A DNA stretch of 64,000 nucleotides. Source: Paracyclopina nana. Lineage: Eukaryota; Arthropoda; Copepoda; Cyclopoida; Cyclopettidae. The notes below the pieces were generated by a model, which was not told the origin of the DNA, ran no database searches, and saw nothing but the letters and a program-made list of their open reading frames with translations. The stretch spans positions 11,532,001 to 11,596,000 of the forward strand of contig JAGUCH010000001.1 of NCBI GenBank assembly GCA_019096065.1, written 5' to 3'. This document shows, piece by piece, positions 1-64,000 of the stretch. Within the stretch, counting starts at the first letter, position 1, and each line of letters opens with the position of its first letter. The position numbers and the translations under genes were made by a program.

Positions 1-817
1 AGCAGCAGCGGTTGTGCTATCTATCTCAGCGTGGCTCCTAAGCATGGCATCTTTTTTGAAGTTGAATGATCTGCCAGAAAGTGGCAAAAATTGATTGCAG
101 ACTGGGGCCTAAACTACTCCTTTTTGCTATGCTCAACTTTTTATAAGCAGTTTTTCCCACCTGAGAACCTGGCAAAAAATGCATAAAATGCAACTATAAT
201 AAATAATTCAAATGAATCTCATTTTACATGCACTTGGATAAAAAACCTTTGGAAGAGGAAGGAATATTGACAAGAACCATCTTGTATCAAGGATAACTGG
301 ACCTTTTTGGTATACTACAGAAAAATCTTACAAATGGAGAGTTTACATTAACATTTAAAAAGCCCAAATGTAATTGCAACTTCAAAGCCAAGTTGAATTT
401 AATGTTGATAAAATGTAATGAAAGCTGCTACTTCAAAAGTGTGCACATTATTCAAGGCCTATTTGGTAACCAGGTTTCTGAAACAAAAATGCACACTGGT
501 GCACTTTTTGTGCCACTTCAGGCCCAAAGTGGGGCCTTATTTTGCAAGGGAAATTGGAGTAGTGGTAATTGAAACGCTATAGCATTGTAGTTTGGTTTCT
601 TCTTCTTTTGCATTGAAGATCTGAGCACAGATTTTTCTGCCACTGTAACTGAGCCCAGTGTTCAAATGTGATTTGCATTTTGATAGCCTTTTCCACCAAG
701 AAAGCAACCCGAAGAAGGACATTAGTGACACTTGGCTGAACACTACCAGTACCAGCTTTTATGCCAGCTGTCCTCCATGATGGTTTTGGGCTGTGGAAAA
801 TTAATAATTGGTCTTAC
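1..817. other. No resolved gene; downstream side of the dpr-like gene
   Basis: This is probably intron and/or 3' sequence of the dpr-like gene, because the last recognised exon ends in a good donor (GTAAGA on the minus strand) at 817. The rest of the second Ig domain was not found here with confidence. A minus-strand reading at about 640-690 faintly recalls an Ig-domain end but has no consistent frame. The remaining exons probably lie beyond the left edge. Confidence 0.4.
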
Positions 818-2602
818 TTTGCCATCATGAATCCAGAAGATATGAGCAGGTGGCTCTGGAGCATGGATCACACAAGTGAGATTCAGAGCTGAATTCAGGT
901 CGATGAAGACATCTTTGCCACCCAGTATTTCAGTGAAAGGATCTGCGAAGGAAAAAGTTTTTGTGAGAATCTGTGTCGTTTTGGTATTTGATTTAGCTTG
1001 CCTACTACATTGAGGTAAACTTGCTGGCGCAGCATTGGTGAAGAGTTCACTTGGCATTCATAAAAGCCCTCGTCTGACTTCTTTAAAGACCTGAAAAGAC
1101 TTCATGTAACAAAGTTTGCTATAGCTCAATGGTTCAAGGTTAAGCCACCTTATGACTAAAATCCAATCTTCAGAATGTTCCTCATTCACGATCCGAAATC
1201 GGTCATCTTTGATGTATTTGAACTTTCCAACTGAAATCAAGCTCACGTCGTTGTGGCGTACCCAGGAAACCTGAAAAATAAGGGTTTTACTTGGGCCATT
1301 CGTTGTAGAATTGTTCACATTTTGTTCTCTTCGGAAGTTTAGCTGTAAATCAAGGAATATGTGTTCAATACTTTTGATGAATTGAAAAACTCTTGGTGTC
1401 TCACACCAAAGCAAAAACTAAGCTGCATGCATGTTTTAAAGAAATCCAAGAAATGAGGCTCTGACATGTGATGGCAAGCTTCTTTTTAATTTGCTTTAAA
1501 AGCAGCGCGGGGCAGATTTTGTGAGCATTTCGAGCTAAATTAATAAGATTGCCGCTTCTTCATTGACTCGGAAATCCTCCTTCTCTTTATGGTGAAGTAA
1601 GCCCTTTCATTAATCTCTCTTTTATAGCATTCAACAAAGCATTAAGTATAACCATTCTTGGTATATTTTTTGTACCGACTTCCACAACTTCATCTGCGTT
1701 CAATCATAAATCAGAACTCACATGTTTCTACCATTCATAGAAAGAGAGAAGCTGAAATCAGATTTATTGATAAAAGTAAGCCATGTGCCTTCAAAAATGT
1801 TCTCACAGTGCTGGCTCAAAGTTCGTTAAAGAAGGATCTCTCTCAATCTTTTCATACTGTAGTATAAAGTTTGAGGCTTCTCCTTCGATTTCCAATTTCA
1901 AATTGAGCCAGGTGAAGAAGTTTTATAGGAACTTTTTGACATCAACGATATAGTCAAGCAGTAATATGATGAGAAAATGATTTCTACCATCAAAAACTTT
2001 TTTGATTCGATAAACTGGGCCAAAACAGTTCCTTACCCGATGAACAGCTCCAAATTAAGTTGTGTTTATTTTTCACTAGGCTTGCGTTCAAATTATAACT
2101 TTTACTCTTTTCATTAAACAAAGTAACAGTAAATCATATGTATTTTGCGATTTCTGGCTTTTTTGTTAGACTTTGCCCATATAACGCCTAAAATATCATA
2201 GTCACTCTTTTCGAAACAAATATGTAAACAAAAACAAAAGTGACGAACTCGCGCCGCGTTGGGCTTTAATTTAAAAGCGTAGTAAGTGTTTCGATATTTT
2301 ATAGAACAAACTGCATCCTATAAGGAACATACTTTGTTGCGAATGTTGTTCGCTTGTATTCCCCAGATTTCTGACAAAATTGTACATTCTTACCGATTTG
2401 TGTCCTAGGTTCTTGACTTTGCATCTGAGGAATGCCGATCTTCCGATTGAAGCACTGATATTTGGTGAGGCTCCATTGGAATCAATAGATGGCGGATCAA
2501 CTTTTTGCAATGTGGATGAGGGCACGATGAAAGCCGAGCCCGCGACGATAACAGGAAATTGCTCCATTGGCGTTGTGAAAGGTGCATCATCAGAGCTATT
2601 AT
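818..2602 (-). CDS. dpr-family (defective proboscis extension response) two-Ig receptor, partial
   Basis: Four consecutive minus-strand exons join in phase: 2602-2394, 1270-1149, 1090-1002 and 942-818. The first carries a Ser/Pro-rich stretch and then the first Ig cysteine (FLRCKVKNLGHKS). The second starts VSWVRHND and contains SVGKFKY..DDRFRI and EDWILVI. The third has SDEGFYECQVNSSP, the second Ig cysteine. The fourth opens Ig2 with EILGGKDVFI, LNLTC and PPAHIFW. This order and these motifs are typical of arthropod Dpr proteins, cell-surface receptors that bind DIP partners at synapses. Introns are 1,123, 58 and 59 bp. The 59-bp intron (1001-943) uses a GC donor (G|GCAAGC), and the phase forces that choice. 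The signal-peptide exon (higher coordinates) and the end of Ig2 were not found. All four exons are open with no frameshift, so the gene looks functional. The family is clear; the individual member is not. Confidence 0.78.
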
Positions 2603-5600
2603 CTGCAAGTAAGTGTAAAAAATTGCAACCTCAACATTGAACAATCAACAGTCTTGAAAGGGTAATTTATGTAGATTCGTGTGCCTATGGTCGAATTCAG
2701 CAAAACTTTCTCACAGTCTTTGTACTATGTTGTTTACAAATGAAGCTACGCTTGTGTTTTACTTAAAGTCTTAGTAATAGGTTGATTATGCTGTTTTGAA
2801 TTATGATATTTTTGTCACTGAGTATCTGCATAAGATAGCTTCTATTTTAATTATTTGCTTTTGCAAGGTTCCAATGTCTGTTAAAAGAATAGTTCAGCGA
2901 TACCATGCTTGAAACAAAAGCTCCACAACAAAGAGAAAGATCAATGCAAAAACGGCTCGCTTTTGGCACACAGTCTGGCAAAGATTAAAAAACCAAATTC
3001 ATAAGCAGAGCCAAGTTGCCAAAATAGTCTGGCATTCGAGAAAAGAAAAGAGTTAAGTAAGGCCTTTTGCCGAAGGCTTGTGTGCTCATTGCTCAACTTT
3101 TTCCTTGCGGGACTGAGCATGACTATAGTAAAAATTGAAGCAGTAACTTTTTTGCAAAATTCTGCACAGCAAGGCATTCAATTATACTATCTGCCAAGAT
3201 GAGGGCAAAAAGCTAAGGCTTTGACAGCTTAGGAAATGAGATTTGTTGGGCTTTATAACCCACAAGAGCTAAGAGCAGACCATGAAATACCTGTTTTTCT
3301 GCTGCTATGTCTTCAGAGAAAAAAGTCACTTTGCTTCGTTTAAGATGATTGATCGGAAATGGGGGCAAGAAAAAGGGCCTTTTCAAGCGTTGCAAGACCC
3401 TCGAAGGGATCACAAGTGTTTCCCATTTTCCTCAATTTCTTTTTATTTTAGAATTAGCTTCTTCCAAATGATTTATCGTACTTCCATCAATTGAGCCCAA
3501 AAAGGTAACTACTATTTCATGTTGGCTAAACCACGCAGTCTTTAGGAGCCAGTAATAAGTTAGCGAAAACGGGAATGTTGTCAAGACTTATGAAATGTTG
3601 TCATTCGTTTCTTATCTGTTGTCATGTTTGGCCGAAAGGCCGATTCCATCAAAGCGAGACATTTGGGAGCCAATATGAATATGATGCTATTTTTACAAAA
3701 GTATTTATGGTCAAATTTGAAATAGAGGCATTAGTTGGTTGCTGCCATCAATGGTTTTTTTTAACAATTAGTAAGGAAAACTTCACTTTTAAGGTGAAGG
3801 AGCTAGATTTAATATTCTCAATTGGTGCGAAGGTTTGAATAAAATGCATGAAAGTGGAGGAAATTGATTTCACCTCGTGATGTAGGCTGCAATTGTTGTC
3901 GAATATATTGCTTTTTGAATATACTGTATGCAATTTCTCTTTCTTGGACCAATGTCAAGTTTGCGTGCTGCAAACTATTAAGAGTTTTGTTGCAAGATTC
4001 CTCATTCAGAGCCGGAAAAATTGCACTTTCAGGCCCTTTCTAGGGCTCCACACTAAAGTACTTAACTTTCTTTGTTATCCATATGATAAAGAATGCAATA
4101 TTAGAAAGCATGCAGAATTCTTTGCCTCGCACAAGCACTACTTGGTGCGGGTGTAAACAATACGGTTTTTTTACAGTTGCTTTGCTTTACTTTCTAGTCG
4201 TAAACGGACAATTTTGAGCTTTCACCGAGGGAATTTTTATGCAAATGGAGAAGGTGGTTTGCAGTTGTAGTTGCTGTTGTTTGCGTGTGAAATTGCATTA
4301 CAGGCTCTTCCAAAAAAGTGATTTACAGCCAAGGATACCGACCAGACAGACAAATTGTTGTTGCTACACTCTACTGTCAACATCGCTTTAGGCCCAAAGT
4401 GAATTGATGTTGGCTTTAGTTTATTTGCATGGCCAACAATGCGGCCATAATGATGAGGCTTCAGAAAAGCCAAACTTAGGTATTTTTGCCTCTGGCATGA
4501 GAGTGATCTGCTTTTGCTTTGCTTGGCTGTTAGACTTTTCTGATTGCATTAATGGGATTTTATGGTCTAAAGGTCATGATGCATGGCGCAAGCAAATGTC
4601 AGTCCATCAAAGCACATAAGAATCCTCCCTAGTTGGCAATTGGCTGATAACAACAACTGAGGCCACGAGAGAAACCAAAGCCAATTACATGACGGCATTA
4701 TTCATCCAGAACTAGCATCAACTTTGTTTTTGGCTCAAGCTCTAGTTCTTCGTTTTCCTTCGCAGAATTGAGGCACTTATATAGCAGTGAGGTCAAGATG
4801 TTGCCACCCTTAATATTCTTGCCATGCTCTGTCCCATGAGACAAGACTCATTGGGTACACTTGGACTTGGACTGATAGTGGTATCGAGTCCAAGCTGAAA
4901 AGTGTCAAGTCAAGCTCCGTTGCATCTCCAAGGTCATGAAGCCTTGTGTGTCAACAATTTGCCACACTAAACAAAAAACAAGGCCAGAATGCTGCCACTT
5001 TTCTATTAAAGCTCCTGCCTATATATTTAGCAACCAATGGATGTATTCAATTTTTCAAAGGTTAACGAAGGGCACGATTTTTGCACTTTGTTTGGACTTG
5101 TGCAACAGCAAAGGCATTCCCCTTTTTTCAGGCTTGTCAACACGAGCTAGCTTTAGAGTCACCAAGGAAGATTAATTTTCTGGGGGAAAGCATCGTGGAC
5201 AATTGCCAGTTGTTGGCTTGAAAAACGAGAATGTAATGTTAAATTTGGGCCCCAGGAAAAGGGGAAGGATAATTCAATGCCAGGCTTTCTTTGCACTGGC
5301 AGACTCGATAACATGTAATTTGTAGAAGCATTACGAGCCTGCTGACTTTTCTTGTGGCAAATTCATATTTGATAGCAGTGTGACTATTTGGCAAAGGCTT
5401 TCATGAAAAATTGCTTTTCACATTGCTGCTACAATGTGGTGCTTGTAACATGCTATGACTACAGTTTATAATGGCACAACCATTCATTTTACTTATAGCT
5501 TTTAATTGAGACAAATATGCTCGATACTGCGCATAGTGCTCAGGTCATGAAAGGACTGCTGGTTTCTTAGAACTATTGCTCTTTTAGGGCAAAACGGGTT

Positions 5601-6353
5601 AATTGTGTCAAATCATAGATAGACCACGAAAAGTGCGACACATGAACTGAGCCAAAGTGTTGAGTACGCACGAAGAATTGCAGATGGCAAAAACGTTTCC
5701 CTGCTACCATATCTATTGGTGCAAAAATAATGAGCTCGTAAAGCTTACGTTTTATCGACACTTTGTCTGCGCGCAATTTGCTTTCGCGAAAAAGCCGTAA
5801 GGTTTTGACAAAGAAAGAGATATCATAAAAAGCTTATGCACCTTTTGTGACGTTGACAAAATGGTTGATATCAATTTGAGGCCACACTTCAACCTTTTTA
5901 AGGTTTTCCTTTCGAACTGGCATTTGACATATTTCTCCGTAAAGATGACTTGGTAGTGCATTGTACACTAAAGCCAATTTTGTGTTGTAAAGAAAACTGT
6001 GCACAAAAATTGCCAAGAAATGGCTTCTTTTGTCCTTGGAACTGATTCAAAGTCTGATAGATGATGGGGCAGACGAAGTTTGACCAACAACAATGGCTAG
6101 CTCACATGCGGATTAGGGCTTCTTCAAGTGTATTATTCTGTTACCAGTTTCTGCCTTTCTCCTGCTGTCTCTACTGTCGTCGTTGGTTGTGGTGGGGAGT
6201 TGCATTTTCGGATTATTGCAGTAAACAACCTTCAACATCTTGAAGAAACTGCAGTGGCAAATGTTACTCTGCTTAACAGGCCTCAATTTCATGCCATATG
6301 CGCAGAAGAAGCAAACTACAGATTTTTCGCGTTATTCTGCATTCCACCTCCTA
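2603..6353. other. No supported gene
   Basis: AT-rich sequence with only short scattered open frames. The signal-peptide exon of the dpr-like gene may lie here or further right, but no convincing one was seen. No repeat family stands out. Confidence 0.5.
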
Positions 6354-6498
6354 GGCTTAGTCTCTTCTGGAGATTTCATAGTGACCAAGCCACGGTCATT
6401 ATCGATTCTTATGTAGTTCCATCACAACCTACTCAGTACATAAGAAACGATAATGACCGTGGCTTGGTCACTATGAAATCTCCAGAAGAGACTAAGCC
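6354..6498. mobile_element. Palindromic MITE family A, copy 1
   Basis: A 145-bp near-complete inverted repeat that begins GGCTTAGTCTCTTCTGGAG and ends with its reverse complement, with a loop of about 35 bp. It is flanked by the 3-bp direct repeat CTA (6351-6353 and 6499-6501). A second copy lies at 19554-19698. No coding capacity. Confidence 0.85.
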
Positions 6499-8773
6499 CT
6501 AGATTTGCCTAAACAGCCCTAGAATAAGCTCAGATGGGATGCAATGAACTTCATGTGTATCAGTGCATCTTGTCAATTTGGCTGAGTCATTTCCCTTGTG
6601 AGTTAGCATTGTACTACCAATCACTCTGCATTTCTCACCCGAAGTTGTGCACAATGGGATCGACGTGACCAGGAGCCAAAAGAGCGCGGTTCTCCTATCT
6701 TGATGCCAATCCATTCTTGGTAGCCTTCTGAGTAAGATCTGAAAAAAAGCAAACATGAGATTACTACCCATTTTAGGGACTCTTATTAGACCTAGTAGAA
6801 ACTTTGCTGCTTCATTTGGATGATTGCTCCCTCTCGCTGTAAAATAAAGCTGCTTACTGTCAAAGTATTATGTGAGAGTGAGAGAGAGCAAGAAGGGAAA
6901 ATGAAGGTTCTCATGTTCAGATTTGTCCAGAACTGGCAGGAAAGCAGCAAACTTTTGATAAAATTTCTTTTCTGCCGCACACTCACATAGCAAGCATACT
7001 GAGGAATGTCAATGTATGTAGAAGATCAGTTTGAAGTTTTCATTATGACTAGCCCTCCTAAAAACACCCCTATGCAAATTCTGCATTGAGCATCAAAGCA
7101 AGCTAAATTGAACTAGGCTTGTCATCCATAAAATTACAAAACCAATGATGAAAAATACTACTACAGAAAAATGTGAGCCTAACTTAGCTCAACTTTGCAT
7201 TGAAGCTATCATGTCTGACAGGGCACAAGGTAATCTGTCTATGTGGAAAGTTTTAACCATGAAAACCAGCTGCTGCTCTCGCCGAAGTTAAGCAGAGTAT
7301 GTCGTGAAAACCTGAATGATGATGTCCCATGGCTTTCTAAAACTTGAAATGTGCCTATTGTGGCTGAAGGAAACTTATCCTTGAATAGTTTTGGGGCTTT
7401 GGAGGAAAAACGCAGCGGGATTTTGAGCTTATTATTATCATAGTTATCCAGATGCATAACTGGCAAATGCCAAATTCACTTTCCAACTCTCGTAGCTGGA
7501 AGCAATTTTGCTCTGCTTCTTCTTGAGCTCTTTCTCTATAGGCTAATGCACTTCAAAATGCATTTTTCAAGTACTCTTCAAAGCTCAAGATCTGATCATT
7601 CATTAAAAGCTCAATGCTATATTATACATCACTAGTTTGCTCAATTTTGCAAAAATATTTCTGAAAGTGAAAATACTACAGTTTTGACAAAAATGTATAT
7701 TTTGCTAGAGCTGCTGATTTTTCCCTGTGACAAATTAGCCTCTATATATTTGTTAAAACGAGACATATCTACTGCTCTCAGTTCACCTTATTGCTCTGTG
7801 ATAATACAGGATCAGAAAAACTGGCCAGAAGAACAGAGAGAAAAAATCTGGCTTCTGTAGATAAGCTATCCATTATCATTGTGACACTTCTGGACACGCC
7901 CCTGTATTTTGTTTACCAACAATAATACAACAACGTCCGACCACGTGGCCATCTAATCTCCTGGGGATTTCTGCAAATTGTTTGCCTTTTTTGCATAAGA
8001 GCTGCTGATACTGCTACATCTGGTGTGGAAAGCTTCTTGCTTTGTGGACGCAATATTGGTTAAGAAAAAGGTAGAAATGGCAACAGTTGCTCATGAATGC
8101 ACAAGCGGCCTCCTTATTTACACATTTATGCTAAACTGGCACACAAAGCCAAACTCGGATTAGGTTGAGCCAGCAATAAAAAAGATTCCAAAGAGCTTTG
8201 ATGCTCAGTTAACATTTAAGAATTAAAAGCAAAATGTAATTGCGTTTGAAACTCATGTTTTGAAGCCATATTTTAAAGTGCTATAGGCTTCTATGGCGTA
8301 ATTTTTTAGCCAAAACTTCATCTCCCTAGTGAACATTCTGAAACAGTGTGATATTGCTTGAATATGAACCTAACAAAACATAAGAGGAAGTGTTTACGCT
8401 ACAATATTTGGTTTTAGAAAGCAAACATGGCTGCTCCTGTACTACTATGTTCAAATGCCTTAATCATTTGAGACCCTCCTCATTTCGCACAAAATAATAG
8501 TTCCCTACCCCCTCAGCAAAAGTTAGGCCCCAAGAAAAATCCCTGAGAGGTCGGGAAAGACTGGTTGACTGCCGTAAGCAAAAAATATTACATACTTTTT
8601 TAGTTTTATAGCGAATTGGCCGGGTGACACTTTTTTTCCCGGGAAAAAATAATCCCTGGTGCGAGAAAAAGCTGAGAAGCATTTGGAAATTGAAAGCCTA
8701 CCTGGGATTTGCGGTTACTAGTAGAGAAAAAACCTTTCAAAGAGGAGAAAAATTGCCTTAAGATCATCACTAA
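6499..8773. other. No supported gene
   Basis: AT-rich sequence with a short GA-rich tract near 6870-6890. No open frame has splice sites or recognisable residues. Confidence 0.5.
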
Positions 8774-9185
8774 GGCCTGGATCAGCTGGTTATTTCACCG
8801 CAATTTTGAGCGCCGTAATTGCAATGCAATTGTCAACATAACAGCGATCAGCTGGTAATTGTAATCCAATTTTTGCTATGTGCAAAAATTACTTCTTTAG
8901 TGGGTTTAAAGTAAAACTTTAAGACCAAAATTCAAAAATGGGATCATTAGAGCTTACGCTATCAAAAACAGCTTCTGTTTTGACAAATAAGGCCAAAAAT
9001 TAGGCCAACTTAAATTGCAAAGGTTTGGTTGACTTTACTCTTAAAGTTCCGCCGCAGCTTTGCTCGACGAAATTGCGCTGCAATTATCTGTAGTAGCTGA
9101 TCCACTTAAATTGCAACGCAATTACAAACAGCAGCTGAAATTATAACCGAAATTGCGCTGCAATCAGGACCAGCTGATCCAGGCC
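8774..9185. mobile_element. MITE family C, copy 1 (412 bp)
   Basis: The terminal inverted repeats start GGCCTGGATCAGCTGG. The interior has further inverted AATTGC-rich blocks. TAA directly precedes and follows the element, as a 3-bp target duplication. An element of the same 412-bp length with nearly the same sequence is at 17137-17548. TAA duplications fit PIF/Harbinger-type insertion, but no transposase is encoded. Confidence 0.85.
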
Positions 9186-9879
9186 TAAATGTATCTTCTG
9201 TTAAGTTATTCTACTGAACTATTTGAGATTAAGCTACACATTAAGATGTCAATTGCAGATTCGCTATGCCTGCATACAATTTTTTCCTTGCCTTTTAACA
9301 TGATCGGAGCTTCAAGCTGATTTTGACAATTTTAGCCGTGTTAGTGTGGCCTTTGGGCTTGATGTACTGGTTGTTGTTTTTTTGGCCTGACGTTTGGTTC
9401 TTTTTGGGGCTTGGCTTGTGATGTCTGATATCCAACTTTTTTCATTGTGTCTATTGTCCTAAGTGGTAAAAACTAGTCCAATGAATGACTTCACTAAGAA
9501 AGCAACCCACCAAAACTTAATGTAGAAATAAATAAGGAAAAGAGTGTCATTTCTTTTTTGCGAAAAACAAGGAGAGTGAGAGTTCCTCTTTTTCTTTTTT
9601 CTGGAAAGCACATTTTCCCTTTTTTGCAAAAGGAATCACAATTGGACTTGATTTGGGCTAATGATCAAAGGAAGTCTTGAGCTTGCTACTCTTTACTTCA
9701 TTTTACCACCATTTACTGCTTGATGTCATCAAGAAATTCTAAGAACCACTTTGAAATCAGCCGATGTTCATGATCATCTTTATCATCGACATGATTGAAT
9801 TTCTAGGCCAAATCAATGGATATTAAAAAAGAACGGGCCGATTTTACGCCATAAGTAATTCTGCATTTTGTTTCACTTA
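9186..9879. other. No supported gene
   Basis: Low-complexity T-rich and AT-rich sequence. No feature recognised. Confidence 0.5.
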
Positions 9880-10024
9880 GGCTCATTATCTTCCGCGTCT
9901 TTGATCGTGACTTGGTTACGGTTGTTATCGCTTCTTATTTACTGACATCGCAACCTCGTCAGTAAATAAGAAACGATAACAACCGCAACCATGCTATGAT
10001 CAAACACGCGGAAGATAATGAGCC
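9880..10024. mobile_element. Palindromic MITE family B, copy 1
   Basis: A 145-bp inverted repeat starting GGCTCATTATCTTC and ending with its reverse complement. The central stem is built on TTCTTATTTACTGAC. It sits 3 bp from a second copy in the same orientation. Confidence 0.82.
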
Positions 10025-10027
10025 TTT

Positions 10028-10164
10028 GGCTGATTATCTTCTGTGTCGTTGATCGTTGCGGTTGTGATCAGTTCTTATTTACTGACATCGCAACCTCGTC
10101 AGTGAATAAGAACCGATAACAACCGTAACCATACCACGATCAAAGACACAGAAGATAATGAGCC
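10028..10164. mobile_element. Palindromic MITE family B, copy 2
   Basis: A 137-bp inverted repeat with the same loop (GACATCGCAACCTCGTC) as the copy ending at 10024. TTT lies on both sides (10025-10027 and 10165-10167). The two copies differ at many stem positions, so they are not a recent simple duplication. Confidence 0.8.
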
Positions 10165-10255
10165 TTTTAGTCTCCTATTTCTGGCTGCTTCATGAACGAT
10201 TTTTACTGGCTGGCATTGTGGCAACTAACTACGCTTTTCAGCACTGAACTCAACG

Positions 10256-10402
10256 GCCAAGTTCCAACAAGAAATATCAGCATAGTACAGTAAACCGGTT
10301 GAGTCAGGTCGAGCTGAGCGGGCGCGCTAGCTGTAACCTGAATGTGATAAAAAGTCAAGTTACGTCTCCTAACTATGCTGATTTTCGTTGCTGGAACCGG
10401 AC
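10256..10402. mobile_element. MITE family D, degenerate copy
   Basis: It matches the family D interior (ATCAGCATAGT, AGTCAAGTTACGTCTCC, GCTGAGC..GCGCGCTAGCTG). The ends are eroded (AGTTCCAAC left, GGAACCGGA right) and no target duplication is clear. It has the same orientation as the copy at 15371. Confidence 0.72.
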
Positions 10403-12221
10403 GACATCATGAAGCTTTCTTGCAACCCATGTGCCTTGATTCACTCCATCTGAATTCAGGCTGTTTTTGGTCTCTAAGAAGGAAATGAGTTTGACGAAGA
10501 AAAACTCCATTAAGGTCACTGCTTCTAGCTCCTACTTTGGTGGTGGGACGAAAAAGTCATCAAGGCCAAAAAAGGACAGAAATGCAACTGTTGCCAGAGT
10601 TTTCCTTGAGGAGCTAGTAGTAGCCTTTCTTGAAAATTAAAAATACTGCAATGTACTAGTCTTTGACAGAAACGTAGCAAAAAACCCTTGTCTTGGCCTT
10701 TTGGCCTTGTTGGCACATCACAAACAGTAGTGGCCTTTTTGAAGTCTGAACTTGACAGAGAGCAGACTTTCCCACCTTTTACAAAAATCACATAAACTTC
10801 AACAGCTTTTGTGGCGTTATGACCTCATACATAACAAGTGGCGGAATTTAATAATTTATTTGGATTATTTGTTTGAATACAGTCAATCCATACTTGATGT
10901 ATGCTTCATTTTCTCTCGGCACCTGTAATAACAGCTAGCTTTTTTTACTGTTATCATTCTATAAATATTGCTTAATGGCAGATACTGCCCAAAGAATAAT
11001 AGAATTGCCTACGCAATGCTACCAAAAAAGCTCCAAACTTGACAATAGCCCAAAAGTCCAATAATATTGGAGTAAATCTAAGTGCTTTTTGGCACTTTCT
11101 GACCGACAAAAACAGAAAATTCAATTTCGGATCAAAAGATTCATTCTGTTTGAATGCTTGAAGGGGAGAGATCCCCTTACCCACCAACAATTGCTTGTTG
11201 TTCATTTTCTGACCCTCTTGCCTTTTGAAGTGGAAACCCCAATATGGTTGGCTCTCTCACCAGAGGGAGCTCGTGTACTAACCAAAATATGGAAGATGGA
11301 AAAATTAGCACATGAATAAAAAGGAGTGTGTTTTTCATATGCTAATTCCGAGGAGCCTTCCTCTCTAATCATTGCAAAGTTCTGGTATCATTCTGGGTAT
11401 GAACTTGGTTAATTTATTCACTAGGCATACTTCCAGCTCATTTTTCATTCATCATAGTCAAAACCAGGCCAGGTTTTGTTTTAGGACAGCAGTAACTGAC
11501 TGCAACTTCCACTAAAGGCCTGCCTGTAGGCTGTTGGTGTTTTTCTTTCCTAGCTCCTTTTTGCAAGCTACCACCCACAACAGCTCTGCTCATCTGAGGT
11601 TAGGGCAAAGAGACCTACAGCTCAATGAAAAGTTGTACATGAACAGGCACTGGGAAAAATTGCTTGCTGGCTTGTCTGCTGTGCATCATATTTCTCTCCT
11701 AATTAACATCAACTTGTGTACCGTTTGTTGAGCAAAATTATGCTGTATCGGAGTACAGAGAGCGCAAACCACCCACGTGTGGTTGTTCGAACTGAGCTTG
11801 GTTATGAGAATGCTTCTTTTTCATGGGGTTTCAGGCTGTGAAAGTTCGGTTATGATTCTTTAAAAGCTGGAATGTGAAATGCGCTAGAAGCTTGTTACGC
11901 GATAAAATGACCTCAAAAAGTTGGCTTGATTGTAAGTGCATGTACTTTCCCCTTACCGTAACTCTGCACAGGAGATGTGTCACTGACCATACCCTTCATA
12001 ACCAAGCAATAATTCTTCTCGCCGTCGTACTATTTTATGGTGACTAAGCTGAATTTGACAAGATTGAAAAGCTAATTCAATTAGCTTTTACTCTGGCTTT
12101 CTTCTGAAGATAATGACAATACGATTGTTCAATTGATAACATATACAATGCACTTCAGCTGAAATTGGATATTCGTTACACATTGTGTGCGACTCTACTA
12201 AAGTACTTATAAACTAGCACT
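10403..12221. other. No supported gene
   Basis: AT-rich sequence with scattered short open frames that lack splice context. No repeat was recognised. Confidence 0.5.
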
Positions 12222-12375
12222 AGCCCGGTTCCAACAAGGAAAATCAGCATAGTCAGGAGACGTAACTTGACTTTTTAGCATAGTCAGGTCACAGCTGGCT
12301 CGCGCGCTCAGCTCAACCTGACTTAACTGGTTTACCGTACTATACTATGCTGATATCCCGTGTTGGAACCGGGCT
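12222..12375. mobile_element. MITE family D copy
   Basis: A 154-bp element with terminal inverted repeats AGCCCGGTTCCAACA and a GC-rich centre (GCTCGCGCGCTCAGC). It is flanked by ACT on both sides (12219-12221 and 12376-12378), an exact 3-bp target duplication. Confidence 0.88.
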
Positions 12376-14253
12376 ACTGTGTGTTAAAGCTTTCTGCTAC
12401 CTGTATTTTTTGGTCTACTATCAGTTATGTAAAACCGTTGATAAACTTTTTAAGCTGAGTACCACAAGCTATTTTAAGCTCAGTTTTGTCATCTTTTAGT
12501 TATTGTGCACAGAAGGCAAGCTTTATTTTGTTTCCAAACATCAGGTTGCTTTCAAAAACAAACTGTTTTGAAGAAAGATAGTAGAGCTCTAGTTTATCAT
12601 AAATCATGTCAAAAGTAGGTAATTGGGTGGTAGGGAAGCCCTTGGTGCAAAGGAAGAAGAAGCTTGAGATATCTTTTTAACCCAATTTCTTTTAAGAGAC
12701 AACAAAGGCATCAACCTCTTGTATAAGTCCAAGTTTTGGTGGCAAGCAAAAATGGGACACCGTGCACCCTTACTGCTATTATTATGAGTGGTTGTAAAGT
12801 TATCTCAAGTGCTTTCCACCTTCATACACTGACCTAGATGAATGAGAAACTGTCATCATTTTGGCTAATTATTAATGAAGAAAATATGGCTCCAGAGATG
12901 AAGATGATGTGACATACTTTCTGCCCCCGCAAAACTGGGCTTGGCCCAAATATGCAACAACATCACCAGAGCAACCAAACAACAGAGCAAGAAGATGTTG
13001 CGGTCTGATTCAAAACAAATTTCCCATATCTTAAAAGTAGAACAAACTTGGCTGAACCCATTTTTTTATTTTTAGTTAATATGGTTTCTGAGCAGTGTTG
13101 GTAGATTGTTCCTTTTTCTGCCAAAGTCTTCAAAGAGGAATACCAGCCTTTTCACTTGGCTGGACGCTCTTCTGCCAATGTTTGCATAATTCAGGGCAAA
13201 AAAACCTGGGATTTAGAAAGCCAAAATAAGCTAAGGATTATTTTGGAAAAACGTTAGCAAATGTACGGCCATGAGAGGCAAACTTTGTTTGACAGTTTTT
13301 CAAGTTTTTGGCAGGTTACGAAATGCACACACAAGCATTTAATTTTGAACTTTCACAGCATTATTATGACCTTTCTTGGGAAGCTGGGAAGATGCCACAA
13401 GATGAGCTCCGTGCAAAGTTTGGCAATTCAAATGAAACCAATTTTTAACGTTATATACCACGATGATGTTTGGAAGGAAATCGAATTCTATTCTTAAGTT
13501 ATTGAAGGTGAAATGTGTGGAATGCGTGCTAAAACTCATTTCTTGCTCCTGATACACATGCCTGATAGACTGAGAGCTGTGCTTAATATTTCACGCAACT
13601 GGATTGTTGCCAACCAGAAAGAAACCTAACTTGGTTACGAATCTACTCTCAAATTTGGTCAAGATCATAAAAGAATATGCAAGAAAAGGCTACACTATCA
13701 TTAAAAGACAAAGAAGAGAGGCTTTTAAAAAAATGTTTGCACCCTTTTTGGTGCTCTTCTGATGTCCCCCTGTTGCCATAAAAAAGATGCTTGATATTGC
13801 TTATGGTGAAAGCCAAAACTTGTCTTATGGCCTTTTTGGCCTTATTATTTCAGTCTTGAATTTATGACCTCGAAAGAAGCAGCAGCAGTGATCTATATCC
13901 TTGGGGGGCTTATAACACGCCTTTTTTCCGCAATCCTTGGGGCAAAATTGTGATATCAGACACACTAGCACTTGTACGTCAAAACTGTATATTGTAAAGC
14001 TTCAGCTGACAATACACACAACAACACGTGGTGATCCTAATCCCAAAAGGCGACGTATATTTCAAAGGTAATTTTAAAAGTGCCTCAAATATAGTACAAT
14101 TCTTTTTCACACCTTGTGCTCGCGTGGCTAAAACTACTTAAAGAATGTCATCAGGGTAGATTTTACGCCACACAATAGAAGGTGGTGATCCTAGCCTTAA
14201 ATTATTCCGCTGAAAAGGCTTTTATAACGAAATTAACTCTCTTTGTACCAAGA
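12376..14253. other. No supported gene
   Basis: AT-rich sequence. The longest frames are under 80 codons and carry no recognisable motif. Confidence 0.5.
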
Positions 14254-14685
14254 TTACAATAATGGGTGACCGCACAATCGTTTTAGTATTTGACTTTGGA
14301 GCAGTTCTGATTTAATGGAAAGCATGGAAGTCTCAACAAGTCTTGTATTTGACAATTGAAAAAGCACCACTCTAAGAATACCAAAAAGTTTGTGAGAAAT
14401 CCTCCCAAACACAATGTTGATAAAAGGGGGCCAATTTGGATGAATTTCAGCATTGCTTTGCTTAAAGCCAGTGTTGTCACCACCTCTTTGGGCATTCAAG
14501 CAGATAGCTATTCTGGAAGTACACTGGGAAGGTGAAATGTGGGCCACCAGAGGATTTTGCCTCAGACAACCCCTATCACCTTCCTTATTTGGCATGTAAT
14601 GATCCCCCATATTGAGCTCAGCCCTTATTTGTGGTAAGCTGTTGCCTCCTTCAAAAAGTCCATTTTCCTTCTTTGGCCGAGCCAT
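14254..14685 (-). CDS. Hypothetical intronless ORF, 143 codons
   Basis: From an ATG at 14685 the minus strand stays open for 143 codons, starting MARPKKENGLFEGGN, with an internal Cys-containing stretch and a hydrophobic segment near FINIVFGRISHKLFGILR. I do not recognise it. There is no signal peptide, repeat or catalytic motif, no clear polyadenylation signal, and MITE sequence begins about 70 bp upstream. At this base composition an open frame of this length is only marginally unlikely by chance in 64 kb. It may be an exon, a decayed gene or noise. Confidence 0.22.
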   Translation of the reverse strand: MARPKKENGLFEGGNSLPQIRAELNMGDHYMPNKEGDRGCLRQNPLVAHISPSQCTSRIAICLNAQRGGDNTGFKQSNAEIHPNWPPFINIVFGRISHKLFGILRVVLFQLSNTRLVETSMLSIKSELLQSQILKRLCGHPLL

Positions 14686-14752
14686 CAAGAAAAAATTACT
14701 CAAGTAGTATGTGAAGCATGTCTCATAACAAACGTTAGGCGCTCTTTATATA

Positions 14753-14899
14753 CTGTTCATCTACCGTTCCTTAAGGAATGCATTATGACAAATCCATGCA
14801 TAATGACAACTCTACGCAGCTAGTTTATGTACTGAGAACTCCTTTGCGCAAAGGCATTTCGCGTTCCGATTCCTTAAGGAGTTTGTAGATGAACAGAGC
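14753..14899. mobile_element. Palindromic MITE family F, copy 1
   Basis: An inverted repeat bounded by CTGTTCATCTAC and GTAGATGAACAGAGC, with internal CTCCTTAAGGAA-type stems. Its body is the reverse complement of the copy at 18399-18542. Confidence 0.8.
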
Positions 14900-14916
14900 A
14901 TTATTATATTATTACG

Positions 14917-14982
14917 CTCTGTTCATCTGAAAACTCCTTAAGGAATCGGAACGCGAAATTCCTTTCCTTTGTAGATGAACAG
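14917..14982. mobile_element. MITE family F, internally deleted mini-copy
   Basis: A 66-bp piece with both family F ends (GCTCTGTTCATCTG left, GTAGATGAACAG right) but most of the interior missing. It lies 17 bp from the full copy, facing it across an AT-rich spacer, so the two inner ends form a further inverted pair (GAACAGAGC and GCTCTGTTC). Confidence 0.7.
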
Positions 14983-15370
14983 ATCATAAAAGTACATTAA
15001 GTTTTCTTAAGCCAAGAATTTTTCCAAGTGCCCAAGGTTTTTTTAACTTATAATTTTTCCTAGCATTGTGTTTTTTTTTGTGAAAATCATATTTAAGGAT
15101 ATTTGTGTACACCAAGCGTTGATTAAATGATATTGTTGTTCTTTTTCCAACTAGTTCAATAAAGTATAAATCAACCAGTCTTCATTGACAGAGATAATTA
15201 TCTTCTCACCTTTTTATCCTCCTCGTTTTCTCTTTTGACAAGAAATATGGGCCTGGCTTCGATATATCACTCTTTAGAGCAGAGAAAGGCAGTCCTGAAA
15301 AGAAATTATGCTATTCAATCTTTACTATATGCATCAAGGCTTAGACAGGTGTTTTAGAGAAGGCATTATT
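14983..15370. other. No supported gene
   Basis: AT-rich spacer between MITEs. Nothing recognised. Confidence 0.5.
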
Positions 15371-15524
15371 AGCCCGGTTCCAACACGGGATATCAGCATA
15401 GTGCAGTGCGGTAAACCAGTTAAGTCAGGTCGAGCTGAGCGCGCGAGCTAGCTGTGACCTGACTATGCTAAAAAGTCAAGTTACGTCTCTTGACTATGCT
15501 GATTTACCATGTTGGAACCGGGCT
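15371..15524. mobile_element. MITE family D copy, reverse orientation
   Basis: A 154-bp element with AGCCCGGTTCCAACA termini, reverse-complementary to the copies at 12222, 22108 and 22295. It is flanked by ATT on both sides (15368-15370 and 15525-15527). Confidence 0.88.
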
Positions 15525-16447
15525 ATTGTCCTCAAGTAAAGGCACAATCATGCTGACAAGATCTGCCAGTACTATCTAAAGTGTTTTAAATATAGAAAGC
15601 CACTAATAGCCTCTAAGGTCAGTGACTGATGGTGTGGTCACAAAAAGTTTAGCTGAATGTCAGTCAAAATTACTACAGGAATACACACAAAAAAATATCC
15701 CTCCCCTTTTTGTGGCACTTCCATCATCTTGGATTACATAACAACTTTCGTGCAATTAGGGGGACGTTTTGGTACTGAAAGTCTTGACTTCCACTACATA
15801 ATTTGTCTTTACAGTTACAACACAATAGTAAAATGTATGATATAATAAGTTTACTGCATTAAGTTTTAGAGCATGGGTATATTATATTCAATAACAAGCA
15901 GATTGCTTATATGAATCAATGGCAGAATAAAAACTAGGCGAGGAAATGTCACAAAAAATGTCTCGTAAGTGAACATATATTTTTACCTAGAATAGGCAGT
16001 CTGAAGAGGCTTCTTTCACTTTCGGTATGTACCAAATAACTAAAGTTGTTTGGGGCTTTCACCAAAACTCCCAGCAAATCCGTCGTAGCCGTCCTCCTAC
16101 ATTCTTCCATGGGTGAAAGCTCCAGCAAAGAGCCGTTGATGGGACTTTCTTTTCACTAATAGCATGCCAAATAAATGCTATTTCCGAAATCATACCTCTT
16201 TCTTAGAATGGCTTTAAATTAGTATATACCGAATAATGAGAGAAACACAGATGCGCCAATCAAAAAACTCCTTCAGACGTAATGATGGCTTTCTCCATTT
16301 TGCACTCTGGAGTACGCAAAAATCCTTATTGTCTCATACATGCCAATTTTACAAACGTCGGTTCCATATGTATAGGTTCTTACTCCTACGGCTCACTAAT
16401 GACTTTCAAGGTAGGTTGAGGTCAATTAGTAAATTACGAGTTAGAGA
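15525..16447. other. No supported gene
   Basis: AT-rich sequence without recognisable coding or repeat content. Confidence 0.5.
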
Positions 16448-16659
16448 AGGCCGTTCTGATATTGCCGGAAAAAGCTAAGCTAAGGTAAAACTAGCTAAGC
16501 AAACGCTCAACATTTAAAACAAAGCAGCTGCATTTTCGAAATGTGGAGTGAAATAACTAGTTTGCGTTGGCTAATTTCGGTTAACATTAAAAAAAGCAGC
16601 TGCTTTGCTTAGCTTTTTTTACCTTAGCTTAGCTATTTCTGGCAATATGAGAACGGCCT
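16448..16659. mobile_element. MITE family E, copy 1
   Basis: A 212-bp element with terminal repeats AGGCCGTTCT(C/G)ATATTG followed by inverted GCTAAGCTAAGGTAAA blocks. It is flanked by AGA on both sides (16445-16447 and 16660-16662). A second copy lies at 21131-21321. Confidence 0.85.
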
Positions 16660-17136
16660 AGAGGCTGCTTACCAAAAATGCCTTGTCTCGTCTAATATCC
16701 CGTTCATGTGCAAAGTTGCTTTTCGGAAAGTAAAAAATTGTCATAAGGCAAAGGAGTTTTGCTATCAAACCACTTAAGAAGGGCTTCTCAACTAGTTGAA
16801 CCAGGAATCGAGTTAACAAATTTAGGGCAAAATTCAGAAAAAACTTTGATTATTTCTGCTGTATCTTATACGTAATAACTCTGCAATTTTTGAGTTGGTT
16901 CATATGAATTTGTGTGATGAATATGGATTCAGAAGTAACCAGTTTGGCAATGAAATTTAAATGTAATTTTGAGTGTTTACTTTTCAATAGTCTTAAAATT
17001 GACCCGTTTTTTTCCAAAGTATTAGCATCAGCAGAAGTTTACTTTTGTGTTTGTCATAAGACAATTTTTCTCCTTTCCGTAAGGCGTTCGGCGTGCATTA
17101 TCGTAAGGAATTTGCGGGCAGATGAACGGGATATAA
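16660..17136. other. No supported gene
   Basis: AT-rich spacer. The open frame crossing 16914-17327 runs into a MITE and is not credible. Confidence 0.5.
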
Positions 17137-17548
17137 GGCCTGGATCAGCTGGCTATTTCACCACAACTTTGAGCGCCGTAATTGCGATGCAATTGTCAAC
17201 ATATCAGCGATCAGCTGGTAATTGTAATCCAATTTTTGCTATGTGCAAAAATTACTTATTTAGCGGGTTTAAAATAAAACTTTATGACCAAAATTCAAGA
17301 ATGGGATCTTTAGAGCTTAAACTATGAAAAACAGCCTTTGTTATGACAAATAAGGCCAAAAATTAGGCCAACTTAAATTGCAAAGGTTTGGTTGACTTTA
17401 CTCTTAAAGTTCCTCCGCTGCTTTGCTCGCCGAAATTGCACTGCAATTATCTGTAGTAGCTGATCCACTTAAATTGCAGCGCAATTACAAACAGCAGCTG
17501 AAATTACAACCGAAATTGCGCTGCAATCAGGACCAGCTGATCCAGGCC
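17137..17548. mobile_element. MITE family C, copy 2 (412 bp)
   Basis: Same length and nearly the same sequence as the copy at 8774-9185, in the same orientation, again flanked by TAA on both sides (17134-17136 and 17549-17551). Confidence 0.87.
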
Positions 17549-17590
17549 TAAAATACGTACGTACATAATCTATATTGAAAACCAGCTTTT

Positions 17591-17726
17591 GGCAAAGGCT
17601 TCGCACTATTTACAGTCTTGCTATTTAAATAACTCATAGCATAAAACTTATTTAAATAGCAGCTATTTAATTACATTCTGGCTATTTAACTAGTGTGACT
17701 ATTCATAACTTGCGAAAGACTAAGCC
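17591..17726. mobile_element. MITE family G, degenerate copy
   Basis: Inverted CTATTTAAATA blocks with the right end CTTGCGAAAGACTAAGCC intact and the left end eroded. The intact relatives are at 34211-34378 and 39876-40043. Confidence 0.65.
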
Positions 17727-18398
17727 ATAAAGTTACAGTTGTTTTTTTAAAGAATTATCTTGACGTGATGAAAGTTAAATATTTCTCCTTGCCTTAGAAT
17801 GCCATATTCTAACAGTTCAGTTTGAATCGTAGACTTTCTTCATATGTTAGGATCTGCCAGTCAACTAGGGCACCCATGGGACATGTTTGAAAGCAAGCTA
17901 CAGCATTTGGCATCGTATTTTACAGAAAAAAGAAAAATGATCCAGCCTATACATATCGCTCGATCATCTTAGGATAAAATTGGATGTAATACTTTTGTCT
18001 TCAGGCCTCTTGCAAGAAGGGAAACCAAAACTTCCGGCCAAAGGCCCACGGTCAAATCCTGAATCATTCAGAGCCATTCCAAGAGTGCTACTCCAATGAA
18101 TCTTTGATGGTCCATACGAAAACCTTGCTTCAAATTATGTCAAAAAGAGCCTTGGCTTCACATTGCATCAAAAAATGATTCTTACATATTCTCTACCTAA
18201 TTTTGGAAAAAAACATTATGGAAAAATAGTTGGTATCTTTGAATTTCCACTAGCTTTACTTATGCACATGTTTTCCACCTGAGTTACAATGATGTCTAGG
18301 AATCTGATTCAAATTCAAAGCTTACCGAAGCTGAAAACGATATTTTCCACCGTTGCGTATGTAACTGGTCACTGGCATCGCTAGACCTTTTTAATGCT
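17727..18398. other. No supported gene
   Basis: AT-rich spacer. Nothing recognised. Confidence 0.5.
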
Positions 18399-18542
18399 CT
18401 GTTCATCTACAAACTCCTTAAGGAATCGGAACTCGAAATTCCTTTGCGCAAAGGAGTTCTCAGTACATAAACTAGCTGCGTAGAGCTGTCGTTATGCATG
18501 GTTTTGTCATAATGCATTCCTTAAGGAACGGTAGATGAACAG
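18399..18542. mobile_element. Palindromic MITE family F, copy 2
   Basis: An inverted repeat bounded by CTGTTCATCTAC and GTAGATGAACAG. The interior is the reverse complement of the copy at 14753-14899 (shared CCTTAAGGAATCGGAA and CAGTACATAAACTAGCTG blocks). Confidence 0.8.
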
Positions 18543-19553
18543 CATATAAAAGCAGCAGACCGAGACATTGACAAAGTAGCATCATTTTCTTTCTGTTTCA
18601 GCACCATTTTAGGCCATTTTTAAGTTGTACATTGACATTCTTTTTAGTGAAACAAAGCATCAAAAGTTGGCAACGCTCTGCTTGTTTTCATCAGCGGAAT
18701 TTCATTTTTCTACCAAAAATGTAGCACAGCAGCTGTTGGAGCCAATTTTACCCCATATTAGGGCAAATCTTTAGTAATAAATCAGGTGAACGTGTCCACA
18801 CCCAATAATAGTGCATTTGACAGGCGCAAAGGGGCTTCATCTGGGACATTTTTGAGCCTGTTATATCCGCGTTCAATAAAGCCCGATTCAATTGAAAGTC
18901 AGGTATATTTGCTTCTGTGTTTTCGTCTGCTTGATAATTAACGATAGCCTGCTTCTCTTAATTGGCAATTGGCGCTGATTTGGAGTGCGTCTGTGGAAGT
19001 TCATTAGACAAAACTTTACACAGAGCATTCCTGAGGAGAAAGTCGTCTAAAGATCATCCAATTACTGAATTGTGGCCAGATCTGCCTGGTGCTTTTTTCG
19101 CAAGCTCTAGAGAGAGGAGACCAAACTTTTTTGGAGATCCCGATTCGGCTAGAACTTCTTCCTTAGAGGCAAAAGTGCAATATAGTATACACAACTGGCA
19201 TAGCAACGAGCTTAACCCATCACTCAGAGAGATTATGGAAGGGGTGAATATAGCAAGAAAAACAATAGGGATGACCAAAAAGGGTGAGCTTCTGCTAACG
19301 CACAATTGGATTGAATAGATTCATTTGCACAAAAAAATAAGTATTTGCTCCACGAATATCTTAGCAGAAGGCGTAAAATAACAGAAAAAAAAACTATCAC
19401 GTTTTGCATGGCAGAAGAGACTCAATGCTACATCATTCAACTTGTGTGCACAGAAAATGCCCCATACAGGTCGTCTTGAGTAAATTGAATACAGGGACAG
19501 GACATCAAGTGAGAGTGGACCAGATGACACCACAGAAAAAGGGTGAATATAGG
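18543..19553. other. No supported gene; one unconvincing 118-codon frame
   Basis: A plus-strand frame at 18962-19318 is open for 118 codons but has no ATG near its start, no motif and no clear donor. That length is expected by chance here. Confidence 0.45.
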
Positions 19554-19698
19554 GGCTTAGTCTCTTCTGAAGATTTCATAGTGACCAAGCCACGGTCATT
19601 ATCGTTTCTTATGTACTGAGCAGGTTGCGATGGAACTACATAAGAATCGATAATGACCGTGGCTTGGTCACTATGAAATCTCCAGAAGAGACTAAGCC
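19554..19698. mobile_element. Palindromic MITE family A, copy 2
   Basis: A 145-bp inverted repeat with the same arms as 6354-6498 but the central loop in reverse-complement orientation. It is flanked by AGG on both sides (19551-19553 and 19699-19701). Confidence 0.86.
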
Positions 19699-21130
19699 AG
19701 GGATTATTGAGCAAAGTAGAAGGGGATGGGTGCTTACTCTTGGATAGAAGAAGAGATAAAGCAGACTCATTAATTATTGAGCTCTCTTGCATCACCTCTC
19801 TGCACTTGAAAATACACAGATACAACTGTCTGCGTATATCTGATTTCCAGTCAAATTGCCCAATAATCCGAAGGCTCCTGCTTGCTCTGAACTTTGTATA
19901 AAAGTCTATAAATCTACAATTCTATGGGCTAGGTTTCGTGTCTCCAAACTAAGAATGTAGCGTTCTTGTGAAAAATACGCGAACAAATCTTCAAGTATCA
20001 CGTATACACAGGCTCAATCTAGAACGTAGTAGATGAAATTTTATGCTCTGCCTGGTAACCGTTATTGGCTTTCCTTTTTTCTCGAGCTTTTCCTGCAAAG
20101 ACATTTCAATTTTCAATTATTCGTATTCTTGAGAAAAGCTGGAAAAGGCTCTCTTTTATCATCTAATTATTTCAAGTGGCTTCCTTTTGAGCCTTATATT
20201 TCTTGTAAAGAATTTGAGTGCTTCATTGAACTTTTCTGCGCTTGTGAGACTGGGTCTGCCATTTGTGAGCAAAAAAATAAATAGCATACATTCGTACATA
20301 TGAAAATTATTAATATAATTTAACATTCAGGCTTACTGAATGTGTTAATTTGCAAAGCTTTGCCTGGAAATTTAATTAGAAGACATCATTGCTGAGAAAA
20401 TTGATGCCATGCAAGAGAAGCCTTGCTTTAAACTCTACTTTATGTGTATACACGTCATCTAGGTATTTTATAATGTTCCACAGTTACTACCCAAAGAAAA
20501 GGATGTTTGAGTTTAATGCGGTTTTACATATGGCAAAAGCTAGTGAAATTCACATACAAGACCAGCCAAGCATTTGAATCTAAGGCCTACAAAAAATGCT
20601 CTTTCTTCTCATGGAGAGAGAGCAGTGCTCCTTAACTTGAAAAAACTGAGGTGTAGAGAACAAATACAGTCTTTCTCCTGCTGAGCACACACAAACAATG
20701 ATCACAAGGAAGAGGAGCATCAATTACAATTAATTAATTATGGATACGCATCACAGGGTATTGTATACTTTTCATTATCGTACAGCTTCTTTCTTTTAAA
20801 AAACGCCTATTTGTGCATCTCTTTGTCGATTCCTTAATTTAGTCTTTACAAACAGCCTAGCTCATATTGCTATGACAGCATAATGAAATCGCTTAGAGTG
20901 CTTTCCTCTGCTTAAGAAAGTTTACGCAAAGAACAATATTAATACCTTGACGCTTGGGGCGAGTCACATGATTTGATATGACTAATAGATTGTGCAATTT
21001 GCAGCGAATATACACTTAAGATGTAAATAAAATGCCTCGCACAGCATGCACATTGGTACAATCTAGAAAAATAGAAGCTGCTATAGAATTCTGTCCTGCT
21101 CATCTACCTCGAAAAAAAAATGAAACCATT
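19699..21130. other. No supported gene
   Basis: AT-rich sequence with short open frames only. No splice-supported exon was seen. Confidence 0.5.
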
Positions 21131-21321
21131 AGGCCGTTCTCATATTGGCGGAAAAAGCTAAGCTAAGGTAAAAATCGCTAAGCTAAGGTAAAAATTATGC
21201 AACGAAAACCGGTTATTTCGCTCAACATTGACAAAAAGCAGGTGCTTTGCCTGAAATGTTGAGCGTTTGCTTAGCTACTTTTACCTTAGCTTAGCTTTTT
21301 CCGGCAATATGAGAACGGCCT
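21131..21321. mobile_element. MITE family E, copy 2
   Basis: A 191-bp element with AGGCCGTTCTCATATTG termini, a shorter interior than copy 1, and ATT on both sides (21128-21130 and 21322-21324). Confidence 0.86.
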
Positions 21322-21941
21322 ATTGATTAACATACGACTTTGGCAAGCAAGTCAAACAAGTTGAGCGAAGACTACCTTGGGTTGGTCAAGCCTAAAACTA
21401 AAACTAACACAATTCAGATTGCTTTTGTAATAAGTTTTGTCAAGCCTAGAAGCAGCTATTGCGCCTGTTTGTGTAGGAATAGTTCTAAAGAGGCTTGGAC
21501 ACCACATCTAAATTCGCGCAATATCCTTGGAATAAAAACAATTTTTTTTTGAGGTACGTCCAGAAAGTTATGAAAAAATAGGCATGAGAAGCTGTTATTT
21601 CGATACATGAGGGGCAGCTAGTATTTCGTATTGCTCAGCATGAACTTTGTTTTCACGTTAGTTAATTTGGGTTACATCAGTTTAGCGCCACCACCATCCT
21701 AGGAGGCAAGCATAAGTCAAGTTCCTTGGCCTTGACAAGATTACGAAGATAGCCTTCCATATGGACTTGCATAATATAAGCCTAGCCTTGTGAGTTGTGA
21801 AGGCGCCTTGGGGTTTGAAACAGCTTCTAAGGCCATTTTGCGGCAATTCATTATGCAGTGGGTTTTGACTTTTTCAGCCTTTAAATGAAACATTTGCATA
21901 TTTGTTTAAAAATTCCTGACTCCCAACAAAAGAAAACCTCA
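21322..21941. other. No supported gene
   Basis: AT-rich spacer upstream of a MITE cluster. Nothing recognised. Confidence 0.5.
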
Positions 21942-22101
21942 AGAGAGTTCTCATATTGGACTTTTGCTTACCAAAACCTGATTTTAGTTAACCAAAACCC
22001 TGTTTTGGGTAGGTAACCACTACATAGCGGTTGACTAAAACCAGTTTTGGGTTAATTAAAATCAGGTTTTGGTAAGCAAAAGTCCAATATGAGAACGCCC
22101 T
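21942..22101. mobile_element. Palindromic MITE related to family E ends
   Basis: An inverted repeat of about 160 bp. The outer GTTCTCATATTG resembles family E, but the interior is different: inverted copies of GGACTTTTGCTTACCAAAACC around a GGTTAC/GTTAAC centre. The left terminus is mutated, so the target duplication is unclear. Confidence 0.75.
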
Positions 22102-22107
22102 AATAAT

Positions 22108-22261
22108 AGCCCGGTTCCAACAAGGAAAATCAGCATAGTCAGGAGACGTAACTTGACTTTTTAGCATAGTCAGGTCACAGCTAGCTCGCGCGCTCAGCTC
22201 AACCTGACTTAACTGGTTTACCGTACTATACTATGCTGATATCCCGTGTTGGAACCGGGCT
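22108..22261. mobile_element. MITE family D copy
   Basis: A 154-bp element with AGCCCGGTTCCAACA ends, flanked by AAT on both sides (22105-22107 and 22262-22264). It is very similar to the copies at 12222 and 22295. Confidence 0.88.
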
Positions 22262-22294
22262 AATATCTATCATATGCCTTTCAGTTTCACTATC

Positions 22295-22448
22295 AGCCCG
22301 GTTCCAACAAGGGAAATCAGCATAGTCAGGAGACGTAACTTGACTTTTTAGCATAGTCAGGTCACAGCTAGCTCGCGCGCTCAGCTCAACCTGACTTGAC
22401 TGGTTTACCGTACTATACTATGCTGATATCCCGTGTTGGAACTGGGCT
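22295..22448. mobile_element. MITE family D copy
   Basis: A 154-bp element flanked by ATC on both sides (22292-22294 and 22449-22451). It lies 33 bp from another copy in the same orientation. The two have different target duplications, so they are separate insertions. Confidence 0.88.
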
Positions 22449-22486
22449 ATCGATTTACAGTTTATTATAGATTGCTGTTTTCTTAG

Positions 22487-23414
22487 GAGGAAAACATCGA
22501 GCTTTTGGAAATTCCAGCGAACAATGTCACCCCTAGCACCGATCAATTTTCGATAGCAGGTGATAGCTTATAAAGAAGAGTGAGCGAAAAAGAATTTGTT
22601 GAATTTCTTTCTCATTCCAGCATCTGTAACCAGAGCGGACATTTCTCCAGTTTCCTACAGATCAATAGAGCTTATTCCACTTCAGCCACAAATTCCTCTT
22701 TCAAGGGTACGTGTACTATGATCTTTCAAAAAGCAGTACCTTTCAAGCACGCAACAAGTGTTTGCGTGATACAGGAAAATTGATAATCCATGCTTTTAAA
22801 TCAAAATTGAAGCATGTATTAGTACATTGGTAATAACATGAAAAGTCTTTAATAGCTTTGTCTTTTTGTTCAGTACTCAGCATACCGCATACTGTTCCTT
22901 TAAGTTTCGCTTTCTTCTTCCAAAGGCTAGGTGGCTCATTTTTTTTTTGTTTTCGTACTAAGAAAAGCTTGATAAGAGCTGCTTTGCATGTTTTTTCATC
23001 AATGCAAATCCTTAGAGCTTAAGACACTCACTTTCACTTACATTAGGATTAGTAAGCTAATTTTTCGTCGAAGTTCTTGCTGATTTGCAAGCAGCTCGTA
23101 TTCCAATAATTTTATTGATGGGAAATGAAGAAGACTTCATGATGTGATGGATGACATGATTTTGTCTGTTTTAGGGAAATGATGGCGGAAGTGCAAACTA
23201 TAACCAACAGCAGCAAACTTGGAATGTGGACAAGCTCCATATTTTCCTGGGGCTGTCACTCATTATTACTTTAACACTTTTGGTCATTATTGGAATTGCT
23301 GGCATTTTGGCTTTTCTGCTTTATCACGAGTTCCTAGCAAAGCTGAAGCGATTTGAAGCAATTTCAAACAGTAATTCTACGCATGGCGACAGGAGTCAGG
23401 CATTGTTACACTGA
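22487..23414 (+). CDS. C-terminal exons of an unknown single-pass membrane protein
   Basis: Three exons join in phase: 22487-22559, 22651-22706 and 23175-23414. Acceptors are TTTTCTTAG, ATTTCTCCAG and TCTGTTTTAG; donors are GTGATA and GTACGT. The product reads EENIELLEIPANN..., then SYRSIELIPLQPQ, a Gln-rich stretch (NYNQQQQTW), one long hydrophobic segment (LGLSLIITLTLLVIIGIAG...) and a short basic tail ending in a stop. That suggests a type I membrane protein whose extracellular part lies upstream, across the MITE cluster. No family is recognised. A second candidate terminal exon with its own membrane segment follows at 23654-23839. The gene is convergent with the GT31 gene and their 3' ends probably overlap. 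The first exon here may not be the true start of the gene. Confidence 0.5.
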
Positions 23415-23653
23415 AGGTTCAGTGACTTTGCTTGCAAACATTGCGATCTTGTGACTAAGAAATCAGCATTAATTTTTAAGGATATTATATTTAATTAGTT
23501 TTAGTTCGGTGTTGTTTTGGCTTCATCTTGGGTTACTTGTTGCACACTCAAGACTGATGATGATTAAATATCAAAGCAAGAAACTAGATAGATGGAATTT
23601 CCTGCCACTCCATGCCAGGATGGAATGTTGGTAGTATCTTGTGACCAACCTAG

Positions 23654-23839
23654 AAGCTCAGACCGTACTTCAAAGAGCATAGTTATAAAATGGCAATCAT
23701 TGTGGACCCAATCTTAATCATTCTCACAGTACTGTCAATTTTGGTCATGATTGCGTTTGTTGTGATCATCTGGTTGACCAAGGCACCTGAAGTCCACCAA
23801 AGCTCGGATGGAAACTCGTACAGAATATTTGATGTGTGA
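23654..23839 (+). CDS. Alternative terminal exon (or 49-aa membrane micropeptide)
   Basis: An open frame runs from a possible acceptor (CAACCTAG, ending 23653) through KLRPYFKEHSYK. It reaches an ATG at 23690 and continues as MAIIVDPILIILTV... to a stop at 23837-23839. It contains one strong transmembrane segment and a polar tail (EVHQSSDGNSYRIFDV). The acceptor phase (0) matches the donor at 22706, so it could replace exon 23175-23414 by alternative splicing. Read alone from 23690 it would be a 49-residue membrane peptide. An AATAAA follows directly at 23840. The acceptor has a weak pyrimidine tract, so 3'UTR of the preceding exon is a real alternative. Confidence 0.35.
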   Translation, partial: KLRPYFKEHSYKMAIIVDPILIILTVLSILVMIAFVVIIWLTKAPEVHQSSDGNSYRIFDV

Positions 23840-23845
23840 AATAAA
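23840..23845 (+). terminator. Polyadenylation signal AATAAA
   Basis: A canonical hexamer directly after the stop at 23839 and 10 bp before the end of the convergent GT31 coding region. It is the likely 3'-end signal of the plus-strand membrane-protein gene. Confidence 0.5.
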
Positions 23846-23854
23846 TTGTTGTTC

Positions 23855-24973
23855 TCAGTTTGGAAAAACTGTGTGATAAAGTGTGACCCAAGGCCATTCA
23901 TTTCTAGGGTAAGCCATGCTGTCCAAATAGCTCACTCTGTTCAAGTTGAAGAAGGTGCATTTGAGCCACCTGTCATACCAAGGTGTGAAACCTATCTGAG
24001 TCAAACTCAGATTGAGTCTTGTCCTCAGGATTCCAGTCAAGTAAAGATCATCAATTGGCAGTTTGGGTGTCACCCTGGAAGCTTGCGCCAACAAATTGGC
24101 ATTTTTGGTTTGGACTGCAAACACCCAGCCATTGCAGTAGTTTGGGTAAGAGTAGTCACTAGGCCAGTCACTGTATGATACATACCTGAAAATTGCTAGA
24201 AATAAAAACTCTCATTCATGCATCAAATCAAAAACCTACAATTTGGCAGCCCTTCCGAAATTTTTTCTCTCTGGAAATCTATTTTTGAGAATCACATGGC
24301 AAGCAAAATCTTCTTTTATGCCATGAAGTTTAGATAGGAATCTTTTCCAATCAACCTCAATGTCATCATCAGTCTTGATGATCCATTTTGGCGGTACCTG
24401 TTACGGGGAGCATATTTAATTTTATAGCGACTTCTAGCCACTGTTGCATACCTCGAATTTTGCTTGAATCCATAACATACCAGTTAGGGTTTTGTAGCTG
24501 AGATTTTTATAGCCTTCTGGAACGCCCATGACCAGGAGGTCTTCGTGCCTTCTTTGCTCTTGGGCAATGGAGTCATTGTTTGAAGATTGGCCAATGAGGA
24601 ATAAGTAGGGCCCAATGTCTTTGAGAATATGTCTTTGCCAGCATCTGGCCTCAAAATTGCCAGGGGATGACAGCACGATAATGACAAAATCTTCTCCTTC
24701 ATTCAAGTTCAGTTTGGGCTCTGTATTTTTAGCTCTCTTGAGAAAATGAAAAAAAGGCGAAAAAAGACCTATCTTACCATGGAGAATCTTGATATTTTCC
24801 AGGTCTAGCACCGAAAATTGCCCGTCATCAGTCAATTGAGAGGTGTGTAAAGTTTGGTATGGAAATCTCGTGGGATGGAAAGTCTTCATGTACATGTGAT
24901 CGGTGACGACATAGGTGATGACTGGCAGCATAATGAATTGCACAATGGCCGTTGCAGCGGCGCCATGTTGCAT
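23855..24973 (-). CDS. GT31 family beta-1,3-galactosyltransferase-like, three exons
   Basis: The exons are 24973-24452, 24397-24240 and 24185-23855. They are separated by two introns of exactly 54 bp (GT-AG) and encode about 336 residues, the usual size for GT31 enzymes. The ATG at 24973 has a good context (CACCATG), and a type II signal anchor follows within the first 25 residues. Family features: VIIVLSSPGNFEAR near 100, a YLFLIGQS strand, the EDLLVMGVPEGYKNLSYKT region near 150, the metal-binding KTDDDIEV (DDD at 184-186), YPNYCNGWVFAV near 240 and PIDDLYLTG near 270, where most relatives have ED. It probably transfers galactose or a related sugar in beta-1,3 linkage in the Golgi; donor and acceptor cannot be read from sequence. 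The frame is intact across all junctions. A CpG-rich island lies upstream. Confidence 0.85.
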
Positions 24974-25359
24974 GGTGCTGATTTCAATGGCAACTAAGTT
25001 AGCTTTTCGCTTCGCGTCGCATGCATTGGTTCAAATCCTGGAAATTCCATTTGGAACATGCAAAAGAATGCAAACCTCGTACTTTAGAACTTAAAGCTTT
25101 TGCAAGGAGCATAAAAAAGGATTTATCAGTAAAAAGGCATAAAGCATAAGAGAGGACGACACTTTATAATGTCATCTTCTTGTAAACTCATGAGTTTAGA
25201 TGCATCCTCATTTTCTAGCGCATGGTTAAAGAGAATCGGCACTATCAAGGCCTTGTTAGGCCTTTGGGCTACAATGGAACAACGACAGCTGCTTCGCCGC
25301 TTGTGAAGTGCACTAGAGCCGTGACAAAGCACCTTGAAAAACAGCAAGTCAGAATCTGA
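24974..25359. other. Upstream region of the GT31 gene
   Basis: AT-rich leader between the GT31 start and the CpG-rich island. It probably holds the promoter-proximal part or 5'UTR of the minus-strand gene. The CTAACTTAG just upstream of the ATG could be an acceptor of a 5'UTR intron. Confidence 0.35.
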
Positions 25360-26770
25360 AAGATGTCGGCAAGGCGTGCGAAACAAGGGCAGAGCCTGAG
25401 CTCGCTGGGCGGAGCGTGGGAAGAGTCGGGCGCGCCTCTGCGCTTGTTTTGCGCGCCGGGCATGCGCGGCGCACAAGGGTCCTTCCTCCGCCGAAATAAG
25501 TTTCCGGGGGTCGGGAAATCGCCGACTGCAACGCCATCTTTGAGCAGCGTCAACCTCGCGGCGCGAGCAGTGGTCAAGCGGATGATGATGATTCTTGAGT
25601 GAAATTCCCGAGTTGGACTCTGCGCTTTTCTGCGCTTCTGTCAACGGGCTGCCTTTGCGCGCTGCTGGCCACTTTCGGGCAAGAAAGCTGGCTTGGAGTC
25701 GCGTAGGCATCGTCCGATGTCCGTCGCTGGCATTTCCTCGCCCTTCTTGACGCGGTTCGGTTCACGCCCAGGCAAAGAAGCCAGGTGACTTTGCGAGAAA
25801 CTCGGCGAAAGTGAGCGGTGCTCCGGCCGTGTTCTCGTTGCCGGCTGGCCTCGCCTTTCTTTATTCAATGATGCGAGACTAAAAGGCCAGGTGAGGACGG
25901 CTAATGAGCCTTGACTCATTAACGGCGCTAATTGCTACGCCCCCGAGTCGGCCGTTTTACCTGGGCCCTTCCTTCAATGACTCACCGTGCTTCCGACTTT
26001 CCGCGGACGAGCAAGGAGGGCAAAACCGAGTCGGAGCTCGCGAGAAAGAAGGAAAGAAAGTCTGCCTTGCTCCAACCGAGACGAGCCAACTTAAGCGCGG
26101 TGGCCATGCCATATTTATTCGGGGGAAAAAGGGAAAAATTGGGGAACAACGCGGGAAATTCTACGCTCCCCGAACGTAAATCCCGAGTTGGGAGCCGCTT
26201 TTCATTTTTGAAACCTTTCCCCGCTCGGGACGCTTCCTTTTGGAAGCAACGTTGAGCCGACGGGCCCATCTGGCCGGCTGACGGCTCCCGGTGGATTTTT
26301 GCGCTTTTGAGTTGACCCAGTGTGTGCGCGCGCGTGGTTGGCTCCCCGGTTGTTTTGCACTCCGAGCTCGGTTGTCCGTCCTCGTACAGACCGGCACCAA
26401 GTTTTGTCCGCCGCCGCGTAAGTGCCCATCCCGACGGCTGCCGGCTTGACACAGCAGCGACTACGGGCCCGTAGCCTCAGGTGCTCGTACCGACCGATAC
26501 GAGACAACGGCCGTCGACTCGACCTCGCCCGTCGCCTTCTTGAACGGCGAGTACTGGTTCGCCGCCGTCATCATCATCGCGATGCTCCTTCGCCGACGAC
26601 TCGACTCACCCGACTCGGAGGAGGCCACACCACGGCTTTCAAAGCACGGCCGGATATGCCACGGCCAACGAACGCGACTGCACTTTGACAGTACGCCGAA
26701 TCCGACCACTAGGCCGCCAAACGGGACCAGACATGCATGCCCACTCGCCACTGCTTCGACAGCGCATCGT
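25360..26770. promoter_or_regulatory. CpG-rich island
   Basis: About 1.4 kb that is clearly GC-rich and dense in CG dinucleotides, with sharp transitions to AT-rich sequence on both sides. It is the strongest compositional anomaly in the window. Long open frames exist on both strands, but that is expected when stops are rare. It lies upstream of the minus-strand GT31 gene and overlaps a candidate plus-strand exon, so a bidirectional promoter is a reasonable reading. Foreign or mis-assembled sequence is the alternative. Confidence 0.5.
26455..26690 (+). CDS. Candidate exon with a transmembrane segment, unknown protein
   Basis: After a good acceptor (GGCTTGACACAG) one frame reads SDYGPVASGARTDRYETT and continues to LNGEYWFAAVIIIAMLLRR, a membrane helix followed by Arg residues, then SPDSEEATPRLSKHGR. 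Third codon positions in this frame are strongly G/C while first and second positions vary, as expected for coding DNA. Another frame is also open here. A possible donor GTACGC follows at 26691; the frame itself stays open to 26968. No family is recognised and the other exons were not found. Confidence 0.33.
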
Positions 26771-26970
26771 CATTATCATCCACCGAGCCGGGTTTCTCCA
26801 AATCAACCGAAAGCGCTAGCTGGAAAGTTGTCCATAAGAAGATCCCTACACCTCGTTGCATTTCATGCTAGAATTTATATGATGAGCCTGGAGAACATGT
26901 CCCCGAACACCTTTGGTTTTTTGTCCCACCGCCCGCCTACCACAGCTCAGTCAGACTGTGCGCTATAGTA

Positions 26971-27625
26971 AAGCAGCGAGAACTCACCTTATTACTATAG
27001 ATCATCTTGCCACCGCCATTGATGACTTTCTATAAGCAACGCAAGCGCACATCAAAAATGAGCTGATGGGTCACTTTGAAACCACCCTTGCACGGTGGTT
27101 CAAAAAGCCATTTTCACGCTCATGTGAAATTCCGCCAAATCGCCAAATTCTCATTTTGACGCCAATTTTCAGATTCTTTTTGGGAGAGCTTCTTAGCCAT
27201 GAAAATAGCTCAAATTAGTGAAAAATGACAGAAAAGAGTTGAAATTCATCTTTAAAATGAAAATTTGTTTGAAAAAGTTTCCATGAGGAAAAACAGTAGA
27301 ACAGCAAATTTTGCCTACTTTCAGGATTCTATAACTTTCCTTTGACATTGAATGACATTTAGATATTATTGCTATCATGATAATCAGACCCCATTTAATG
27401 ATTATTCATCAAAATTGGCTGCGGAAATGTGCGGAATTGGGAGCTCTGAAAGTCAATTTTTAGCTTAGAGCCCTATGAAAATTGACTTCGACGATTTCGC
27501 GAGTTTTTTCCCAGTGCGCGTCTAGAAGGGATTTTGAACCACTGTGCCTTGTAAAAATGACAGACTTTAGCGCAACCAAAATTACCAAGAGGAAACAAAT
27601 AGATCAGTAGCTTTAGAATTTTATT
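26971..27625. other. No supported gene
   Basis: AT-rich sequence following the CpG island. Nothing recognised. Confidence 0.5.
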
Positions 27626-27769
27626 ATGGCAATTCGTGTAGTACTTATACCCATTGTGGTAAGTCAGTTTTTTTGCTAATCTTGCAAAAGCTCCTACCTA
27701 TTCATAGGGATTTGGATCAACATTGATCAAGAGTATCTTCTTGCTGCGTCGTACGTGTACTAGGCGAAG
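27626..27769 (+). CDS. Candidate two-exon gene start with a 49-bp intron
   Basis: An ATG at 27626 opens MAIRVVLIPIV. A perfect donor (G|GTAAGT, intron from 27659) and a 49-bp intron with a branch-like GCTAATC and acceptor TTCATAG (ends 27707) follow. The second exon continues in frame as GFGSTLIKSIFLLRR to a donor at 27770. The intron length matches the 54-59 bp introns of the GT31 and dpr-like genes. The short hydrophobic start could be a signal anchor. No further exons or homology are recognised, so chance splice-like motifs are a serious alternative. Confidence 0.2.
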
Positions 27770-29696
27770 GTAAAAGCACCCTTAAAACAAATGTGAAAAA
27801 CCGACAGACTCAGTTGTGTGCCATTGAATGTACATGTAATTCAAACCTTTAATTCATGCAAAAGAATCCAATTTTGAATGATCGATCCGCCAAGTCAAGA
27901 AAATTAGTCTCTTAGATTGACAATGTTTTGAAAAAGTACCCCTTGGTCTTGCTTAATGCAGATTCCACGCCAAACAATGATGCCTGCAAGGAGGAAAGGT
28001 GGCAAAAGTATAATAAAGACAGTTAGCTCTGGATATACAGCATTTTTAAAGTAAATAATTATGATGAAAGGTACTACTCGAGAGGTTTCCATCTCCAGAT
28101 CTAGGCAATCCCTATTAGAAGGTTTGCAGCTTTCCAAATTGCTGCTGGCCTTGTCAGTAAGTCATCTCGATCCTAAACAAGGCGACAAAAACTGTTGTTT
28201 TTTAAATAGATTATTTGCAAAAAGCCTATTTTTATTCTCGACTATAGATCTAGCTTAACGCTATTAAGTGAAAACTTAAAAATCGGCGAAATAACCCATT
28301 TGGCTTTTTAGCTAAACATTTTATAACTGCCAAAAAATCAAGAAATAGAGGGGCGATTTGGCAAGAAACAATGCAATCATTTATTTTTGTTCTGCCAATT
28401 ACCTCAAATTGTAAGCCTTTAAGTTCACAAGAAAACCGCAAGTTATTTCACTTTAATCACGCAACCTTTCTTGCTTGCTAAAACAACTTTTTAGTACATT
28501 TTGAGCTGCTAATATTGTGCTCTGAGAAACCAAACCAAATGATGCAAGAAGGCTCAGCGATAGCTGAAATCCTGAACAAATTCCTTTTCTAAATCGCTGT
28601 CAGGGAACCATCTAAAATTTTATATGCGCAAATGACCAGAGCCTTCATCATTGCTTCCTCAGATTTAGAACCGAAAAATAAAGCTCATAATCCGAATCTT
28701 TAAGGAGCTTAAAAAGTCGCGTCGATTTTCTCTATTTCCAATGTAGAAGAAGACGCTTTTTGCTAGCGAGTGTCCTTGCATCCTTGGTCACGTTTACAGC
28801 TAATTTTTGGGTTGAAGTGCGTGATTGCGGCTCGCTGTACGTACGATGGCCATAAATTGGCCAATTTGTATTCGATTGTGCCACGATTCGTGCTTCAACA
28901 TTCTGTCATCGACGCACTTAGATTAGTCTCAACTCACTCAAAATCGCATAAAACTTTTAGCGAGCATTTCAATATTACAAATTAAAAAATTTATTAGAAC
29001 AGAGTGCGATTCTAAGGCAATCGCAAAGCAGCAATTTACATAAAATAAAATATATTAATAAAATCTTATTTAAGCCTTACCTATAGTGGAATTTTGCACA
29101 AGGCATATTTTAGCAATTTCATAGTTTTTTTGGTAACATGCCTTGTCTTTTTGCATGAAAGGTTCATATTAAAGTCCATCTGAGGGAGGTTTTTTTTCAT
29201 GGGGTTAGAAAATTCCAAGATGGGCGAAGGAAACATTTTTTGCTGCCACCCGTGCAGATCTGAGCACTTGTTCACGACCTTTTGGCATCATCACGACATT
29301 ATTATCAAGCATAGGTTAGTAAATAATTCGGTAAAGCACCCAGCCAACGCCGCCGCGACGCGATGATGATAAAAAGTGTGTCAGGCCAATAAATGTTGGG
29401 GCATTATGGCCACCCAGGCAGAAAATGGCCATTTGATGGCCACACTTGGACTACGTGAGCGGAATTTCTCCATCAATTCTGGCAAAAAAGCCGAAATAGT
29501 GCAAATTCACGCTCGTTGAAATTCGCTTGTAATTGTCCATGATGGTCCTCCCACATTGCTTAAAAAGTGTTACCTTCGCCCATCTTTTTCTTTAGATTGA
29601 AACACCCAATGATAGCAAGAAATCTGAATTGATTTCAACCTCTAAATCTCTGAGTTCTTCTGTGAATGGATTGTTTTTTATGCATTAAAAGCTAAG
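27770..29696. other. No supported gene
   Basis: AT-rich sequence. A minus-strand frame near 27904-27990, read from a strong acceptor-like TTTCCTCCTTGCAG, gives a short tail ending LRD and a stop. It was too short to call. Confidence 0.4.
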
Positions 29697-29715
29697 CTTT
29701 GTATCCGCTGTGTCT

Positions 29716-29922
29716 AAACACTGCTTATGACTGCTCACACTGCTTATGACTGCTTATGACTGCTTATGACAGCTTACGAGTGCTTATGACTGCTTATGAC
29801 TGCTTATGACTGCTCACACTGCTTGTAGTTGCTCACACTGCTTATGACTGCTCACACTGCTTATGTCTGCTCACACTGTACTGCTTATGGCTGACTGCTC
29901 ATGACTACTCATGACTACTAAT
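29716..29922. repeat. Left decamer array (ACTGCTTATG)
   Basis: Many imperfect copies of ACTGCTTATG, mixed with the variant units CTGCTCACA and CTACTCATGA. It is more degenerate than the right array. Confidence 0.85.
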
Positions 29923-30570
29923 GAAAGACAACAACAAAAAGTCTACAACAAAATCATTTTGCTCAATTTTGTTTATTTTAGGGGAAATTGGACTTAATTG
30001 ATCCGGTGTACTTTGTAAGTGGACTATATGCATTGCGGCAATTTTAAAAGGCACAGTCAATCTCTTCAATACAGGAAGGCTTTCTTAAATTAAATTATTT
30101 GGGTGTGTTGCGCTGAAAGGTCACTTTGTGATATTTAACATGTTTTGCATCAATTATGCTTAGAGAAACTTTCCTGTTATATTGCATTTTTGTGTCCTAT
30201 ATTGAGCTTAGTGGATTCATAATTTTTCATTAGTGACATTTTAAAGGCTGAACTCGATTTTGATTGCTACAATTCTCCTTTTAGAATCAAATCGAAATTT
30301 GGGAAGCAGTCATGATTGATCAGAAACTGAATGTGTGCAGCTATGCAGGGGGCTGCTCTGAAGAAGTAAATAAATGGACCTAACCAGCTGTAGCCCGGAT
30401 GCAATTTCAGGGCTACACCCCATATACATCTTGAAATTTAGATTTTTTATAATGAAAAATTTAATTATGCTGCTAATGTGAGTGATTCAAATTGTATGCA
30501 ATTATATTTCTGCTCTTATGAGCCATATAATCAGTCACAGTTTGTTATAAGCAGCCACGAGTTAGATTTT

Positions 30571-30795
30571 CATAAGTTTAGTCATAAGCAGTCATGAGCA
30601 ATAAATGAGCAGTCATGAGTAGCCATAAGCAGTCATAACCAGTCATAAACAGTCATAAGCAGTCATAAGCAGTCATAAGCAGTCATAAGCAGTCACAAGC
30701 AGTCATAAGCAGTCATAAGCAGTCATAAGCAGTCATAAGCAGTCATAAGCAGTCATAAGCAGTCATAAGCAGTGAGAGCAGTCATAAGCAGTGTT
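30571..30795. repeat. Right decamer array (AGTCATAAGC)
   Basis: Sixteen units lie in exact 10-bp register between 30611 and 30770, mostly identical AGTCATAAGC, with degenerate units outside. It is the reverse complement of the left array. Confidence 0.9.
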
Positions 30796-30815
30796 TAGAC
30801 ACGGCCCTTTGTATC

Positions 30816-33769
30816 ATCGCAATTAATTTCAAGGCTATCAGCGCAATTTACGATTGATTGAGCCTTTTTAAAAGTACTAAATTGATTAAAAGGCTTTTTC
30901 TACCATAGGTTATTGATCCTTTCAGCACGCTTCTTTGCACAATGATTTTGTCAAATGACAAATGAGCAATTTCACTTTTGACCTCTTCACGCCTATTCAG
31001 CTAATTTTGCATCTCATGATCATCAACGATTGGAATGATGAGTTGATGAAATAATGTTTTTATCTTGCTGCTAAGGTGCTAATTGAAAGAATGTGTGAGG
31101 TCTGAGATAAAGCAAGGGTTGCTCAGTGACACCATCAAGATAAGCCACAGACCAAAATTAAATGCTTCCACTTATGGACTTTTGGAATTGACTTCTAAAG
31201 ACGTCAATGTTTGATTTGAAGTTCCGGAAAGAAAACTTAATTGGCTTTCTACCCTGGATTCGTTTTTGCATTTTTTGCAGCCTGACAAACAGCCCAATAA
31301 TTTATCGAACCCTTAATTTTAATGCAATCAAGTAACCTTTTCCCACGCGAAGAAGCAGCACAAAAAAGGCAACGTCACGAATGAGGAGATGCTTAATTCC
31401 GTTTTGCAGATGATGAATGGGTTTTTAAAAATATTTCCTCAAAAGTGAGAGTTATACATTTAGGAGGACGAAGCACCATTCTTCGGCTGGTCATCGCATC
31501 ACAACTTGGGGAAATTCGAAGCTGCATTGTGAATATGTAAACGTTTACGAGGATTTATCACGTGGGACACAACGCATCACATCATCAGCAGACCACTTTT
31601 CGCATATAAGCCATCTTTGCCCGGAAATACCCTAAAGGCGCCTTGGAATGTTCTGAATGAACTAAATAGGCAAATTCATCCCCAATAAAACTTGGCAGCA
31701 AATTGGCAATCATAAAAAGTATAAAGGCTCCTTTTTCTTCTTCCTCCTTTGAGTAATCTTAATGTTTGTTCCTGGCAAAGCTCACTGGTATTAGAAAATG
31801 GATGTGTGTACATAAGTTATAAAAGTTTTGATGGCCTTTTCCGTGAAAAGTCATCTATCTCGAGCTCTATGCCAACGTGTGCATGACTTATGGTCATGTA
31901 AGTAACCCAAAAGAAAAGTGAACACGAGTTTGGCACAATCTGGCAGAGTATTTTTTCACTTTGGCATTTAACACTTACTCAAGATGATACATGAGATTTC
32001 CCTCCTCTTTGTCATCCACGCAAAAAAGGCCCAAGGCCTTTGAATGTGAATAGAGACGTAATGATTGCAGTCGATCAATTTTTGAACATCTTAATTAGCT
32101 CTTTACCTGACTTACGCTCAGAATTCGAAGGTGGCAACAAAATGACGCGCGCTCCGTTCAAAGTGACCATTTTGTCTGCCAACAAAAAATATCCTCAAGA
32201 AAACTTGAAGGGGAAGAGATTTCAAGGGCGTAAAAAATTGCAAATGTTTTCTCGTTGAAATTCGGAAATACGCTTGGTCATTATGGGGATGCAAGCAGAA
32301 TTTCAGCCACGTGGTTGAGACCTTGGCAGCCTAAGGTTTGATGATGATTGCCAAATTGACATAAAACTTCATTTGCTTTCAAAGGAGTCATTAGAGATTT
32401 TCCTTTAAAAAGTACACTTCAGCTAGCGGCCAAAAATGTTGAAAAATTTCCTCATGCACGAGCATTGACCAGGATTTGCCTATCTTGATTTAAATGCCTA
32501 AAATGGCGACAAACTGTCCACCTCTTATACAACTATGCATCATATTGACAACTTTATCTGCCAAATCGCAAATTTCTAATCTGCTGCTGAAGAAAAAGTT
32601 ATTTTTGCTCGTTAAAATCAGCTGATAAAGCTAAGTTCTCTGGAAGCGTCCCAAAGGTGGCGCCACTGTGATTTTTTTGGCACGTTTTTTGGCGTACATG
32701 CGAGCAAAAGTTTCTTGGGGGAAGAAGTCATTTCTCAAGCAAATGAGAAAAAAGGCCCACCCACCGAAAGAAACTTGGCCAGTATGCCAATTTAGTGTCT
32801 GAGAACACAAATCAGAGACCGAAGGATTATTCACAAGAAGACACCGAGTCAAAGGTGCCAAAACAACCCTTACTACACGTGACCTTACCTGCATTTACGG
32901 GCAGATTTCAGCCATAAAGCTCGTAGCAGAGAGTGCGCAGCGTGACACTCAGTTATTTCACTGCCAGTAACAACAACATAGAATTGATGCAGATGTTTAA
33001 GCATTGTTGGGCTTGAATTTGAATCTAAAGATAAAAGACTTTGATCGGGCTTGGAAATTAAATTATTTCCTTTAATTGCGTTTCCACAAGAATTTGGACA
33101 TATCAATTTGGAAACCCATGACTAAATTGAGATAGGATCGTGCTCAACGGTTATAAAAAAGAATCAACAACACCATTGTTTCTCACGTTGGTGCTTTGTG
33201 GTGCTGGTGAGCAAAAAAGCTTTTTAATTTTGTTCCTGACAACCCAACGGGAGATGCAAAGTAATTCGTCTCTTTCCAAAGTAATTAGAACCCCATGGTT
33301 GTAATTCTCTTGGTCACCACTAAATCTTAAAAAAACAAAAAAGTTCCATTAAGGTATGCAAATGGCTAAAGTTATATGTTCCTTAAGCAAAGGTTATCTT
33401 CTAGCTGTTTTAAAAAATGGCTACTCTTGAATTCTTTATGGTATTTATTTTGTCTATGGACAATGATGAAGTTGATTTTTATTCAGTGTTGTGAGGCATA
33501 TTTCAGCCTGGGGCTGTATGAACAACATCAATATCTTTGAGGGGAAAATTGGCTTGATTTTATCATCATATTTTTTTTGTTTGCCAACCTGATGTAGCAT
33601 CTACATAGTGTTGGCATGCCATTATACACTTGGTTGACCACTTGAATACCTTTTAGAATCTTTTGTCAAACAGTAAATCACTCATAATTTTGACCTTAGG
33701 TAGAAGAAGATTTCACAATCACTTCTAATCCATCAAATCTCATGGTCAATCTGTTATTCTTCTTTGCAG
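30816..33769. other. No supported gene
   Basis: AT-rich sequence. Exon 1 of the CLCA relic, if it was ever present, should lie here, but no matching signal-peptide exon was recognised. Confidence 0.45.
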
Positions 33770-35565
33770 AATCTTCTGACGGAGAGCTTACACGCCCTTC
33801 TTGAGGCCTTGGATAATGCGACTTATTTGAGGGCCTACTTTAAAGGATGGTTGTCGTAGCTTATTTTTCATTTCAATCACATTTTAAAAGTGCCAAACAA
33901 TCAACTGGTCCATGATTCACAGAGCTATTGCTTTGGGCACCAATAGGTTAGGTTTCCTCGCAAAATTGCCATATGGGAAACTATAGAGAAAATCTCGCCC
34001 AAGTGTTTGAGAAGGAGTGGCTCAAACTGAGGTATTGCATGTTCGATGAGCTTGTATTCGATGGTGGTGGCGATCTTGCGCATCCCAATTATTTCCAGTG
34101 GCAAGAGCTTCAAATTGGCCTAAAGCTCAACTCTATAGAAATAAATAAAACAGAATAAAACGGATTGCTTTCTATCTTCTTGCGCGAATTAGTTGAGGAG
34201 CTGCAACTATGGCTTAGTCTTTCGCAAGTTTTGCATAGTCACGCTATTTAAATAGCTCATAGCATAAAATGTATTTAAATAGCCTCTGGATGTATTTAAA
34301 CAGCTGCTATTTAAATACGTTTTATGTTATGAGCTATTTAAATAGCGTGACTATGCAAAACTTGCGAAAGACTAAGCCTAGTGCCCTTGATAAAATAGTG
34401 ATTTTTGAGCCGACAAAGCACGATGTGGAATAGCGGTGAAGGGGATGTCATTTTTGGCCACGATGACTTTTTGGAGATGCCTGGCTGATCCTTGAAGCCA
34501 TCTGACTTGGAGGACTAAAAGAGGCTTAGCACTGACATCTCAGTGGTCAGAAATCTGGAGACGCAATATGTCCTCATCTCTTTTGTCCATAAGCAACAAT
34601 AACTAATGGAAAAAGGAGCTGAGCAAAGCAACTAGCTAAAAGTTCCATTCATTTTGATCTCTCCCTCCTTTCACAACAAGCTATTGTGACATCATAAAGC
34701 AACATTTTGAAAGTGGGACAAGCCTAGCTGACGCTTTCAGATGTACAGAATTAGTTACATAATTGCCAATTGGAGTTCATGAGGAAGTGATTCCCATTGA
34801 CACAGCAGCTCTCACTTTCACTAGTTTGTATATTGGTACTTTATAGGGGCGTAACCTGGAATTTATGCTGATGGTCTGATCAATTCTGTCACTTTCACAG
34901 ATTCTTCCAGGGGTTTTTTGTTCAGCCCAGGCTTCAATGTCCTCATTGTTGTATAACATCATCAACCTACAGGTAGACCATCAATTTTCCCGTGGGTGAA
35001 GAAGCCTTATATTCCAAAGGTCCGCCATTTGACGATGTGAGTATGCCTAATTTTGTCCGTCTGCTGGCCACCATTTTTGGCTTCAAAGAAAAATTGATGC
35101 TTCTACAGTTTATGTTTGACATAGTATATGCACACACTTGTATAGGGATAACCAAAACCATTATGCATATGTGTTACAACATGACACTCGAAAATCTCAC
35201 CAATTTTTCTCCTCCACTCTCGAAACTAAGCAATAATGCTGAAAAATGGACTTTTTGACAATTTCTCTTTACAGCCTGAAAAATTGGCTATATTGTGAAG
35301 TGGCTGACATTCAGGCTCATCATTGCACTGCATTATTGAGCCAAGCAGCCTGGTTCAGGTGACTTTCATGGCAAACGACATGATCAAGCGTCGAATTTGG
35401 ACAAATTCAAGCTCACCTCCAAAAACCATGTCAACAGCCACCTTCCATTGGCCATTTATGCTCCTATCAGCTGAGAATCTAGCCCAGTTTTCAACGCAGA
35501 CGTGACTGAGACTGTAACCATCTCAGTGACAAAAACCTGATGATGGCAACACTTTGAACTACAGA
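33770..35565 (+). pseudogene. Decayed CLCA (calcium-activated chloride channel regulator) gene copy
   Basis: Pieces align in order with the intact CLCA gene on the other strand at 53.6-60.0 kb. The exon 2 start is NLLTESLHALLEALDNA after a preserved acceptor (TTCTTTGCAG). It is followed by FEKEWLKLRYCMFDE (34010-34060), PTKHDV and GDVIFGHDDF near 34410-34470, SVVRNLETQYVL near 34540 and QAIVT near 34680. GIYADGLINSVTFTDSSRG follows near 34860, then INFPVGEEA..GPPFDD before a preserved GTGAGT donor at 35034. Exon 3 remains start after TTTACAG at about 35276 (YIVKW, ESSPVFNADVT). Several in-frame stops and frameshifts break it, about 0.5 kb of the VWA region is deleted, and a family G MITE interrupts it. 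No exon 1 or exon 4 remains were found. It cannot make a full product. Confidence 0.82.
34211..34378. mobile_element. MITE family G, copy in the CLCA relic
   Basis: A 168-bp near-perfect inverted repeat beginning GGCTTAGTCTTTCGCAAG, with inner CTATTTAAATAGCTCATA stems. It sits inside the decayed exon 2 of the CLCA copy. The flanks TAT and TAG suggest a mutated 3-bp duplication. Its near-identical twin is at 39876-40043. Confidence 0.88.
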
Positions 35566-35979
35566 TCAAGCTCCTTATGTATGTGATAAATGACTCCCTT
35601 TTCAGCCTTAATTGGCACTTGGCTTTTTAAAACTTACTGAGAACGCAACATAAACTTCACTGCGCTTGAGAAGAACAATCAATAAACTTTGGTTGGTGAT
35701 ATGAAATTCCATTGTCTTTTTAGCCTCTGATTATGTCGTAGCTTATTCTGAGCACCTATAAAACAAAGAGGAAAAGTCTAATTCTGTTACTAAAAAGTAA
35801 CGATATTGACATTCAGTTGTAGGGACTTCAGAATGTTCCCTTGCAATGAATCATGCAACACTGATAATGTCGCTCAATTGTGTACGCTTGTCTAATTTTT
35901 TAATATTCGTAGCAGCGATAAGACTCAACAAACATTCAAATATTTTAAAAATAGTAAGAAAAAATCACGTAAGAGAGTT
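35566..35979. other. No supported gene
   Basis: AT-rich stretch between the CLCA relic and the tRNA gene. No recognisable exon 4 remnant. Confidence 0.5.
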
Positions 35980-36052
35980 GCCGTGATAGCTCAGTTGGGA
36001 GAGCGTTAGACTGAAGATCTAAAGGTCCCCGGTTCGATCCCGGGTCGCGGCA
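35980..36052 (+). tRNA. tRNA-Phe (anticodon GAA)
   Basis: A 73-nt intronless cloverleaf. The acceptor stem GCCGTGA pairs with TCGCGGC (one G-T pair), and the anticodon stem TTAGA pairs with TCTAA around loop CTGAAGA. GAA lies at 36013-36015, the T arm is CCCGG-TTCGATC-CCGGG and the discriminator base is A. A box (TAGCTCAGTTGG) and B box (GGTTCGATCCC) are intact, so it looks functional. It is a cytosolic eukaryotic tRNA for Phe codons TTC and TTT. No CCA is encoded. Confidence 0.96.
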
Positions 36053-36053
36053 A

Positions 36054-36062
36054 TTTTTTTTT
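36054..36062 (+). terminator. RNA polymerase III terminator (T9)
   Basis: A run of nine T residues starting 2 nt after the tRNA-Phe gene, the standard Pol III termination signal. Confidence 0.85.
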
Positions 36063-39000
36063 GCACTGAAAATTACTTTTTTTCAGATTTCACTTGGTAA
36101 ACAGGTGATGGAATCTATTCTCTTTATCTGACCCAATATCATGAAGCTTGTAGATACAGTTTTGACGTGAGCCTGCATGACAGCCTAAAATGAGCTTATT
36201 TTCCAAAGGAATTCAAGTTGTTAAAAAATTGTGTTTTCCTCGTTTGCAAAGCTTCATTTTTTCTTCTGTTGACAATGCCAAAGAAATCTCCTATGGAACT
36301 TCATAGCCAGTCTACAATTCTAGTGATTCATTCACTCCCTATCAGAGCCACGATCAGATGAGGATCTGATGTCACCTGCCCCAATCAAGCGCTAGAAAAA
36401 ATGTCAGGTCCAAGTGTGGCCAATTAACTTAAAGGCCAGCTCTAGTAGCCGATGATGTGATGTGCTTGAATTGTTTTTTCTCGAGTTTAAGCGAAAATAT
36501 GCCAAACCTGAATAATCACTTGTTTTCCTTTGGCTAATTATTAGAGGAACACACACCACCCTTGAAATGTCTTCCTGCTGAGTTGAGACATCATTAGAGC
36601 TTTTGCATGGAAATTGCAGAGAAATCAAGCAGATTTTAGGCTTCAAATTGTTTGCTGCAAAGCCTACATTTTCGAATTAGCGTAGCTACATCAAGAGGAG
36701 GAGGTGAAATATGATTCGATAAAAACAGAATGTTTATTGCAATAATTTTATACAAGGCCAATGCAGTATTTGGCAATCTTTTCTAAGCTTGACCTTTTGA
36801 TTTGCTATGGCATCGTCATTAGACTCATCTCCATTTTTGGGCGGAAAAATTCCAACATTTGACGGTCAATGCCGAGAAGGAAAGGTCAAATTGAAATCGT
36901 ACACAAATTATGGCGAATGCACAAAAAGCGCCACACACTTGATTTCCATGGCTCTTCTCGAGATTTCATTGATCATGGAGAAATGTGCTGAATGTCACTA
37001 GGGCTTCCACCAACAAATGATTTGATGCGAGAACCCGAGCTGTGCATGCAAAGCTCGTTTCGTACCGATTTTTGTCCAGCTCTAGCCGAGGTTTTGATCT
37101 TTTCTCGAAAAGGAGGTCTTTGATGATAAAGGTGAGGACATGCGAGATATGCTTTCCATAATCTTAAAATATATGGCAAAGAAGAAGATGATTATCCTTG
37201 ACCTCAAAACGAGATTGAGACGTCGTTCAATGCTGAAATTCCACAAAAGGATTTGGGTCCTTGAGTATTAAAACTACTGCAAATTGAGCCCCCCTTTTTC
37301 TCTTCGCCCCCGAGCCAATCACCTCACTTTTTACGACCTCTTGCGACCACATTTTCAGTGAATTATGTGACTTCAAATGCGATGCTTAACCTAAAATTAA
37401 ACCAGCCTAAATTAACCATCAGCAGTTGCTTAAGTTGTGAAAACTTCCAGCTGATACCATTTGGACCATCTTCCCTTTTTTTAAGGATCATCCTTTATTG
37501 TTCGCAGTGGGCGTGGTAGAGGGAAGTCAAGGAAATTCTTTTTGAAAAGTGAATTTTTGGATGTTGAAAGGGTTGGAGAGAACAATGCACCATCATATTT
37601 CCTAGAGGGAATATAAGAGGAGCCACAAAAAGTAGTTGGAATTTCATGACATTTCCTGAACACAAAAGAAGTAAGGTTTTTACTGGAAATTCAGGTGGCC
37701 ACACCATTTGTTACCCTACAATTTTCATCCCTCATTTGGAACCCATAAAAACCACTGCACTGCCTTTTTTTCACCAAATATCGAAATCACTGGCTGTCAA
37801 TTTATCCAGTCTTTAAAATGAGCAAAAAAGTGCACGCTGAAGAACCGTGTCAAATAATTTAGAAATCCTTTGTTTTGGTGAGGCATAAAAATGGATTGAC
37901 CACCAATTTTATGCTGCTCCCGTTATGATTTTCTCAAAAGGAGGAAACAATTGAAGCAATATCACACTGGTTATCAGACAACAATTGCCGCCGTGTTCCA
38001 CTTTTTTTGTCGGGAAATCGCCTTGGGCTTTGCTGTCCAAGTTTTTACGCGACAATTTCACAACAATCAAGAAAAGATTATGGAGATAATTGTATGGTAG
38101 CATGGCCAGAGTGCGGAAACATCACTCCACTTGTCACGCAACCTTTGCCTTAAAAATGCACAGGTCTGGTTTATGTTCGATGCTGACAATTGCATAATAA
38201 TGATGATCGGTTGTAGCGCGATATGCAATGCAGGGAAACTCCACCTTTAAAACGCAACTTTGAATTGTTTCCGGTCATCATCATCGTGAAGAAGCGCGCA
38301 CGTGGCAATCAAGCTCCAAGATTTGATTGCAGTCATTATTTTCTCTCAATTTTATCAAGACATTGTCCGACACCGACAATTACCTGGCTGCCTATACCAA
38401 AAATCCTCCTTTTGAAAACAGGCACTCTTTTGAAAATGCTTGAAATATCGAACGCGGAGTTTATAAGCGTCATTAGGAAAATTCCTGAGGAATTTCTTCC
38501 TCTCAGGTCGCCATATTTGTGCGAGCCAAGTTTTTGTACAAAAAGGAGCATCGGCAGTTGTGTGATGAAGTTGAGTAATGATCCAGCCAGCAATTCAGCA
38601 TTATAGTCCAACATTATGCTATGATGTTGTCCAAATTGGTGAAATATGCTCGCGAAGAAGAAACTTTCTCTGTAAACAAGCGAGGAAAAATGGCTGGCTG
38701 TGAAGAATATGCACTTGTTGGGAGGATAAGCCTCATTATGCGGGCTTTTTTTACAAATGACACCCAGAGCTTCTAATCAGTGATTTTCAGCCTCATTAGA
38801 CTTGTAAAGTTGCGCGCTGACCCACAGGCCATGAACTTATCTGAAACCTGACTACAATCAGCTAAATTATCTGCATCTTTTAATTTGCATGCTCCAAGCT
38901 GTTTGTCATTTTTGGCGGGACAGCCTTTATGGCCCACTTGAGCAGTGGTACACTATGAAATATGCTGCACTGTTATGGTAATATTAGGGTATATTTACAT

Positions 39001-39444
39001 GGCATTTAGCCCAACAAAGCAAGCATTTGAAACACACCCCGCCTCAATCGTTAAGATTTCTTGGCGTTTTTACACCGTGCCATAATTGGCCCAAAATTGT
39101 GCGGTACGCTTCGCACCAGACGAATGCTAAAGGATCGGCTTGTGTGTATGCATTGTTGTTAGCATAAACACACAAAAAAGTGTGCAGTTTTTAAGCCTTG
39201 GCCTTTCGCAGCATTATAATAATTGCATTGTTTTCCTTTGAAATTTGGCGCTTTTCAGACAAATCCTTGGGCCACAAAATGGCGCGGAAAACCAAAGAAA
39301 GAGTGGCCAATGTTCACATCTCAAAGTCATGAGAGAATAATAGCAGTTCACAATATTCTTTACTTTTGTATGAGCAATTGGAAATTTGCATTAAAATCTG
39401 TGGAGCCACAGCGCTGAAGTTGCCCCCAGGTCAGGTTTGTGTCT
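36063..39444. other. No supported gene
   Basis: AT-rich sequence. A strong acceptor-like TTCTTCCTCTCAG ends near 38507 and is followed by a short open frame (VAIFVRAKFLYKKEHRQLCDE, about 23 codons to a stop) in a 127-codon alternative frame region. The evidence is too thin to call an exon. Confidence 0.4.
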
Positions 39445-39546
39445 ATGAAACTTCTTCTTGGCTTGCTAGTTGTTGGTTTGGACAAAACGGTATTGTTCAA
39501 TGACGGCTTTATAGTCATCCCAGCCAAAATTTACTATAGTCGTGAG
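39445..39546 (+). CDS. Candidate signal-peptide first exon, possibly CLCA-like
   Basis: A 34-codon open frame from ATG begins MKLLLGLLVVGL, a good signal peptide. It continues KTVLFNDGFIVIPAKIYYSRE and ends exactly at a donor GTGAGT in phase 0. Exon 1 of the intact CLCA gene has the same design: signal peptide, a GGYTGIVI-type stretch and a phase 0 donor. It is therefore a possible orphan exon 1 of another plus-strand CLCA copy. No matching exon 2 was found downstream, and it lies downstream of the CLCA relic, so it cannot be that copy's exon 1 without rearrangement. The length is short and chance is possible. Confidence 0.28.
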
Positions 39547-39875
39547 GTGAGTCTCTAACAACAACACCCTCGCGCTATTATGCATAAATAGGGCTTTAAT
39601 ATACTACGGGCCCTCATCATCTATGAGCATCAAGGTGAGCATATGGCAAATGCTGCAAAGTAAAAACTGCGGTTAGCCTAATATCAGGCAAAGCTCAATT
39701 ATTTTCAAACTCGCTCAACTAGGATTGCTATTCGTGCCCACTTGTTTTTCTATTATACTTACTCGTCTCACTCGTCCAATACACTCACTCGTTTTCTAGG
39801 CCTGCACGTTTACTATGAGTTCTCGTTCATTTGCGAAAAACTGCGCACTTTTCCTGCTTGTTCAGTATTGATATT
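39547..39875. other. No supported gene
   Basis: AT-rich spacer between the candidate signal-peptide exon and a MITE. Confidence 0.5.
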
Positions 39876-40043
39876 GGCTTAGTCTTTCGCACGTTTTGCA
39901 TAGTCACGCTATTTAAATAGCTCATAGCATAAAATGTATTTAAATAACCTCTGGATGTATTTAAATAGCTGCTATTTAAATACGTTTTATGTTGTGAGCT
40001 ATTTAAATAGCGTGACTATGCAAAACTTGCGAAAGACTAAGCC
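39876..40043. mobile_element. MITE family G, copy with intact target duplication
   Basis: A 168-bp near-perfect inverted repeat, GGCTTAGTCTTTCGCACG to its reverse complement, flanked by ATT on both sides (39873-39875 and 40044-40046). It differs from the 34211 copy at only a few positions. The first ten bases match family A. Confidence 0.9.
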
Positions 40044-43000
40044 ATTTTTACTAGTTCATTGTGCTCGCTTCTTTTCGATGCTTACTCGTTCACTACGCTC
40101 ACTCGTTCACTACGCTTAACTGTTCATTGTTTGTACATTTCATTGATGAATTCTTTGATTTTCTCTTTTGAAGTGCCTGCTTAAAAAAGAATATTGATCG
40201 ACTCGTGGTGCCATCTAATGATAATTTCATTTTATGAGCAATGAAACTTTTTTTCTCGCATTCAAACGAAGCAGAGGTTTCTTTTCTACATGCACAATAT
40301 TTGTACCTCTCAGATACAATCTCAATCAGGAAACGCTGATAGGACTTTACAATCGTAAAAAATCCTGATGATGAGAAAGTATGCGCTTGAGCTCATCTGC
40401 TTTAACATTTTTTTTTCAACATGACCTGGGCCATGTAATGTAGCTTTTTTGTGCGAGGTACAACATCTGAATATGACTAGCATCACTTTGTATACACTTT
40501 GCATAAATGCTTGGTAGATGTGCTAGACTCAATTGTTTTCAGCAAAACCATCTTTTTTTCTGCCATAAGTTTGAGGGAAATGTGCTAATGGACCATGGAG
40601 AGAGCGTTGGATCCCTGGAGGCAATCAAATGACCGAATTTTCTTCCTCCACATAATAATAATGATGATGACTTGAATGCCATATTGCTGTCAGCAAACAC
40701 ATACCCTTTTGCTAATCAAGTAGTATGTAACCTACTTTAAATGATGATGGGCTTTGAAATGTCCCATCGGCTTGAAATTGTTTGCGGTACGCACAAACAA
40801 CGAGCATAATATGACGTTTGAATTCGACGGAAACATCTTGCTGCTTAATTTTTGTTGGGCTCCCCTTGATCGTTTCCTTTTAATGGCTTCGTGGGCTGAA
40901 AAGCGTTCATTTTTGCTGAGGCTTCAGCCAGTCTCAGGTTTCTAGTTTAAAATTGGCTAAATGGGTGAAATCCTCGAATGACACGCCCAAAATAGCGTAG
41001 TATACACATTTTTGTGGTCCCCTTTTTAAGTAGAAGTATCTCAAAAGTAGATCTAGATCTTTTGTTGCTCGAGCATCACCCAAACTCATTCGAGCCGTGG
41101 TCAAGCTTATAGTGTGTGTCTAATTAACAAAGAAGGGCTTTATAAAGCACACAGAGCTTTTGTTTGGGACAATTTCGACACGGGTCATCTATTTCACGAT
41201 ATTAATTACAAAAATGCTTCATCTCTCAATTTTCTCCCCAGAAATTCGAGACATTTTTACGCTAAATTACTCTGGGAGGATTTAAAGAATGTCTGAGCTC
41301 AGATTATCATCTGGTCGCACTGTCTTATGTAAACAAACTCTCGATTGTCCGCCAAATCGCAACGGTCACAGCCAGCCGCGCACTGACACCCCTTCACTTT
41401 GGCGAATTAATTGGACGCTCAACAAAAAAGAGAGACAAGTTATGGGGGTATATTTCAGTTGGCTTCTAATGTGAGTATGGCACGATATCTAGGTACGTAG
41501 AACAATCATAATTTCTTTCCATTTAAGAAAATTGAGCTGCCACTCTAGTTTTCCACGTGGTAAGATCATGGCGCAGCAGCCTTGGCCTCGAATCAATTAA
41601 ACATATCCCGACAAAAATAGCTATTCACGGGAGGAAAACACCAAGCCATTTTCGGGGATGCTCCTCGCACACATGTGCGTGTCATTAAAGTGAATCGAGG
41701 ATATGTTCGAAGAAGACGTCAGGATAAAATGATGTTTGCATGTCGTATTTGGTGCTTGATGGCTCAAAACCCATCATTTACTATATGTTAATCAAAAGGC
41801 ATGCTAGCTGGCTCCATTTTCCCTTACGGTAATTGAATTTGAAAACAATCAATTGCTGCAGCCAAGGTTTCCACCTTTTTACCAAGTAATTCTCGCGCAG
41901 CAGCCAGCCATCATTATTTGAGAGATGTGCAAGATCGTGAACAAGGGATGTTATGTGTATCTGATGTGCATAATGCATGAAGGCCTATCACCAAATTTAT
42001 TTAGTGCACTATCTGTACTGCAACAAGGTCGGACGCAAAGGTCATCAAGTTTGCAGTAAAGCTAGAAATTTAAAAGAAAGTTTCGTCTTCTTCAATCCGT
42101 GGAGGCGTCACCGTGACTTCATGCATCTCAACATTGAATAATGATGGATATACAACCAAACACTTTCACGAAAAAACTTCTTTTTTGGCTTAATTCTCCT
42201 CTGAGGAGTTGAATCGAGGCATCATGCATATTTTTTCGTGTGCCTTGACAATTCCAGAGATAGTTTGCTCCCTGCCATAAAAAGTTATCTTTACTCTTTT
42301 TTGGCAGTCTGCGAGATTTTCCCTAGACTTTAAAATGGCTCTTATTGGTTGAGCTGCTAAAAGGCAATGAAGTTCCGCGCCTTAACAAAAGAGACAACTG
42401 TTGTTTTCAGAATGGGGTTAAAATTAACAACAGCCAACTAAAGGGAGCCCCAGGTGTGCAAAAATACTGTAGCACAGGATAAAGTTGTTGTAAAAGAAGC
42501 ATTTAGTCCAATCTTGAATGAGGGTGGGGCTTTTATAAGATGTTTTTGTTGTTTACCACTCTAATCCTTGAAACAAGGGCGTGGCATATCTTCCTACAAA
42601 TTGTGTCAAAGAATAGAATTGTCACATTTAAATAACTTTTTGACTTCCTCAGATTGTATCTTGCTTAATCCCTGGCTCTTGAATTTCATAAGGGAGTTTG
42701 TTTTTCATAGGAAACTTGTTCCAAGCAAGGCCATTATTAAAATGCATGATTTATGGCCAGTAATTTTCTCTATCTGCCTATTTTTTGATGGTGACAAAAT
42801 GCAGCCTGTGCAGCCATAAATTCTCACAACAGCAAGCCAAAGAAAAATGGCCTGATCCATTAATGTGCCATCTATTTAGCCAGAAAAAATTAGGGGTGCT
42901 TGGTTTTTGGTGGTGAAAGTAAGAGAATTCAGTAAGGCTCATAAAAATAGAACAACTATTCAGCTGTCAGTTTGGGATAATTCTAATTGACCTCATAGTG

Positions 43001-46000
43001 AGTTGGGAAAGGGGTCCCTGCTGGTAGCTCAGCCAATAATTTTGGAATAAAACAATGTGCTGACATAAATTGACTCATACTGTGCTCAGCAACAATATAT
43101 CTTCCAAGAGTGATTGGGAATTATTCAATTTCTTACAGTATGATGAAAGATAAGGCATCACCACCAACATTCTTGGCTCATTTTGCATACAGTGCTTAGA
43201 CTCTATAGCTGCACTAGAGTAATAATGGTCAGAAAAGCGTGAGAAAACGCCTCATTTCCATGTGAGCTTCATTGTTGCACGACCTAGCTCAGCTCAGGTT
43301 AGCTATAAAAATTCTAATGACCAGCGGGCTGCGATTTTTTATGGCCAAAGTGAAGAAGACTCTCTTCTTCTCTACCCATTGTTATGCCAGGGATTTTCTC
43401 TTAAGACAATACCGTTCCGCCATTTGCAAGAGCATCGACCGAATAATTTCACATGAAATCGAATTTGCATACACTTTATTGTTATTATGCACATGAGAGT
43501 TGGCAATAAACGGCCTAGGAAATACGACCCACTAAAAATTAGCTGCGAAGAAAACCCTTAAAAAACAGCTCTTAAATCATGGCAAATCACCATAAATGAA
43601 ACCAAAAACAATCCTGCCAGAAAATAGCGTCTTTTGAATTGATTGTTTTTTGGAATTGCCACGTGCAAAGTTGAGAATTTGAGGCTTTTGTAATAGATTT
43701 GAATGGGAGATAGAAAAAGGTGCGAGAGTTTTATCTGAAATGTTGATCAACAGAGCACTTGAACACGAGGCATACAGTTTACTTTGAATGGAAGGGCACT
43801 TCACGTAGTCATTAAGTCAAATTTTGAGACTGGCATGCAAATTGCTCAAACTCTTGAGAAATATGTATTGATTCAAATCTCAAGACCCTTGTTTTCGTAC
43901 TCTGAGCACGTGTTGCCACTAAAAGAATTCAAATGACCACTTCAAACTTGACAAGCCCCCCTCAAAAGCTATCATCGTGCTCGAAAACAAGGCGAAATAT
44001 TCGACGTTGATTTGGTTTTTTTTCTCTAGAAAAATTGCCCGAATTGCTTTTCAAGACGAGAAAAAAGTTGATGATGCCATTTTGAAATTCTTGACCTTTT
44101 GCATTCCACATGTTTCTAATTGCTGACTAAAGAAGCACTTATGAGATACGGTGGAAATAAAGAAGAAGATTCCTCCATTGTTTAGATGAGACTTTCTGCC
44201 ACTGAGTTACTAAACAGCACAAAAAATGGAGAAAATTGAGCTCTCATCAAATCATCATCCATTGTGAAGTAAGAAAAATCTCAGCTATGGAGAAACAATG
44301 CGCAATTTTACCCACGATTCTCAGCATTCGGATTGTCCTTTATATTATGGCCAGTTTCCATCTCAAGATACAACTTTCTGTGCAACAAGTGAGCCACACA
44401 AATGTCTTACTTCAGATATGCACGTAAAAATAATGCACGAGGTGAACTCTAGCTCAAATGAGATTGTAGTGTTATGAATGCTCCTCTTTTGGGTTGCACA
44501 AAAATAAGAGCAGCGCTACCAGATCAAATGAAGATGCCATTTTTTATGGAGTTCATGGTTGTTCATTTGAAAGACCTTGATGGATTTATAATGCTTGATT
44601 GGGTAAAAAGGGAAAGTAATTGGTCTTTGATTACATATTTGTTTGCCATTCTGGCTGGACATAGAGATTTGCTGGCCACCCAAAAGTTCCTCAAGGCCTA
44701 ACATTCTTTTACTGGAAATTGTCCACATAACTGAACATTTCAAAGCCAAATTCATAGGAGAGGGACAAGTTGTCAGATTATGCAAAATAGTTAAGAGATT
44801 ATTATATGAAGCAAGGACTCTTTTTAATTAAAGTGATATCAGGGATCTTTATAAGCATTCTTTGTGGCTCTTTTTCATGGTTTTTTTCTGTTTTAAATCC
44901 TGCTCCAAATTAATTGATCTTATCATGTAGCCATGTTATATACTCTATTTTGGCATGCAACGTACGGCAGCTTTTCCAAATCCCCTTTGCTTGTTTGCAA
45001 GCTTCAATGCTTGTCAACCACATGTTGCTTTTTCGCCAACTTTTTGCCGTGGGAAGCCTCATTAAGGAGCCTTTTCGAGCAATATTTTCGAAAAACTGCA
45101 ATTATATGTAGTCCAGGTGGAATTTCAGCAGACTATTAGATGTATTTTCCCATGATGTTGCAACTACAAAAATATGTGAATTAAACGGTTCAATTTTGAC
45201 TACGCGTATTTTTCTAGGTAAGTTATGCAATTTTCAACAGTCTGGGTTTGTGTGCAACACTTTGAGTTGTTCACACTTTTGCATGATTGACAGCAGTGGA
45301 TCCCCACAGTTTGTTATTTGGTCCATCATCACAGCATACTTCTGCTGTACAGTATACATAGTGTAGGTCACAAGATTTTCATTGCCCAGAGGCAGGATCG
45401 TGATCGACAGCAAAAATAGTCTGACAGAGACAAATCACACCCTTAGAATAAATAGCTGATTCTCATATCATCTCTGATCCACCAAAAGTGTCCTTCATGT
45501 TCTGTGGCCAACCACAATGGGGTGGGAAAACCAGCACATAAATGGATTATTAGTCGCAACTATTATGGTCACCTTTTCAGCACACAAAAGTTTCCATTTC
45601 TGGGCATAAGATGTCACTACTCTGTGTTCTCCTCAATTTCTTGGATTCTTCTTCTTTCTTTTGAATTATTTTCAACTGATCAATCATGATGGCCTATAGA
45701 ACGGGATGATGATCATTTCCACTCGTATAAAGTGGAATTTCACCTCACACAAAGCATCTTAGGAGCTCTTGTTGATACTATAAAGCTCCCAAAAAATCAG
45801 ATAGGGATTGACCCTCCTTTGCACGAGTGGGAAGTTTTGTAGTTGTACTACAAGTGCTACAAGTAGTAGTTAACCCATGTAAAAAGATGTGAAAGTTGGC
45901 TGCTTATTAGATATGCACAATTTTTGCCTTTTTTCAACTGCTGCTGCTGCTGCTGTTGGGTTAAAAAGGGCCAACCCCCTGCTGAGACTCTAAGAGAAAT

Positions 46001-46996
46001 TTAGCATAATGAATGTGTGAACAACTATAAAGGATCTTCTTCTTCCATATTTTGAGGCAATGGAGAAAGTAATCAATAAGAAAAGTAACCCCATCCATCT
46101 TTTGCCCTTAGAAGCATCAAATATCGTTCTTGTCAAAGCGCATTTGTATCAATCTTTTGATTAATTAACTTTTTTACACAGAGCAATGGTCCCACCAGGC
46201 AGAAAAGACTGGGTCATGTTTATTCAGGAAGAATTTTTAAGGAGTGGTGATCAAAAAGAGCCTCATTTTCTGTGTCAAAGTTTGAGAGTCTGCCAAAAAT
46301 TCACTGCAGTGTATAATTCATACTGCATGGGCATTATAATTTTTCACTTTTTAAGGGCCCTAATGAATTAGCCGATGTAATTGGTCATATTTTGTACTGA
46401 GGTTAACGATCTTTCCTGGCTGCACATGTGGGATCATGACTTGGTTCAGCCATGTGGTCATCTACCATTAAGCCGTGCTTTCATAGATGACCACATCATC
46501 TTGTTGTTTGAGTGTGTGTGAACACCATTTAGGCAACATCCAAGCACACTTGGGTAATTTAACAATTAAAATGCAATACCAACATATTTCAAGCAGTACA
46601 TTACTTTTAGCATATTCCTTACATTCTCAAACAGCGCCCGAAATCAGCGTCTATTTTTTTTGTTAAAAGTGGTAACAGTGTGCTAGTTTTTGCTCAAGAA
46701 ACGGATTGCTGGCTCATCCCATTCTCCCTCGTGAGCTTTTGCTGATGTATTGTAATAGGCTTCAAAATGTTGCTGTCATGTTGGTTACTTTTTCTCAAAT
46801 ATGACCAGTTTAAAATTGTCACAATACAAATAGCTCTTGTACGTGTTTCAATCCAGGCAAATGACCGCGGTTACAGCCGTTTATCAAGCAAAAAAGTCGA
46901 GCATTGCTCAGAAAGTCACGGTTATTACCAATGACGCGTAGGTACCTAAAGATCATGGTGCAAGACCATAAAGATGCTCAGCATTGGATTTCGTAG
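40044..46996. other. No supported gene
   Basis: About 7 kb of AT-rich sequence without a splice-supported exon or recognisable repeat family. There is a short CTG run near 45940-45957. It may be intergenic, or intron of a gene with small unseen exons. Confidence 0.45.
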
Positions 46997-47182
46997 ACTT
47001 ATCATACGTTGGCACATCTTTTTGCATCGAGTGTTCTTAAACTGTTGCCTTCTCACGAGCTGAGAGGCCTTTTTATTTTGGTTGCCGGCTTCGCATTTTT
47101 TGCTTACTTTACTCTTGTGCAGGTTATTTTTTGGAACCAGTCATCTAGCATTGTCAGCAATTTTACAGTTTTACAGCTAGCT
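46997..47182 (+). CDS. Candidate membrane-anchor exon, unknown protein
   Basis: Between an acceptor-like TTTCGTAG and a donor GTAAGC at 47183 a 62-codon frame reads ...LLPSHELRGLFILVAGFAFFAYF..., a clear membrane helix preceded by a charged stretch. An N-glycosylation sequon (NQS) and NFT follow. This looks like the signal anchor of a type II Golgi protein, but no catalytic exon was found. A frame at about 47662-47881 that ends in TAA four bases before AATAAA might be a last exon. The link between them is speculative. Confidence 0.22.
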
Positions 47183-48394
47183 GTAAGCTCGAGACCGAAC
47201 TTGGAAAAAGAGGACAAACGCGTAATAGGAATATGTTGACATGCTTTAAGAAGCTGCTAGCTATATGGGGAGACAACATTTGCTCTCAATAAACGCACAT
47301 GAACTGGGCCACCATTCCATGGGAAACTGCGTGCGTCGCAAATTAAACCGTTTTGGCACGGAATTGAAACCTCACCTCTAATTGCTACAAATTGGACTCT
47401 TCGTTTTGGGTGGTTCCAGGTGTCGTTGAAGCAAAGCATGCTAAACACTTTCTCAGCAAAATTATAATCTTTATGGCCCTCCAATAAATATGAACTATTT
47501 CCTTTCAGGCCATCGTTTTTTTGCGTGGGAATTTCGTCTTTTTTAGTGCGCTTGGCTCCAGATTATATTGGGTCTTGAACCTTTAATCTTTTGCTGGCAT
47601 TTATATGGCTTAGGAGCTGAAGAAAAACAAAACCTAAGGACAAACATGTCATTCTATAAGATTTTAAGCCGCTGAAAGTGCCAATTATCGGATTTTTGGT
47701 CGACATTTCCAACAAGCATCAATTATTTGTCGTTGTGCACAACAAACTACTACTGCGAGTTGTGATTTTGGTAATAGCTAAATTGCTTGTCAATAAGGCC
47801 TGGCTACTGAGACCAATAATGTTGAAGAAAAACGTTCTTGATCCATCCAAAATAGCCAGCATTCCAAAGTTGGATGACTAACCCAAATAAATGGAACGAA
47901 AGGTAGCGGATTATTGAGTATATATTCGTTGCACTCATATATCGTACACACATTCATGAATTATGTGACACCCGAAGGCCACTAGAAGAATACTGATAAA
48001 AGTAAACACTTTCTCTAATTGTGAATAGATTTCGGCACACAGAAAAGGCCATATAGCCCCTGGGGGTCATGGGGGTCTGAACAATGGCAGGGGGTTATAA
48101 AATGGTGGTATATTCTACCCAAAAGATTCTAACTGTTTTTCTTCAAGAATGCGTCGAGGAGGACCTGGGTCAACTTTTGAGGCAGGGTCACGTGACTTAC
48201 GTGCATTTTATGTCGACAATTTTCACCAAAAAAAGATAATGTGGGCATGGGTCGAATGCATTTTTGCATGAGCTTGACCACTCAATTGGAGGAATTTACG
48301 TAGGGGGAATTCACGTGCAGACATCTATTATTAGCCTCAAACTTATATGGAAAAAGGTCAACATCATGTCGCGAATTTGTGCATTTTTGTGCAC
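47183..48394. other. No supported gene
   Basis: AT-rich sequence apart from the possible last exon near 47662-47881 mentioned for the membrane-anchor candidate. No second MSS4-type exon was recognised here. Confidence 0.4.
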
Positions 48395-48535
48395 TCACAG
48401 CAAAGTGGTGACTTGAACGCGCGTGGCGAAGATGCTGCACATAAATACATGCTCGTAGCACAAAAACAGGAGAATCCTCCATTTTGAGAGTGGAGGCAGT
48501 TTGAATAATGCTGTGAAATAGTAGGTGCTCATTAC

Positions 48536-48748
48536 ATTCCTCAAAAAGATGGCATATTTTAGCACTCGACATTTGCATTTCTTGCACAGCACATTCACCA
48601 TTTCACTGGATGAGGGTTGAAAAGCTCCCATGTCAATTATTTGACGTTTGTTCTCGGGCCCTGTCTTACTATGGACCGAAGAAGAAGAAGAAGCCTCCGC
48701 TTGATATGGAAATGAGAAGTCTTCCTCAGTGATTAATGCAGATTTCAT
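48536..48748 (-). CDS. MSS4/RABIF-like first exon (tentative)
   Basis: The minus strand reads from ATG 48748: an acidic, Ser-rich N-terminus (SALITEEDFSF, then a run of Ser), then EMVNVLCKKCKCRVLKYAIF, then a possible donor GTAATG at 48535. The pattern V-L-C-x-x-C-x-x-R-V-L matches the first zinc knuckle of MSS4/RABIF, a small zinc-binding Rab-interacting chaperone of about 120 residues. The Ser run is a local GAA/CTT repeat. The second half of the protein, with the other Cys pair, was not located further along the minus strand. If it is truly absent this is a fragment or a coincidence. The frame actually stays open to 48395. Confidence 0.33.
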
Positions 48749-51700
48749 CCCCTCTCATACCAAAGTTTGTTAGTTTCTTCGCCTATGCACACACACTTGA
48801 CTCGAGCTTTTTTCTCCCGCCAAAAACAGCCTTCAATAATACACTTAACTATTTTTTTGAGTTATTCAAGGCTAAGCTGAAATCAATTTGATGTAGATTA
48901 CTAAACAGTTGGGCTTGATTAGTTTTTAACCATGTGGGCACCAGAGTGCTAAGTGAGCATTTGCCACGGCTCACACTGTATAAGGCTCCAATCATAAGGC
49001 CAAATTGCAGTGCTAAAAAATCGCATTATCGCATATGTCCTTGCCTATCTCATCTTGGATAATCAAAAACCCTCCCACTACTTAGCATGATTGACAGGGT
49101 AGCCCAGAATGCAAAATACTGACCTTGTTTTCCATAAACAACTTTCCCAGCCAAGGTCTTTTCACGCTTGTCATCTAATTGGCAAAGTAAAAATGAAGAA
49201 GACGCTGAGATGATCTATTGAGTATTATCTATCTATGAAGAAGCTTTCACCTTTCATTTGATTCCTCAAGTCATCTCGGATCGTGATGATGTGGCATGCT
49301 GTGCTCCACCATTACCATTTGTTCCGGCACGAGGCCCAAGGTATTTGACATCAAAACCTATACGAAAAAGGTCCAACACACATCACATAAATTCGCCTCA
49401 TTGTCCCACTTCTAATGCTGTAAATTCACCTCCTTTTTCAATTTGACACTCTAAAATGGGGACTGACCTACCCTCGCTTCTCAGGGTCAGGAAAGTGAAA
49501 TTGCAAACAAATCGTAAATCTCACCGGCGGATAAAAGTGTGAGAAAATTGAAAAATAGATCAATTTTCGCCTCGAATTGATGGATGAACGACTCTTGACC
49601 GGATAGTTCTCCTCTACTAGGTAAAAGAGCGATTTTCCATTGTCGTCTCCGCGCATTGCGTAATGTGTTTAATCAATTCAATGGTAATTGAATCCAATTT
49701 TTTAGCGAGCCGGCCATATTGAATAGGAGGACATGCTGCCATCAAAACCCCATCACTGAAGGGGAGAGGAAATATGGATGTTAATAATCAATCTCCCGCC
49801 AGCCTTTGTTGTTCCCCAATAATCAATCTGATAATGCATATAGGCGTAATGAGTCTCATCAAGTACAAGCCAAGAAAAATTGAAGTTGATGACTGGGCTG
49901 TATTTTTCTTTGAAAATACCTACTTTTGTTGCCCATCATCTTTTTTTGAAAGGAACTCGTCCAGTCACACAGCTTTGGATAATCCCTCAGCTCGCTTGCT
50001 ATATCTTCAATTCCCACTATTTACTCTGCACTGAGGGCACCAAAAGCCAGTCTCTCCCTCTGGCCTGAAAATCCCCACAGTTTTCAGAGTTGCTGTTGAC
50101 TTTGCCCGGATCATATTTTCAAATTACGACAAATAGCCATTAGCTTTTGGGCCTCTTTTGGGTATGATGCCAAAAGCTTGAACCATATAATTATGAAGAC
50201 TGCAATTCTAACGGTTCTGCTTTGAGCAACAAAGATTTAAAAAGTCAAACATCATTTGTCCTCGACGACAGTCGTTCACAATTTGTCACCATGGCTTTGC
50301 CATCTCATGTTTTTACTGGCCTCAGTAATGGATGACTAAAATTATGCGCACGACAAAAAAGGCACCATGACACACCCCTGTGGACTTTTCGAGTGAGGAA
50401 AACTCTGAGCAACCATTTGAGAAGCCCTCGAGCTCAAAATCAAAGCAGAATAAGATGGATGCACTTGATTTCGGTTTGTTTGGATGAAATGTTTACCTTT
50501 GCTGCTGGTAACTGAGCCTGATGATTGTCACAGAGCTACCAGAGAGACGGATGAGATGAGTTTCAGTTTTCAAAACAAATGCATGCAACTGATCAAAAAT
50601 TGACCACCCTGATGATCGTCGTCATAATGCTGCAGGAATTCTTGATGTGCCCTCGCGGCTACTGCAGCCACCCAAATTCAAGGCTTTTTTCCCTTGCTAC
50701 CATATGCCAAGGGTCAAAATGATGCTTATCGTTTTTGCACACGTGATGATGGTGTTTATTTTGGCACTTTTCCCGCATAAAGCCCCAAAATTGGGGAGTT
50801 CCTGCAAGGCCACTGAAACGTACTTAGCATACGTAAAGTGTATACGCAGTACATGGGGCAAAACGAGTGGGCTAATCGGATCTAAGGAGAAAAGAAATCT
50901 TGGAATAAAGCATAAAATACTACGTACATCATGTGAGGTTGAAGGAAGTTGAAGCGTGGGAGCAAGCAGGCTTGATCTTGATTAAGACTGAGTCTTCTCA
51001 GCAAGGGGTTACAATATAGTTCAGATGCTCTGCTTTAATGATGATGGCCAAAATGATATTGCACTGCCATGGCCGTAACCACCATACGGGGGAATGAAGA
51101 AGTTTAGAAAACAACAACAACTGCAGCAATCTGCACTCGGGGCTAGAATTAAGCTTTAAAGCGTGAACTTTGTCGGCAACATTTGCAGTTTTCACTACTT
51201 TTTTATACGAGATTTCAATTGCCAGTGCTTGACAATTAAGATCCAGAATGTTGATAAAAATGCAGTGATTGTGGCCTGACCTGTTCCTGGTGTCATTTTT
51301 CTTGACCTGGCGCGGCCTCCCACTGGGTCAAAAAGAGTGACAGGGAAAAATGTTGGGGGAAACGCGCTGCTGAGACTGCCAAAGTGGAGCTGTTTTCGGA
51401 TTCGAGGGTCAAAATGGTGAAATAACGGAAGTTTTCGTATGCATGCCTGAGCATTAGCTTGCTCCAAGCGGGGGTGTTGTTTACCGCACGTTGGCCCCTG
51501 CAAAGCATGGATAAAATGCTCCTGTTGCACATTTAATGAGGATAATCGCAAACCTTTCTGCTCGCGGCGGGATTTCTCACGCACTTTTATTCCTCCTTAG
51601 GCTGTTTTTTCCGCTTCACAATCCACATTATTATCGCTATGCAAAAACAACTCGAAGAATCACATTTGAAAGAAGTTGGGGTATTTTTGAGGCCTGAGCT

Positions 51701-52763
51701 GAAAAAGCATCATGGCTGCCAATTTCGGCGCTCTCATTTGTGATTCTTGCGTGACTTTTTGTCGGCTTTTGGCTCTAGGCACCTTGCAAGAGGAGGAGAG
51801 AAACAAAGACAGGATTTGCGCCCATGAGTTTCCGAGACAAATTCACTGGCAATGGAGATCATGAATCATGCGTTGTTGCTAGTCAATGCATAAAATGCGC
51901 GGCCGCATTGCCGAGATCGCATTAATTCTACGCGTTAAAGTCTCATCAATCCAAAGAGCGGCCCACAAATAAATATACATTCTATAGTAGCAACCTCGAT
52001 CTCATAATTCTGCTTTCCAGAGCTTATTGCCGTTAAAAATAACTGGCATGCCTGGCCGGATTCCTTCGAGTTGTACTTACTGTACATGTTGTATGTTTTT
52101 GCTCATCTTGATCTCAAACTATTTGGACAAGACAAATTGGCCATCAATTTAGCGAGATTGGCTGAGATTGTTTTCGGCGGTGCGCTATTTTTCTTTTGTG
52201 ACCATCATCACTCCTGTAAGATGGCCCAAGTCATCCACGGTGGATATGGGCAATGCTCAGAGGTACCATCATAGATGGAGAGGGTCCTTTAATAACTAGC
52301 GCAACCTTGGAATTACCAGAGGCCTCTTCAGTTTTGTCATGTAATAAACAGGGATCGATGGATGCGATGCGCAGAGTAAAAACAGTGCCCAAAGTAAGGC
52401 CAATATTGATGAGACTCGCAATCATATCTTCTTCAAGGAGATTAAATGTGTGGTAATCTATATCGGATAATGCATAATAACTGTGCTGCACATTCGGTCT
52501 GAATTCGATCCATCATCGAGCAACAAATAACATTTGAAAAATTCGCTCGGTCCCAGTATACTAATCAGATTCTGGCGATGGCAGAAGAAGGTCATGCCAG
52601 CATCAGAATCAAGACATTATTTTTGTGTATTCATGCAAATCGGCCAGATTATTCAACATGTCAAACAACGCATCAAAAAAAACCTCCAACAAGATAAAGC
52701 AAGGTTATACAAAAGTATTACGTATTTCATCAGAGCACATCAGAAATACCAGCCACTTGGTGA
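48749..52763. other. No supported gene
   Basis: AT-rich sequence with a slightly GC-richer patch at 51290-51590. That patch allows a 129-codon minus-strand frame with no recognisable motif and a basic, low-complexity composition. Not called. Confidence 0.4.
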
Positions 52764-53027
52764 TTATTGTTTTCTCCGGATTTTTAGGGCAGGTCGTCTC
52801 GAAGTTTCAAAGCAAATGGCAATTTCTTTTTGCACTGAAGCATCCATAATGTCGAGGTTGGCCATTAGTCTTGAGCCAATGATGTCGAATCCCACCCTCG
52901 CTGCAGACTCATTTTCCCAGTGCTCATATGAAGACGAGTTAGATAAATCTCCTGGCATGATGATGCTATCTTTCTTTTGCATGTGCACTCCTATGTCAGC
53001 CTGAATTAAAGGTGGAGTACCTGACAT
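52764..53027 (-). CDS. Hypothetical ORF, 87 codons
   Basis: The minus-strand frame is open from about 53108, with an ATG at 53027 (MSGTPPLIQADIGVHMQKK), to a TAA at 52764. Codons in this frame look coding-like (many GAY, ATY and GAR). There is no signal peptide, membrane segment or familiar motif; the end is basic (RRPALKIRRKQ). It lies downstream of the CLCA gene on the same strand. It could be the last exon of an unseen gene or noise. Confidence 0.22.
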   Translation of the reverse strand: MSGTPPLIQADIGVHMQKKDSIIMPGDLSNSSSYEHWENESAARVGFDIIGSRLMANLDIMDASVQKEIAICFETSRRPALKIRRKQ

Positions 53028-53606
53028 ATTTCTCCTTCTTGCAGCTGGCCTGCTAGCATATAACCTACATGGTGGTGTATATTGTTTTTCTGCTCCTCCA
53101 GAATAAAATTAGCCTAAGGAGGAGGCCAATTGAGGACATACACTCAAAAGCCAGCAATTTGGGTATAAATCAGAATTTAAAAGGCAGGAATCATGGAATT
53201 GACGGATGGTCTAATTGGGGGACCATCCATCAAAAATGGGTCCTTGTCTATAATCAATGACTTCCCTTTCAATAATCCTGATTTCATTTCAGTCACAGCT
53301 ATAGCTGCTACACTCGTACTAGATCTGGTTTATAACGCTCTACTAACCTTGGGTGGTCACTTGAATTTCAAATGTTTACAACAAATGGTCAGGTCATGGC
53401 CGTAAAAAAACTCAGTGTCCTCTGAGCTGTCCAAAAAAATTTGCATTTCAAATTTATTTTACTTGGAAGAACGCGCAGAGACAAAAATGTGGTGTCCGCA
53501 TCTAAAAAAGTTTTAGAAATCAGCTTTTAAAATGAAACCACACTTCAAGAATTTTCTGCTCTTTGGAGATTTCCGAATAAATGCAATGCGTATGATACGA
53601 AAAATA

Positions 53607-53612
53607 TTTATT
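53607..53612 (-). terminator. Polyadenylation signal of the CLCA gene
   Basis: AATAAA on the minus strand 27 bp past the CLCA stop codon. A second AATAAA lies at 53453-53458. Either could set the 3' end. Confidence 0.55.
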
Positions 53613-53638
53613 TTACATTGTAATAATCTGACTAGAAT

Positions 53639-56600
53639 TCACACTTGAGTAATGTTTCTCGGCTTTGGCATCACAGGTGGTGGCACTTTTGCCAATCTGG
53701 TAGCTCTGTCAGCAGCTGAACTGGTATCCTCAACTGTTATGGTATACTCTTCTGGTATGTTTTGACTGCGGTAACTCCAACTGGGGTAACTTCGGTCATA
53801 GCTTATGTTATGCAAGCTGACAGGCTGCTGGTGGTGGCCACCAGCTTGGCCATGCTGACCCGCACTCAGCTGCAAGCTCTGCGGCCCTTGAGGCACATAA
53901 TAGTTTTGTGGATAGCTCTGCTTCGTATCCAGTTTTGACAGCAGCTGAGATGCACTCCAGTACACAGGCGTGACATTTGTCGAGTTGGTGCCAGTGGGCG
54001 TGGTCTGAGTGGGCGTGGCATGCATTTGCTGCCTGGGCAAGGCCAACGCAGGTCCCAGTGGGTTGGACATGATGTTTTTGATGTCAGAATCAAAGCTGCT
54101 GGAGTCAGTTTCGTGGTCCGAGGCTGCGCCGCCAATCACACTTGAGGTAGAGCCTGTCTTCAGCGTCCTCTTCCTGGATACAGCCAAGTAGTAGGATATG
54201 GCCACAATGGCCAGAATGAGCAGCACGCCAATCACTCCAGAGATGGCGCCGATCAGGATCCAGTTGGGCTCTCTGCCCTCGTTTTGCACTGAGAGGATGG
54301 GCTCAGCCTCTTGCTGGTTCTTGTCGAACTTGGGCGGCTGTATCCGCACATGTACCAGGTTGGAGATTTTGCCCCTGTTGCCAGCCATGTCGAAGCCGTA
54401 GGCGCCCACGTAAAAGTCTGTGTCATAGTGGGGGAAATTAAAGTCAAATTTGGCAGCTGTGCCAGCTCGCTCGAGCCGGTCAAAGCCCAGCAGGACTTCG
54501 GGCTGGCCATTCACTGGGTCGAGCAAGTCACTGATCCTGGATGAGAATACAAATCTGTAGCTGGCCACGGAGCCCACGTCGTGGTCTCCCCCAGGTGCGG
54601 TCCATTCGGCCAGTAGCCTGTCCTGGGTCAGCGCGCCGGGCAGCTGTCGAATTTTGAGGTCACCAATCCTGGATGGGGCGACCGTGTCTTCACTGGCCTT
54701 CAGCTCTTGGGTCAAATGGACGACAGGGCCGAGGATGGACCTTCTGAAGATGCCAGTTCTCTCGGCCTTGTTTTGGTCTTTGTCCAGGCCCAAACTTTGG
54801 AGCACTGAGGAGCCACAACAGCTGCCCCTTTTGGCCTCTTGAGTGAAATAGAGGTCGGCATAGTTGACATTATTGGATGCATTTTGCGCCTGGCTGGCCG
54901 TCGACTTCACTTGGCTGTGCTTGGCATTATTGATGAGATAGAATGCATTGTTGTCATTGTCATCCACATGAATGGTGAATCTATATCTGCCCTGGTCCAA
55001 ATATCTGCCCAAATATCGCGAGTAGATGCCATCGCCCGAAATGATGTCAGGATCTGAAAAAAGTTGATTGTAATCAGCTGGATGTGTGGATTCCAGAGCC
55101 ACAGGCTTGTGTGTCAACACATTTGTTAAGCCATCAACTCACATTTCTATTTACACTCAACCGCTATACTACATGGTACAAGAGCTAAGCTGATGCGAGC
55201 CCAGAGTGCTGATGACAATCCGGGCATTAACCCTGTCAGCCATTTTTTACAATTGCCTTGGTGTGCACAACAGACACAGAATAAAGCATAGAGAAGATCG
55301 AGGCTGTTCTAATTAGAGTACACTTATTCTATGTAAGGGTACCGTTTCGGTTTTTCTAGCTAGGCGTAATAAAGTGCCAGAATCCCGATCAGTACGTATA
55401 TCTTACCTCCATATCCATTGTCATGAAGGCGAACGGGTGACAGAGTCACGACCGAGCCGTTGTTTGTCGATTCGAGCACAACAGAGGCCATAACTTTGGC
55501 TCCAATCACAGGGCTGTCACCGCGGAGCACTTGAGCGAACAGAACGATCGTATCATCAGCAGCCGAAGTCCATGCCTTGATTGAGATGAGGCTGGCCTCG
55601 GATTGACTCCTCGGTTTGGAGGAGACGACGACGATGCTTTTGCGATTGGTATTCAAGGGTATGTCGTGCCATTCGATGGTATACTGCCAAGTCATGCCAA
55701 TTTGGTTGGGCTGCAAAATTCATAAATGTCAGAACATGCTATTTTCTGCTGCTGTATTGTTGGTATCAGAACAAAGGGATCTTTTAGAAATTGCGGTGTC
55801 TTTTCATCTCGAGCCACATATGTTTGAAGAAGGAAGTTGGTGTCATCAGAACGAATAAAGGGACACACAACAATAATACTAATAAAACTAGCTGGAAAAA
55901 GAAACGGGCTTCCTCCTCATCATCTCACAATTAACGTGAAAGTATTTCGTCACACAGCAAAACGAAGATATGAATCCTAAAGTCTGCCAAGCGAGTGTGC
56001 ATGTGACCTGGTTTAATTGTACTCACAGCTGAGAACGGCGGAGATTGGCCGGCAGGGAAGTTGATGGTCTTGAAGTTGACAAGATCAAAGTCTGAGGACA
56101 TGCGCAGGAAGGGCCCGTACGTCTTCCCCTTGGAGTCGGTGAAGCGGATGGACTTGATGAGGTGGTCCTCCTCGTCCTCCACGTAGATGCCAAACTGGGT
56201 GTCGCGGCCGAGGGTGGAGTCGATGAGGAAGTTGCCCGAGCTGACGCCGGACTCGACGAAGGCCTCCCTGTGCACGAGCTCGGGGATTTCGGTGGGGTAG
56301 CGCGCGTCGCTGTGCAGCACGTCCGCGAACGCCTCGTTGAGCTCCACGTAAAAGTCCATGACGTTGCCGTCCTCGTGCACCACGTGGGCCTTGCCGTCCA
56401 TGAGGTGCGAGGCGGAGTCGTAGAAGGGCAGGTAGGAGGCGGCGGACTCGGGCATCACGATGGCGCTCAACTTGATGTTGTAGTCCGTGATGTGGCCGCG
56501 CAGAATGTTTTCATCGGTGAGCGAGAGCGTATCTGATCCTCCTCGGGTCACCAAGACGATGTGAGTGCCGGCCTTGTGATCGCTGACAACTTCATGGATG

Positions 56601-59600
56601 ACTTTTTGCATCGCGCACAACACGCATCGCTTGTCCGATCTGGACAAGTGATATTTGTCGGGAATGGTGTCGGCCAGCCGGGCCCGAACCTGGTCCGAGT
56701 GGACCTGCACCATGCCGTGCTCCACCTTCGAGTTGTTGCTGAACGTCACAATCGCCAGATTGGAGTTGACGGGCAGATCGTATCGGATGAACTTTTGCGC
56801 CGCCTTGTTGATCCACTTCCACTGCCCGTGGCTGTCCATCGAGCTCGACGTCTCCATGACCAGGACATATTGCTGGCTGGGCTCGCGCACAACTTCGAAG
56901 ATGGGGTCGATGTTGCCCGACACGCGAGACGAAGCTTCTTCCGCGCTTTTCGAGGCGAAATCCGCGTGGCCCAGAATCACCTCCATGGCGGATTTGCCCT
57001 CGCACAAGACGTTGTGCTTGGTCGGGCCCATGCTGACCAAATCACTGCAGAAGCGCGTCACGTTGGGCAAGAAGTGGAGGTTGCCCAGGGAGCAAGTCAC
57101 CTTGTCCATCTGCTTTTCATGTGGGTAGAACAAGCAGGTAGCTCCTTCTGTGCTCGGGTCGCATCCGGTCTGGCCTGTCATTGTGTTGATCCAAACGCCT
57201 CCAAGCAGCAAATCCGAGGTGCCAGTGGGCAAAATGCCTCCGTTCGCGCGGAAATAGCTCGGATACATGGGATCGCCAATAAATCCAAACTCGTCGAAAA
57301 TGCCGTAGCGCAGCTTGGACCACTCCTTGACGAACAATTTGCCGGGATCGCCGTGCTCGCTCCACGTGGCGTTCAAGTCGCTGACGAATGTGTAGGGAAG
57401 GGATATGAAATCGCCCGGCATCCCGCAGCCGCCGCTTTGCTGCGTGTACGGCATGTCTCCGTAGACGGGATGATTTGCGGAGATGGCAACGTCCAGGGTG
57501 CGATACGGAGTGCCTCCCTTGGGCGGCCGAATGATGGTTTGACACTTGCCATCCTTCCACGACGAGGGCACCACAATTGTGACGGACTTGAAGAAGGCCC
57601 GCTGGTCCAAGGCCTTGTAGAGCACACTGCTCGACCCTCTGAGCAGAATCTGAAATGGTAATTTGATGGATCATCCTTAGCGCACTTTTCGATAAATGTG
57701 CTACATGATGGAGCGATTTAAAAATATTTTTACTTAGCGCGTTCTAATTACTCATCATCATCATTTCTCCAGATGTGCGCGCTCAGAGGATTTTCCTCCT
57801 ACTCAGGAAATTCCATAATATAGAGAGGAGCATCAGAAATTGCCCATGATGACCTCAAAGCCATTATTGGAGATGGACCGATGTAGCAAGATTCGACTCA
57901 CGCCATCTTCCCCTTTTTTATGATGGCTTTTGAAAATCGCGAGTGATGCCAAAATCGAGGTTCGAGCCTCGTAAAACGCTCGACCCATCACTAGGTTCTA
58001 TAAGGGTGGGCATCATTAATCTACGTCCAGATGAAAATATCAAAGTTACTACATTTCCGAAGGACTTTTCTCGTGAAAATGACTAATGGACAACACCAGG
58101 CTAGGAAATTACCCATGAGCCTCGAATTACAGCATACGCACCATAGCATTATTTAATTAATGTCTTCTTAGGGATGCATCCAACTTCCCAACATAATTAA
58201 ATAGTCGTTTTTCCCCTCACATCGCGTTCGTGTAGCGCACAGGCAGCGGAAAATTAGCATAGCGAGGAGAGAGAAAATACTGACTGTAAAAAAACCACGT
58301 GGAAAGTCGTGCATCACGAGTCTTCAAGATCATCATCAACTCATCAGGAACTATTTGGCCCCCACTTAGTCCTATTAGTTAAAATGCAGCAAATTAACCC
58401 ACCCACCCGGGAAATATTTCACAAGAAAACGCGCGCGTATCCCTTTCCCGGGAAAATGCAGCGAGGTCCCTTCCAAAATGACTGGCTCGCATAATCCAGG
58501 CAGCAGTCTAATTTTCTCACCCTTTCCATCAGATAAGATCCCCCATTATTTTAGGGCTCTAATTTCAATGGAATTTTTCTGCTCACAGAGCAAATATTGA
58601 GCACACTTGAAGAGCACGTCTCGTTGATTTTGATCTTATATTCTTCTTCTCGCAGAGATCATCCCCCTCATAAAATGTGAGTTTAACGTAAACTTTATGA
58701 GACCAGACATTAATTTTGCCTTTGTAGTAGGTACAACTTTTATGACGCGTCAAAAAGTGTTCAGCAGCAAAAACCACGAGCACCTCTTGGTTGCTGGGGT
58801 TTTATCGTAAAATCTATTTTCTACCTCCAATAAAAAAATAGAAACTGAGCAGGAAAACCACTCTGAACACCAGGTGGCGTTGTTGTTGTTAATTTCCTTA
58901 AAGCCACAAAGTCTCAAAAAAAATGGGAAAAAATGGGTCTGCGGACAAAGGTTGCCTAAACCTCCCTCACAAGGTATAAAGAGTTGTAATATTTCACAGC
59001 TTGAATGTGGAAGACATGCGAGATGGATGCTCGTCTTCGCATCCTGCCCGCGGCCCCTCGGGAATCACGGGCCGAAATGCGGCCAAGCAAAGTTACGTAG
59101 CACAGCAGGAACAGAACAAACAGATTTCACCCGGCTCACAACTATTTGGAGAATTTGCGGCCTTTGATCACACAAGCTACTGGACTTGGGAATGTCAGGC
59201 AGAAAAAACGTTGGAGAATTCTGATGGTGACTTATGAGTTCTGCTGCGAAAAATGGCCGTTATAGAAGATGTTGTTGCCCCAGAAAAGATGTCCCGGCCA
59301 CTCCTGCTGGCTCGAAATGTGCCTCGAGATTTAATTACGGAGCGCATGGGCGGCCATGTTTTCACCCAGTTTTTTCAGCTAAGCTGACATTGGTGCACCG
59401 CCCACGAGAGTAATGACAACCCCAAAAAAGTCTTATGATTTATGCATTAACCATGCTCAAGATGGGAACATGTCTTCCCAATTTTCAACACCTATTTCAC
59501 CTTGTCCAACCCTGAACTTGCCAAATTTGAAGCCTTAAACATTGCGAAACGAGCCATGACGAAAACAAATTATGCTAGCAAAAAAGCGCCTCAAATAGTG

Positions 59601-60019
59601 CAGTCCGCTTCCTGGAATTGGTTAACTTCATTTCTCCCTGCAGGCGTAAATTGCCTAGGTAATTGTGAGCCACAAGGGGTTGTGACAATTATTGGTCAGT
59701 CACTTTCTGACAAGATGATTAGGAATTTTCTACAATTACACTTCGACCACTTTTCAAATAATACCAATTTACGGGACATTCGGGCATTTTCTCAGGACTT
59801 TTGCCCACTTTCCACTAAACAGCATGAATTTGTAGTGCCTTTTCAGCTTACCTTCAGATTGGCCAGAATTTGTGGACATTGTTCTTCCGGTACATCTTTG
59901 CTGATCTTGATGACAATCCCAGTGTATCCACCGTCAGCCTCGATTCGTATCTGGGAACTCTGAACTGTCAGCTGCAGAGTGGACAGCAGGAGTAAAAAAG
60001 CCGTCAAAAACGCCTTCAT
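53639..60019 (-). CDS. CLCA family protein (calcium-activated chloride channel regulator), four exons
   Basis: The exons are 60019-59852, 57649-56027, 55710-55407 and 55053-53639. All junctions are in phase with GT-AG introns of 2,202, 316 and 353 bp, giving about 1,169 residues. Exon 1 encodes a signal peptide (MKAFLTAFLLLLSTLQ) and GGYTGIVIKIS. Exon 2 carries the N-terminal CLCA domain and the VWA domain (from about 320); exon 3 the beta-sandwich region with SPVIGAKVMA. Exon 4 holds SGDGIYSRY, a fibronectin III-like segment (about 825-938) with AEWTAPGGDHDVG, one membrane helix (about 963-989) and a 180-residue tail rich in Gln, Ser and Pro ending PPPVMPKPRNITQV. CLCA proteins are secreted or surface proteins that modulate calcium-activated chloride channels. 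Oddities: the HEWAH-type metalloprotease motif is KEWSK (164-168), and the first MIDAS residue is Glu (E322-T-S-S-S). The frame is intact, so the gene is probably expressed but without self-cleaving activity. Confidence 0.93.
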
Positions 60020-62579
60020 CTTCTTCAGTGTTTCCAGCTATTCATAATTCTGGTACATTCAAGCTGCAATTGAGAAGAACAGGTGAAAAAGGAGGATTTG
60101 ACCTTTAGACGTGAATAGAGAGATTTTTATCCGCGTTTGGCTTTTGATTCAAGTTTTCTCTCGCAATCTGAATTTTGGTTTTGCCTATGCGCTATATGGT
60201 TAGCCTTAGGTAAAGAAATGTTGAAGGCCACGACGAATTTTCAGTGATTTATGCCGAATGTGTGTACCATCTCGCGTTTAGTAGTAGTGTGGTAGTACAC
60301 AAAAGTGAAACCAGTGTCTATATAGAACTATAAGGGGTTCAAAAGGTCTCTTCTTCATTTCTTTTTGAGGTTTTGCTTCAAAAAGGTGAAGGCCACATAA
60401 AAAACACACGAAAGTACCATGGCTGCTGCCACATTCTTTTTTTTCAATCAGTTTTGCATAAGGTAGAAAATTCCTTCAGAGGAGAGATGAAAATGACCCC
60501 AGGCCCTATCGAAAATCATATATGCACAGTGGGAAACTATGCACCAAAAAAAAGTGGCCGTAAAGTGGTAGTGAAAAGTGTGTGTAAATGATCATTTCTT
60601 GTGGCGCAATTTGAATCAAATGGATCGGTTTTAAGGGGCAATCTCCTCCGACAGTATAAAACTTGATTGCATTCCATTTTGCGTGCATATATACAGTCAA
60701 AGTGATTTGGCCGCAAGGCGGAACTCTTAGGAAACAACATCAACTTTTCATGTCATTAAGCCCAATTTTGCCACCTTTATCAGGCACCATCGCAAGGCTG
60801 CTCAAGTGATCTCGACGCAAATCAACATTTAAGCAATAATAAAGGCAATTGGAATTGGAGAAAAATAAATGCGATTTCGGTGCCAGAAAAACGAAAAATC
60901 GTAAAAAAGCCTTGAAAAGAAATATGGGCTGGTGAAAACATCCGCTTTTTGTGGAACGAAACGTTTCAGAAACGTTTGTTGTCATTTCGGTAACCCAATA
61001 GCCCATAAATAGCAGTGGTCTAGGAGGATTCTCACCTCGGAAAACGAGTGGCTATATCCTAATTTATGTGCCGTGAAAAATATGTGAAAACTCGATGGGG
61101 CGAATCGAGATTTTCTTCTTGGTCTCCTCTCATTACATGTAAGCTTGGCATGCTTCAGTAGCCTGCATTGGAAAAAAGCTTATTTCATGTAAATTAGGGG
61201 ACCTGTAGACTCCTCCGACAAAAAACATCAAATTTATGCGCGCAAATGAACATGAAAAAGCCAACTTTTGTTAAGATAATCATATGCTACCCAGCATGAA
61301 GTATGCCAATGATTTCTGCTTTGCTGGAAAAATAACGAGCTTGGAATGCATGTTTACTTTTTCTGAGCTGGCTTTTCAGCATTTTAAGGCGTCCTTCTTG
61401 CATAGCAGTTATTGGATAGATTTCGCGAATAATCCAAGTATGACAGGAGAATAATGTCCACATAGTGAAAAATGGGATCAATTTGCTTTTGCAAGGTTCA
61501 GTTCACCTTCCTGTTAGGCTTGAAGAAAGCCATAAATAATGTAATTTCAACCCATCATCGCTTTCTGTAGCCTCTAATTACGTCTCTCTACGACGAACTT
61601 AAAAGCATTTTTGCTGACTGAAACATTACTAACAAAAGAGATATAGTAGTGGAATTTAGACAAAAGGCCATATCAGAAAAAAACGTAAATTCCAAACTCT
61701 TTGAAGCCTAGGCTCTGCATTTTGAATCATTGATTTCCTGATTATTCAGCACATTATCTTAAATGGGCCCAACCTCGCTGCTGCTATCCTAATCTATTTT
61801 CACGCTACTTGATATGGAGGTCAATACCGTCAATTTGCCTTCTTATGCACTGTGCTGCTTGATTGACAGACTCCATTTTCAGCAAGTTTCATCACTTTGC
61901 ATTCACCCAAAAGGAAAATTCGGGATTAGCCACCGATTTCTAATACCAACAAGGCCATAAAATTAGCATGAAAGCCACATCGTCGGTCCTAAGGTTTCTC
62001 ACATTTTTGGCTTCTTAACACCTCCAAGTGATTCACATCAAAAAATGAAGTAGCTTTTGAAAGTGCAGCATTTTTTATTAGCACACCCTATTCTTTCAAT
62101 TGAGAGGGTTTGAGATGAGGCTATTGAAAATTTGAAATGGCTTCTTTATTGGCTAATGGCAATTGGAGCTGAAAACGACATGATAAAAACAAACAACCAT
62201 CCCTGATAGTGAACGCGAGCAAATCTCGAAAAAAGGTGGTAAAACTAGTTTTTCCATGTATTCACTGTGGGTTTTTTCAAAAAGATTAGACCCAGATAGC
62301 GTTCTGTTGTCAAAAGTTGTTCATCTTCGCATCAGTCAAAAGACAACCGACAAGAGTGTGTCAAAATGGCTTTTTTTCCTTTCAGAGAACATTTCACACT
62401 TCAAACCACATCATTAACAAGTTTTGCCTCATTTCACAAATCGGTTTTAAAGAGTCGCGGCTCTCGTGCTCAAGCCAATTTCCTCGTTTTTAACGCTCTA
62501 ACCATTTTTCTACCATACTTTTTTCAATTCCCTTTTTTAATGCCAACATCTCAAAGTCAATGCGGATGGACGATCTTAC
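60020..62579. other. CLCA upstream region; no supported gene
   Basis: The promoter of the CLCA gene should lie just right of 60019. No clear TATA box or initiator was assigned. The remainder is AT-rich and featureless. Confidence 0.45.
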
Positions 62580-62810
62580 CTTGTTGGTACATGTGCAGCT
62601 CGGAAAACTGTCTTGGTAAGGAAAAACTTCACTTCACTGAGCTGACGAAACTGGCAATCGACCTCTCGCGTCGACCGTAGCTGGAGCACTGACGGGATCT
62701 CAGCTACGATCGGCGCGCCCCTCGCCCAAACGCCGTGTGTACATTTCGTGGCCATCGGCGGGTATCGCACATCTCGCAGAGAAACGTGCGAGCGCGTCAG
62801 CTCTTCTTCA
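62580..62810 (-). CDS. Candidate internal exon of an unknown protein
   Basis: On the minus strand, after an acceptor ATATGTAG and ending at a strong donor (AAG|GTAAGATCG), 76 codons read SEEELTRSHVSLRDVRYPP and continue to KCTHGVWARGAPIVAEIPS and QLSEVKFFLTKTVFRA. The stretch is GC-rich against an AT-rich background, and third positions in this frame favour G/C, which supports coding. It lies 2.6 kb upstream of the CLCA start on the same strand but does not match CLCA. No family is recognised. There are Cys residues but no zinc-finger spacing. Confidence 0.35.
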
Positions 62811-64000
62811 CTACATATGCTCAGGTAAATAATAATAGCCATGATGGACAAAACTCGCTCAAAGAGGCACACATGAATTATGCATGCCGAAAAATTGTTT
62901 TGGCCTGCTTTGCTCGACTCAAACTTGACAGAGGGAACGAGCTCGCTCGCAAGCTGAGATGGGAAATCCAGCAACATATGTATCTGTGGATGTAGATTTT
63001 AAAGCAGGGTAAAAGTAGAGCACTGAGATTTGATGAGAGTATCTCGTTCTTAACAACAGCTGAACTTTTTTGTGACAAAATTTACTAAGGCACAGCTCAA
63101 ACTACAGCTCCGATCGGAACGAAAATTTGAGGTGTTCATGGTTTCTCGATACAGTTACCAAATTGCGAATAAAAAATTGCACAACATAACATAAAAAACG
63201 GTGTAACAAAAATGGGCAGTTGTCGTGCTACCGTAGGCCGGCCGGCCACCTTTAGGCTGTTTTTGTGAACTGAGTTTTGAGAACGTTTTACTCATCAAAA
63301 TACAAGGCTCTAGGTAAAAGTATGCGCGCGGGGAAGATTGCAGGGCAGACAAGTTTATGAACATGGTTATGCGCATAATGGATGATGATGGTATTTATAA
63401 GTCACAAAGCTAGTCATGATTCCCAGGTCATGATGATGTGCTGACGTCGTCGTTTCTTTATGGCGGCGGTGGGACACTGCCCGCCACGTGCACCAGGCAA
63501 ATGTTGCCATTTCGCAGTTTTATGCTGTCAGCTTTTAGATGTAAATTCTGACCCACTTGAGTAGCGCACTACTGTTAGCTGTGCCAACGCTATTTTAATG
63601 CGAAGCTATGAGAGTTATTCAAAAAATGCATGTGTATATGGATTTTAAAAGTATTTAGGAATTTAGGGTTCTGGAACTGTTTGGCATGAGATGGAAAAAA
63701 TCTAATCTTTGTGAAGAGCCAACAAAGAAGTTGTTTCGGTTTAAAAAAGGTTTTGCATCTCTGCAGGTGCGAAATTTTGTGGGGTGCTTGGTGTAGTCTT
63801 ACTTTGTCAGTTGGGGGGCGAGAAAAACGTTATGGTTGCTTCATCAGGGTCAAAGAATTCCTTAGCTAAAGTTCATGCTCTCAAGTCACAGTTAATTATG
63901 TGGAAAAAAGTGTTCATTTTCAGCTGGGAAAATACCCCCAAAAGCATTTTTCCGAGTGGTCTGTTTGAAAAACAAAGCCTGATCAATAAACAACAGGTTC
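62811..64000. other. No supported gene
   Basis: AT-rich right edge with a short GC-rich patch near 63230-63250 and 63465-63500. Nothing recognised. Confidence 0.5.

Follow-up and report, generated by a model that had tools for sequence, protein, structure and literature searches.

In the window, i.e. the stretch of 64,000 nucleotides of the Paracyclopina nana genome analysed here, a segment of 1,101 bp (29706-30806) lies between exact copies of the nonamer CTTTGTATC and begins and ends in opposed arrays of a short tandem unit, raising the question of whether it is a mobile element, which transposase would act on it and what its arrays contribute. The analysis indicates that this segment, designated F1a as the reference copy of family F1, is very probably a non-autonomous DNA transposon of the foldback type, which most likely belongs to the Mutator (MULE) superfamily and is mobilised by a cut-and-paste mechanism through a transposase provided in trans. 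Its features, its copies and the elements with which it was compared are listed in Table 1.

Table 1. Coordinates of the element in the window, of F1 and F2 copies and of MULE-related elements (positions without a contig or locus are those of the window)
Feature	Coordinates	Strand	Length	Basis or remark
Left target-site duplication CTTTGTATC	29697..29705	.		Sequence, window motif search, duplications compared across copies
Left tip CGCTGTGTCTAAACAC	29706..29721	+		Outer CGCT, mark of the left end in F1 and F2
Left array, (A)CTGCTTATG units, 9/10-bp spacing	29720..29924	+		TRF 29720-29871 and 29892-29924
Middle region	29925..30579	.		No ORF ≥110 aa stop to stop; near-identical in two other copies
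Segment resembling (70-73%) the units of a 215-bp tandem array	30015..30157	+		DNA search; array at L064:1742-2413, C1
Short-repeat-like stretch	30343..30408	+	~65 bp	DNA search; pieces at 74-93%
Right array, AGTCATAAGC on + strand	30580..30792	-		TRF and sequence; 16 exact-register units at 30610-30769
Right tip, read inward GGCCGTGTCTAAACAC	30791..30806	-		Outer GGCC, mark of the right end in F1 and F2
Right target-site duplication CTTTGTATC	30807..30815	.		Sequence, window motif search, duplications compared across copies
F1a	29706-30806		1,101 bp	Reference copy
F1b	C1:2810758-2811872			98% to window copy; DNA search
F1c	C3:7673489-7674589			96% to window copy; DNA search
F2 copy	C1:6554086-6555313		1,228 bp	
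F2 copy	C8:4095680-4097036		1,357 bp	
F2c	C1:12385623-12387422		1,800 bp	Nested element inside
Truncated F2 end	near C2:8403741			Outer bases GGCT
L051	G000:C6:2027300-2037299, 3770-9518		~5.7 kb	537-codon frame, MULE and RING; flanked on either side by exact GATATACCT
L052	C2		1,644 bp	415-codon MULE frame; duplication GCTGCTAG, 8 bp; 15-bp period
L074, second copy of L052				Duplication AAAATTTC, 8 bp
L061, inverted-repeat element	~4463-5126, G000:C2			15-bp units (TRF); tip GGTATATC as in L052; 8-bp duplication TTTAAAAG by eye

The nonamer occurs twice in the 64 kb, at the two flanks of the element (shuffle mean 0.58), and, as 10 of 100 shuffles also reached two matches, the pair taken alone is weak evidence; its weight comes from the fact that it abuts both tips exactly and that other copies show the same arrangement. 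The 9-bp flanking repeat claimed in the preliminary description was borne out to the base. At up to one mismatch, GTGTCTAAACAC was detected in the window only at 29710 (+) and 30791 (-), two matches being reached in 2 of 100 shuffles, while the inner 12 bp of either tip were found in the window only at the element's own ends. The outer ends had likewise been described as inverted, which holds for the tips but not for their outermost four bases, as these read CGCT on the left and GGCC on the right (read inward) and are not inverted copies of each other. The end sequences of F1 and F2 are represented by CGCTGTGTCTAAA and GGCCGTGWCTAAA. The inverted arms (29707-29814 and 30698-30805) comprise 108 nt at 95% identity, and a single strand of the element was predicted to fold tip to tip, a prediction made without a shuffled control at such length.

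Each tip runs directly into an array of a 10-bp unit, which reads ACTGCTTATG inward at either end. The right array was resolved by TRF into 21.3 copies at 88%, including 16 consecutive units in exact 10-bp register, whereas the left array displays a mixture of 9- and 10-bp spacings, TRF returning a 10-bp unit with an alternative reading of 19 bp (10+9) for its longer segment. The opposed decamer arrays reported previously were therefore recovered at both ends, with the 16 strict-register units on the right, although the left array departs from a strict decamer register.

No open frame of at least 110 codons (stop to stop) overlaps the element, and F1 is considered non-autonomous for this reason. 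Sequences resembling the short-repeat-like stretch of the middle region were found singly dispersed and, at some loci, in tandem with spacings such as 119-150 bp. An RNA-family search of eight repeat loci (seven of this short internal repeat and one of the 215-bp array) returned no match at gathering score; three weak matches to microRNA precursors were far under their gathering scores. Elsewhere, the window carries tandem duplications at 9915-10167 and 22108-22449, with periods of 140 and 187 bp, and a CLCA-domain gene.

The genome from which the window derives (92 Mb in 10 contigs) was searched for the further copies anticipated in the preliminary description. The search revealed two more F1 copies and a sister family, F2, which possesses the same type of tips and arrays and whose middle regions differ from that of F1 (best match 21 bp, E 3e-4). 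Exact 9-bp duplications, all different from one another, flank five of the six two-armed copies, i.e. CTTTGTATC and CAATTTCCG for two of the three F1 copies and CTTAATGGG, CAGGGTAGG and TTTTGTGAG for F2; the chance of such a duplication is ~4e-6 per copy. Furthermore, the unequal tips recur throughout: each of the 11 ends left intact in the six copies carries either CGCT or GGCC, according to its side. Outside the arrays, F1a differs from F1b by no substitution and from F1c by one (the broken tip of F1b being left out), while the presence of a further mismatch within an array depends on gap placement. The F2 copies exhibit three to four substitutions per 1,165-1,195 aligned bases, arrays that differ by 10 and 20 bp and by a block of 142-152 bp, and middle-region gaps of 16 and 17 bp, which are not multiples of ten, as well as a 609-bp gap that corresponds to a nested element. 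When the two window flanks (300 + 300 bases) were joined and compared with the genome, their own place alone was matched, as two pieces, and no empty site was seen. Collectively, the F1 copies, F2 and the five exact duplications support a transposon with array-built terminal inverted repeats (TIRs) and a 9-bp target-site duplication.

A degenerate pattern of three array units, allowing up to two mismatches, produced 92 matches in the whole genome (reversed control, 0), all of which fall within the three F1 copies, the three F2 copies and the truncated F2 place. The earlier view that the array is part of the element rather than a free satellite is upheld by this confinement to seven places. These data also bear on the alternative that F1 is not mobile and that its inverted tandem-repeat structure arose locally when a satellite expanded and underwent inversion: the arrays are indeed tandem repeats and the middle region shares stretches with tandem repeats elsewhere, but the absence of the array pattern outside F1/F2 elements at this stringency, the near-identical copies at three sites and the differing duplications of five of the six copies make such an origin extremely improbable.

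Comparison of array lengths between copies, as proposed at the outset, revealed changes by whole units among otherwise nearly identical copies: F1a is 20 bp shorter in its right array, and F1c in its left array, than the remaining F1 copies, a difference that is placed, depending on the aligner, as a single 20-bp gap or as two gaps of 10 bp. A second property of the arrays concerns the base that follows the TGC core of the unit. This base is T at each of the 36 cores of F1a, of which the left arm has 17 and the right arm 19, and all 38 cores of F2a (26 left, 12 right) have A; for the TGC-cored units of all six two-armed copies, the counts are 110/110 for T in F1 and 123/123 for A in F2. Since the copies of one family do not count as independent observations, TGCT/TGCA represents one fixed between-family difference, present on both arms, and it fits either homogenisation between the arms or independent re-expansion from the tip units. 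Over the outer ~45 bp, 37-39 of 46 positions agree between F1 and F2, compared with 45/46 between the arms of F1a and 42/46 between those of F2a, and a core spacing of 10-9-10 is common to both families. To judge from this conservation, the outer ~45-bp tip would be the likeliest site of transposase action.

The one two-armed copy without a clean pair of duplications is F1b, where the right end has the usual form and is flanked by CTTATGAAA. At its left end (L056 ~1735-1770), the expected tip is absent and the sequence reads CTTATTTCATAAG, TCTAAACAG and then the remaining TCTAAACAC, where TTTCATAAG reverse-complements the 9-mer on the right and TCTAAACA occurs twice in succession. The junction looks like a break that was mended by a short templated insertion in inverted orientation.

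The element nested in F2c, designated F3, is an inverted-repeat element of 0.6 kb (L060:2556-3156, ~C1:12386555-12387155) with tips GGGAGAAG and GGGTGCCG and a ~22-bp period on one arm. Its site is empty in F2a and F2b, where the duplicated bases are present in one copy. F3 was found at no fewer than 37 other genome places, and seven of the nine examined have exact 8-9-bp duplications. Its candidacy as a further 9-bp family was rejected, since three of these seven read as 8 bp only and the other four as either 9 or 8 bp.

The preliminary description had proposed looking for an autonomous partner with a MULE transposase. The MULE transposase domain (PF10551) was identified at five places in the genome, all above the Pfam cut-off, and none of these is tipped like F1/F2. 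In total, a 20-mer tip, the array pattern, a 13-base tip and the ends of the five MULE places were used in the search, and no autonomous element with F1/F2 tips was found by these means. The 20-mer, with up to three mismatches, gave 15 matches in the genome (reversed control, 2), of which five were exact (all F1), one was the left end of F1b, six were F2, one was the truncated F2 and two lacked arrays. The degenerate 13-base tip, searched exactly, gave 17 matches (reversed control, 11), comprising 10 ends of the six copies, one truncated end and six isolated matches without a nearby inverted mate.

Definable ends were recognised at two of the five MULE places, L051 and L052, where they are repetitive and inverted and are accompanied by 8- or 9-bp duplications. 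The ends of L051 have 54- and 63-bp periods; its boundary is uncertain, because its outer tips match poorly (7/14 bases) and because GGTATATC, in part the reverse complement of GATATACCT, also tips L052 and L061. L051 also encompasses additional short open frames, of which one resembles a GDSL hydrolase very weakly, in a match far under the cut-off. A Phantom-type autonomous member would be defined by FLYWCH together with a MULE transposase. Pfam reports no FLYWCH domain in the L051 and L052 proteins, while the start of the L051 protein is, by eye, what we take to be FLYWCH-like. Of the remaining places, L053 has a 10-mer pair whose flanks form no convincing TIR, and no end pair was seen when the ends of L054 and L055 were read. 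The tips of L052 matched 20 times genome-wide (reversed control, 0), forming pairs at seven places and remaining unpaired in six cases; as four of the seven pairs are only 0.6-0.9 kb apart, a transposase-bearing MULE and short derivatives coexist in this genome.

The target duplications of F1 and F2, 9 bp in five of the six copies, fall in the range of 8-11 bp that has been given for Mutator/MULE (PMC6446971). F1 and F2 also have the long TIRs of opposed short tandem repeats, with array lengths varying between arms and copies, that characterise the foldback class. That L052 and its second copy have duplications of 8 bp speaks weakly against L052 as the partner of F1, given that the MULE Muta1 is described as making duplications of either 8 or 9 bp (PMC5225508). 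Membership of F1 in Mutator/MULE, originally assigned from duplication length, is probable and has become likelier through its anatomy, the tandem-repeat-TIR MULEs of the same genome and the lack of any Merlin-type DDE match; it falls short of proof, because no transposase gene sharing F1/F2 tips was found, which leaves duplication length, anatomy and the accompanying MULEs as the basis of the assignment.

Two alternative sources of the transposase were considered. Merlin/IS1016-type elements make 8-9-bp duplications and P/Galileo-type elements 7-8 bp, the latter being shorter than the 9 bp of the five measurable F1/F2 copies and setting Galileo apart from F1. A search with DDE_Tnp_IS1595 (PF12762) gave no match in this genome and was positive in one of 14 control genomes, an archaeon, so that its sensitivity for animal Merlin elements is unproved. 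Foldback structure is known to occur with different transposase classes (PMC3169594, PMC4079207), and yet, on these results, a foldback element of the Merlin/IS1016 or P/Galileo type is very unlikely. A partner in Rehavkus, a sister group of MULEs, or in another DDE group that duplicates 9 bp, is somewhat unlikely. Rehavkus has a PHD-finger transposase, 9-bp duplications like those of F1, TIRs of 26-400 bp and a minisatellite before the 3' TIR (PMC6446971), whereas F1 has arrays at both ends; PF10551 might miss a protein of this kind, consistent with the 0/5 MULE places with F1/F2 tips. Conversely, the closest anatomy among the published systems compared, that of Tm1, goes with a MULE/Phantom-type transposase (PMC3169594).

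The unit length of the arrays had suggested that they could place many binding sites on one face of the helix. Phasing was assessed as the vector strength of TGC cores in the left and right arrays of F1a and of F2b. In this order, the values were 0.08, 0.10, 0.08 and 0.35 at 10.5 bp per turn, 0.35, 0.65, 0.69 and 0.81 at 10.2, and 0.62, 0.93, 0.41 and 0.98 at 10.0. The idea thus fails at 10.5 bp per turn and, less clearly, at 10.2, these vector strengths allowing a one-face array only in overwound DNA (10.0-10.2 bp per turn), mainly for right arms. Period peaks above the largest of 100 shuffles were obtained for L051 (63 and 54 bp) and the left arm of L052 (15 bp), while the right arm of L052, both arms of L061, for which TRF does report 15 bp, and the left arm of F3 did not exceed the largest of their own 100 shuffles. 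Helix-face phasing was rejected as a general principle in view of the poor phase at 10.5 bp per turn and the other periods of other MULE families.

In the preferred reading of F1 as a MULE-type foldback element, a transposase acting in trans would cut at the conserved tip (~45 bp, core spacing 10-9-10) and paste the element elsewhere. The arrays behind the tip may multiply a short binding site and thereby raise specificity, by analogy with what has been proposed for Galileo, whose tandem repeats contain additional binding sites for its THAP-domain transposase (PMC3688188). Slippage or unequal repair may lengthen and shorten the arrays, and homogenisation may act between the two arms. A more elaborate form, in which the decamer arrays are working transposase-binding arrays, foldback repair keeps the arms equal, the block shifts with transposase specificity and length sets the activity of a copy, is rather unlikely. 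A tentative but sizeable possibility is that the arrays are passive products of slippage that contribute nothing to transposition, recognition being confined to the tip: array lengths vary among copies that evidently moved, the tip with its spacing is common to F1 and F2, and other MULE families of the genome have other periods. Against passive arrays stand the recurrence of repetitive inverted ends in those families, the same unit variant on both arms, and the Galileo binding sites.

The main interest of F1 is that its two arrays seem to change together, leaving array function open to testing. F1 and F2 constitute a compact test case: the two sister families have one tip type in common and are fixed, in either arm, for opposite variants of the unit, near-identical copies differ in array length, and MULEs with repetitive TIRs occur in the same 92-Mb genome.

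Among known systems, the Foldback elements of Drosophila (FB/FB-NOF) resemble F1 in their duplications of 9 bp and in their long TIRs, which are composed of short tandem repeats with 10-bp units among them, whereas FB arrays also include 20- and 31-bp units. Tetris of Drosophila virilis is, like F1, a non-autonomous foldback element with three complete copies and 8-9-bp duplications, assigned to Mutator by the same reasoning and with no autonomous partner found; its unit of ~220 bp seeded a satellite (PMC4079207), whereas the F1 decamer array was unseen outside the element. Galileo, a member of the P superfamily, shares long, internally repetitive TIRs with F1 and differs in its P-type transposase, and the source on its binding sites called a transposase-binding role for the tandem repeats of Foldback and Phantom TIRs untested in 2013 (PMC3688188). 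Since its architecture is that of Tm1, Tetris and Galileo, F1 is regarded as a new family of a known foldback kind, 'new' denoting that it was not recognised here. The near structural twin of F1, by description, is Tm1 of root-knot nematodes (Mutator/Foldback; PMC3169594). For Tm1 a transposase-bearing member is described, whereas none was found for F1/F2, and its units (13-15 bp versus 10 bp) and unequal tips (7 bp versus 4 bp) are longer. The two share several features: a Tm1 member of 1,080 bp has no obvious coding capacity, the Tm1 TIRs are built from short tandem units whose number varies and differ in length between arms and copies, the outer tips (A1/A2) are unequal, the duplications are mostly of 9 bp, and one Tm1 copy, like F1b, is without a tip and duplications.
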